NCBI GenBank assembly: GCA_015680905.1
Contig: CM027378.1
Location: 82,985,501-83,049,500 of the forward strand
DNA length: 64,000 nt
Direction of reading: 5' to 3'
Source of the DNA: Coptis chinensis
Taxonomy: Eukaryota > Streptophyta > Magnoliopsida > Ranunculales > Ranunculaceae
Made by a program: the position numbers and the translations under genes. Positions 1 to 64,000 of this stretch are shown here, in pieces (within the stretch, counting starts at the first letter, position 1; the number at the start of each line of letters is the position of its first letter). The notes below the pieces were generated by a model. It saw nothing but the letters and a program-made list of their open reading frames with translations, was not told the DNA's origin and made no database searches.

Positions 1-640
1 ACATTCGTTCAACAGTTTACTCCATACCTCTTGAGCGAAAGTACAATTGAAGAATAAGTGCTCTTCAATCTCCACTTCCCGCCATCAGAAAATACACGTG
101 TCATCTGTCACCACTTTCCTCTCTTTCATTCTGCATAATGTCTTCAAGCTCTTCTGTAACACCATCCATGTTATAAAAGAGTGTCTCGGAATCCTGTTGG
201 TATACCAGACAATAGAGTGTCATGCTACTTGTTGTTTTGTATCCCTTATACTGTGGTAGGTATCTTTTAGTGTAAACCCACCCCTGTTCGAAACAATCCA
301 CACTATCGTATCTTCCCCACTGATGATGCTCACCTCTTCTTCCATTCTTTCAAATATGTCAGTGGCATGTACCCTAATATGATTAGGTACATACCACCTT
401 CCATTCTTAATGAACACCAAAAGCTTGCTGCCAAGATTGCAAGTCGAGTTATATTTCATAGCTTGCGGAAACCTCTCCTTCAAAATCCCATCTAGGTGCC
501 AAGAATCTAACCAGAATAATGTGCTTTTTCCATCTCCAATTTGATGCAATACAATGTGTTTTGCTTCAACCCTCTCTTTTAGAATATTTCGCCGGCTCCA
601 GGAACAGTCATTGGCTATATTCATACTCCATAAGTTTTTC
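1..640 (-). mobile_element. LINE remnant: zf-RVT (reverse-transcriptase zinc-binding) region, broken
   Basis: On the minus strand this reads as the 3' coding part of a plant L1-type LINE. A frame from about 620 down to 230 contains IGDGKSTLFWLDSWH, the typical segment between reverse transcriptase and the zinc-binding domain. Near the window edge another frame gives EEHLFFNCTFAQEVW, the zf-RVT signature. The two parts lie in different frames with stops between them, so the copy is dead. It runs off the left edge of the window, and its upstream end meets a T-run at about 650-668. It is much more decayed than the LINE at 43.8-52.2 kb. Confidence 0.75.
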
Positions 641-3298
641 TCCTTAATAAGATTTTTTTTTTTTTTTAATAAGTTCATAATTTATTTTTGATATCTAATA
701 AAATATGTTCTTTGTAAGCAAAAAAAACCACGGCGATTCAAGCGGCCATAGATTCACACAAAAACAACTGTTAATGATGGCTCCCTATGTGAAGTGTGAG
801 CTAATTTAGATTTATATATAAAAGAACATTCTAAAACAGCTAACTTATATTGATTCCAGATATAACACATTCAAATCAGACCATTTTCTAAGGCAAGCGG
901 TATTTGCACCCCCAACTTATGGAATTAGCAACCCGTTTAATATAAGTTCACAGTAAAAGCAACCCTCCATTAATCAATAGACATGACTTACACCTCCTCT
1001 ATTATTCTCTCAACAGCAAGCACCCCCAGCCACCCTTTCCAACAAAATAGACAAACGGGCTCTTCTCCCGCTCTTCTCTCACTGCCTCTCCTCCTCATGT
1101 CGAACTTCACCTATTGTAGCCACCTAGCCACACTTTCACACTAGTTTTGTACAAATCAAATCAGATGAAACAAACACAAACATGAAACGTTGGCACGCTA
1201 ACCTTATCATTCTTTTTGAAACTATCCGACCATTAATAGCGTCAGGATAACCAGCAAAAGTTTATTCAACATTTAAATGTTTTGCAAAATCACCCAACCT
1301 CAGCTTCACTATATTAGATTATTTTTTCCTCTTCCCTCTTACTTCTCTCTTTCTTCCCCATTCTCTTTCTGGTGACTTTCGCTTCATCAAAGATATTTTG
1401 ATACAAAGAAACAACTAAATCACTCTTTTACAGGTATACACCCTTCTCAAAATTTTGTTTCTTCTTCGTGTTCTATCACAGCAACAAATCTCCATAACTT
1501 ACTGGTTTTCACGGCAGACACCTGCCGCGGGAATAATTATGTGGCGGCAAAGTACCACCGCAACCAACTAGAACAAACAATGTGAATGGAAGAACGAAAA
1601 AACAATTCCATCGGATCTTCATTCCCGCGACACCTTCCTACCACAAAGTGTCCCTTGTCGCGGAAATACCGTCACCTACCAGAAACTTTTCCCATCAAAG
1701 TAGTCTCCCGGCAATCAAATTAGGTGAGTTCTTGTTGTTCACAGTACTATCTTAGTAGTACCACCGAAAATTCAATTTTGTTTCTTCTTCAGTGCTGGGA
1801 CAGAGGTGGAATAACTTTTATTCTACTACCCTTCTGGTGTAAAGGGGTGCCAATCCCAAAAATTGGGGTGTATATACCGCCGCCCTTTTCTATTCTTTCA
1901 TCCCAACTGTTATGATAAAAGTATTTGCAGTATAAAATGAACTCATTCATTTTACAGTATCTCGTCACTGGTGATGCACAAATATCAGAACAAGACTATT
2001 ACGAAGCCAACACCATTTGAGTCAACTACGAGTCTGACCACAAGATCCAGACTTTACCTTACTTGCAAAGGCTAAACTCATCCTTTCAATGTTGAATACT
2101 TGAGGATCTTATGATCATATATATATAGTATAATATAGGTAGACTGAAACATTTGCTTGCAAACAAAATCACCAAGGCTCATGAAACCTACAATACAAAC
2201 AAAAGGCCACAAGGTCAGATCTGAACAACACAAAAACATAGGCAGTGCCATTTCGTTAGAAATTTGATTACAGAATTGTCGTAACTAGCATCACTAAATA
2301 ACGATGAAACATTTATACATCGAGAGTGTCTACAATGAAACCGATTAGCTGATGTCATCTCTCACTGACAGATTAATATCCAGGTCCCAGAACAGCTGCT
2401 AAATGCAGATGGTGGTGGTTGTTTTCTTATTACTATGACAACGACAACAAAACAACAAGGCCGGAAATTACCCACAAGGATCACTATCATTTAGTCAGCC
2501 CTTACTCCATATTATTCGACTTAAACAAAAGATGCACTACAATGAGTTGGTTACAAATATAAGCACATTTTCAGTGCCTTATTTTGGTAGGTGAGCTAAA
2601 TTTGAAACCAAGGGTTGAAGGTGTTTGGTGGCTCGCAGGTTTCAATAAAGATTTTCAAGCATTTGAAGTGTAAAGCTCAAGCCCCATCTATGACACCAAA
2701 AATTTTGCTTTGATCAATTTGCAATTTTGCATAATTAAATTGTTAAGGAGATTTAGTTCATAATAATACTCTGTTTTATACGATTTTTCATATAATACGA
2801 ATAAAAGGCGGTCGTTTTAAACCTAGGGATTAATATGCAAATTATATGGTCCAGGCTTATACTTATACTTGCCGAATAATAAAGTCCGTATGTAAAAACC
2901 GACTTTAAAAGGTATGTTAATACTTCAAAATGGAAGGTCTTGAAAATCCACTTAAGTTTCGATACCCAAAGAATTAAATTGATAACAAGTATTAACAAAA
3001 ATCTAAGTTATGCACGTATCGTTAATGAGCAATTCCAGAAAAAAAATATTACATTTTAAACTTAAAACGCAAAAAGATATAACCAGATTTTTTCATATTA
3101 TGCATGTATAAAATTTATAAAAGACAAATTGTATTTTTGGCGTTTTTTCGCTTTTTTGCTCCGAATTCTCAAACGAATTATTATCCAAACTTTCAAATTT
3201 TAGACAAATAATTTATGTATCGAATTTTTGTCGTCCACGAATTTAAAAGCTATGATTTAGTTAGAGTACCAGGACTTTCAAAACGGTTTACTTCTAAT
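641..3298. other. Intergenic, no gene recognised
   Basis: AT-rich DNA with only short chance reading frames. A pyrimidine-rich stretch at about 1320-1500 could be promoter or leader sequence, but nothing coding follows it. About 2990-3270 is a diverged repeat that recurs inverted at about 59410-59620 (reported separately). Confidence 0.5.
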
Positions 3299-3745
3299 TA
3301 GGGCTGTCAATGGATCGGTTTGGGTCGGATTCTGGAAAATCCAAACCCAAACCGATAAGAAAATTGGAAACCCGAAACCGAACCGATAAGAAAATTGAGA
3401 GCCCAAAACCAAACCGAACCGATAATATATATTACAAACCGAAACCGAAACCAAACCGATCCGAACCGAAAACTATAAAATCAATTAAATCCTAAATTAA
3501 ATCAATTAATTTCAGCCACACAATTGATACACATATACAAAATTAATCATAAATATTACTAAAATGTCATCTTATCGGTTCGGGTTTATATCGGTTCGGT
3601 GGAGGACAAACCCAAAACCAAACCAATATCTTATCGGTTCGGTTTGGGTCGGTAGAGGGCATACCAAATTACCAAAACCCAAACCATTTTTTATCGGTTT
3701 GGTTTGGGTCGGTTATCGGGCTGTCAAAACTCATTGACAGCCCTA
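3299..3745. mobile_element. hAT-type miniature element (447 bp) with 8-bp target duplication
   Basis: The termini are perfect inverted repeats of 14 bp: TAGGGCTGTCAATG at 3299-3312 and its complement at 3732-3745. They are flanked by an exact 8-bp duplication, CTTCTAAT, at 3291-3298 and 3746-3753. An 8-bp duplication plus a TAGGG end fits the hAT superfamily. The interior is not coding. It consists of strings such as aaaccgaaccgat on one side and atcggttcggtttgggtcgg on the other, so each half is a loose complement of the other. A diverged relative lies at about 58978-59265. Confidence 0.88.
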
Positions 3746-3783
3746 CTTCTAATTGTGGATTTCGTAAACATATATCTGAATGC

Positions 3784-4615
3784 TAGAGTCCGAATTTGTT
3801 CACCAGCAGTTTTGCTAGTAGATTCTACCAGCACCGTAATTGGTCCACGTGTTCAACATTACAGCTGGTTATTAGCATCTTTATTATTTTCTAATTTAAT
3901 TAATAGTGCACCCAAAAGGAAATGTCACTCCCTCCATCTTCTTCTCGACAAAACCAGCACGAGACCATACTTGCAGATCAACCCATGGTGGTTTCCACAA
4001 ACTCAGCAACTGCGAGAACCGGGACCGTAGGTCTTAGGATGAGAATTCCACACGTTCAAGTGCCATCTTCAAATCCTAAGTGAGAAAGGAGTAAACAACA
4101 GCCCTTGAGCAGAAAATTTACCACCAAAGAGAAAATTTTACAATATTTGATTATTGCTATTTCCACTGTTTGTTTTTTGAAGGGTTGCAATAGAACCCGA
4201 ACATCCAAGTTAAAGTTTATATTCTCTATATCCTACATCAATAAAGAATCAATATATCAAGTTAGAGTTCCATGACTTTGAGGACAGCTTCACGAACCGC
4301 TATAGCGTCCAATTGTCCAAACCAACATCAACAAGAGATATGCAGAAAGATTGGTTATCTTTAATAGCAATCTCTGTTTTCTTTTTCTGTTTTTTTATTT
4401 CAATGGATTTTGGTGGAGAAGAAGAGGAATGAGAGAGGTCGCTCAAAGGTCTGGTAGGATACTCGTAAAGAAAACCAGAGCATATTTCCTTTTTGGAAAA
4501 ATTAATTAAAAAGTAATTTTAATAAAAAGTAGCTAAATTGCTTCAAAAAGCAGCTGTTGTGGTAACACGTGGACCAATTACAGTGCTGGTTGCTGGTGAA
4601 CAAATTCGGACTCTA
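3784..4615. mobile_element. Long-TIR non-autonomous DNA transposon (832 bp)
   Basis: Both ends carry TAGAGTCCGAATTTGTTC in inverted orientation (from 3784 on plus, from 4615 on minus). Pairing continues through a segment containing GTAATTGGTCCACGTGTT, so each arm is roughly 100 bp, with a 19-20 nt insertion in the left arm. Flanking sequences are TCTGAATGC and TCTGAACAG, an imperfect 9-bp duplication that would suit a Mutator-like element, but this is not secure. No transposase is visible. The element lies just downstream of the PUS7 3' end. Confidence 0.7.
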
Positions 4616-5034
4616 TCTGAACAGAGCTACTCGAGACCGAATACTAAGCTGACTGCAACATAAATGGCAGGTTTAAGATTGAGTAATCAACCACCTGATC
4701 TTTCACAAAGGAATCTGCCCCACCCACGAAAATCCACTTACCATCTGGACATCTGGTATATACTAATATTTGCTTTCTTAATATTCAGCTCTTGTTATGC
4801 TATGAAAATAATAATTTTACTTGGGAAGGTATAAAAACATGCATACAATTTAATTCTTCTTGTCCTGAGCCTGACTAAGTTACAGAAACATAAGTTCAGA
4901 AAGTGGATTAACTCTTACCAATATGGCATTACCTTATTCCTCTGTCCATTATATGCTGCTAGAAGAACAGTTTCCGAGAGAAAATCCATTGGAAGGTCTG
5001 GTACAGCTTGGAACTCGAGGATTATTGTTAGTGC

Positions 5035-8000
5035 TCACTGATTCATAGTTTTGTGGAAAGCAACCTGCAAAATGCGCAGAGTATGTTGGTCAGGACATCA
5101 TGCATGAACAAGTGTGTGTGTGTGTGTGTGTGTCTGTTCTTCCCCAGGTGGAATATCGCTATCTTGGTCAGTCAGCATTGAGAGAGTTTTGTTGTTCACA
5201 AATTCATACGTTTTGCTTAATCTCGTAAGCATGGTGGGATTTCCTATGGTTGCATATCACCACTGTCGATGGCATTGCTCGGCCGCCAGTTCAACATGAC
5301 TTATACAAACACTCCCTTGGTGTTTATAGTGAGGGTTCTCAGATAAAAGGGACTTCTAAAGGGCAATGCCGCCTGAAACCGTGTCACAAGTTTCTTTGGC
5401 TCAGAAGAATAGCCAGGTGGGGTATTAGAAGTGAAAATTAACAAAGGTCTCTTTTTGGAAGGAAAGTTTTTTCCAAGTTACTGCCAGATCTTGTTTAAGA
5501 ACATTTCCAAAAATTGACATACAACAGTCATAATTTTCCATAAAAATTGACTTCTGAATAGAGAAGTGAATAGATTATTCTGGGACCTTGATATTAATTA
5601 GTCTTCAACCGGAACTACCAATAAATACACTGGCAAGATCCGGTTGACGGAAGACATTCTTTGTGTTAACAAGGAGTCAAGGACCAAAAAAATGTATCAT
5701 GACCCTATATCCTCGATTACATTCCTCTCTGAATAAAATACATCTTCAACGCAGACAACTGTCCAAAACTTCAACAGTACAAAGTCAAGTTTACTTGAAG
5801 TTATGCAGTTGTTTTTTGCTTGATATATAATTTAATAAGAAAAGCAAGGAACTGATAAGTTGGAAAGACACCTAAGACATCCCTTAGGCCACTTATTGGA
5901 GTGGAGAACCTCTATCATTGCAACAAACAAAACTGAATAAAGATTCCACTTCTGTTTGTTAATTCTAGTCGCAATCAATGCATATGAATGAGCAGTAGAG
6001 CTTCGTGAACTACTCCTTAATGTCCTTGACATGGCAAAAGAACATACTTATGATTCTCATCCAATGTCTTCGGAACTTGGAAGTGTGTTCAGTCACAAAT
6101 ATTTGGTCAACCGACATAATGATGCTAATACTTTCAAAGTTACCAGTACATACCGATGTTGACAGTTTTAGAAGCTCTCTTATAGCCATTGTGGCATAGC
6201 AAGAAGCTGGCAGAGTGAAGCCTAGCTTAAGAGCGATTTGGGGTGACGAAGTATCAGGGTTTTGGAAAGAGTTGACTTGTATTTCCACCACTCCACCGTC
6301 CCCAGCTTCAGTTTTACTTCCCAAGGGCATTGCCCCATTGTTTAGATTCTCTAATTTTTCCCTGCAGTCGACAACTTCATTCTCGGATTTTCTTTCTTCT
6401 CTGAAATTTTTTAATGGTTTTGATTTTAATATGGCATCCAAATCTGTCTCCGCCAACGGTACATCACCATCTGTATAGTGGAGCAACTCCCTACAATGTC
6501 ATACAAATGAATGTGGTTAGCAAAAAGATCTGGGTCTTTTTAGAAGAGATTGGGGTCTTCTTAAAAATCCTTGCTTATACGAATAATATAATTAGTATCC
6601 TTCAGTTTGGCATCTGTCTCACACCCCAAGAGAAAGTGACATGTAGAGAAAAGATCAGTAACAAAGAGAGAGGGAGAAACATAAAAAGGGGAGTAGATGT
6701 TTCCTTGGTAACGTTAACTAGTTATTGGTTGGGAAGCAGGTCGTAAACTTAGCAACAAACAAAATGCTCGTGTTAAGAGAAAAAAGGGTTGACAAAGACA
6801 TACATACCATTCAAAATCTACTGGCTTTTGGAAAACCCGCCTATAACCTCCACTCATATTGGTTATTGAGAACTCCCTACAAAGAGTTGACAACCACAGT
6901 CCTTTTAGCATTATGCGAGATTTATAACCTGTGCATACCAAACAGGAAGTTGCTTCACGATAACTTACTTCGCGTTGTGTACGCAGTCTGTCAAGGTGAT
7001 CCCATCCTGAGATAGTGGCAAACAAAAACCAAGGTTTAATATACAGCACTGTGAGAAAATCTGTTTGCAAATTCAAACAAGTACTGCTTATGTTCATGAC
7101 GATGAAGAATCAACCATTGGGAGGCCTCTGTCATTGGGAGGCATCAGTCAATAGAATGACAGAGGCATCCGTGCATAGATACAAAAATAAACTGTCAAAT
7201 GCCGATAACAACTCAACACATGGCAGCAATCAAGAAAACAGAGATAGAATTCACTAACATGTAGCAGAGTAAGAGTAATGATAAAAAAAATTAAATACCT
7301 TATTGGCCAAATCATGATAAACTTCAGCAATATCATTCATTGGGTAGAGAACTCTTGAGCTGTAAAAAGATTTAAGATGTTGATATGCACTGAAATCCTT
7401 GAAAAATGTCCAAATTAATGAGGCCAGCAAAAGGAATTTAGATCACTTTACCCAGGCAAAGGTAGTACCATATCCTCAGTTTTATACTCTCTTCTAAGCA
7501 AATCTTCTTCATTAACTGCCTGCAACCAGATGGAAGATTTCTGAGCAACCATTCTCCTAAGTAATGGAAAACACTTTCGACTCTCAACAAGGAAAAAGAA
7601 AACAATGACATATACTGAAGAAGATAACACATTGAGTTCTTTCTTTTTTATTTGCTTGGTAAAATATAACAACAAGTGGCAAGTGAAACACATTGAGTTC
7701 TTTTCAAGTGAGGTAAAAGAAAATAACACATGAGAATACAAGCGATTTGTTATCACTCCGAACATGAGAACAAAAGCTTCCAAGCAATACGATAAATATA
7801 TAACCTTAATGTCTGGCAAAAAAAATATAAAAAAGGCTAATACATGTCTATCGAATGCTGCCAATGTCTGTTAATGGAAAAGGCAACTCGATGAAAGTTC
7901 AAATTGCCAAAAATCAAAATAGAAACAGAAAAGTTACGATCATACTCTGAACAATTTTGACAATGTTAAAAGCTACAATCATAAGCACGGGAAATTTAGA

Positions 8001-11000
8001 ACTCTTGCCTTTACAAGAATATCCTTCTCTTCAGGATGTGATATCCCAGGTATCTCCTCTATATGGCTACAATCATATGCCTCAGTACTATCGCCATCTT
8101 CACATTCACTATTAATTGCTTCAATTGGTTTTTCTGCTGACCCGCCTTTGCAATACACCAAATCTCCTAACATAAGTTGGGCAGTGCCTGCCACAGACAT
8201 AACTTGTCAAGAAAAAAAAATGTAGGAAAAAAAAAAAGGGAAACCCACCCAGGCACTCACTCACAAGCATAAAGTATTTCGTTTTTACATCTTTTTTTTT
8301 TCTTTATCAAGCCAAAAATAAGAGAATCAATCAAACTGAGTGAATCCAAGAGTTCGAAACACGTAGAGAGGTGAAAAATAACCCACCCAAACAGCAAACA
8401 CCCATTCTACTAGAAATATGGGTAGACAGAGTCATGCTCCTAATCATGTTTTCTAGTTAGCCATGACCCCTGCCTTCCTGCACTCATGACAGTCAACGCG
8501 CCTCTGTCACACCATCAAAACACAAACAAATAACTTCCCTGTTTCTTTGGCATTTGCCTTCATCACCAATCTCACTTGAAAGGTCTCTGCAAAAGAGCTT
8601 TCTGAAAACACGGATTTTGTCAAGAACTTACTAGCAGATCAAACTATGGCATTTTGAATTTCAAAAACTAAAAAGTAAAGCAAATTTTCTCCCCTCAAAA
8701 TGATCACCAAATCTCACATCCACTAGGTGCTTTGCTTTTTGCCTCTGTTTTCGTTACCCTCCCACATGCTATGGAATTACACACCATGCCACTGAACCTA
8801 AACCAACATAAACCAATCGTGCGAGATTCAAGAAAAGTACCACCTCGTCTATGTCGTTCACAACCGTTCAATATGTGTCACAGAAATTCTGGTTTTTCCG
8901 GCTTTCCGCTTGAAAATTTGTGTAATTTATAGGATTTATCAAGTCCTAGATCCACCATGACCTCTATTGAAAGTTTTAAAATAATCTGATTATTTATTTC
9001 ACAGATACCCACTTCTAAGTGAGTTGCTGCCCAGTTGGTTCCTCATTCACTTAGAAGGACTGCAGTTCTGCAAGTAACATTAAACAAAGTTTTTAATGGC
9101 TAAAATGTTCATTGTATAATCACCAAGATGACCATATTTTTGTCCATTTTATGAAGCTTACTTCTCATTCTTAGGTTACATGATTCATATAAATTATCCC
9201 CAATTTCTAGATAGAAAGAAATGGTTTAAGAGGTTTGCACAGGACTGTTATACACACAAGCATGCATGTGTGCAGAGACTCAGAGCTGAGCCAAGCCAGC
9301 CTACCCACAAATGGGCACCAGGATTAATCCACACTAACCCTTTAACTAGAATCAAGTCACTCTTTTTAATTTTCTTTTCGGTTGGTAAAGCGAAGTTGTA
9401 TAAAAATAAGTAACAGCAGGTATAGGATGGGAAGAGACATCCTACAATACTATAAACAAAAGCCAAAATAAGAACTGAACAAGAAAAAAGCAAAAGCAAC
9501 TACAAAGCAGCTCCAAGAGTATAACTACAAACTCAAACAGGATCTGCCAACCGGATATGAATCTCCTGAATGGTGTGTCCCTCCACTCCTCTAATACATC
9601 CGACCAAAGAAAAATCAAACCTTTGATCGAGATGATAGCCTCCATGGAATAGTCTCTGTCATCAAAGCGTCTACCTTTTCTCTCCACCCAAAGACCACAC
9701 TCATTCTCCATTTATCTAGCGCAAAGCCACTCCATTTCCCATGTTAAACACGTGACCTAACCTAAGTCAGACACATTTGACATTACGTAGTTAGTGTATC
9801 AAGTGGATCAATATGTTTGCCATATTGTAAGCCATTAGGACCACACCTGTGTCTATATCTACTGAGAATGCAAAAACCATCTGAGATCCAGAGCCGATCC
9901 TTACAAAGATTCTCTCCTACATGCTCTAAACAGTGTTCTAAAAAACGGCCTAGGCGGCCGTCTAGGCGGTGCCTAGCCGTACTGATTTTCACCCTAAACG
10001 GTTGATAAAACGGTGGACCGATTAATCGGGACTAGGCGGTGGATTAATCGGCCTAGGCGGTCTAGGCGGGCTGGACGGTTTATAAGGTCTAGTTTGTTTT
10101 TTGGGCCCAATTTGTTACAATCCCAATTAAAAAAACAATCGGTCTCTCTGGGCTTAAGTTAAAAAAAAGCTTAAGTTAAAAAAAAGCCTGATAGGGCTTA
10201 GAAACAATCGGTCTCTCTTCTTCAACAAACAAACAATCGGTCTCTCTGGTCTCTCTGGTCTCTCTTCTTCAACAAACAATCGGTCTCTCTTCAACAAACA
10301 ATCAGCTGCTCTTCTTCTTCTTCTCGGTATGTATTTCTTCTCTCCAATTCTGCTCTCTTTTTTTCTTCTCTCCAGCAACCAAAATAAATTAAGTTGTAGT
10401 GAGTGTGAAAGAATCCATCTTTAATATTTTAATGGGAATTTCAAAAAGTTGGAAATCATCAAGTCTTAAATGAGGGGAAGAAGTCTTAAACGTTGACCCG
10501 TTTTTCCATTTTGTTTCGCCTTTTCAATTCCAACAACTTTGATATCAAGCTAAGTCTTGAGGTCTTGCCAGGTATCAAATAACCTGTTCTATCCAGAGAA
10601 AAAAAAAATTAATTATACATATATATTTAAATAATTAATTAATTAATTAATTAATTAAAACCGCCTAGCGCCGCCTAGAAGGCCTAGGCGCTAGGCGCTC
10701 CCCTACCGTCCGACTACCGCCTAGCGTTTTTTAAAACATTGGCTCTAAATATCCTTCAAACCTTACTTCTGATTTATACTTTTTATAAGTAAACTTTATA
10801 ACATCCTCACCTTTCTATGAACATGTTTGCATCTTGACTACCATAAGGACATGAATATAGATACCAAAGCATATATAAGACACAAGATAATAGAAGACGT
10901 GACATAAGATGAAAACTAATGGAGTAACATATTTGAAGCAGGAATACCATACATTTAGAAAAGCATTAAAATGAATTAAGAACAAACTATACATGTTTGC

Positions 11001-14000
11001 ACCAACGGACACACATAAGAGGGAGCACAAACCTTGTCTTTGCACTCTAGCACTTGCTGCATGGTTCCATAAGTAACTTTGGTAACTATGCACATACCTG
11101 TACATGGAAATACCAAATGCTGCAAATTAAGGTCTTATTGATTCAATAAACACAATTTGTACGAATAATGAAAAATAAATCTCCCTTGTTTGGAAACTAA
11201 AATATCGCAAAGGGAAGAAATCTTATTTTCCTTTTCCACAAAGGTAAAAGATAAAAAACCAAAGACCAACAAAAGAAATCTCATGGATAGTCTACGAATT
11301 GGCAGTAAATAGCACAGTTTTTTTTTTTTTTCGGGGACAATTGAAACAAAAACCCATCCGACGTGGAGGTGGTAAAGTAGTATAGGTGCATAACACAAAA
11401 CAAAAAAGCTTATCAAGTTCTGACTTTTATTGATAAAAAGTTCAACACTCGAATTACAATCTATTTCATACTCCATGACTCTTTGAATATACCACTTACA
11501 TCATTCTCAGTGTCCTGGGTATTGCCTTCAGGGCCTGCAAATAGTTCCCAGGGCATTTCTTCAAGCATTGGAGCTGAGAATGAAATAAAATAAGAAAGCA
11601 AATTGATAACACTAATAACAGGTTGCAGGGGTTCAGCATAAAAAAAAAATGACGAGCATGAACAATTAGGAAGTATTGAATGAGTAGGAAGCACAAAAAT
11701 ATACATCAAAGAGAAAAATGACAAGAGGAAGCACAAAAATATACATCAAAGAGAAAAATGACAAGAATCTTACGATGGCCCTTTCAGCAACCAGATATCG
11801 AGGTAACCGGCTTAGCATTCCATCAATATCACCAGTTTCCTTGTAATACTCACGTGCCTCTCTGATGATATCACGCTGTTCTAAAGGTTAAGTAGCAAAA
11901 AGCAGGAGTTCCACTTTTCTTAATATTAACAAATTTTCCAGTATTTTGATAATGCATGAGAACTGTAAAGAATTAGCCCCTTCCATCTGACGCAACAAAA
12001 ATAATAAAGTGTTCATTTATATATATAAAAAAAAAAAAAAAAACCTTCCACATTATAACAACAGTAAAAGGATATCTCCTTCCCTCGGATCAAGAAACAA
12101 ATTGATGGCAGTTTTCCATTCTCCCTTAAGTAATGCCACTCCAATGAGGTGAGTTGGCACCGAACCACTTCCAAAACGCTGAAACTCATAACATTTTATT
12201 AGTTAATAATAAGCAACCATAAGATTCTGGTTAAATGCATGCAACAGACTCACCTGCAGACCAAAGTAATTGATAAACCCATTCCTTCCCAAGGAATCTG
12301 CAGCCGACTTTATGATGTCCTCCGAATCTGAAACAACTCCTCTGTGAACATATGTAAGTACATAACATGCCGATTTACTAGCTAAAAGAAAATGGAAATT
12401 TTGTAAAAGGTGAACAAACATGTAAAAACTATAGGTTTCACCTCAAAGTAATTGTGAATCGATTTCCTTCGAGTTGTCCGAGAAGAATCCCTTCTTTGAC
12501 ATAACTGAATCAGATGAAACTTAAGCATCATGGAAATGTAGTAAAATAACAAACTAAGAACGTATATCATGCAGACCTTACCAAAAGTTTCCAACTTTAA
12601 TACCAATTAGTCTGTCGTTGAGGGCAGCCAGTCTTTTCGAGTGTTGCTTGAAAACAGTTACCTGCAAAAAGCAAGTAATTCCATGAACAACCTATCCCCA
12701 AATTTACTCAGAGCACTAATATAGAAAAGACTGCCTTAAATCACTCTCTTCATGGAAATGACCTGGATTTATGCAATTAAATGCCTATGTAAGGTGGAAT
12801 GACTGTATTGACGTAAAAAGGTAGGTGGTGATTGTGATCAATCTAGCACTCTAGATGAAATTAAAATAAACCCTCCCAACTACGATTTCAAATGGCACCT
12901 TTGTAATAAGTTACTAAAGATGGACCACATACATGTGAAGGAATGAAACTTCCATTTTTGTCCTCGCATATGGTCTTGTTAAAAGCTTCCTAGCTCCCTT
13001 TAACATGATGCCAATTTTGATATTTACTTTTTCTTTTTCTTTTTCTTTTTAATGTTCAAATATTTCAAACAATAGCAAAAAAACTGGAGGGAGAAGGCAC
13101 GTGGTATGATTGTAAGAGTTTGTTTTAAAGGAGAAACTGTTCATTGGAGTGTTGAAAGTGCCCAAGGTCTTGGTATCAAATCCCACCTTCACTGTGGAAA
13201 GGGTTCTCTTTAAGGGTTTAGGCAAATAAAGTTGTAAATATCAAAAAGTAAATGCACAAGACAAAGGAAAGAGTGAAGTGGGTTGCGTGTCAAAGGCAGA
13301 GAAAGTGAGAGTTCACTTGGACAGGTAATTACAGGGGTGCTAAAGATGCCATTGAAGGCCTGTTGTACATCAATTATTACTTTGATTAATTGAAAATAAA
13401 TTATGGCCGGTTAGTGCCTAACCCCAGCTTGCTTCTTGCCAAAAAATATATTTTTAGTTCGTGTCAAAAGTACGTAAAGTATAGTATTGAAGACACATGA
13501 AGCAGCGACAAATAGCAGCAGCACATATGAATAAGCATATAAAAATGTAAAATACTAAGCTCAATGCATTTGAGCCGGCTAAGAACAACAAAGGATCCAA
13601 GGGCATGGAAAAAGAATGAGAAGAAAGTTTTACCCTTTGAGTTGATACAGAACGCTTATCTTTTGTACCCGAAAATCCAAATGACCGTTGCTGCCCAAGA
13701 GAACTTAACATTATCAGTCAAATGAGTAGACATTTTGATAGTACTAGATGAGAAATTTCAAGCAAGGAATTAAAAAGAAGTTGAACCAAAGTGACTTTCA
13801 CTTTTTTTTCAGAAACAGAAATATTGCCTAAAATGTAACTTCTGTAAAATGTTCTGACTGATTAATGAGAATAAACTAGGAAGTTTACTTTAAATTCATT
13901 AAAAAAAAACAGAAACATGACAATTTACATGTATAATTGGCACAACTACGTACCTGGATGCCAAGCATCTTTGCTATCAGTCCCAAAGCCTCTTGGGTGT

Positions 14001-16102
14001 CCTTATTCTCCTTATAAAGATGAAACCTGAGGAAGTATAAATATTTCTTACCAAACTACCATTCAAAGCAGAAGTGACAGAAATATACTGAGATCATGTT
14101 AACATGGCCCCTTCTCTTAGGAGTCTTTGAATCAATTACTTGAGCCGTCTATAAGAAATTAGTAATACAACACAAAGAACTTTTGCTTTCATGTAGTAAC
14201 AACATTAATTTTGTTTTACTCACATACTAAACAACATTAAACATTTTATTTAGGTATGTCTTCTTTATTAAATCAATTCTCTGTGTAAAATAAGCAACCA
14301 AGTTCCAGAGAGAGAATAACTTAATATACGAATGCAATAAGGTTTCTGCAAAGATAATTTTTCTGGATAACTCTCTTTAACTAAAAAAATCGATGTGAAA
14401 AGAGAAATATATAATTGTAATTATTAATTAGTATTATCTAATATAACAGGTGTGATAGTGTTGGAGAGTTTACCAGAAGTTAGACAAGAGGAACCTCATA
14501 AGAGTGAGACACAAATCTTATAAAAGTGTTTCAGTAACTTCCTGACATGGGGCATAACATCGTGTCTAACACAAGAACCCTAAAAATACATTCTTCCTCT
14601 TCTATTAAGTTTTAAACCTAGTCTCTGCCAAAAGAACCTTTAATTAAACCTAGTCTCTGCCGAAATAAAAGAATACGCTCTCCAACAGGAATTAGCTTTT
14701 GAAACTAATCTGAATAATAAGAATGATTTCGAAGAGTGCCTTTCTTCAGGGGTGATAGAACATGGTGCTCGTGTATATGTAAAATGTACTTCTATCCAAG
14801 GATACAGTATGGACTGGAACACCACACAGTTTACTTTCCAAATTTACATACAGTATAAGACACATAATTGTTCCCTTCATTATTGATAGCCACACATATT
14901 TGTGGCCTTGCACATGTTTAACCAACATACAAACTTATATGGACAGTATACTGGGAAAAATACGTAGTAGAACAAGTTCTTGCACAATGACATGTTTTAT
15001 CCAACTAAAAAAAATTCATATAGCATTTCAGAAAACTAAAATGAACGGAATGTAACAAAATAACAACAGAAAGATAGTATTTTATTGGAATTGATATCTC
15101 GTAGCTGTATTCCTGTGTCTTAAACCAACTTTGATATCTAGTACCCTATCTTGGACAATTTAGGCAACTGATACAAGATAATACACCAAAAAACCTAGTA
15201 CATACGACAAAGGGAGAGACAAGGAAAGTACGTTCACCTAAGGAACTTCCCAACATTCTCAGGCCAATCATCTGAACCTCTGCTATCAAAGGGCTTATCA
15301 CCCCTTTCTTTCCGTTTTCTCGAGTTCCTCCCCTTTCCATTCCCTGAATTCAACCTCACTCTAACGCATTTAGAAGCCGTATCAGGTCCATCGACCGTGT
15401 CCGTGACAAGGAACTTCAATCTCTCCTTGAAAAAATTATGAACAGCCTGGAATCTTACATTATTTCAGGGGGAAAAAAAACCCAGTAGCATACAAAAATA
15501 AAACACCACTAACAGGTTGAATTAAATACTTGCCGTTCGATGGGTTTTATCAGAATCCGGAGAAAGTACAATAGGAGATGCATCATCTGTACCACCCGAC
15601 GTTACTTTATCAATTAAAGCTTTCAACAATTCAGCATCCGTATCACCCGCAAGCGATCTAAATGATTCAATTTCAGACGAATAAGACAGTTTCGTCTCCT
15701 CACTTTTCTTCTCCTCTACACTCTAACAAACAAATTAAACAACACAAGTTTTATCTATCAGCATATAATTACATTAAAAAAAAAATGTATACACATTTCC
15801 CAAGCAAAATTAGCCCAGTAATAACCCAAATTACCTCAAGGGGTGCATCTAAACAAGTCAAATGAACAACCTTTCCATCACAATCAACTTCATTCACTAT
15901 GAAATCAGCATACCTACAAAAAAAAAAAAAAAAAAAAAAAATCACCCGAAAGATTAATAAAACAAAAAACCGCAAAATTTCAAGTAAAGTAAGTGCGAAA
16001 TATTGAAATTGAATTGTGCCTTTGTTTTAAAATGCCACGAAATCCAGGAAGCTTAGAAATGTAATATTGAATTCCAACGTCTGATTCTTCTAGGGTTTTC
16101 AT
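5035..16102 (-). CDS. PUS7: Multisubstrate pseudouridine synthase 7 (TruD/PUS7 family), 20 exons, complete
   Basis: The product isomerises uridine to pseudouridine in RNA (family knowledge: tRNA and mRNA; bacterial TruD makes tRNA U13). Exons, minus strand, in transcript order: 16102-16020, 15913-15835, 15722-15534, 15446-15238, 14026-13954, 13690-13634, 12661-12582, 12504-12442, 12341-12254, 12178-12076, 11877-11774, 11573-11500, 11097-11033, 8187-8009, 7519-7452, 7359-7299, 7006-6969, 6876-6808, 6490-6154, 5064-5035. All phases agree, giving 682 codons plus TGA. Landmarks: GFRGILKQRYADFIVNEVD (residues 20-40); catalytic motif FGFSGTKDKRSVSTQR with the family nucleophile Asp near residue 222; NYFGLQRFGSGSVPTH (about 302-317); SGGYRRVFQKP; and the C-terminal FTLPASCYATMAIREL. 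The chosen ATG at 16102 begins MKTLEESDVGI; the frame is open further upstream but unlike the family there. Length is close to known PUS7 proteins. Introns include AT-AC and GC-AG types. Introns host a hAT element and LINE scraps. Exon edges were set by eye. Confidence 0.93.
5111..5133. repeat. (TG)n microsatellite
   Basis: An uninterrupted TG run lies about 50 bp from the end of the last PUS7 exon (5064), inside or just past the acceptor side of intron 19 on the opposite reading. It is a likely length polymorphism. Confidence 0.85.
7520..8008 (-). other. Probable GC-AG intron 14 of PUS7
   Basis: The donor AAG|GCAAGA at 8009/8008 joins ...DILVK to AVNEEDLL. A GT six bases upstream (CTT|GTAAAG) also keeps the frame and would drop two residues (VK). 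The GC donor has the better consensus, so both isoforms are possible. Confidence 0.6.
9412..9715 (-). mobile_element. LINE 3'-end remnant in PUS7 intron 13
   Basis: The minus-strand frame contains CGLWVERKGRRFDDRDYSMEAI, the kind of sequence found at the C-terminal end of plant LINE reverse transcriptases (the W...ERN.R.F region). Nothing further upstream of the element is recognisable. A short 5'-truncated scrap is the simplest reading; the match is by eye only. Confidence 0.5.
9931..10741. mobile_element. hAT-type non-autonomous element (811 bp) in PUS7 intron 13
   Basis: The left end CAGTGTTCTAAAAAACGGCC pairs with the right end, whose complement begins CAATGTTTTAAAAAACGC. It is flanked by an exact 8-bp duplication, GCTCTAAA (9923-9930 and 10742-10749). 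The sub-terminal regions are strings of CCTAGGCGG-like motifs. The centre holds repeats of caatcggtctctct, CTT runs and an AATT microsatellite near 10630-10658. No transposase frame remains. The CARTG ends and 8-bp duplication indicate hAT. Confidence 0.88.
11688..11766. repeat. 40-bp tandem duplication beside a PUS7 splice donor
   Basis: A unit beginning gaagcacaaaaatatacatc occurs twice back to back with no visible mismatch over 39-40 bases. It lies in intron 11, immediately next to the donor after exon 11 (exon end 11774), and looks recent. Confidence 0.85.
11878..12075 (-). other. U12-type AT-AC intron of PUS7 (intron 10)
   Basis: The intron starts ATATCCTTTT at 12075 on the minus strand, the minor-spliceosome donor consensus. 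It ends with a branch-like TACTTAAC followed by CTTTAGAAC, with AC as the last two bases at 11879-11878. Splicing here gives ...DPREGERDIIREA, which matches the family. An AG three bases upstream would also stay in frame (GEQRD), but the donor is not GT and the branch-to-end spacing of about 10 nt suits U12 splicing. Confidence 0.85.
15447..15533 (-). other. GC-AG intron 3 of PUS7
   Basis: The donor ACG|GCAAGT at 15534/15533 is the classic strong GC-type site. It joins ...SDKTHRT in phase to AVHNFFKERLKF. The nearby GT, four bases further on within GCAAGT, would shift the frame. Confidence 0.85.
15914..16019 (-). other. GC-AG intron 1 of PUS7
   Basis: Exon 1 ends AAACAAAG and the intron begins GCACAA at 16019. 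Only this join gives KQRYADFIV, the conserved family sequence; no usable GT lies near. The donor is weak for a GC type (+3 to +5 not AGT), so a base change from GT is possible. Confidence 0.7.
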
Positions 16103-17443
16103 GGTTATGGTTTTTGTAAAGAGAGTGGAATTGGAGTAGGGTTTTAGCTGAGTTTTCTTAGAAATAATAAAAATGGGGACAGGGAAATTTAGAAACTTGT
16201 TCACCCACATTGTTTTACACGTGTCTCTGAAAAGGTTTGTTTACATATGCGGGTCCGGATCTGGATCCATGTTCCATTTTGTCAAAGAAGGAATAGTATA
16301 TCTACTGAGCCCGTTATTTAGGTGATGGGCTCGAACCCTTCCACTAAACGCCCAATAAAAATGGGGCGATAATTTTTTCCGCACTTTCATCTTTGCTATT
16401 CACGCATTTCGGCATTTGACATAACCTGGACTCATGGACGCATAGTGCATGTGCCTGCATTCCCAATTCTTGATCATAAGTTACGAATATTTAAAGCACT
16501 ACAAAGACAATATTTTATTTCAGATTTTATGGAATATTGGGGGGAATTGAAAGTTTTATATTATCACTAGATACGGACATACGGTGCAATTGAGTGACAT
16601 AGATTTAAACCCAACACTACCCATATCCCGCCACTTCCTCGCCAAATCACTCAATTCCAACCCTTTCCAACCCAAATAACTCGATGCCCAACCTAAATTC
16701 ATCAACCTTTTACCCCAAATCTCAACAACCCGGCTCCATCAATTCCCACAAAAAAAAATCTCGCCCCCATTTTTTATTTTCTTTGATTTTCGGTTTTTCG
16801 GTTTTTGATTTGTGGGAAATCACTTCTGGTAGCGGCGATGAAGAAGAAAAAGAAGAAATGGGTTTTTCCGCTCTGAACTTGCAGTCGGTAAATCGCTTTT
16901 TGATCGGCAATAGTCATGAGCTAGATTGTTCTTCAATTTGTGGCTGTGTTAAGGATTTCTTTCTGAGTTTCTGTGTTAATGATTTCTTTCTGAGGTTCTT
17001 ATTCACCACTTTGGAGTATGATATGTCTAATAAGACCTACAATAAGCCAGATCTGTATATAGCTTTTAGTGTGGTTTGGTGTTCTCGTTTTGCTATCTTT
17101 GATTGTTGCAGTTGCAAGTCTACACCCACTAGTTTGAGTCATGAGTTTCTGCTACATAATCATTGTGTGTGTCAATTATGTTTGTTGAATTACATCTCTC
17201 ATCTTTTACGCATGTTTATGAATTCGTTTTCTCCTTTCCATCCGTCTTGGTGTATCAATACCTTGATATGAATTTCAGTCAGGCCACCGCTGCACCTCAG
17301 TTGTGCACTTGGTGGAGTGTTTTCTTTTGGAAGCATCACTCTGACAATTGGGACTTTCAGGTCTTTTTAGATGAATTGGGCTAGAGATAGGTGCTTTGAA
17401 GGTTTCGTTTTGGTGGTAGTTTAGCGGATGTACATCAAACACT
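16103..17443 (+). other. PUS7 upstream region and possible 5' exon of an unidentified plus-strand transcript
   Basis: 16103-16680 separates the PUS7 start from a plus-strand leader-like stretch and may be a shared promoter. From 16684 an open frame runs for 195 codons, but only the part MGFSALNLQS at 16858-16887 followed by GTAAAT looks like an exon and donor. No family is recognised. The long frame is low in complexity and leucine/phenylalanine-rich, so it may be chance. Sequence up to 17448 was continuous with 22982 onward before the copia insertion. Confidence 0.3.
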
Positions 17444-17448
17444 CTATG
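17444..17448. repeat. Target-site duplication (left) of copia element
   Basis: CTATG here and at 22977-22981 flank the element exactly, as expected for a 5-bp integrase duplication. Confidence 0.92.
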
Positions 17449-18089
17449 TGTTGGGGATTATATCAATAGCAATCGATTCCCCCACTACACAGATAACTTG
17501 TATTTGAACACAATTCAACTCCGGACAAAATCTAAATATCAACTACAACCTATACTAACATGCCCAACTCGCTAAACAACTATTAACAACAGATAATAAT
17601 GTAAAGCGGTAAAAGCAAAACCACAACACAAAGATTTACCGTGGTTCGCCAATGATGCCTACTTCCACAAGAGCCGGTTCTTAATAAAGTGGGAAGGAAG
17701 ATTACAATCTCCTTTTTCTCTCTCACCTTACTAGATCACTCTTATCTCTTTCTGAGGGTTGTATATCTCGTAAAGGTTCTCTCTTTGTTTTAGTCCGGAT
17801 TCCAATCCTTCGACTTGTTAGGTTAGTTTTTTCCAAAACCTTGATTTTGGTTTTATCTCCAAAACCAAATTTCGCGGTCTTGAGCAAAGCCCACGAAAAT
17901 TAGACTGGCCTTGGCCAATATCTTGAGAAGCTGGCGGGTCGCCCCTATGGCTGGTCGCCCTATTCTATTTGGAACCACGGCCGAAGTCGCTTCATCCGAG
18001 CTGGCGCAAGCTCTCGACATTTCCAACGCCGAATTAGCCCATTTCTCTCCGACTCTGTTTTCTCTCCTCATGTGAGGGATAACTCAACA
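17449..18089 (-). repeat. 3' LTR of copia element (641 bp)
   Basis: On the plus strand it starts TGTTGGGGATTATATC and ends GGGATAACTCAACA. It aligns along its length with 22322-22976, with small indels (for example in the run near the 3' portion, where the other copy reads AACTCCAACA). Confidence 0.92.
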
Positions 18090-18101
18090 ATCTCCCCCCC
18101 C
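18090..18101 (-). promoter_or_regulatory. Polypurine tract of copia element
   Basis: On the minus strand GGGGGGGGAGATT abuts the 3' LTR. This is the expected place for priming of plus-strand DNA synthesis. Confidence 0.75.
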
Positions 18102-18478
18102 GAGCGGTGAGGGGCTTCCTCCATGCAATTTCCAAATCATCAGAGGAGGAGTGTCTTCGCCATTCGCAATAGCACAAGACAAAACATCAAACTTACCTTT
18201 CGGTAAGACTTTGGTCATCATATCCGACCCGTTCTTGTCGGTATGGATCTTCTCGATACACAAATGCTTGTCTCGAAAGTACTTCTCTAATCCAATGATA
18301 ACGACGCGTGTATGTGCTTGGATCTAGAATGAAAACTTCGGATTCTTGCTCAAGTGAATGGCACTCGACCGCCACATAGAACTACAAACTGTTTTACGCT
18401 TTTAGCCCTAGTTCGTCGAAGAACCTCTTCATCCATAGCAACTCTTTTGCAACTTTCGATTGGTGCAATATATTCGCT

Positions 18479-19165
18479 TCAGAAGTGGAGGGCAACACAC
18501 TTTTGCAACTTAGATTGCCAAGAAAACCGCTCCCCCGCAAAAGTAACCGGATAACCGGAGGTGGACTTCATCGAGTCAACATCACCTGCCATGTCTGCAT
18601 CAGTGTAGCCTTCAAGTAAGGGCTTACTTCCACCAAAGCACAAACATGATTTGGAAGCGCCTTTGAGATATCGCAATATCCACTTAACACCTTCCCAATG
18701 CTCTTTACCCGGATTTGACAGAAATCTGCTTATAACCCCAACGGCGAAAGCAATATCCGGTCTAGTACACACCATGGCATACATCAAACTGCCCACTGCG
18801 GATGCATAAAGAATCTTTTCCATCCGACTCGCTCATGCTCACCCTTAGGACACATCTCTTTGGTCATGCGAACCGCCACCAAGCGGACAACCGACCGGGC
18901 GCTTTGATCCATGTTGAATCTCTTCAACACCTTTCCAATGTAGCTTTCTTGAAAGCCACAACTTTCCACTCTTTTCGTCACGAAAGTGATCCGCGATCCC
19001 AAGTATCCGCTTTGCTTGACCAAAATCCTTCATCTCAAAGGACTTACTCAAGTCTTTCTTCAACTTGGATATCTTGTTGATGTTTGGGCCAACTATCAAC
19101 ATATCATCCACATACAACAATAACCACAATGAAATCCCCATCCGGAAATCTCCGAACAAACACAC
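18479..19165 (-). pseudogene. Copia reverse transcriptase C-terminal part and RNase H, broken
   Basis: The catalytic RT motif YVDDMLIVG is visible near 19110, followed by LKKDLSKSFEMKDFG, then after frame changes VGSLMYAMVCTRPDIAFAVG and the RNase H segment GYTDADMAGD. These sit in at least two frames, so no continuous product can be made. Confidence 0.88.
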
Positions 19166-19800
19166 AATGATGGGAAGCGGACTTCTTGTATCCTTGCCGC
19201 CATAAAAGAATCAAACTTTATGTACCATCGCCTCGGTGCTTGCTTCAACCCATACAAGCTCTTTATCGGCTTGCATACTAGGTGCTCCTTGCCTTTGACC
19301 TCAAAACCCCCTGCGGGCTGGTCCATGTAGACATCTTCTTCAAGGTCTCCATGAAGAAAAGCCGTCTTAACATCTAGCTGCTTTCAACCTCTAGGTTCAT
19401 ACTTGCGGTCATACCCAATACCACCCGGATAGAAGTCATCTTCACTACTGAGGAGAGAAGATCTCATCAAAGTCAATCCCTTTCCTTTGACCGAATCCCT
19501 TCACAACAAAGGCGAAGCTTTGTGCCTTGGGTGAGGATTGTTCTCCCTCATGCTTGACTTTGTATATCCACTTATTCTTGAGAACTTTTCTCCCTGTGGG
19601 GTTTCTCAACTAACTTCATAAGTGTGATTCTTATGCAAAGAATCCATCTCGTCATGCATGGCCTTCAACCACTTTTCTTTTGTCGTACCTTCAAGTGCCT
19701 CTTGATAGTACATAGGTTCTCCACCATCCGATAGTATGTATGCGTATGTGGTGGATACAGTTGAAGCTAGTCTCCTCGTCGGACCTCCTTGCCCCATCTA
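19166..19800 (-). pseudogene. Copia reverse transcriptase N-terminal part, broken
   Basis: EPMYYQEALEGTTKEKWLKAM (about 19780-19650) is the start of the RVT_2 domain, and [20 protein letters not shown] (about 19270-19210) is the fingers region. Frame breaks separate them. Confidence 0.85.
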
Positions 19801-20464
19801 TCGGGTGCCTCGGGGAGGTTGCACTTCTACTTGCTCGGTGGTGGTTCATGCATCTCATCTGCATCTTCTATACCAATAGGTTCTATCCCATCATGAGCAA
19901 TAGGATTCTCATCATGAGCTTCAAACTCATGGTTCTCTGCAGATTCTCAATGCCTTACGCGACGTTCCACGGTAGGAACTTCGGTTCGAATCAACAAGAT
20001 CATTGGTGAAAGCCTCGTAACTTCTCACCCTCCTCAAAGTCCGCTATGGTTTGGTCTTCTAAGAACACAACATCTCGACTTCGGATTACCTTCTTGTTAA
20101 TCGGATCATAGAGTTTGTAACCAAACTTTTCATCTCCATAACCCGAGGAAAAATGCTGCGCTTGGCTTTGTCATCAAGCTTGGATCTCTCATCCTTCGGA
20201 ATATGCACAAATGCCCCGCACCCAAATACCCTCAAGTATCCATAATCAACATCTCTGCCGACCATACTCTCTGCGGATAATCACTATTCGGAGGCTTTCT
20301 TGCGGCGACATGTTGATCACATGCACTAACAGACGCATTGCTTCTACCCAAGAGAGCTTCTAGGTAGCTTAGAGTGAGATAGCATGCATCTCATCCTCTC
20401 TACAATGGTACGGTTCATTCTCTCTGCTATTCCATTACATTACGGTGTCTTGGGAATGGTGCGC

Positions 20465-20884
20465 TCATGGCGAATCCCATGACTCGGCAATACTCTTCAA
20501 ATGGCCCAATGTACTCACCCCCATTATCCGGCGAATACATTTCAACAACTTCCCGGTCTCTCTTTCCACCATCTTTGTGGAATTTTTCTCAAACACGCCA
20601 AGTACTTCATCCTTGGTCTTCAGACTATAGGCCCATATCTTTCTTGACGCATCATCAATGAATGTCAAGAAGTACGAAGCTCCCTGGTGGGACTTTACTC
20701 TCATAGGACCACATAAGTGCGTGTGCACTAGTTCAGGGACGTGTTCTTTCGTGAGGCGGGAATCTTTGGAAAGACACCTGTGTTGCTTTCCTACCAAACA
20801 ATGAGTACATGTATTTAAATGTGTACCTTTAATGTCTGGCACGACCTTTTGCTTAGCAAGAACTTCCATCCCTTTTATGCCCAT
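20465..20884 (-). pseudogene. Copia pre-integrase zinc finger and integrase core, broken
   Basis: NTCTHCLVGKQHR is the end of the HHCC pre-integrase finger. HTHLCGPMRVKSHQGASYF is the start of the integrase core and contains one change from the usual HTD (first catalytic Asp replaced by His), consistent with a dead copy. The frame stays open into FIDDASRKIWAYSLKTKDEV and then decays. Confidence 0.88.
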
Positions 20885-21330
20885 GTGACACAGTCTCTTG
20901 TGCCACAGTTCAGATGAAGCTTCTTCTTACGCGCGTTTCGCTTCGCTTTACACAAACTAGCCTGTGTTTTGTAAAAGAGCAAGTTTTCTTTCCTCTGGCT
21001 GCTACAATGGAACCTCTGCTCAGTTTCCATACCCCGTTACCAAACGAGTTTACAAAGCCATCGTCATCTAATTTCCCCGCCGAAATTAGGCTTAACCGTA
21101 TGTCAGGGACATGTCTTACATCCTTAAGTGTCAAGGTGTAGCCGACATTGGTTTCTATATGAACATCTCCAATGCCTATAATCTTCGAGACGCCACTGTT
21201 ACCCATCCTCACTTCACCATATTCACCACAGCTGTAGGTAGTGAAGAATCCCCTCGGCGATTGTGGCGTGATAGGATGCTCAGTATCTATCACCCACTCA
21301 GATATCGACATGAGGTACTAAGACAAAGAC

Positions 21331-21983
21331 ACACCACAACCGACACAATTCCCACTTGGGGTCGCCGACTAGTCGCGGTAGTATCTCCGCTTTGTGTTTT
21401 CGTTCCTCCGCACCATGTCTTCATGTACGGTTATTCTTTCTCATCCCTCTTCGTGGTGTTCGCGACTCATATCCGAAGTGGCCTTTTGTGGCACAATAGT
21501 AACATTGCCTCTGTCTTAGGAGTTCTAGCTTCACCCCTAGATTTACTTCATCATCCTCTAGAGCGAGATGGTTTTCGTTTCGACCTCTCCCCGTTTCTCG
21601 TGAAAAGGATCTCTCGAGTGAGAAGAGCGCTTCTTGCACTCCTTCTAGTCTCCTCATTCAACAAAGGCGTGGTAGCCATCTCCATGGTAACAATTCCATC
21701 CTTGGTCGCTCCATGTAGAGAAACCGCTAATGTCTCCCAACTTTCGGGTAGAGAGCCTAATAGAAACAAAGCCCTCAACTTCGTCTCCCAAATTGATCTT
21801 CATCAAATGCATCGATTGATGATATTCGTACTTCATTAAGATGCTCGGACATTGAAGAACCTTCTTGGTACTTCGTGGTTGCGCAAACTTCTTAACGACT
21901 AGCACTTTGTTTCCACCCGACTTCCTCTCATAAAGGTCTTCGAAGTTTCTTCCATCGAGGCGTCGTAGTCTCTTGGGCCACAT
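21331..21983 (-). pseudogene. Copia gag region with CCHC knuckle, broken
   Basis: Fragments in three frames include FLLGSLPESWETLAVSLHG and the nucleic-acid-binding knuckle CYYCATKGHFGYE, whose last Cys position is altered. They are typical of copia gag but not continuous. Confidence 0.8.
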
Positions 21984-22306
21984 GGTGAAAAGACACCGCC
22001 GTCAATCCATTTGTCGAATGTATCCAATCGCTTTTACGTCAGCTTTTTCCACTCGGCCTCATCGGGCCTTTTTACGGTTTTACTCCCTCATTCTCAATGG
22101 GAAGTGTCAAGTCCTTGCGGTATAGCAAGTCTTCCATCTTGGCTTTCCGGATGGTGTAGTTCTTCTATTCATTCAAACTCATCATAAATGAAAGTGTTCA
22201 CGGAATGGTCCATCTCTACAAGTTATTTAACCTCAAATCTTTCTCGGGAATTTCACAAACACCTTCCCGACCAAGATTCGGATAACACCCTAGGCTATTC
22301 TAACCT

Positions 22307-22319
22307 GGCTCTGATACCA
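22307..22319 (-). promoter_or_regulatory. Primer-binding site (tRNA-Met type) of copia element
   Basis: On the minus strand TGGTATCAGAGCC lies two bases inside the 5' LTR. This is the usual plant initiator-methionine tRNA primer site. Confidence 0.9.
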
Positions 22320-22321
22320 CT

Positions 22322-22976
22322 TGTTGGGGATTATATCAATACCAATCGATTCCCCACTACACAGATAACTTGTATTTGAACACAATTCAACTCGGGACAA
22401 AATCTAAATATCAACTACAACCTATACTAACATGCCCAACTCGCTAAACAACTATTAACAGCGGATAATAATGTAAAAGCAAAGAAAAGCAAAACCACAA
22501 CACAAAGATTTACCGTGGTTCGCCAATGATGCCTACTTCCACAAGAGCCAGTTCTTAATAAAGTGGGAAGGAAGATTACAATCTCTCCTTTCGGTCTCTC
22601 ACCTTACTAGATCACTCTTATCTCTTTCTGAGGGTTGTATCTCGTAAAGGTTCTCTCTCTTTGTTTTAGTCGGATTCCAATCCTTCGACTTGTTAGGTTA
22701 GTTTTTCAAAACCTTGATTTTTGGTTTTATTTCCAAAACCAAATTTCGGGTATCAGAAGCAAAGCCCACGAAAATTAGACTGAGAAGCGCCGCCCTTTTT
22801 TTGGCCAATGTATCTTGAGATCGAGCTGGTCACCCCTCTATGGCTGGTCGCCCTATTCTATTGGAACCCGAGCGAAGTCGCCCATCCGAGCAAGCCTCGA
22901 CATTTCCAACGCCCCGAATTAAGCGCGTTTCTCTCCAGCTCTGTTTTCTCTCCTCATGTGAGGGATAACTCCAACA
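22322..22976 (-). repeat. 5' LTR of copia element (655 bp)
   Basis: The matching copy of 17449-18089, bounded by TG and CA and followed by the CTATG duplication at 22977-22981. It would hold the element promoter. Confidence 0.92.
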
Positions 22977-24011
22977 CTATGATGGTCGACAAAAGGAGAA
23001 GCACTTGGGGTTTGCCTATATGGGTTTGGTGTTATTCATTTTTGTTTTGCCTCATATTTTTTTCTGGCTTGTTAACTATTGTAATATTTGATTCAGATCA
23101 TGAATACAAAAGAGGTTTATCTAAAAAAAAAAAGAAAATAAAAGAAAGTGACATAGATTTATTGAATGGAAACTTTCTAAAATAAATAATAATAAAAATG
23201 GATGACAAATAGTAATACCCATCCGATTCCATCGCGGGAATATGTTTGTACATTTGGAATATTGTATTTTCATGAAAAACTAGCCATGTTGCCCGTCCTA
23301 TGGCCGGGCCTACTATTTTAAATACAAATTTTTGTTTGGATGGAAGTCTTGGGTCCTATAAGTTACATACTTTATGGCCTGGTAATTTAACTGAATAATA
23401 TGTGTTTGTTGTGCATTTCCATTCAAGTTCCGTTATTGGTTTGATCTGTTTATATTGGGCTTTTGGTAAAATGTAAGAAGTCTACAATACACCTGGTCAA
23501 TGTCCTTGAATTGCTCTTCCTCAAAAAGGAAAGGTACTTATATGGGTGACCAGTTGTTTTGATCCCCGATATGCCACTCTCCATTCGCCTTGTTTAACTT
23601 GTTTGTGTGGTGTCACATTGCAGACTCAATAAGCCGTGTTCACCCATCCCTTGCCTTAACACTATACATATGGCCCAGTCTATAAATTTTTTAGTGAACA
23701 TCGATACGTACTAAGATATAAACAATCCAAAATATGTGCACAATTAAGATTGCGATTGATTCATTTACTCAAATAAGAAAACCCGCTATTCTTAAACCCA
23801 TTATGTGTAGGCCCTGTTAATTTTCGGGCTTTTAATTTTGGTTGATGTGCTTAAGTCCATTTATATAATATATATATAGTTTCGAGCCCATGACAACTGC
23901 AAAACTGTTGTAAAGTTTCATCAAATCTTGACGACTTAAATGAAGTAGGGAATAATGAACTCAAAACATTGGCATAAAACCGAACAATCGACAAATCCTT
24001 CATAACTTATT
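22977..24011. other. Right flank of copia insertion; intergenic
   Basis: After the target duplication a plus-strand frame reads MMVDKRRSTWGLPIWVWCY followed by a hydrophobic stretch and a lysine run, to about 23185. It could be the rest of the interrupted transcript on the left, or chance. From 23190 to 24011 nothing recognisable is seen. Confidence 0.3.
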
Positions 24012-24470
24012 AAATTCGACACGGGATGCCTAACTTTTACAAAGAACCACACCGGTCTTTTTCTGCTTTGTCGTATTATCACATCTCAAAATAGCTCGAT
24101 GTACTTGGGTAACATGTTCAGATCCCTGGTGCCTCTTCAAAATCTTCAAAAATTTCGAGAAGTTGGCCAAATGCCTTCTCAACATTTTTTTAGAGTAGTC
24201 GAAACTATGCTCGGGCGCTTTGATAGTTTGAAGCTTTGAGAGCTGAACGCATAGATCAGTATGGAAGAGATCTTGTCTTGTAGCAGTCCACTGTCCCCAT
24301 TTTATGAATGCAGGACCTGCTTTCTCCGTAGCAACATAGACAAAGTAAAGCCATTTTTTCCTAAACAGAGGACCAAAAGAATATGCAGAAGGCATCATTG
24401 CTATCGCTGTCGTAAACAGAATGGAGAGATAGAAAGCTCTACGAAGCACTTTAAGGACATCTAAGAGTGA
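24012..24470 (-). pseudogene. ABC1/ADCK (UbiB-type) kinase-like fragment, frameshifted
   Basis: The minus strand reads VLRRAFYLSILFTTAIA, then KAGPAFIKWGQWTATRQDLF and KAPEHSFDYSKKM, the N-terminal signature of plant ABC1-like kinases (KxGQ region). Further on, QVHRAILRC matches the start of the kinase fold. A one-base insertion near 24030 shifts VVLCK out of frame with VRHP (the conserved VxVRHPGV strand). The expected GSxAQVH region is altered, and no downstream kinase lobe was found. It appears to be a partial duplicated copy rather than a working gene. Confidence 0.75.
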
Positions 24471-27400
24471 AAACAGCGGAGACTATTAAGTAGGAATCCT
24501 TCTCGAATATTGGTGCAAGCTTGTAGTCCCCTAAAGGAAGAAATCCTGAGAGGGCACCTCCTCTTTCCATTCAATAGATGGTCGTGGACTCGTGGTCCAA
24601 ATTTCCTTACAACACTTAGCATATACCAAAAAAAAAAATCTCACATGTGGGGGTACACCTCTTGGTAAGATGAGATAACAGTATGCTTGATCACCCCCCA
24701 AAAGCGACTTGTACGTGCTGCATTGAAAAATAAATAAATAATAATCCACTTAAACAATTTAAAGCAATCAAGTATATATATCCATCTTAAGACACTTTCA
24801 AGTCCTAAAATATAGATTATCCAAAAAGTCCTAAAATATATATATCCTTCTAGAACTAATGACCTTATCGCTGCACTGCTTCACCGCACTGCTGTCTACG
24901 ATCACCGTTGTCCTTCAAAGAAGTTGGATCATGTAATCGAGCCGAGGGCCATCACAAGTCCAGATTCCATCTCATCAACTCTCCTTCCGATGAATCCATG
25001 TGCAACTATTTTCACTGCAATCTCCTCAGATGCTTCATTCATATTGGTATCCTCAAATTGCAACCAAGTTAAACTTAAATGGTAACATACTGACAATAAC
25101 CTCGATATCTCATACATGTGCATATATGGGACCAAAGGTCACTCAAAAACTGGCTCAATGCCTCAATGGTTTTGAAGTACTTAGGAGAAACCCGCGAATA
25201 TACCATCCGATGAGCGATATGTTTATCAGTCGAAAATTTAAATTTTTAAACAAACATTCACAATTATTGTATTCCACAAATGAGGAACGATAAGGCCAAA
25301 CGACATCCCAAACAGATCAGCCCACCGTGGGCAAATGAGATACATTTTCCACTTTGTGATACGCTTAACAATCCAAGGAGCAAATATATTACTGCAGATA
25401 AAGCTTACAATAGGACTTACAGGCTGCAGCTAATTAAACTATAGATATTCTGGGCATGCACAAATTTGGGGAACAAAAAAAACTGACTTTGAAGCATAGT
25501 AAAATTTCAGATAATACGTCGACATTGGGTGCGTTTGTGTACTTGAAATAATCAAACAACTAAAAACTATGAAAACAATCAACTTTCACAACATCAAGGG
25601 TGGAAATAACTGCACTCCCAGCCCCAGCGTCTTTCCCATATAATGTGCATTCTCTCCACCTTTATTTAATTCAGCTCTTTTGTCGACGGGCGAATCGGGA
25701 TCGCCACCATATCCAAGCTTTGAAGCTGCCATATTTTACGGAGAGGCTCGCTGAAGAAGATCTTCTCCGTGTAGTCTGCTTTCTGGTCTTGCGGGCTCTT
25801 CAACGAGACTCTATTGTCACAATGGGCACACCAGCCAGATGGCACATTTTCTCAACTATCAAGTTAGACATCCCACCGCATGGGTGGTCGCATCATTTAG
25901 AGTAATTTGAATCTAGTTGCCTATGGAGTAAGGCACTTCGGACCCAGTAGTTCCAGTGCTTAATAAAATCATTCGGTATCTAAGTTCTTCCCAATATAAT
26001 GGGTTAAATCCCCGTGTCTAACATATATAGTATGCTAGATTACAATTTCTTTATCTTCCTCTGAATAAAGAACCTTATATCAAGTGGTGGAATAGAATAT
26101 TCACAACATGAATATGAATGAAACCCACCAGTTCATTTTGTATCTCTGATAACTCTTGTATCAACTCCTTATAAACCTCATTGAGGTATTATACATGTTC
26201 CATATAAGTTCTGATAGATTGTTGTGGCTCCAGCTAGGACCAACTTCTTCCTTCTTTATAACCTAGATGGCTCTGTAAAGAGTTTGATTTCATATCCCTT
26301 GCTAAGACATTCATCACCCCTTCTACAGTTCAAGTAGTTCTACCTGTAAGAAAAACTTTTGAGATCCTTGAGCAGCAAAACAACTGAAGACAACATAACA
26401 GAGAAAATTGAAGTTTTTATCCTAATTAATGTCTAGGCCAAAAGAAATGTTGCGAGATATCAAAGAACAACATGGAGTTCTTGTACCCATTACATATATT
26501 TTTCACTAAAAAGATGTCTAAAGATTTTATGCTACGTTCGACACAATACACTTTGAGTTAGTTGATTTAATACTATTGGAAATGACTAAGGTCAGAAGTA
26601 TATCCTCTTAGCCTGATCCACCATTTCGAAATGGAGACTATGATAACCCACCCTATTCAGCCTAGTAGGGAAATGGATTACCCTGACTAAGTTTAAATTG
26701 TATCCTCCTACAGTTTTACGATTCATCACTCTAGTGCAAAAAAATAATCAGAAAGACTATAGAGCTAGCTAAATTCACTTACTTGCACGACTACGTAATT
26801 ATGTATATCTCAAGTAAATAAAGATTTGACTGGAAGAGGTCCTCTTTGTGCTCTTGTTATAAATCTATGCACACACAAAGAAGTTTTCACTCCTTCAGGA
26901 TTAAACATTTCAAATTGGAAGTCAAAGACAAAACTAAGAACAAAACAGAAATCAGGGAAATGTTATAGATGAATATTATCCTTAGGAATTAGTTTGACCT
27001 TTGTAACTGTTATTCGAGATCCTTGAATGTGCATAAGCATCCGGTTGGTTCGATTTTACTTCTTCAAGTTCAACATCTAAAACCTCAAGTTTTACACATA
27101 AACCCGTCACTTTGGCACCCAGCTCCTATGCCTGTGTATTGAGTGTACTGTATGATTCTGCTACGTTTCTGTCAAGCTGTTCAATATTTGAGATTATGCC
27201 AATAGTGTTTTCAGTTCAATGATAAATTGCCGAGTCTGCATGACATGAGACACCAAGAGCAATGAGTCAACATCGAAAGCTGTAGAAGGGTAAGGAAGTC
27301 TCTTTCACGTTGAAGGGAAATTGCACGTGTCCTACATCATGAGAGTCAACTGGCACAAATGATAGTGCTAAATATATATTGGATAATAGATAAGCTCACG

Positions 27401-27809
27401 AACAGTACTCTTTTTTGTAATCCCAAGTGATCAATCAAAACTTAAACCACTACTATGCACCCCACAACCATTCATTTGAGACCTCCTCCACCAAGTTCCT
27501 CCATTCAAACAGCTAGCTTGCATTGATAGGGTTACTGCCGTTTAAAAAATCATTCTCAGATTTCTTTTAGGAGTACTTTCATACAAACTTGACTGGTCAT
27601 ATGATAATTTTGGATCTAACATCAAGAAACATAATCTATTGAACATATGATCATATTTCAGAATAGCAAAATAACTTCCTTGGTTGTTCTTAATTAGAAA
27701 TGAAGAAGACATTCTATGTTAAACAAAATCAATCCAGAAGACGTGAACGAAAAGCCACTTCACCATTAAAAAAAAAAAAAAAAAAATTAAAAACACGAAC
27801 ACGCTTTAC
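24471..27809. other. Intergenic with possible decayed coding remnants
   Basis: No intact gene. Between about 27000 and 27260 the minus strand has short tracts such as ELGAKVTGLCVKLEVLDVEL and SNQPDAYAH that look like a decayed coiled-coil protein, family unknown. A 101-codon plus-strand frame at 25600-25905 is unrecognised. A short direct repeat, aagtcctaaaatata, occurs twice near 24799-24842. Confidence 0.35.
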
Positions 27810-28640
27810 CTCTTTGTTCTCACATATCATTGCACTCATGAATGGCGTTTGACCTGCTCTATCAATACAGCATCAACATGTGCTCCTTCCTTGATTAGAA
27901 GTTCAAACAAAACTTGAGTTCCCAGTGATTGTTGCCTGATGCAATGGTGTGCAGCCAACCTGCAGAAATGCACTCCAAAAATACCAATGACGGAGATAGA
28001 AAGCATCCACATAGAACATTTCATAGAAATTTAAATGGACATGAGAAAAAGTATTGGATACAAAAGATAAAATAGGACACACTTTACCACCATATACAAC
28101 AATGATTATTTGGGGAAAAGGATAATTACATTGTCCTTCTGATTGAGCTTTGCATAATGGGAAATCAGGATCTCAACTATCTTCAACCCTTGCTGGCAGC
28201 GTAGTGAAGAGCAGAGCGACCACCATCATTTTTCAAGTCGACATCAGCTCCTGTTTACGTTTATATAATTAGAAATAAAGAAATGTGCATTGGCAAGGGA
28301 AATGACGAAGTGTCCTGTCTCACTTGCTTGCTCTTGTAACTGCCTCAATCCAGCACGATCAGCTGCAGACCCTTTTGCCACAGTGTGAATGCAGATGAAA
28401 CCCTACTACATAAATATTTTCCTAGTAAGCTAGGTTCCAGAAAGCTATTTATATGTAGTTATGAACATATTGTATGTTCCCTATGAAGGAAATCACCTCT
28501 TCGGTTTGTTTGATATCCATTCCAAAACGACTTTCAGCTGCTCGTGTTAACATAATAGGAATCTCTAGAACTCCGGGCAAAACCATAGACGTACTCCTTG
28601 CACAATATTGATGGTCGTGTTGAAAGTTTTCATGCGCCCA
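27810..28640 (-). pseudogene. Chimeric pseudogene: PDZ-like exons joined to gankyrin-type ankyrin exons
   Basis: Four exon-like blocks on the minus strand have good splice sites. A (to 28497): EIPIMLTRAAESRFGMDIKQ. B (28402-28324): GFICIHTVAKGSAADRAGLR, PDZ-like. C (28250-28130): ADVDLKNDGGRSALHYAASK, ankyrin. D (27959-27810): VGCTPLHQAT, then ELLIKEGAHVDAV and DRAGQTPFMSAMICENKE, ankyrin. Blocks C and D match plant 26S-proteasome non-ATPase subunit 10 (gankyrin-like) ankyrin repeats. Block C has an in-frame TGA after AASKG and block D has two or more small indels, so it is dead. The B-to-C join is in phase (GCA A|GA GCT). Introns are retained, so this is not a processed copy. Confidence 0.65.
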
Positions 28641-30013
28641 AGTCATTTTCGTCCAATAGAATTACTTCTCTCCTTCAATACATAAAAGCATAATTAAATA
28701 AAAAAAAATCGCCAAATTTCAGATTGAATATTTAAGTTTAGAGATGTGAAACCCATATCCGACCAACACTAAAATCAAAGCTTCAAATTTTGTACTAAAT
28801 ATCGAAGAGACCGAACTCCACGACCACACATTGCATCGAGAACACGGAGAGTCCCTTTAGATTTCTTGTAGATCTCAATTTCTTGAAAAAATAGGGAAAA
28901 ATAAGATTGGGTGTTGATTGAGATAGAGAGAAGATAGTAGATGAAGACTTGTTTAAGGTTTTGCAGGAGTTTAATTATGAAGAGTTTAATATATGGAACT
29001 TGTGGAAGGCTTTTTGGATTTTTGGGTTTTTAGGATTCTTAGTTGAAAGTTGAAACTGAAGGTTTTTTTTTTTTTTTTTTTAGATTCAAAATTTGTGTTT
29101 GAATGATTCGTAGTTATCGCGAATTGGTTTAAAGATTAGGCGTGTAATTGTGTTGTTCTTATTATATGTATCTCAAACAAATCCAACGCATGATGTAATT
29201 TGTAGTAGGGACTGACTCGCAAATAATCAACATACTGTCCTGACTTTTAATTAATTTTGTGTATCTACTTAAAAATTGTGCTGATGTGGACGGGTTTTTT
29301 TTTTTAAATATGTTGACATGGCTCTCTATAAGCGTCCTGGGAGAATGAATATTAATGTAGGTAGGAAGTGGAATAGTCTAAGATGGTTTTACAGTGTTTC
29401 TAAAAGAGAACCCAGTGAAAAAGAGATGCCTTGAATTTCACATGGACCATAAGATGGATTTTTTTTCAAACCATAGTCATTTTATGAATTTGTTTCTACA
29501 TATAGCTTCAATTAAACCAGTTGTAGGGACTCAATTTCTTATATAGGATCTTCTAAATCTAAAGGAATTTCAATTAAACAAATGGTCCAGTTCTAGAGGC
29601 TCAATTTCTTATCCATAGGATCTTCTAAATTAAATCTAACGTATATTCTCACAACTCTCTTATTACCTCCCTCTACCATTCAAATTTTTTAAACAACTAA
29701 AATTCAATTTTTAGTTTAATCGCAAATTCTAATGTAGCTTTCACCCGTCACCATTTTCATCTATAAATTTTAAGTTCTACTCATTATTGATTTTTAATAC
29801 CATTTCCATCCTTAGCAACTCCAAAGCAGTGACCACTTTACAAAAATGTTAATCCAAAATCCATTGCTAAAACTTTAAAGAACAAATATAATTCGAGTAT
29901 GTGGAGAACATGAAATCTAATTAGTAGATTGAGCTCTATTGTTTCTTTGATCAGTCAAGGAATTGCTATAATCAGTTTGGAGAAGAGAGAGAGAATAGGT
30001 GAAAAAACTTAAA
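28641..30013. other. AT-rich intergenic, no gene recognised
   Basis: Long A and T runs (for example near 29060-29080) and short frames only. No transposon ends were recognised. Confidence 0.5.
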
Positions 30014-30400
30014 CGAAAAACGACTAAAAAGGGTATCGAACTTTACAAGTTTTGACAATATGGAGACTAAATTTTTTTTTTAGTCGATTTGGAGACTAAA
30101 CTTTTTAATTTTTGCAATGTGGGGACTAGTTACACATGTAGTCTAAATTTCTCATATGGTGTTTCATAATTCACAAGTTACATACATTTATATATACATC
30201 GCGCTAACATTCTACAATCTCATGACCATGGAAATTAATTCGAATTGTGAAACACCATGTGAGAAATTTAGATGTCATATTACATATGTCTCCACATTGC
30301 AAAAATTAAAAAGTTTGGCCCCCAAATTGACCGAAAAAAAAATTTAGTCCTCATATTGTCAAAACTTGTAAAGTTCAATACCTTTTTTAATCGTTTTTCG
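30014..30400. mobile_element. Mutator-type fold-back miniature element (387 bp)
   Basis: The two halves are near-complementary for roughly 180 bp each, starting CGAAAAACGA at 30014 and ending TCGTTTTTCG at 30400. An exact 9-bp duplication AAACTTAAA lies at 30005-30013 and 30401-30409. A 9-bp duplication with long inverted arms is the hallmark of MULE-derived miniature elements. Transcribed, it would make one long hairpin. It is non-coding. Confidence 0.87.
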
Positions 30401-30995
30401 AAACTTAAATAAACATGAAAAAAAAAAAGTTTTAAAAGTATTGTCGACCTACTGGTTTAATTTAATGAGATTGAGAAGATCCAATGGCTATAAAATTGAG
30501 TTCAAAAGAATCGAGTCCCTATAACCGGACCCTTCAATTAGACCTTAGACCTTTGAACGACAGCGTCAAGTTGCCAAAGCATACATACAAAAGTCATAAA
30601 CCATTCCATGTGAATGATTCATTGATTCCAATATCCAACATCAGTTACGAGATCTGTGATGGACAAATTGGAAGAAAGTTAGTGAACTTGTAGAGAAAAG
30701 ATCCTAATCAGTTATCACGTCAACCATATAGAAAATATTAGATCCATTGCTTTGTCAAAAGGAAAAAAGAAAAAACTGATTTTCAGCTAATGAAACACTA
30801 GGAATAAAGTAACCTCAAATGGTCCTAAACATACATTTATCTCAAAAACCAAAATTGACGTACAATCATTTTCATGTATAAATATGATATTCTACGAGCT
30901 CGATATTGACACGTTGCACATCTTTTGGAGACCGAATACGCTAAATGCCACTATATTGTACAATGGGCACTGCTTTAGCTGACTCTAACCATGGT
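30401..30995. other. Downstream region of the sulfate transporter
   Basis: No gene is recognised. It should contain the SULTR 3' UTR on the minus strand. Confidence 0.4.
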
Positions 30996-33900
30996 TCATA
31001 CAATGTTGTCCTTCGCCTCTAATTCAGCTGTGGCATGGCCTGGTTTTCCGGTATGAAGCTTGAAATTGCACGCACCAACAGCCTCCCCTACTGTTAGATA
31101 GATCCATTCTTGGCCTATGTCGTCAATGAACTTGGACTTGTCTAGCTTCTTCATCACCTCACTTCCAGGGTTGGCCAACACAAGCTGATCGTACAAGGAG
31201 ATAAATAAGCAAGAAGTTCTAAAAGCATATCTGAAACTAGATAGTTAAACGTAAATATTTACCGTAAGCCCCCTTCTATCGATATTTTTCTTAACTTCTT
31301 CGAACATGCTAATCCCGCTTGTGTCAATGCTACCTACAGCTGTTAGACCATTTTTAAAAGAATCATTAGTATGCCTATTATCAAATATATGTTGAAATTG
31401 GGAGTGTCTCGTATTTATTCTTAACCATTTACCTCCCATGTCTAGGATAACATATTGTAAGCTCATCATCTCTCCTTGCGATTTTAGCTTCTCTTCTTCC
31501 TCATTAATCCACCTTGAGATTCTGAAAAATAGTTCATATATATACCATATGTATCCCATTAGCCCAATACTCACTAACAATATAATCAAAGTCTTAATTG
31601 ATGCAAATGTTTGATACATATAGTCAGTGTTGCAAGGAATTAACATTCTATGATAATAATTTGGTTGTTCAAAGTATGTACCTCTCTCTCAAGTAGCTGG
31701 AGTTGGCAAAGTAGATGGGAGCATCAATTTGAAGAATTAGAACTCCAGGGACACTCATAGCATTTGGGTATTGATTAACATTTCTATATATCATGGAGTT
31801 TGGAATGTTTCCTAGAACAAATGTCCTCGGCCTTGCTACAAATAGAAGCACTCGAAGCATAGACAGTGCAACCTGCGTTCACATAAACAACTTCAGCAGT
31901 GAGTAAAATTAATATGAACTCATCTTGCCCTGCTCTCAAATTGCATTATCGTTTAAATTTTAATAATAAGAATGAAGTTTGAATGGATCATGTAGAGTTG
32001 ATCACTTACCGCCAATACTAGTCCAATCTCCACACTGCCAAAGACCACACCAACATATGCAGCCATGCAAACGATGAAGTCAAATTTGTCGACTTGGAAG
32101 AGATGGATAGCGGCATCATAGTCAATCAGGCCAAGCATTGCAGCGATAATTATTGACGAGAGCACCACCAGAGGAGTGTAATGGAATAATGGTGTTAAGA
32201 ACAACAATGTTATCATCACAGCAATTGCCATAACAATGTTTGAAACTGCTGTCTTGCATCCAGCGTTGAAGTTCACAGCAGATCTTGAAAATGGTCCTGA
32301 AATTCCAGTAAAATTGATAATACTTAGCAAATGACCTCAAACACGCAGTTAAGAACAACAAAATTTAGGCTTGATTTGTCCAAGGCCTATGATTTAATGC
32401 AAGCCCGAATTTGGACCCAAAGCCCAATCTTTGATAGTCTTTAGTCATTTTTGGTCATATGCACCTGTGGTCAAGTAGCAAGAAGTGCAAGAACCAGCAA
32501 TGTTCATCATCCCAAAAGCAATCATTTCTTTGTTCCCATCAATGTGATAGTTCTTGAACATGGCAAAGCTCCTCCCAACTGCAATTCCTTCCTGTAGACA
32601 CCACAACTACTAATTTAGCAAAATCCTTGACTGAAAAACACAGACCATTTTTGAAACGGCCAGTGGGCCAGGTAGAATTATCTCGGGACGACCTTGGACT
32701 GGGCCAGCCCAGTCCAGTCCAGTCCAATAATTTCTGGTGTTTCCAGTTAAGGCCTAATCGAGGCTAGGAGTCCATACCATGGATAGTCTCTTAGCCCATG
32801 CATGTCAAATAGATAATGGGCTTTGTTCATATCCATAAACACATACTCAATCAAGGTTGATATGTGTCATAGACTCATAGGTGCGTTATAGTAAGCCGAT
32901 AAAGTGACTCACTGCTAGAGCGATGATACCGGTGATGAGTCCAGTTTTGATAGCTGTCATCAGATATTTAGACCCAAAAGCCAAATCAGTCACGGATATA
33001 GGGTTTAACCCTTTCTTGAGATCTCCAATCTGAAAAACATAAAAGTTTCACAAAATGCAACATATCAATATCTCGACCAATCCTAACCATTTGCCATTTT
33101 AATCAAGATATGATCAGATTATTGGAAAATAACACAAAATGGAGGAGGCCCTACCATCAAAATAATTAAGGTGGTGGGACAAAGAAAATATTTTGGGAAA
33201 GAGTAGCGATGTATATTGGATAGTGATCGACTTACCACTTGAACACCATGTTTCTCCGCGTGAGTGAGATAAACAAGAATACTTCCCAATATGACTGATG
33301 TAAGAGGTGCCATTGCTGAGACCCAGAAGAATTTCGGTCGTTTTTTGCTCTATAGTTGTCGTCAAGAAAAGCATATTAAATAACAAACTTTTAGTCATGC
33401 ATAGTGAAATATAAGATGCCATTTTCAAGATATAATACTGCATTATTTGGATTTATCTTTATTATATATTAGTTTATGTTTGTTAGTTGAATTTATTGAA
33501 CTGTAGAAGAATCATTGGATGCTGGTTCTCATTTTGAAGGACATACATGTCTCAGATAATTGTGTTTTGTGTTGGACTCTTATGAAAGTTTATTATGTTA
33601 TATATATATCAATGATTGAACTGATTCTGCTTAGAAAATGCAAAAATCCAACAATTTGGGCCACAAGTGAAAAAGGAGACCTTCATCGAGTCATCGATAT
33701 TGTCATGGATATTAAACACAATATGTTTACCAAAAAAACAAGGGGTCTTCAAGTTTTGATTATAAAAGATTATTATTAGCCGTAAAATGCATAAAGAACC
33801 CTTCAAAAACTTTGGTATCTAGCAACAACGATAGAAATCATAGAATACTACTTGGATGATGAGTACATTGTTTTGCTCCTTGTTTAGTCACATTAATTAT

Positions 33901-36881
33901 AATATATATATAATAGATAACTCGTTGAACGATTGATTGTCTTTGTTGAGGCATGTTACGTATAGCTTATAGCCTTGTAGAGTATAATTTCGAATTTGAC
34001 TCCTTTACCGAATAAAACTGCACCTTCTCTCTTATAAATGTATTCTAGTGTACTCCCCGTGAGACGGGGGGACACGTAATTTTCTTAGCTCAAGGACTGA
34101 ATTCAAGATTCTAGTCTCCAGAGTACGACAATCTAATCTAGACTTGGACATCTCAATCAAATCGGAAGGAAAAATTACAGGAATCTGTACACAAAATAAT
34201 GACAACGAGGGAATTGAAACAGTCCATTTTTTGAAGGGACCGCATTTTTCCACGCTCCTTTTTGACTTCCACGGTTTTACAATGTGAAAAGACAGGAATA
34301 ACCTTGGTTCATCAACTAGATCCCTAGATTGGGAAAAAGTGAAGGACCCAAATTCTTCTTCCTCACACCTTCTCTCTTCTCTTCTCAAATGCAAAGAAAT
34401 ACTACCAAAACCAAAAGTAAACCGACAGAAAATAGGAAAAATGGGGACTGCTTTCCTTTCAATATTAGCTCCATTCAGGCTCTAACTATTGAATTTTATG
34501 TAATTTGGCTTTTAAATACATTTCTTTTCTTGTACATAATATAACCAAAACATAGAACAATTAACACGGCGAGTTGGCAACTATATTTAACGTTTTAGTG
34601 TGTGCATTGGGTCAATTTAAATTTTTTATAAACAAAGAACCTTAACGTTTAAAATTCAAAGAAGAAGAGGATTCTTGGTTTTATCTTTCATGGGTGTAGA
34701 GATGATCAATGACGGGGTGATAATACCGAAGATGCCGATTGGGAGAAGAAGAGGATCGAAGCAGGTCAACAATTTGGTTCCTCCATTAGTGGGAAGAAAA
34801 GAAGAAAACGAACAGTCGTCTTTTTTCTTGTTCTTTTGTCTTTCAATTTAACCCATCTCCGAGGGTATTTGTGTCTAGTGAATTGAAAATCAGTGGAAGT
34901 GGTAAAAAGAGAAATGGAAAATTCAGTTCCCTTTTTTAATCTTACTAATTTAACCTTTGAATTACACAACTAACTAAGCAGGGAAGTTGTGCTGTGTGGT
35001 GTGGATTGGATAGCTTAGGCGAAAGATAGGAACCAGAGTAAAAGTAGATGGCTACACTGCACCTTCTCTATTATTGCTCCTAACTTTGGAGTAGAGCGAG
35101 TAAACAAAGGTTAAAAAAACAAGTTGTGAAGTTATAGATAAAAAACAAGTGGGATCTAATATGACAAAATCCTATTTTGGTTGTTTTAGGGAAAGAAAGT
35201 AATTATGTACTCTGGTTTTTTGTTGTTGGTTTTATTAGCATCTTCGTGGCATTTATTGCCTCACACAATCAAGCTATAGAACTATTTTGTTCTTGTGTTT
35301 ACTGTACATGATTTGAAATTGATAAGTGGTTTGATGTTCCAAAGTTTTTGCTAAAGGGTGTTTTCCTAAAGTCTTGGTGTTGTTTAGTAATGTTGAAATC
35401 TCAAATTGGAATCAGACTTAAAATAATAAATATTACGTAATTTTGTGACCGATTTTTCACTTACAAAGTATTTGGTGACCATGAGGAAGAAAAGAAAGAC
35501 ACAGCCCAACACACCACTTTCCCATCTCCACTGCAACAACCACAATAATAAAAAGATTCATTTCAGTTACAAATTAAGTTAAATTTGCTCAAGTCATCAA
35601 TATACCGATAAAAGATTAAAAGTAGATACGGCGAATGTGGAATGTGGAAAGAGAGAATATAATAAAAGCACCTTTTACTTCATAGATTCAAAAGAACCAA
35701 AAAAAGGAACAAAATCAAAGCATGCCATGCACCATTAAAATGATATTTGCAAATAATAGAGAAAAATATAGTCATAATAAATTTAAGAACTCACCTCGTG
35801 TGTTTGGCTGAAGATTGAACGCATGACAGACACAAGATCAGTGCCACGAGTAAAGTGTTCAAGTCCAAGTATTCCTTTAAGCTGTTGAAGTATCACAACT
35901 GTTGCTGCTCCAGCCATAAATCCCACTATTGTTGAATGTGAGAGAAAATCCACAATAAAACCAAGTCTGCAATTTCAGAAAAAGGAAAAGAGTTAAAATA
36001 AAAGAAAATGATATAAACAAAAACCTTCTAGAAAACGAAAAATATGGAAAGTAATTTTTTATCTCTGTCTACACACCTAATGTAACTGAGAAATTAATTA
36101 TAAAAGTCACATAACAAACCTGCAAAAAAACTGAAATCCCCACCAAGGGAGAGAAAGACAGAGAGACCCATATAAATTTTCTTTGGCAAGCTAGTACAAC
36201 TAACCTTAAGAATCCCAAGGCAGCTTGAAGAACTCCAGCAAAGAACGTTGCTGTGAAAGCAAGATGAAGATAAAGCTTTGGATTCTCACTAGCATTAACC
36301 TCATTTCCTAACATAGAAGCTGTTAGAAGTGATGCAACAGCAACTGTTCCCACTGCTAAGTCTCTTGAGCTTCCCATCATTGCATACACCAAAGGTGGTA
36401 TAAAGCTCGAATCTACATTACCGAAAACCGCGAAAAGGAAAACTCATCAATTAACGAAGTACACTCTAGAACTTCAAAAAACTTGGAAAGTTTTTTTTTA
36501 GCAAACTTCACTAAAGGCTCATGGAAATTTTAACTACTTACATAGGCCTAGAATAGGTGGTAAGTTGGCAAGTTTAGCATAACTGATTCCTTGAGGTATA
36601 GCAAGACTTGCAATGGTGATTCCAGAAATAAGATCAGCTTTAAAGAACTGTAAAGTATACCGAGGACCCCATTCGAGGATTGGGAAGAAATATTGAAGGC
36701 CTAATATTAACTTCTTTGATAAAGGTTGGTTCTTAAATGGCCTAAGAGGGTCATCAGGAAAAAATGTTTCTTTGAGGTTGGACGCAAATGACTTGAAGAA
36801 TGGTACTGGCGGTGGAATTGCTACTTGGTGCGCACATTCGACGTTCATCGATGATGGATAGACTAAATCAGCATTTCCCAT
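30996..36881 (-). CDS. SULTR3;1: Sulfate transporter, SULTR3;1-like, 12 exons, complete
   Basis: A proton-coupled sulfate/anion carrier of the SLC26/SulP family; group 3 members are linked to plastid or intracellular sulfate transport (family knowledge). Exons, minus strand: 36881-36542, 36412-36205, 35966-35795, 35530-35465, 33349-33236, 33029-32913, 32591-32465, 32296-32010, 31872-31682, 31521-31433, 31339-31263, 31184-30996. Every phase fits and all introns are GT-AG, giving 658 codons, the usual group 3 length. Visible: FFPDDPLRPFKN and ITIASLAIPQGISYAKLANL in the N-terminal part; GSSRDLAVGTVAVASLL; GFIVDFLSHSTIVGFMAGAA; multiple membrane segments through TPLFHYTPLVVLSSIII; then the C-terminal STAS domain with DAPIYFANSSYLRER and VGSIDTSGISMFEEV. 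The start MGNADLVYPSSMNVE matches group 3 relatives; the frame is open further upstream but that is probably leader. Intron 4 is large (33350-35464). Confidence 0.95.
33350..35464 (-). other. Large intron 4 of the sulfate transporter (2.1 kb)
   Basis: It is flanked by clean sites (TTT|GTAAGTG and TATAG|AGC). It contains open frames on both strands (33519-33779 plus; 34032-34394 minus; a stretch from 34691 beginning MGVEMINDGVIIPKMPI) with no recognised family. A transposed or captured fragment is possible, but no terminal repeats were found. Confidence 0.7.
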
Positions 36882-37102
36882 TTCTACCAACGTTTGTGGT
36901 ATGGCTTTGCTAAAATTAGTAGTAAAATGAAGCAATGAAAAAATGGTTGCTCAAAATGTTTAGATGTTGGTGGAGATAGAAGAACTTGTGTGTCAACTGT
37001 GTATGAAAAATGCGTGTAAAGTTTGGAGATGAGGTTGGTTTTTTAGGACTTAACTTGGAAATAGGAAGAGTTTGTAGTTATAGTGAGAAGAGGAAATGGG
37101 GG

Positions 37103-37110
37103 TTTATAAG
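37103..37110 (-). promoter_or_regulatory. Candidate TATA box of the sulfate transporter
   Basis: CTTATAAA on the minus strand, about 220 bp upstream of the ATG, in an otherwise GC-richer context. Plausible spacing for a leader of about 190 bases; not proven. Confidence 0.4.
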
Positions 37111-38104
37111 GAGGAATACATGGTGGGCTGTGGGCCCATTTTTGAATGACACGTAGGAAATCGCACGTGGCCGGCTTTGAATTACCTAGGGAAGGCAGGA
37201 TTAGTGACGTTGGTAGCAAAATTGATGTTTCTCATTTACTATATATTTGCAGTTTGACTGGAGTTTTTCTACTTGGCATGTTCCTATTGGCTATTAGTTT
37301 TGTCTGCTGGCCACGTGGTTGTGGATTGACTAAGGAGTCATAGAACAGGAAGCAACAAAGAAGTTGACTAGTGGAGCTTTAGCATTTAAAGATGGTCGTC
37401 AGGAGGTCCTAACTTCAATATTGATTTTATCCCAAAAATCAAAACAATAGTTTACACTGTCTTTTCTCTATTTATTTTTTATTTTTCTGAAAAATTTCTG
37501 AGTTAAGACGACGTGAACTCTGACGTTATATATTAATTGCTATTGCCACATGCCATATGATAATTGTATACTTATGTAGTTATGTACGTCTTTTATTTAG
37601 AACCACAAAATGTTTAAATTGGTGTTACTATTATCAGGCAGGGAACTGAATCTCTTCTTATTAGTGAACCTACTTTTTCGTACAAAATTTACCTTACTAA
37701 TTTAGCATCCCAAATCGCCATGGGGAGGGTATGGGAAAGATACTACTATACATGAAACTATGAAAGTTATTAATGGTACGTGGTGAAGAAAGTTTCTTTA
37801 ATTTCTTGTCAAAAATTTATACCTTAAGCAATCTCCTACTACTAAACACACCATGTACGAACTAATTGTTTATCTTAATATTCTTTTCAATTTCGGGAAA
37901 AGATTAAAGTTGGGCTTAACAAGTGCAATTCAATAGACCCTTTTGATGGAGTATCGCTCGTGAAGGTAATGAGCTATCGTTGCTGCGTTGTCCATCCTGT
38001 CGATAGCGAGGTGTAGGTTTGTCCTTAGTCCTTACGATCGAAGATGTGCTAATCCACTCACCGACTTCATTACTTGCGGCATCGGTAAACATCGACATTA
38101 CACA
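37111..38104. other. Sulfate transporter upstream region; no gene
   Basis: Short frames only. It presumably carries promoter sequence of the transporter. Confidence 0.4.
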
Positions 38105-38440
38105 ATATTTTTTTTGATAAGTGAGAATTTATTAAAATGAGAAAAATAGCAGTCAGAAAGAGTGATGGAGAAGATCACACCTTAGCTGTTACAAGGAGAA
38201 GAAAACAGTAGACAAGAAAGATACCCCCGTTTTTGACTTTTTGTTGTGTTTAGAATCGAAACAAAGAATTCCAGTTTGCGACAATCTGCTGAAATCGATA
38301 TCCTCGATTAATAGTTAGATCTCCAATCCAATACCAAGCGATAGGTATAATGTCAAAACCACTTTACTATGGTTGTACTGCTTGCCCTTGAAGATCAGAT
38401 TGTTGCCTGCATTCCATGTATACCAAAATATACATGGAAT
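38105..38440 (-). mobile_element. LINE 3'-end scrap
   Basis: On the minus strand the sequence reads broken pieces of the LINE C-terminus followed by LSCLLFSSPCNS and FSLIKK-like text and a short A-run at about 38108-38115, the usual end of plant LINE copies. Heavily 5' truncated. Confidence 0.5.
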
Positions 38441-38513
38441 ATTTATAGATTTTAGTTGTACATGTTATTATTGATCATTCTCAATGAGTTGAGTTGTTAT
38501 GACTAGGGCAGGA

Positions 38514-38706
38514 AACGGATCGGGTTCGGGTCGGAAATGGCTATATCCGAATTCGAATCAAACAGAAATCTTCAATCCAAACCTCGGATAACACTAAAAA
38601 TTATATCTGAACCCGAATTTAAACCCGACCTGAATAAATAAATAAAATCCGAACTATTTGGATTCGGGTTGGGTCGGATTCAGGTCAAACCCGACCCGAT
38701 TCCCTC
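38514..38706. mobile_element. Degenerate fold-back element with CGGGTTCGGGTCGG interior
   Basis: TAGGGCAGGAAACGGATCGG at the left is loosely complementary to CCCGACCCGATTCCCTCC at the right. The interior again consists of cgggtcgg / aacccgacc strings like the neighbouring hAT elements. Flanks ATGACT and ATGAGT might be a decayed duplication, so the superfamily is not secure. Confidence 0.5.
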
Positions 38707-39253
38707 CATGAGTGTACATACATATTTCAATTCTTATTAGTATATTTGTTTATTTTTTCTTCCAAACAATAAAGATAAGAAGATTGTAATGCTGATAATT
38801 ATACTTTATCAGTAATCAGGAGCCCACACAATCAAAAATATAATTATTCTACGTTGAAAAAGAATAAACGTACAGTGAATCAGGTCTATATAAAAAATAA
38901 CTACATAATATTACCAGACTATATATAAATTAATTATGTGGTAATATACCATAATACTTTGTATAAAATATATAAACAAATACAAGTATTATTTCTTTAG
39001 AAAAATGAAAATTAGAGAAGAAAAGAAAGAAATGAAGTAATGAACTACAGCAGATACGAAGTTGCATAATTAATCAACTGGTACAGTAGACAAGTGTAAA
39101 TACATACACCAATCGTATAGACCACACTAGCTCCAATACAGAGTACAGACGATTGTTGCATTGGCGCAGCTGCTACATCAACATGTTTAGCCGCAATTTT
39201 ATTATGGTAACTGAATTTTTCACATACGTTTTTGCCACTTCTACGGATTGTCA
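38707..39253. other. AT-rich intergenic
   Basis: Nothing recognised. Confidence 0.5.
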
Positions 39254-39261
39254 GTATATTG

Positions 39262-39659
39262 TAGTGGTGTGCATAAAACTGATCAAACCGAACCGGTCGG
39301 TTTTGGGTCGGTTATATTTATAAGTTGGTTGGGTTCGGTTATATATATTTGAAAACCGATAAAATTAGTTTGGTCGTTGGTTTAGTCTCAAATCCGACCC
39401 GAACCGACCCGCTACATATAATATATATTAAAAAATATATATTTAATTGATTTAATTTAAAAATATATGAAAACTGGTCGGTTCAGTTCGGGTATTGGTT
39501 CGGTTGGAAATTAGTTTGTTCAAAAAAAAAATATAAATGCAGGTGCCAACTAACAAAGTCGATAAAACCTTTAGGTGATGATACCAGAGGTTTAGGATTC
39601 GAATCCCGCCAGCATCAAAGAATAACTAATCTCAAATAACCGATCTGTGCACACCTCTA
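39262..39659. mobile_element. hAT-type miniature element (398 bp) with 8-bp duplication
   Basis: The left end TAGTGGTGTGCA and right end TGCACACCTCTA are inverted (one mismatch). The exact 8-bp duplication GTATATTG is at 39254-39261 and 39660-39667. The interior is rich in aaccgaaccggtcggttttgggtcgg. It includes GGATTCGAATCCC at 39595-39607, which resembles a tRNA-type B box. Confidence 0.88.
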
Positions 39660-39823
39660 GTATATTGGACATGAGGGTAGTTTTGTCCAATGCACTGAAA
39701 ATATTTAGATATGGTAAAAACGTCCGTGGAAAATTGTGTTCCTATTATTATTCCCATTTAGCGCAAAACTTTTCCATCTTTCGTTTTTTTGCTGACGACT
39801 AATGCTTCACGATTGGTTCACCC

Positions 39824-40719
39824 TAGGAATGTAAAAAAAAACCGTTGACCCATCATCCGGTAGGGTACCCGGTCTTCACCCGCCACCCAAATCCGCAATG
39901 ATCCGAAAACAGACCCGCCCCACCCCCCCCACTGTTTCTATACGGTCGGGCTATGGGTGTAGATTCTATGCTCAAACCCGACCCGTCAAGCAGCTTGACC
40001 CGTACCATGTCAAAAGTCGTTGACCCAACCCTGTTGACCAGCACAATTTTAAAACTCTAACTCTAATATTTTTGTATTTTGTTTATATTTTCTTTTAACT
40101 TTTGTAGGAATTTGGGAAATATGAACACAAACTTATGAGTTCAACATCAATTTCAAATATTCAAGTTTGAACATTGGGCAAATATCAAAAGTTCAAATTC
40201 AACTTTCGAATTTTTGAGAAGATGAATCATTCATCCTTGTATTAATTTCGATTTTTTTTAGTTTATATTTTATTGTTTTGTACTATAGATTCTTGCTCTT
40301 ATCTTCATTTTGTCATACTATGGAAAATAATTAATTTACAAATGGTAAATCACGAGAAAGAAGTTTCAAATTTACAGATATGGTTTTGGATTCAAGTTAA
40401 AGTTTTTTTCCTATTTTTGTTTATTTTTTATTGATTGATTCAATTTTTTTATTTATGTTGTGAATTGAAAATATATTACTTGCAGAATTAGAAAAAAAAA
40501 TTTGGGTGAAATTGGGTTAAAATGATAATTTCCATCCGACCCGCCCAAAACCCACCCCGTAAAGTTTCCACCAACAGGTAGGGTGATGGTCTTAAGACGA
40601 CACTTCAACGTACCGCCCGGGTCGGGGACCACTGGATTTGTATTCCCTAGACCCGCTCCGTCCCGACCCATCACTATTTGACCCGCAGTTGACCCGGCCC
40701 GCCCTGTATTCCACCCCTA
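39824..40719. mobile_element. hAT-type non-autonomous element (896 bp) with 8-bp duplication
   Basis: The exact duplication GTTCACCC is at 39816-39823 and 40720-40727. The ends are TAGGAATG at the left and CCACCCCTA at the right (complement TAGGGGTGG), an imperfect inverted pair. Sub-terminal tracts of gacccgcc / ggcgggtc strings flank an AT-rich middle without coding sequence. Confidence 0.82.
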
Positions 40720-42497
40720 GTTCACCCCCAAATATTTACGAAAACTCATTGTATTTTTAATACATAAGTACAGTACTGTTAACAACCAGTTTCAAATTAT
40801 CTACTGTGTGTACAAATATACTGTACATATTGTGAAACTTACGAAATTTTCTACTACAGTTCGTGAAAACTTCGGATCTAGCAATTTAACTATTGAAGCT
40901 CGTAATAATTGAGAATCATGTTTACTGATTTTATTTGCAGGCCAAATAAGTTAGACTGGAATACACTTTACGACTTTAATTAGACTCGCAAAATTGGTAA
41001 TGCTCTTGAATGAATAGTTTGAAGAAAGGTGTCCCGTTTAAATATCTAAGGTATGGTCGATTGAAGATCCGCAGGTGTTTGGTCTTAAAGTAGATACACA
41101 ACCGAAAGCTTTTCAAGCATACATGTGTCATTCACATCAAATTTCAACTATTAAAGATCATTCATTTTCAGGTACTAGTGCTTCACCTTTTCAAAAACTG
41201 GTGAACACCAATCAATCAATCAATATCTATATATATATATATACATTAAAGCGTATATATAGGTCTATTATATTAGAAGTATGTTTTTAACTCTCTTAAA
41301 ATTTCAATAATCAATTTTTATTAAAACGATAATGTCTCTTCTATTGAAAAAAAAATTCTAACACTTTTAATTAAAACATGAATTATTCTCCTATTATAAT
41401 AGAAATTCATCTCTTATTGAAAAAGAAAAATTTAACACTTCTAATTAAAACGGGAATTCTTCTCCTATTAAAAACGGAAATCCCCCCTCCAATTAAAAAA
41501 CGAGTTTTTAAAACTTAATTAAAATAATTTGTTGAGAAATTAAAACAGATTTTTAAGACTTGATTAAAACAATTTGTTATGAAATTAAAATGGGCTTGCA
41601 AATAAAACAGGAATCACGATTTGTTAAAAAAATTATGTATGTATAGTTATGATTGTTGAGCAAGCAGTTTTTAAAAGAATCGGTGCGTATGCACTGGTCT
41701 ACTTTCTAGTGGTTTATTATACTTTAATCTTTTACATGAGATTTGTATTAATTTATTTACTATGTTGCATTCTTAATTTTTATACAATATATAATATATA
41801 TTTTTTTTCAATTAATGATACACAGGGGTTTGGCAAACCGTGGATGCCTTAGTTGGTCCCACTTAAGGTTGCTTTCATCATTCAGAGACGTTGCACACTC
41901 ATCCCGCGCCACCAAATAGTTTCCAAGATATTCATATGTTAACCCTAATGAATGACAAATTAAATCTCTTTAATTTCATTTACATATTCATATGTTAATT
42001 AAGTATGTTATTGTATTTCTATTTCTATTATATATGCATGGTTGAGTGATTGATCAAGTCACTGTATTGAATTTACTTAGGAGATAGGTTATAGGGACAC
42101 ATGCTACTACTTACTAGAACACGTATCCAAACTCATGAACATCAAGTAATGAATTTATAAGTTTTAGATTAAGCTAATTTGTTGAGTATATAATCGATCT
42201 CCTAATTGGTTCAAACATTGTCACAAATTTCAAACCTTGCCAAATATAGGACCAATTATTAGTAAAAATAATAGTCCACAATTCTTAATTAATTTATTGA
42301 CTAATTGAATATTTTTTGTGAAAAATAAGAAAGTGGGTTGGAAATTGTATCTACTAAAAATTAGCCTAATTTAAAACTTAGACTGCCCTAGTGATCATGA
42401 GTTTGTTGTTTATGTGTTTTATTAATGCATGTCCCTATCCCTTCCATTTATTTTTATTTAAAAAAAAAATTGAATTTTCCATGTACGTTTGTGTTTT
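40720..42497. other. AT-rich intergenic with diffuse repeats
   Basis: Loose repeats of taattaaaacgggaattcttctcctatt occur at about 41290-41600. A short (TA)n run is near 41230. No gene recognised. Confidence 0.45.
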
Positions 42498-43138
42498 AGG
42501 GTTAATTTGAGATATCCCCTGTTTTCAAATTCATTAGATATACCCCCTTATTGCTCACTTCTGTTGGTCACCAAACAGAAAAAAAAAAAAAAACAATTTG
42601 ATGCCCTTTTTGCTATAAACCCTAATTCTATATTGACACATTCATCCGACACAATGACGTTGTGGATGATAATGATGCATGTCATGTATCATCATGATTT
42701 ATGACATGCATCATCCTCTTACACAATGATACATGACATATATCACGATGATACAAGACGTGTAACACGACGATACAAGATGTGTACCATCTGCCACGTC
42801 ACTGTGTCGGATAAATTTGTCAATTTTCTGTGTCAATATACGGTTGAGATTAGATCATGCATCTAATTTATTTTAGATCGACGGTCGAAATTAGATCTAA
42901 CCATTTTGGTAGTCTTCCACACGTGAACTAGTGCTGAAGAATAGGCTTAATTAAACTCTATGATAGTGTATGCACGTGGAAGGGCAAAAATGGCATCAAA
43001 TTGTTTTTTTTTTTTTTTTTTTTTTTATGTTTGGTGACCAACGGAAGTGAGCAATAGGGGGGGCATATCAAATGAATTTGAAAACATGGGGGTATCTCAA
43101 AAAAATATGCAAAACAGGGGGGTATCTCAATTAACCCT
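42498..43138. mobile_element. Fold-back element with nested inverted repeats (about 641 bp)
   Basis: GGGTTAATTTGAGATATCCC at the left pairs with the right end at 43119-43138. Pairing resumes through the segment containing TTGCTCACTTC and GGTCACCAAAC, followed by A-run and T-run on opposite sides. A second inner pair (TATTGACACA...ATCCGACACA around 42632-42656 and about 42800-42840) frames palindromic repeats of gatacatgac. The flanks share only TGTTTT, so the duplication is unclear. Confidence 0.72.
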
Positions 43139-43800
43139 TGTTTTAACACTTCCACTGATTTTCAAAGTTGATTGACACAAATACCCCTTCTGATTGTTGA
43201 ATTGGAAAAATATTCTCTTCTTCTTCTCAATTCCATAAATGAGAACCCAAAACTGTTAATACACAAACTGGGCTCATGCCCTCATTGATAAAACCACATG
43301 ACCACATCCCCTCCTCATTGGTATCTCTATATATACCCATAAAACTTTAAAGCAAAAAGCCTATTGAATCATGGGTTAAAAAAATATCAAAATCAAAATA
43401 AAAATTGTTATGGTTTTTGTAAAAACAACTTCCTATCCAAACTGGTCCTTGATTTTTGTCTCTAAAACCAGTGGGTATCTTTGGTTTGTTAATAGGTAAA
43501 TGAGTTCATTGTATGTTGTTGATAACTTAACCTTGTCTCAAATTAGGCCTCAATTGAAATGGTGAAGAAGTCCCTTCATGTTTAGTTGAATGCATCGTCC
43601 CCTTGTTATTAGAACAAATCCTAAAAAATCACTAGATGAGTGGGTGAGAAGATGTGAGATTCGGGTAGAGTAATGGTGTTAACATTGAATTTGAAGTTTG
43701 CCCACAACTTATTTTATCTCTTTTAACTTGCTTTTTGTTTTGGGTTTTTTTCCCTTTGAGAAGAAGATGACAAAACAAAGAAAAACCAAAGTGCATGAAA
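43139..43800. other. Left flank of the LINE; no gene recognised
   Basis: AT-rich, no recognised feature. Confidence 0.4.
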
Positions 43801-43804
43801 TTGT

Positions 43805-44296
43805 ATGAAGGATTTTGGAGAGTTTGAAAATAGGCGTGAAATTGTGGAATACCCTATGGAAGGTGCGTCTTATACATGGTCCGATAACAAAGAAAACCCA
43901 GTTATGTCGAAGCTTGGCAGATTTATCTCCTTGGTAGACTGGGACACACATTTTGGAGATGCGAGGCTGATTGCTTTGCCAAAGTTCACTTCGGATCATA
44001 GAGCTATTATGCTCGATTGTAACAAGGTGAATAGAAAACTGAAACCTTTTAGGTTCGAACTAATGTGGTTGGAGGATCCTTCTCTGGGTAAAAAAATAGA
44101 GGAGTGGTGGACATATTTTTCTCCTAATGGGAAACCTAGCTACGTGTGGTGGCTTAAGATTAAAAATCTTAAATCTAAGCTTAAAGTGTGGAACAAGGAA
44201 GTTTTCGGGAGAGTGGACAAGAAAATTGAATTCAAGATCTTGGGTATAGAGAATCTGGACAAGAAGGAAGAGAACTCTCCTCTGACGATGAGGTAG
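43805..44296 (+). pseudogene. LINE endonuclease C-terminal part
   Basis: Contains YTWSDNKENPVMSKLGRFI and the catalytic-end motif TSDHRAIML (SDH of APE-type endonucleases), then the linker to RT. It begins mid-domain and ends at a stop at 44294-44296; the following linker continues in another frame. Confidence 0.85.
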
Positions 44297-44421
44297 TTGA
44301 GAGGACTTACCCTAGAAACGATCTCCAAGAATTACTAAGGCTTGAGGAGATTAGCTGACGTCAAAAATCAAGATCTCAATTAGCAACTGATGGAGAGAAC
44401 AATACTAAGTTATTCCACAGA

Positions 44422-46000
44422 ATGGCGAATATGAGAAACCGGAGTAATAGTCTTGCTTCTTCGGTAATCGAGGGGAATGTTAGTCGAGACGGTGCACAGA
44501 TTAGGAAGCACATTGTGGATTTTTATACTGATCTCTACAAAAACCCACACCTCAAACGTCCGGACATTGATGGGCTGGTCTTTGATGAGTTAGATGAAAT
44601 CCAAAAAGAAGATTTGGAATCTGATTTCTCTGAAGAAGAAGTGTTTGGAGCACTTAAAGAACTAGGTGACGACAAAGCCCTGAGCCCTGATGGGTTGCCC
44701 ATGATAGTGTATAAAAAGTTTTGGAATATTTTCAAGGAGGATATGTTGGCGGCTATCAGAGAATTTCAAGATACCGGGTTCATGGACTGGCGAAATAACA
44801 CTACTTTCGTATCCTTAATTCCAAAAAAACAAGGTTTGCTAGCCTTGGGTGACTACAGGCTTATTAGCCTAATAGGGGGTATTTATAAAGTTCTATCTAT
44901 GGTGTTAGCTACAAGGTTAAAAGGCGTACTGCCTAAGCTTATTTCTAGCCATCAAGGAGCCTTTGTTAGAGGGCGTCAAATCCTTGATAGCGCACTCATT
45001 ACAAATGAATGTATCGACTCAAGAGTGTGCCAATGCAAAGTGGATATAACCAAGACATACGATCATGTTGATTAGCAGTTTTTGGTCTGAAGCGAATGGG
45101 TTTCGGTATGAAGTGGAGGAAATGGATAAAAACATGTGTGCCATGTGTGTCCACTGCGCACTTGTCGATTTTGGTAGATGGAGTGCCAGAAAGCAACTTT
45201 AAAGTACAACGGGGCCTTAGGCAAGGCGATCCAATGTCGCCATTTCTCTTTATTTTGGTAATGGAAGCTTTGGCTCGGCTAACTAATAAGGCAATGGACT
45301 TGGAGTTGCTAGAGGGATTTTCCATCGGCACTTTAAAGGTCGGTATTCTTCAGTTCGCAGATGACACTCTTTTCCTAACTGAGGCATCACCAGAATGCAT
45401 CTTCACTATAAAATCCATTCTCCTGTTGTTTGAAGCGGTCTCTGGACTGAAAATTAATCTTTCTAAGTCATCAATCATTAGTGTGGGATATGTCGACAAC
45501 ATAAGCAATTTGGCTGAGACATTGGGGTGCAAGGTAGATGTTCTCCCCTGTAAGTATCTAGGCATTCCTATAGGAGCAAAGTATAAAAATAGTGAAGTGT
45601 GGACCCGGTGGTGGAGTCCTTCCAAACCAAATTAGGTGGCTGGAAAAGAAAGCTTCTTTCTAAGAGTGCTCGGTTGACCCTTGTTATGAGTGTGTTGTCA
45701 AATCTCCCTTTATACTATTTGTCTTTGCTGACTATTCCCTCTTGTGTGGCTAAATGGCTAAAGAAAATTACGAGAGACTTCTTGTGGGGATCATGTGAAA
45801 AGAAAAGAAAGTTCCATCTGTTAGCTTGGGATAAGGTCTGTACATCTAAAAAGGAAGGAGGCTTAGGGCTACGAAAACTCAAACTTATTAAGCAAGCTTT
45901 ATTAGCCAAGTGGCTGTGGAGATATGGTACTGAAAGTGAAGCCTTATGGAGAAAGGTTATTATCAATAAATATGGTATAACAACCTTATTTTTCGTTCCC
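44422..46000 (+). pseudogene. LINE reverse transcriptase, interrupted
   Basis: Segments in three frames: FSEEEVFGALKELGDDKALSP (N-terminal finger region), FVSLIPKKQG, then after a stop at 45073 RGLRQGDPMSPFLFILVMEA and the catalytic FADDTLFL, then after a frameshift at about 45600 the thumb and connection (WDKVCTSKKEGGLGLRKL). The solo LTR begins inside this frame at 45976. Confidence 0.9.
45971..45975. repeat. Target duplication (left) of the solo LTR
   Basis: TATGG here and at 50942-50946. Removing the insert with one copy rejoins the LINE frame. Confidence 0.85.
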
Positions 46001-47167
46001 ATTTTTATTAAATATATATAAAATTAAATAATAATAATAAAATGTTAAAGATAAAGATAAAGATAGAAACATAAAAACGTGGGAAGTGGGATGAGTAGTT
46101 GCTGGAAATAAGGGATGGGGGTTTCAGGTGTTTTGGTTTTACCAAACACTCGTTCTTGTTTTTGGGGGGAGTTTTTTTAAAAGAAAAAGAAAACAAAAAG
46201 AGAAGATACGTGCTCTAAAAGGGAGAGAGAGAGAGAGCTTACGGTTGTGAGAGAGATAAAAGTCGGAGGGAGAAGACAACCTTCATATACACGCAACAGT
46301 GTGACTTTCGGTTTCGTTTCTTTTCGCTGGTTTTCGCTTTTCTGATCAATTCACAAGTGAGTAGTCTAAATCTTTTCTTTACAACTTATTTGATTGATGA
46401 GCATATAACTTCTTTTAGTTATTTACTTAATTTATTAATTGAAATTTTGGGATGAAAAATTATTAATTTGATCAATAGAGATAAATGGCATACTGAGTTA
46501 CTGACTCAAGGTTTACTTCTGCCATATCTAGATATTTATGGGTATGTTGTTGTACCCATGGGTGTTCTGTAGGCTATTGGTTGCTTTGAAGTATTTCATT
46601 ATATATGTGAGAAGTTTAGATTTCTTTTGTAAGGCTTCGACTATAGCTACTGTTGGAACTAGTAATGAATTGTATAAGTGGCAATGATTGATATGAATGC
46701 TATGCATGAGATGGCTACAGGTGCAAACCTTACCGAATACTCTTTCAATTAATGATATGTGATCATGAGTATAAATGATTTATTGATGTACATGCATTTT
46801 ATCCCGTTCCAGGAATTTATTCAATGTTGTCTCTTTGGTTTTGACACACCATATGGTAGAATGGCGCTGGTGAAGTCGTGAGTAATCATTCTACCAATTT
46901 CTTGTGGATTTTGAAATTTGAAATTTTGGGTTTACACATATCAATTGCCTTTACCTATATATGGTTCCTATCATACTGAAACGTGGATTGAGGTGGAGAT
47001 GGTATTTGAATCAATGAATATTGCTTAGTTGGTTTAATTGTTTGGGTTCATACATATATTGATTTCATGAAACTAAAAACTGGAACACTTATACTTACGT
47101 CCTGTTTTAGAGCTGATTTTTTTATACTTTAAGTTTAATTTAGATTTTCCTCTAAACACGAAAAAGT

Positions 47168-47850
47168 AAGGTCTGGAAGTCTGCTTTCCAACCCAATCAA
47201 ACTCGTTGCATTCCGAGGTTTGTGGATATGGTTATGGTGTTCAGAAGTTGGCACGTCAGAATTTTCTGACTGCAGAAATCCGGTCTGTGACTGGTTTAGA
47301 ATCGAGTTTTCACATAGTTAGGGACAGATTAAAAGTCTCGCCAAAACTTGACAAAAGTGAGTTTTCTGAGTCTTCTTTCCAGCCCAATTGGCCTCGTCAT
47401 GTTCCGAGGTCTGTGGAGATAGATATAAGGTCTGGAAGTTTGGTTGACAAAAAACAGTGCGTCAGAAATCAATTTCTACGCACTGTGTTCAAGTCCAGTT
47501 TAAAAAGAGTTAGGATGAGAGTTAGAATTTTTATAAAACATAAAAAAAATAAGATTTGGAAGTTTGATTTCTATTCCAATTGGCCTCATTGCATTCCGAG
47601 GCCCGTGGAATTAATTATGGTGTTTGGAAGTTTGATTGGCAGAAAACAGTGTCTTAGAAATCAGTTTATGCGTACTGTGTTTGAGCTTAGGTATCGAATA
47701 TTTAGAATGAGATTGAGTATTTTTGTAAAACATAAGAAAGTAAATTCTGTGTGTTAGCTTTTCAACGCAAAAAGCCTCAATGTATTTGGACACCTGTGGA
47801 AAGTGTTGTGTCATTCGGAAAATAGTCCGTCAGAAATCTAGTTTGCTGAA
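47168..47850. repeat. About 190-bp tandem repeat, four diverged copies, inside the solo LTR
   Basis: Units contain the motif ttccaacccaattggcctcg-like followed by gcattccgaggtctgtgg, then a cgtcagaaatcag-like tail. They start near 47168, 47358, 47550 and 47747. The 183-codon open frame here is a by-product of the repeats. Confidence 0.75.
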
Positions 47851-48589
47851 AAATTAGAATTTTTACCGTTTTCAACTTAAGTTTTCTTCTAGATGGGTTG
47901 AAGTTGGGACTTCGAGTTCTATATAAAAAAGTATATCTACATACCTTAGTTTCTAAATAATTAAGTTACATGTAATTTGGATGAATGTAGGAAAAACTAT
48001 AGCATTGACTATGTGGCTGATAAGAACTACGAAGGCTTGATTTCAATCTTGAAAGATTTGGATACGTAGGCAGCTTTGAGAAAAAGTGCAGCCACTACAC
48101 TATACTATATTATATATTATATATTATTTATTAGATATTGTGATAACTATATGTGCACAATGTTAGTACTTAATGGTGTACGTGATTGTGGGTGTTTAAA
48201 ATGTATTCACGAGACATTTAGCTAATATGTTATTCCTGATTGAACCTTTTGATATCTATGATTTATATAATTGATAATGAGATGAGTTGATTAATTATTG
48301 TGTTTGGAATCTTTAGTAATGATTCTATTGTTTGAGACGATATTTGTTTTGTAATGAAAATATTATAATAAATGAGAACTCTTGAGTGTTAAAAATCCGG
48401 TGTAAAAGTGTCCGATGAAAATTTAATGTGTTGCCCACATCTTTAGATCTCTCAATGCCTCTTTGATGAAAAGAAAAAAAATGAAATGTTTATGACTAAT
48501 GATGTCATGTGAAAATCTGCTTTAGAGAGAAACTAATGTATTCGCCTTGCGGGTTGGCTGTATTCCTTGAATGTACGGGAATGTATGTT

Positions 48590-48808
48590 GGTATTCCTTG
48601 AATGTGGCGGGAATGACCCAAGGTATTCATTGAATGTGCCATGAATGACCTGTTAGTGTTATGAAGGATATTTCTTGAATATGGCGGGAATGACCCAAGG
48701 TATTCATTGAATGTGTCATGAATGACCTGTTAGTGTTATGATGGGTATTCCTTGAATGTGGCGGGAATGACCCAAAGTATTAATTGAATGTGCCATGAAT
48801 GACCTGAT
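48590..48808. repeat. About 77-bp tandem repeat, three copies, inside the solo LTR
   Basis: Each unit starts ggtattccttgaatgtggcg and continues with a gaatgacccaaggtattcat-like and atgaatgacctgttag-like part. Copies are roughly 90% alike by eye. Confidence 0.85.
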
Positions 48809-49075
48809 ATTTTGTTATGCCCAAAAGAGGCTTTGTGTATGTGTATGGAAAGCCCAGAGATGGCTGTGACTCACAAGTTACGAGTTTACAAGATGAAAGT
48901 ATGTTTCCTAGAGGCGATATCCTGCTTGGGACATATGTCTTGTAGTAGTACTCGGTGTGAGTGAGGCACACAAATATGTTTGATTTGGCAAATGTGTGTA
49001 GTGCAAATCGTGGAGTAGGAACTAAAGGTTGGGATGTGTCTTTTAATGAATGAGTTAACGAGATAATTAATAATC

Positions 49076-49381
49076 AAAGTAAAATATTGATTTTACGTGT
49101 GCTGGAGTTATTGCATATGATGTATATGATTTCTTATGAGAAATGTTTATGTGGTTTGTGTGAGTTGATACTCACGAGGGATGAATGTACTCCTTGGTTG
49201 TGACTTTTTCCTCGTTCTCATAAGTAGACGAGTGATATTAAAGTAAAATATTGATTTTCCATGTGACTGAGTTATTGCATATGAATATTTATGTATTATG
49301 ATGTACATGATTTCTTACAAAGAAATGTATACGTGGTTTGTGTGAGTTGATACTCACGAGGGATGAATGTACTCCCTAGTG
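49076..49381. repeat. 164-bp tandem duplication inside the solo LTR
   Basis: Units begin aaagtaaaatattgatttt (49076 and 49240) and both end with gttgatactcacgagggatg followed by aatgtactcc. Confidence 0.85.
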
Positions 49382-49837
49382 GTGATATATTATGATATGA
49401 TGCATATAATTTCTTATGAAGGAATGTGAATATGGTTAGCGTGATATGATGGATATGGTGGTGTGATATGAATGTTAGTTAATATTTGTGATATATTATG
49501 ATATAATGGATATGGTGGTGTGACATGAATGTTAATATTGGCGATATATTATGCCAGATTATATATACCCATGATGGTTGCAATGAGAGTGAAATTGATG
49601 TATATTATAAATGATTACGTTTGGGAAATCTAACTTTGTTTTGTAGGAGGGTAGGACTTATTAACCTTTTATGCAGAGACGTTGTCCTACCCTAAGAAGA
49701 CGTGCTGGCTTAAAGGTAAGGTGTGTCAAATTCATATTTAATTAGGTTATCATATGTGCATTTACTAAGTGGAACGTAAGTGATATTTATGTTGTGAGTT
49801 ATTTTGGAAAGTGGAAATGATGAGTACTGTCATATGA

Positions 49838-50390
49838 GAGCATCTCTAGGTGGCTTTATATTTGGTCGCATCCTTCAAATTTGAAGGAATGCGTCGGAAT
49901 TTGCCGAAATTCCATCTCTAGGTGGTAGTATTTGTGGTCGCATCACCTGTTTGTTCGTATTTTTGTTCGCAAATTTGGCAATTTGGATGCGGATCTTGGG
50001 CGACATTAGTAATGTCGTAGCGCCATTGCAAATGTAAGCCTTTTTTTTTTTTGACTTTGACAAAGACCACGCGCCCTGGTAATCTTGTCGTAGCGCACTC
50101 CTAATGTCGCGTGGGTTACTTTTGGAATGGTTGCGCCACTCTTAATGTCGCGTCGGGGGTTGTTTTGGAATTAGACCACACGCCATTATTAATCGGGCGC
50201 TGACGATACCAATGGCAATGGCGATTAATCGTAATCGGGCGCCCAAGACTAATGGCGCGTGTGGTGGCCCCTACAATCAAATTTGCGGTCGAAATTTGCG
50301 ACCACCTAGAGTTGGTAGAAATTTGGGACCAGTTTCTGTGGTAGCATTCTTCAAATATGAAGAGTATGCTACCACCACCTAGAGATGCTC
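49838..50390. mobile_element. PIF/Harbinger-type miniature element (553 bp) nested in the solo LTR
   Basis: Perfect inverted ends GAGCATCTCTAGGTGG (left) and CCACCTAGAGATGCTC (right), with a 3-bp duplication TGA at 49835-49837 and 50391-50393. GAGCATCTC ends and a 3-bp TNA site fit Tourist/Harbinger elements. The interior has further inverted sub-repeats built on gcgccat/ggcgcgtgtgg and a T-run; no transposase. Confidence 0.83.
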
Positions 50391-50785
50391 TGAGATTCTT
50401 GGAATTGTATATTGGGGGTGAAATCTTACTTGGGAAGAAACTACATGCCGTTTTGAGAAAACGGAACTAACTTGTCTTCCAAGTTGAAATGATTGTAATA
50501 ATATATTCTTTTATTTGAAATATTAAACACATGGTTTTTATATTTAGTCTTACTCATACCAGCAAATTCAATTTGCTGACCCATGTTTGCTTTGTTTTGC
50601 AACGTGCGTGTGTTCTTGGAAACATAGATGATGGAGTGCAGTGGATGAGGACACGTGATTTGAAGTTGCTCTTGGAGTCTTCGGTTTAAGTTTTACGAAG
50701 TGTACGGTTTTGTTTTGGGAGACGGATGTAATAGAGTTGGTTAGTTTCTTTGTAGTTTAATAATGTGATGAAGAGTTGCTCCTTT

Positions 50786-50788
<3 letters not shown>

Positions 50789-50842
<54 letters not shown>
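50789..50842. repeat. (TA)n microsatellite
   Basis: An unbroken TA run of about 52 bases near the 3' end of the solo LTR. Confidence 0.9.
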
Positions 50843-50844
<2 letters not shown>

Positions 50845-50946
50845 TGTTTGATAACAAGGTATTGGGTTTTGTTTCACCCCGGGTTTCCAGATGATTGAAT
50901 ATAATTGTTTTAAATATTGTCTGGAAATTTGGGGTGTGACATATGG

Positions 50947-51950
50947 CCACCAAGAGAGGGGAAGGCAACCGCCGAATGTGACGTCTACTTATGGGTGCAG
51001 TTTATAGAGGGGTATACTTGCATCGTAAACACTCTTTTTCGACGGTATTCTTCACTGTGTGGGGCGGGGTAATAACACTCGTTTTTGGCTTGATAAGTGG
51101 TGTGGGGATATTCCTTTTGTGGCAAAGTTCCCTAACATTTATAAATATGCCTCCAGTAAAGAAGGTACAGTGGAGAGTCATATGAACATTGAAGGTGATG
51201 AGGTGATTTTGAATCCTCACTTAAAAAGATAGAACCTCTGAGAGAGTGAGGCTATTTCCCTGGCTGCTCTATATAATTCTCTGGCAAACGCAAAAGTCTA
51301 CGGTAGTGATGATAAATGGGAGTGGAGGTGGTCTAAGGAGAAAAGTTTCATAGCCAAATCTTTTTACACTCAATTGGTTAATCTTAACAGGGAGGTGGTG
51401 GTTCCTATCCCTCCTTTTCCATATAAGATTGTATGGAGAATTAAAACTCCCTCAAAGATTAAATTCTTCATTTGGTGTACGCTTTGGGGACATATTCTTC
51501 ACGGTCGATAACCTGAGGAAAAGAGGTATGATCATCCCCAGCAAATGTGTGTTGTGCCGCTTGTGTGAAGAGAGTATTGAGCACATTTTTCTCTTCTGCC
51601 CGGTGTCAGTTCAAGTATGGGGTTATCTCTCTCATCTCTCTATCTCCCATGTTACATCAGTGTGTGAACTGCTCAAGAAGTGGCCCAAGCTTCCTATGTC
51701 AAATGGTTTTGCAGATCAATTGTGGTGTCTGCTGCCATATGTCATCATATAGGGGTTATGGAACTTGAGGAACAATGTAATTTTCCATAATGGTGGTGTG
51801 AGGGTTGATAGGATCATTAAGGATATCAAAGGAATCATATGGTTTTGGATGGGAGCGCATAAGGACAAGAGAAACTTCTTCTTTGCTAATATGATGGTGA
51901 ACTGGGATTCTCTCATAGCTTCACTCTGAGGGCGAGGCGTCTAGGTGCAG
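50947..51950 (+). pseudogene. LINE zf-RVT region (right part)
   Basis: Continues the LINE after the insertion: NNTRFWLDKWCGDIPFVAKF, then WRIKTPSKIKFFIW and the zinc-binding CVLCRLCEESIEHIFLFCPV followed by WGYLSHL. It has stops at several points. The 3' UTR then runs to the poly-A at 52119. Confidence 0.88.
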
Positions 51951-52116
51951 TGTATGGTGCAAGCTTTCTATGTATGTTTCTTTTGTATTGACTAGATAAG
52001 TTGTGTTCGTCTGTTGTTTGGGGACCTCCCTCATACGTCTCCCTTTAAGGAGAAGATGTCATGTTTTATGTAATTTTTGGCCCTATTATATATTACATAT
52101 CACCTCTTTTAACCCG

Positions 52117-52168
<52 letters not shown>

Positions 52169-52171
<3 letters not shown>

Positions 52172-53129
52172 ACCAAGAACCCACTTAATTTTGTTTTTTT
52201 GGCATGAATGTTTTTTTGTAGGAACGGACTGCACCAAGAGAGTAGAGTTGAGGAAAAAGAATAAATAGTTATGGGTTTTGTTTTATGCGTTTTTTCCCCT
52301 AGTTGAATAAGGCTATTCATGTCATTTTACATGAGCATGGAAAAATGTGGTCCCTAAAAAAATCCTTACCTCTTGATGATTTTGTCTTATATTTTGGAAT
52401 CAAACTTGTATTCATCATTGGTCTCTTTGGATAGTTCGAAAATTTCCAGAATGTTGCACAGCTCAAGTACTTACTGCCCGTGATAGAAAACTTCTGTTTT
52501 TAATATGTAGTTCAAAGATAGTAGGATAATGTAAAAAGCAACTAATCCATAAAAGTAGCAAAAACAGATCGTGGCTATGTCTCAATGCGACGAGACACAT
52601 GAATGTTAACACGAAGTACGTATATCAACATGGATAGGGAATTTTTTGTGATTGAAGAGGAAATGTGAAATAATTGGTAGATTTAGATTTATGTAGTGGA
52701 TCAAATTATACTCACATTTTCTACCACTTCTTTTAAACTTAAAGTCTTAAAACTGCTTCGTAACTTGTAGTCATGTTGGTAAAATATTCAGGGACAATCT
52801 ATCCCACAAGACAAAGAAGATAGCTTAATTTACCATGGTTAATTCGTCATTTCGTAGTCAAGAGACTCAAGAAACAGTACGTGCTTAAGGGCTATATATA
52901 TATTAATCCCCCTAAAAGATACGGTGGTTATAATCTTATGTATGCACAATGCGCGTCAATTAGTGTTCTAAGGGTTATATATACTAGATTCACTGTAATG
53001 TAATGCAGTTGGTGTGAGCGTAGCGGATGTGGAGAAGAGAGAGAGTATATGGTGAAGAAGAAGAAGTAGAGAAAGAGTGGGGGAGGTATACAGACAGACG
53101 GGAGAAACGAAGTGAATATTAGTGAGGCT
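52169..53129. other. Intergenic, no gene recognised
   Basis: Short frames only. Confidence 0.45.
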
Positions 53130-53701
53130 TAACTTGTAATATTCACCGAGGGCCTTAGGCTACCAATTCAAGCAAGGCTTTTTTTCTTTTAAAAATTTAT
53201 TGAAAAATTGAAAATAGTATATGTGAGAGAGAGATGTTGAGAAGAAAAGACGTTGGTTAATATGCTATTTAATGTCGTTAATTAGTTAAGTTGAAAAAGA
53301 GTGAAAAATGCGCATGCATAGAATGTGGAGATTCTAGAATATATTGTAGGATTTTATATTTTCTTTCATTTTTTCTAATTAAGATATCTAACTAAATGAG
53401 GACACTCCCACAAAAATTAAGATAACTATGTACTAGCAACCATTAGATCCATCCTATAACTCCGAGATGCAAATTGTGTAGTGATCTATTGGATTAAATT
53501 TTCTTCAAACCAATTCACTTATGAGATTTAGTGCGTGAGGAGAAAACAAATAGACCCCTAGTATCATTTTTTGTTTATTTTTTTCTTTATAAAATATAAT
53601 AATATTATATTTATGTAAGGAGAAATAAAGAAATTTGGAGACCTTCTAAATCTGAAGCCTTAGGCGGCCACCTAAGTCGCCTTATAGATGAGCCGGCACT
53701 G
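53130..53701. mobile_element. Possible decayed hAT-like element, one end only
   Basis: The right end GAGCCGGCACTG (complement CAGTGCCGGCTC) is a CAGTG-type hAT terminus preceded by ccttaggcggccacctaag. The left side has a related gggccttaggctacc. No matching left terminus or duplication was found. Confidence 0.35.
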
Positions 53702-55564
53702 ATGTTCGCTAACGCTCACGGATTAATCGTTCACATAGGTAGCTAAGGACTACTATACTTTATCTTCTACATCCATTATTTCTTTGGCATCCTTAAAGTG
53801 CTTTGATTTGTCTTCAGTTTCAACATTAAGCTTTGACAAAACATCCAGGGTTGGACTTAGCTTATTAAGATCTTACTATATAAATTAACAACCTCTTTTT
53901 TATATGAAAAAAAATATAAACAACCTGTTTGATGTTATTTCGCGTAAGATCGAGTTTTGGAACATACAATTATCTCTTCAGAAAAAGAATAGAATCTAGC
54001 TAATTCATTCTTATTCAGCAATTATTGGATGTTTGAGACATCCATAAGTCATAACATGATTACTTAGATTAATTGGTGGGTGGTATATCTTGAATCCAGT
54101 TCACATAGAAATCACGATTAATCAATAAACAATTATTTTTTTTCCCTTTTTTCTCACTCCCAAAGAAAGACTATGCTGGTGCCTGGTAGCAATCGTAATA
54201 CACCCGAATGCCGTGGTAGGACATGGACATACATGGGATCTCCAAGTAGCTAGATGGAATTCTCCGTATATATATTAAATCACGGCCTTGAATGTCTACG
54301 TATTCACATCTACTAAGCTCCTCATATATGAAACTCAAATACTCGATTAGTAATATAATAGACATCATCTATCAAAGTTATGTTCAACATCAGGGTGTAC
54401 CCTGTAGGAGGGCGGTGAACCAGCCAGTAAATCCCACAAGCAAACGTCACTGAGAACATGTATCCTTATGGTGGTGATATAAATTGCAGCTTTACATCCA
54501 AAGTGCGTGCCTTTGGGGACAAACGCAAAGGATATACCACCAAGACGTCAACACATTCTCATAAAATTATGCAGCATACGTTGAAATAATTCAACCATCA
54601 TTCCTTCTTAGTCATTGCCTAAGAGGATATCCACAAAATTACCTAAACATTTGATGAATGTGTCTATTGTCATTGGATATGATTTGTATATGTGACCTAA
54701 TTGTCTGAAACACATTCAATCCAGATATTCGAACGCAATTCATTGAGATGTATGGCTTAGAACATTGGGCTATAAGCCTGTAAGCATAGTTCACCAATCA
54801 CCACATGAGCAGAAAACACAAGTGCGAAAGGAATAGATTCAAGTATGGTGTATCTTTGACCATATGTTTATATTAATGTTAATGTTAATATTAATGTTTA
54901 TCTGCAACTTTGTGAAGTTCTGGGTAGCAGTCTTTTGGGACTAAAACATTAGTTCACTTCGGCTTGGGGTTCAAAAGCCTTGAAAAAGGATATATATGTA
55001 ACAGATAAATAAATCACAATGTACTACTCCATATGTGCTTATTTGTAATATTTATAGAAAATTGCATCAATTCGTGGGAAATAACCTAAAACCCAAAATA
55101 AATATGCAAGTCCAAATGAAAACTACACATTCTCTTCTTTGAGGCTACATCAGTACATCTGCAACTCATTTATCAAATAGTTTTTTTTATCACCACCGTA
55201 TCTTACTAACTTGCGCCAACTAAGCATAGCACTTGATCGAAAAGTGTCATGTGCTAGTTGGGTGTTGGAGAACGCTTCGACACATTAAATGGAAAAGGCA
55301 ACTGTCAAAGTATTTTGCGTGTTTTTTTTTTTTTTTTTGTTAACCTGGTGTCCGGACTAGCTTACACGCACCTCGACTAATCGGCTAATCGCGGAATCTG
55401 GTTGGAAATTCGACCGGGTACTGTCTCGCAAGTCGCCTTAAAGAGAATCGTAGGAATTTCATAATCATGATTAGTAATCCAAAAATATTAGTTTTGATGC
55501 AAATAATGCCCGTTGTTACCTTTTTTTTAAATCTATGTGTGATCTGTATCTCCTACAGTCCTAC
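53702..55564. other. Intergenic, no gene recognised
   Basis: Frames are short. A minus-strand stretch near 54560-54700 reads like broken coding sequence but no family could be named. Confidence 0.4.
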
Positions 55565-55567
55565 TAA

Positions 55568-56134
55568 GGCTAAGTCCAATGGTTTGGTGCGCCATCCCGC
55601 CAAACCACAATAGCATAGTGTATAAAGGCGGATAGAATTTTTTTTTTTTTTTTTTGGGACTCTCCAACCGCCATTCCCACAGGCGTGTGAGAAAAAAAAA
55701 ATAAAAAAAAAGTTTTTTTTAGGACTCTCAACCGCCCGTGCCTATGGCGGGTAGGATTTTTTTTTTTTTTTTTTGGAACTCTCCAACCGCCATTCCCACA
55801 TGCGTGTGGGAAAAAAAAAATAAAAAAAAGTTTTTTTTTTTTTAGGACTCTTAACCGCCAGTGCCTATGGCGGGTAGGATTTTTTTTCTTTTTTGGGGAC
55901 TCTCCAACCGCCATTCCCACAGGCGTGTGGGGAAGACTCTTAACCGCCAGTGCCTATGGCGGGTAGGATTTTTTTTTTTTTTTTTGGAAAGGCGTGTGGT
56001 TTAGATTTCTTTTAAAACTGGCGCTATATATAAGTAAATTTATACCGATAGCGTTGGCGGGTTAGCATTTTGACGCACCATTGGATCAAAATGTCCATTA
56101 TATTTGGTGTTTTGCCGCACCATTGGACTTAGCC
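55568..56134. mobile_element. PIF/Harbinger-type element (567 bp) with internal minisatellite
   Basis: Inverted ends GGCTAAGTCCAATGG and CCATTGGACTTAGCC, with a TAA duplication at 55565-55567 and 56135-56137: a Tourist/Harbinger arrangement. Most of the interior is a tandem array rather than unique sequence. Confidence 0.87.
55635..55985. repeat. About 119-bp minisatellite (roughly three copies) inside the Harbinger-type element
   Basis: The unit is ggactctccaaccgccattc, ccacaggcgtgtg, an A/T block, aggactctcaaccgcc-like, tgcctatggcgggtaggat, and a long T-run. Because the unit holds an aaccgcca and a tggcgggt part, each is itself partly foldable. Copies differ mainly in homopolymer length. 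Confidence 0.85.
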
Positions 56135-56137
56135 TAA

Positions 56138-56586
56138 AGCGACAATCTAATTCCACCTCTACCAAAAAAGGATATTTAGAAAAAAGTCAAAAGAAAAACG
56201 TGAGCACAATACGCATAAACTTATGTGGAAAACAGTCATTAAATACTCCGGAGTGTCTAAAATCAAATGGAGCGGTAGATGTTCAAATTCAAAGTATGTC
56301 GACTGTAGTTTCAAACTGAAATGTTGTGTATGGCAAGTGTGTGTATCATACTATCATGTAGTCATTACTGATGGCATGCTGAGATGGAATTCCACTCAAA
56401 TATATCAGCCACAAGAAAATCGTGAATATATTGTTGTAAAATGTTCCTTCTTTGGTGGACTTCCTCACACAGTCTCATGTCATTAATCACGCAAAGTCCT
56501 ATATATAAAAAAAAAGTTCCGCGGGCTTTTGGAACCAAGACATTTAATCGATATATGTACAAATTTGTTCAATTATATTAATTAAC
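56138..56586. other. Short spacer, no gene recognised
   Basis: Overlapping small frames only. Confidence 0.4.
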
Positions 56587-56942
56587 GGGATGGTTATATG
56601 AAGTGACTCCAAAGTGACTCCATTTCTAAAAGTGAACTAATTACAGAATGAATTGAAGACTAATTTTTGTGGAGATATTTGATGGAAAACACTCCACAAA
56701 AAATAAATTCAATTAAATATATTTAATCTTGTCAAAAGTTGTTATGAAATTAAAAAACTTTGGACCGTTGAATAATTTCATAATATTCTAAACGGTTTTT
56801 TATGAGGTTGTGCATCTTCAAATAAACTAATTTTTTGTGAAGATGATATCTATTACGTGGAGAAATATTAGCTTATAATTCATTGATTTTAGTGGTGGAA
56901 TTCATTTTCAGTTCGTTTTAATGGAATTCATATAACCATCCC
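56587..56942. mobile_element. Miniature inverted-repeat element (356 bp)
   Basis: GGGATGGTTATATGAA at the left and TTCATATAACCATCCC at the right are perfect 16-bp inverted repeats. The interior is AT-rich with looser complementarity. Flanks ATTAAC and TATTAAG share ATTAA, but the exact duplication is unclear, so the superfamily is not assigned. Confidence 0.75.
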
Positions 56943-58977
56943 TATTAAGTAATGAACTATTGAACTCAATCAACTCATAGCCTATTTATTTGGTGGCAAA
57001 AATGTTCTCTTTATTTTCTTAGTGCAGTGCGCCCGCGTCTAAGTCTAACACAGGACATGATAATTGAGTTAAGTAATGAAAAAATGGTCCACATTCCATG
57101 GGAGCACTGGTACTACTTACTAAATTACTAGTATAAAAATTAAATTATTGAGTGACTCACATTGTTTAGATGGTTAATTAGTGTCACCCACACTTCAAAA
57201 ATGATAGGAGGAAAACCAACATGGATATGAAATTATTGATGAAAGAGAACTATCATTAGAAAGGTTGAGGTGATGGACTGACCACATAGACCAAATTAAG
57301 GAGTTGACCACTTACAAAAGTGGTTAATGTGCTAGTCCTACTCAGTGTGCTAGTCCTACCCAATGTGCTCAGCGAAGGTATAAAGATATGTGGGCCATAA
57401 AGAGAGAAGAAACTGAGAAGGCGTCTTTAGGCCCACTTTATTCCTAGAGCCCATAGCTTGGGATGTTTGTATGAGATAGTGGATGGGCTCAATGAGGTCA
57501 AAAGTGGGTGGAGCCTTGTTGAGAAGAAGGTGGGTGATAACTGATAGCTAGAGATTGTTTTGCCCACCTATATCTGAAACCACATATCATAAATGAGAAA
57601 GTCAGAGATGTCAAGTACTCTAGTAGTACCTGGATTGAAACTTTTGCACGCACTGAGCCAGCTTAAAGAATACCGATTCAAACAAGTTAAAACTTAGAAG
57701 TAAGCGTGGCACCAATTGTGTTCAAGGACGTTGTTCAGTTGACCAAAAAAACACAAATTTTCAGGGTTAGAACAATTTTTTTTGGGACTGTTTTATTACA
57801 ATTTATATATCTCGAGTTGAAGGCCCTTCTACCAAATAAGAGCACGATAGCTCCAAGTTACTCTTAAAAAAGTTGTAGCCACTTTCTTCAGGAAATTATA
57901 GTTGAGAATGACCATCATTGTTATTTACTTATTTTCTCTGTACAGCCTGTACTCCGGTAGTATATAAGATTATAAAGACATGTTCCCCTGAAACAATTTG
58001 TTGAGCATACCTTATAACAACAACTAGTACCATGCAGGCATGCGTATTGAAAGAGTAATTTGAGTGGCCTCTCCGCCTCTGTCATTAACCAATATAAGTC
58101 AGTCGAAGCGACAATTCTTACATTCTTACAATCGGATAAAGAAAGAAAGAATCACTTTAATCAGATGCATTTCTTGATAAGAGATCCCCTGATATCATAA
58201 ATATCAATTATCTTTACCTGCGCACACATGCTTCTGGGGAATTCATGAACAAAAGCCAATAGACAGGAAGGATCTAAAGACCCACTTCGCCATCACTCCT
58301 AACTGACATGCCCCTCTACTCCCTCCACCCATTTCAACTCTAAAAATGTATGGCATCCTCCTTAAGTGTTGCTCAAGATCTTGTCTCTTTCTAAATCGTC
58401 TTCCAAAAGTCTTAGACCCACATATAAATATGGGAATAGAGATAGCTTTGTAGAATATATGGGAATGTAGGTCAGATTCTGCTAAATGGTCCAAACATCG
58501 TGAATGTTCTAATGGATCTTTTGAAGAAAAGCATCAGTATAATTCCATTCACCACCGTCCAACATACCTTTATGTTTGTACCTCTTCCATTTTGTATGCA
58601 TGGTCTTGCAGATAAGTGTTCATGCCCACATTGTGTCTACCACTTTGTGCATCCATTTCAAATATTGAGATCTATCATCTATGGTTTAATTTAGTTCTAG
58701 GCCGGCTAATGTAAAACTTATGAACACTTGAACACTTGATTCATCTTGCTTGTCAACATCATAATCGCGTTGAGAATAAGCAGGCCTTATCGATCTTTGA
58801 TTTGTTTATCATTTAGTTAATCCATTATTGACAGAGATTATAATGGTCCTATAAGTTAACATCAGGTTCGAGCACATGTAGTCAACTGGGAAGTCATGCT
58901 ACAGTTCATCGATAACATTGTTGGAGAAATTAATTGTAATTAGTTCTCCAAGTTAGTCGATGATGCTAGAGTACAGT
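56943..58977. other. Intergenic, no gene recognised
   Basis: Only short frames, none matching a known family. Confidence 0.4.
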
Positions 58978-59265
58978 GAAGGCGGTCAATGGATCGTTTT
59001 GGGTTGGATTCAGGAAATCCGAAACCAAACTAATCCAAACTGAAAACTATAAAATCAATTAAATCCATTAATTTCAGCCACACAAAAATTGATAAAACCT
59101 ATACAAAATTAATCATAAATATTACTAAAATATAATTTTATCGAGTTTAGACAAATCTAAAATCAAACCAATATCTTATCTAAACTCAGAATATAAACTA
59201 TTATCAAACGGAAACCGAATTACTAAAACCCAAACCGCAAACCACCTTTTATCGGTTATCAAAAA
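58978..59265. mobile_element. Diverged, eroded copy of the 3299-3745 hAT-type element
   Basis: Shares with it ggtcaatggatcg, tgggttggattcaggaaatc-like, aactataaaatcaattaaat, aatttcagccacacaa and acaaaattaatcataaatat in the same order and orientation. The right terminal repeat and any duplication are lost, and the repeated CCGAACCG strings are decayed. Confidence 0.8.
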
Positions 59266-60013
59266 CGTACAGTTGCTTGTCATCTTATCTTATCTGATAA
59301 TTTGAAACTTCCAACGCATTAACAAGGGAGGTTCAAGTTGCAACACTTTCCAAAAAAATAATGTTTAAAATAAAAAAAAATGTTAACGAGTATTTGGGGG
59401 CATAGCTAGTAAATTCGTGGACGACAAAAGTTCGATGTTGAAATTATTCGCCTAAGATTCGAAATGTTTAACAATAATATTTTTAAATATTCGGTCCAAT
59501 AAAACGCTAACAACAAAAATACGATATATGTGTTTTAAACGGGTATAATACAAATGCATTCCTTTAAAATTCGGCTATATATTTTACATTTAAAACTTTT
59601 ATATATAATGTTTTTATTTTTATTTTTACAATTTTATTCATGAAAAAATAATGCAAATGTCAAATTTTTTGTTCTTCTTACTATTACTAACATAAACAAA
59701 ATTAAAAACGTACAACCAACACATCCATTCCTGGTAAATAAAATTGTTTTTGAGTTTTGATCTTCAAGAACAAAAAAAATGGTGGAATCTGTTTTCTAGC
59801 TATGGCTTAAAACATTAAAAAATTAAACACATGTTTTTCTTATTATTTAGTCTAAGTATTTAGGGGTTCTTTAATCTTTACTTTTTCAATCGGTTGAGTT
59901 TTTCTAGGTATTAAAATACGAGAGTTTCCATTTCCAGTTTACAAACTTTTACAATAAAAATCTAAACTCGTTAACCCAATTATAAAAAAAATAACAAAGT
60001 AGCTAAAAGAATT
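59266..60013. other. AT-rich spacer containing an inverted relative of 2990-3270
   Basis: About 59410-59620 matches the complement of about 2990-3260 through attcgtggacgacaaaa and scattered later blocks. No gene. Confidence 0.5.
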
Positions 60014-60085
60014 TGTGGCTGCTGGGATTCGAGCCCAGGTCTCCACGGCCACAACGTGGAATTCTCACCACTAAACTACAGCCAC
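60014..60085 (-). tRNA. trnH-GUG: tRNA-His (anticodon GTG)
   Basis: On the minus strand it starts GTGGCTGTAGTTTAGTGG and ends CAGCAGCCACA. The acceptor stem GTGGCTG/CAGCCAC pairs fully. The anticodon arm CCACG-TTGTGGC-CGTGG gives anticodon GTG. The T arm contains GGGCTCGAATCCC (internal B box), and the D arm TAGTTTAGTGG serves as the A box. 72 nt, no intron, and no encoded CCA, as expected for a nuclear gene. A TTTT run follows about 7 nt downstream as a Pol III terminator. Confidence 0.96.
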
Positions 60086-61479
60086 CTATTGACAAACCTC
60101 AACATTTTTATGTAACAAACATAACAAAGGTCCCATTTGGACTTGGGATGAGCTGGGCTGGGATTGTTCAAGACTATTGGGTTGCATTGGCTGTGCATAT
60201 AGCTACCTAACGAATCCCAGCCCAATAATTAAGAGCCACGGTATCCAGAAACGCTAATATGGTGTTAGCTTTGCAAGGGCTAGTCACAAACAGGAAAAGT
60301 GCTTTCTTTCACCTGTTTGCTGATAAGCCTGATACTGGAACATGACAAAAACAGACTTCGAGATAGAGATAAAATGGAAGACCATTATGAGAAGTGATAC
60401 TAAGAATTCTGTGGAAACTGAATTCACAGATCAGACACCGAATTTGCCAGAATTGGATCAACGAATTCTGAGTTACTGAAAAAGCCCACCCGGCCCAATG
60501 TACCCGGATAGGCTGGAGTTTGGGTTATATCTTCACATTTTCGTAAATATGTTGCAACCAAATCTATTGCACTCAATTTTAAAGATAATATCGTCTCTCA
60601 ATCGTTCTCACACTTTAATTCTCGGAAAGCTGGAACGGAAATTATTTGAAAAGAAAATCGATGACAAAGAACTTGATGAAAAAAATTTCTCGCTATGTCG
60701 GTGATGGCGGTCAGCTTTTGGTTTGAATTGGCGCAATAAGCTTTGCTTTGTCATCAAATTGGTTGGGGTTTGATGCCAATTCAAAGGTCTAAACCCCACA
60801 ATGAGCGTAAGAATATGCTGTATTCTAAAATTTGGCAGCAGTGGCATTCGACCAAAGTCCCAACCCTACAACTAGCGTACAAATTTAAATCAAATGAGCA
60901 ATTATATTCAAACATCCTACCAAATGGTTTCAATTTAACCCTGTTTTTTTTTTTTGGTAAAAGATAAAAAATTAAACTATTTATATAAAACTTATCAAGA
61001 TTCATAGACTTATAAAATTCATCACCGCTGCGCGAAACATCCTAAAGCTCACAATGGATATCATTTTTTAATATTCAAATCTTAATTTATATAAAGCTAA
61101 GAATAATCAACTATACTTAATCAAAAACCACCCACACAAGTTTGACTTGTAGAGCGAGGTGCGGAGCACTTCCTACTTATCGTAACCATTGTCCTTATTG
61201 GCTCACCACTCTTGTCCTAACATTACAAAGGACACTTTTGTATCAAATAAATTTCACTGTTTTTTACTTATTATTATTCGGACAAAGAGAGACAGGTAGA
61301 GAATAGTAGAAAGGAGCATTAAATTGGTCTCGTGATGTCAGTAAATAGTACTAGTAATTAGCAGACTGACTCACTGTGCAGTTGTAGAGTAGTTATGAAA
61401 GCAAAGTTTTGTTTAAGTAGGTCCCACTTTTTGCCGCTCTTCCCGTAGACACACTCCGTAAACTGCCAAAAAAACATCT
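60086..61479. other. Spacer between tRNA-His and the NEK gene
   Basis: Holds an 11-bp perfect inverted repeat (GGGCTGGGATT at 60155 and AATCCCAGCCC at 60213), perhaps a small MITE trace. The rest is AT-rich. From about 61400 it should include the NEK promoter. Confidence 0.45.
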
Positions 61480-62445
61480 CTTCACTCTTTTGCGTGTTTG
61501 TGTTTTTTACCACGAATCTCTTAAAAGCATAAACAATTCACATTTTCAGTTGTGAGTATTGACCTCACTTTCTCTTGTTTTTGAGTTTCAAGTTTTGAAC
61601 TTCCAACTCCTTTTAGATCACGCTACTACCTCTCTTCTTCATCTTTTTACTCAATGAATGATGAGTTTTTGTTTCAGATTTGAGCTGAGATCTCTTGTAT
61701 CTTGAAGTTTCTTGATTTGTAAGGTATAATGTTGCTATTTTTTTTTTTTTTTTTACTTTCTATGGTTGATAATTGACTGAGTAACTGCATTGTTAGTGTG
61801 TTTGTATCTACTTCTTTCAAGTTCAGTTTTTTATTATATTTTGGTGATTTTGAAGTGAAGCATTGACTGTTTTTGGTGATTTTAACTGAGAAACTCGTGA
61901 AGTGATGTAATTTATGTGGTTCTAGTTGTCAAATTGGATTTACTTTTGAATAATTTATGTAATGCTGATGTGTAGTTGAGAAATGAAGCTTTAAAGTCTT
62001 GTTATCCGTGAATCTTGTTGGTGATTACTCACTTTTTCTGTTAGCTTTTCAAGTGTTGCACATTATTGAAATTACTACATTTCTAGGAGTTGTTTACTTT
62101 TGTTTTTAATAGAGAAGCGGAAATTTTAGTTAAGGTTATCTCATTTTGTGATTTAGACTGATTTGTTCCATCTGTTTTGCATCTTACATTTTCTGAGTCT
62201 ATTATGCATATATTTTTTTAAAAATGTTGCAATGTAGAGAGCATTTGTTTCTCACTTTTGAATTTTGTTATCGAAATAAGATGCATATCACCCCTCGTTT
62301 TTTCTCCTTAACTTGGCAGCAACTCTAGGCTGATATTTTCCACTTTGTTCAGTTGTTTTGCTCATTGGTTTTAAACTATAATTTAAGCTCATGTGCTGAA
62401 TTTTATCTTTTGGAAGATTTAGAAGAGGGAGAAAGTGAGAGGTAA
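61480..62445 (+). other. Likely 5' leader and leader intron of the NEK gene
   Basis: A pyrimidine-rich leader-like stretch ends with AAG|GTATAA at 61723. Acceptors at 62416 or 62422 lie just before the ATG. 5' UTR introns are common in plant kinases, but the transcript start is not determined here. Confidence 0.5.

Positions 62446-64000
<1,555 letters not shown>

Follow-up and report, generated by a model that had tools for sequence, protein, structure and literature searches.

A very probable U12-type AT-AC intron in an apparently single-copy TruD/PUS7-type pseudouridine synthase gene of Coptis chinensis

The segment 12075-11878 on the minus strand of the window, the 64-kb stretch of Coptis chinensis DNA analysed here, is very probably a genuine U12-type AT-AC intron, and it is situated in what appears to be the sole TruD/PUS7-type gene of the genome. 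The evidence established for this reading comprises the sequence elements, the reading frame, the homology of the encoded protein, the U12 and U6atac genes of the same genome, and a matched control intron. The initial annotation had placed an AT-AC intron at 11878..12075 between exons 10 and 11; every base of this placement holds. The donor, the branch-like element and the terminal AC are all found there on the minus strand, and the intron is number 10 of 19. The features discussed below are as follows.

16102-5035, minus strand: predicted TruD/PUS7-type pseudouridine synthase gene, 20 exons, 682 aa, with the ATG at 16102 and the stop codon at 5037-5035
12076..12178, minus strand: exon 10 of the TruD gene
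11774..11877, minus strand: exon 11 of the TruD gene
11878..12075, minus strand: intron 10, AT-AC, very probably U12-type, 198 nt, phase 1, between exons 10 and 11
12066..12075, minus strand: U12-type 5' splice site ATATCCTTTT, 8/8 against (A/G)TATCCTT
11887..11895, minus strand: branch-site region CTACTTAAC, 7/9 against TTCCTTRAC, with the core CTTAAC intact
11878..11879, minus strand: 3' splice site AC, the join giving PREGERDII
11881..11882, minus strand: upstream AG, a possible alternative 3' site 3 bases before the AC end, giving GEQRD (one additional residue) and predicted to be minor
12053..12055, minus strand: first in-frame stop (TAA) met if intron 10 is retained

The coding sequence of the TruD gene, assembled from open frames and splice sites, amounts to 2049 nt in 20 exons, and the 19 introns that separate them comprise 15 with GT-AG termini, 3 with GC-AG and 1 with AT-AC. 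The assignment of the product to the PUS7-type pseudouridine synthases, made at the outset, is borne out by the Pfam TruD model (PF01142), against which the 682-aa protein scores 278.1 bits at a curated cut-off of 27, and by sequence matches to PDB entries 7mzv (Multisubstrate pseudouridine synthase 7, E 7e-100) and 5kkp (Pseudouridylate synthase 7, E 3e-96). Both of these proteins, which we take to be yeast Pus7 and human PUS7, respectively, are homologous to the TruD protein along most of its length. The (F)xGTKD catalytic motif, as defined in PMC8910892, is present as FSGTKD at residues 217-222, with GTKD at residue 219, and is encoded by exon 6 (13690-13634, minus strand). Judged from its sequence, the gene product is a TruD/PUS7-type pseudouridine synthase, and enzymatic activity is predicted. 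We also note that most plants carry FAGTKD at this position, the serine being found solely in AtTRUD1 among the plants surveyed in PMC8910892.

A search of the 936-Mb genome with a 282-aa probe spanning exons 10-19 returned at least 8 matches; since all 8 fall inside the TruD gene, the gene appears to be single copy. The PF01142 profile gave no match in the same genome despite the presence of the TruD gene, and we read this null result as a limit of the tool because the exons are probably too short for a profile search. AtTRUD1 (AT3G04820), the only TruD gene of Arabidopsis according to PMC8910892, is likewise single copy and shares the serine of the FxGTKD motif, with a length of 715 aa as against 682 aa here. 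The same source describes plant TruD genes as mostly the most intron-rich among PUS genes, which range from 0 to 19 introns. Eight pattern matches in viral contigs included no relatives, and 13 pattern matches in prokaryote genome contigs included two archaeal TruD loci, which were left aside; neither collection yielded a plant locus.

Intron 10 has the layout ATATCCTTTT...CTACTTAAC-CTTTAGAAC and ends in GCTACTTAACCTTTAGAAC. The branch-like element TACTTAAC lies at 11894-11887 on the minus strand, and the putative branch A at about 11888 is located 10 nt before the last intron base. This spacing is just under the optimum of 11-13 nt given in PMC3584512 for the distance from branch point to 3' site, and the count used here may be one base off the convention of that source. 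The exon junction at the AC end reads GGA-G/AG-CGT-GAT (a slash marks the splice point), which encodes GERD. When all 19 introns were scored with one script, intron 10 was the only one with an 8/8 match to the U12 donor RTATCCTT, the other 18 scoring 2-5/8. It was also the only one with a branch site of two or fewer mismatches to TTCCTTRAC at 8-16 nt from its end; 17 introns have at least three mismatches and one has no scorable A in range. As a U2 donor, in turn, the 5' end of intron 10 scores 4/9, below all 18 others (5-9/9). As regards the polypyrimidine tract, which U12-type introns lack in distinct form, a short CTTTTT run lies upstream of the branch site. The predicted pairing of the branch site with the U12 RNA of this genome has an energy of -6.8 kcal/mol, compared with -10.6 kcal/mol for the consensus, and the predicted pairing of the 5' site with U6atac is -7.9 kcal/mol, compared with -5.1 kcal/mol for a GT site at 12062.

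The motifs by themselves were not accepted as proof of a U12 intron, since such sets arise by chance in 64 kb. RTATCCTTT occurs four times in the window where 1.99 occurrences are expected, and a loose scan for donor, branch site and AC end yields 6 candidates on the two strands, while simulated single strands average 1.97 and reach up to 14. In simulation, any one position carries the 8-nt donor with a probability of 1.75e-5, and for an AC end preceded by a branch site of this quality the value is 5e-4. The motifs of intron 10 are significant because the donor and the AC end with its branch site coincide with the junction needed by the reading frame, and their occurrence at that junction is highly non-random.

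The joins available between exons 10 and 11 were enumerated for donors at 12135-11990 and acceptors at 11960-11840 with GT-AG, GC-AG, AT-AC, AT-AG and GT-AC termini, which gave a total of 32 in-frame open joins. Seven variants were scored against Pfam TruD, and four of these against seven NCBIfam models. Pfam rates the AT-AC join highest of the seven variants, at 139.7 bits for the TruD segment. The AT-AG join between 12073 and 11876 comes close at 137.9 bits, with a U12 donor of just 4/8. Three of the 32 open joins are GT-AG, all with the acceptor at 11862 and with donors of 3-4/9; the third, 12098-11862, omits part of the conserved segment and lay outside the scored set. The other two constitute the most conventional competing explanation, namely a U2-type GT-AG intron of the usual kind whose donor, at 12062 or 12059, is poor and is spliced to 11862, so that DILLL(L)EAR replaces GERDIIREAR. 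Both joins are open, in frame and of near-identical length, so bridging of this kind is possible on paper. Both the donors and the protein scores nevertheless speak against it: the donors ACT/GTTGTT and GTT/GTTATA reach 4/9 and 3/9, as against 5-9/9 in the 18 other introns of the gene, and the DILLLEAR and DILLLLEAR products score 128.1 and 130.0 bits against Pfam TruD, which is 11.6 and 9.7 bits worse than the AT-AC join. The separation recurs with TIGR00094 (110.5 and 114.3 versus 120.3 bits). A GT-AG intron would also offer no account of the 8/8 U12 donor, and we regard it as extremely improbable.

If the U12-type donor of intron 10 is accepted, the position of the 3' end is to be considered. 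The initial annotation had pointed to the AG three bases before the AC end as the source of a second in-frame isoform, and the AG does lie there, in frame, with GEQRD codable; its product is predicted to be minor, AT-AG pairs being disfavoured (PMC3584512) and the spacing being 7 nt. A stronger version of this idea, in which the U12 intron is spliced mainly to the upstream AG, or to AG and AC at comparable levels, seems unlikely to us; its comparable-use half overlaps with the AT-AC reading given above, and the confidence attached to the one and to the other overlaps there as well. At the exon 10/11 junction the 5kkp chain is a residue longer than GERD, in keeping with the AG end, whereas the 7mzv chain aligns with GERD without a gap. 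The family models are divided. GEQRD is ahead in two of the seven NCBIfam models, by 0.9 bits in NF002160 (62.0 versus 61.1) and by 1.5 bits in NF002156 (38.7 versus 37.2), but GERD leads by 2.1 bits each in TIGR00094 (120.3 versus 118.2) and NF002158 (89.5 versus 87.4). In the remaining three models the two are at most 0.1 bits apart, and with Pfam TruD the GERD product leads by 0.7 bits (139.7 versus 139.0). Protein comparison therefore hardly tells GERD from GEQRD, and the earlier description of GERD as family-like is on its own too weak to decide between the two. It is the splicing rules that tell the two apart. AT-AG introns are disfavoured and poorly spliced (PMC3584512), and the AG lies 7 nt from the branch A, in contrast to the 10 nt of the AC end here and of the in-frame AC in both CBP20 introns described below. 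With an optimum of 11-13 nt (PMC3584512), the AC end should also be favoured by its distance. We expect mainly the GERD product, and a minor share of GEQRD is possible.

The CBP20 gene, whose U12 intron is AT-AC in ten plant species (PMC5932401), served as a control within the same genome. Two CBP20 genes with introns are present, and in both the donor decamer is ATATCCTTTT, identical to that of TruD intron 10. Their branch sites, TTCCCTGAC with one mismatch and TTCCTTAAC with none, are closer to the consensus than that of TruD intron 10, which has two. Measured from the branch A, the scan offers several candidate 3' ends, either AC (8 and 10 nt) or AG (14 and 16 nt). We chose the AC 10 nt away because it keeps the frame, with the join DYDPG/RGGYGK in both genes. 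The CBP20 intron described in PMC5932401 thus resembles TruD intron 10 as a single AT-AC U12 intron in an RNA-processing gene, with the same donor and the same in-frame spacing of 10 nt. It differs in that its conservation across land plants has been published (PMC5932401), while the TruD intron is known here from one genome. A third CBP20-like locus, G000:C3:98288633-98289028, covers the 132-aa probe from end to end at 69% within a single 256-aa open frame; the locus therefore seems to be intronless over the probe, the AT-AC intron included, and it is possibly a retrocopy.

The host genome also has predicted genes for the minor-spliceosome RNAs U12 and U6atac. Five U12 matches exceed the Rfam cut-off, the best at 98.4 bits, and 15 U6atac matches do so, the best at 94.3 bits. 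The U12 box GAGTAAGG is present in all five U12 loci, and the 5'-site box AAGGAGAGA of U6atac in 6 of the 8 loci fetched, with no occurrence in the searched range of L015 and L016. Upstream of the six U6atac loci that could be oriented by this box, we looked for RTCCCACATCG, which we take to be the upstream USE motif; it is perfect in three loci, has one mismatch in another, and has no close match in the remaining two.

In the minor-splicing pathway, U11 and then U6atac act at the 5' splice site, and U12 acts at the branch site. For intron 10, U11 and subsequently U6atac would pair with AUAUCCUU at the 5' site, and U12 snRNA would pair with the CUACUUAAC region, leaving the A near 11888 as the branch nucleotide. 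The minor spliceosome would then join exon 10 to exon 11 at AC/AGCG, which would give PREGERDII. The actual splicing of intron 10, like any effect on dose, is inferred. Retention of intron 10 would add seven codons, of which exon 10 contributes part of the first, followed by a stop half way through the protein; the product would be half-length and probably a target of decay. Because retention would end translation in this way, minor splicing should be needed for the complete enzyme, a dependence expected of every gene that carries an intron of this class.

A regulatory role specific to intron 10, or a loop through snRNA modification, is a speculative possibility. One such proposal is that intron 10 acts as a dose switch, in which the activity of the minor spliceosome sets the level of the synthase and the synthase in turn modifies spliceosomal RNA to close a feedback loop. 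The early stop upon retention is compatible with it, a role as molecular switches has been suggested for minor introns (PMC3728624), and U2 snRNA is a substrate of yeast Pus7 (PMC8910892). However, dependence of this kind is common to every minor-intron gene, and PMC8910892 describes it as unclear whether the TRUDs of plants do what PUS7 does in yeast and humans; we consider the dose switch very improbable. Less credible still is the full scheme, in which the AT-AC intron would couple the sole TruD/PUS7 to the minor spliceosome, the enzyme would modify the branch-recognition regions of snRNA, and the resulting plant feedback loop would be tuned by the tandem AG and AC ends.

The rarity ascribed to AT-AC introns in plants by the initial annotation holds per intron, but within the U12 class such termini are routine: Arabidopsis has a share of 26% and soybean one of 23% (PMC7367187 Table 2); a share of 4.8% is quoted from another study in PMC5932401. 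Intron 10 is accordingly a further example of a small, well-known class. U12 introns are enriched in information-processing genes, including those of RNA processing (PMC3584512). A difference from yeast Pus7 is that S. cerevisiae has no U12-type introns (PMC3584512). In the literature searched, no paper was found that names the TruD gene as bearing a U12 intron: At3g04820 appears in PMC8910892 and PMC2956550, the accessible portion of PMC8910892 has no mention of U12, and the word "pseudouridine" is absent from PMC10639083, PMC2426677 and PMC4892727. Since supplementary tables and the databases U12DB, ERISdb and IAOD lay outside this search, the Arabidopsis orthologue may well be in U12 supplementary tables or databases already. 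What the locus offers is a clean and checkable intron of a rare class, hosted by an RNA-modification gene that appears to be single copy. Gene finders limited to GT-AG and GC-AG introns would probably get exons 10-11 wrong.

Several further observations were made in the same window. Three of the 18 other introns of the TruD gene start with GC, namely introns 1, 3 and 14 (16019-15914, 15533-15447 and 8008-7520, minus strand), and their joins are backed by gapless alignment to 7mzv. According to Table 2 of PMC7367187, 1.0-1.6% of the U2-type introns of Arabidopsis and soybean start with GC; against this background, 3 of 18 has a binomial probability of 0.0007-0.003, calculated post hoc. Intron 11 contains, near exon 11, a perfect 40-bp tandem duplication at 11686-11766 that looks recent. 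An insertion-like stretch of about 810 bp at 9931-10741 in intron 13 has imperfect 17-nt terminal inverted repeats and CCTAGGCGG-type repeats, and looks like a non-autonomous DNA transposon. A tRNA gene at 60014-60085 (minus strand) is the sole Rfam match at gathering score in the 64-kb window.
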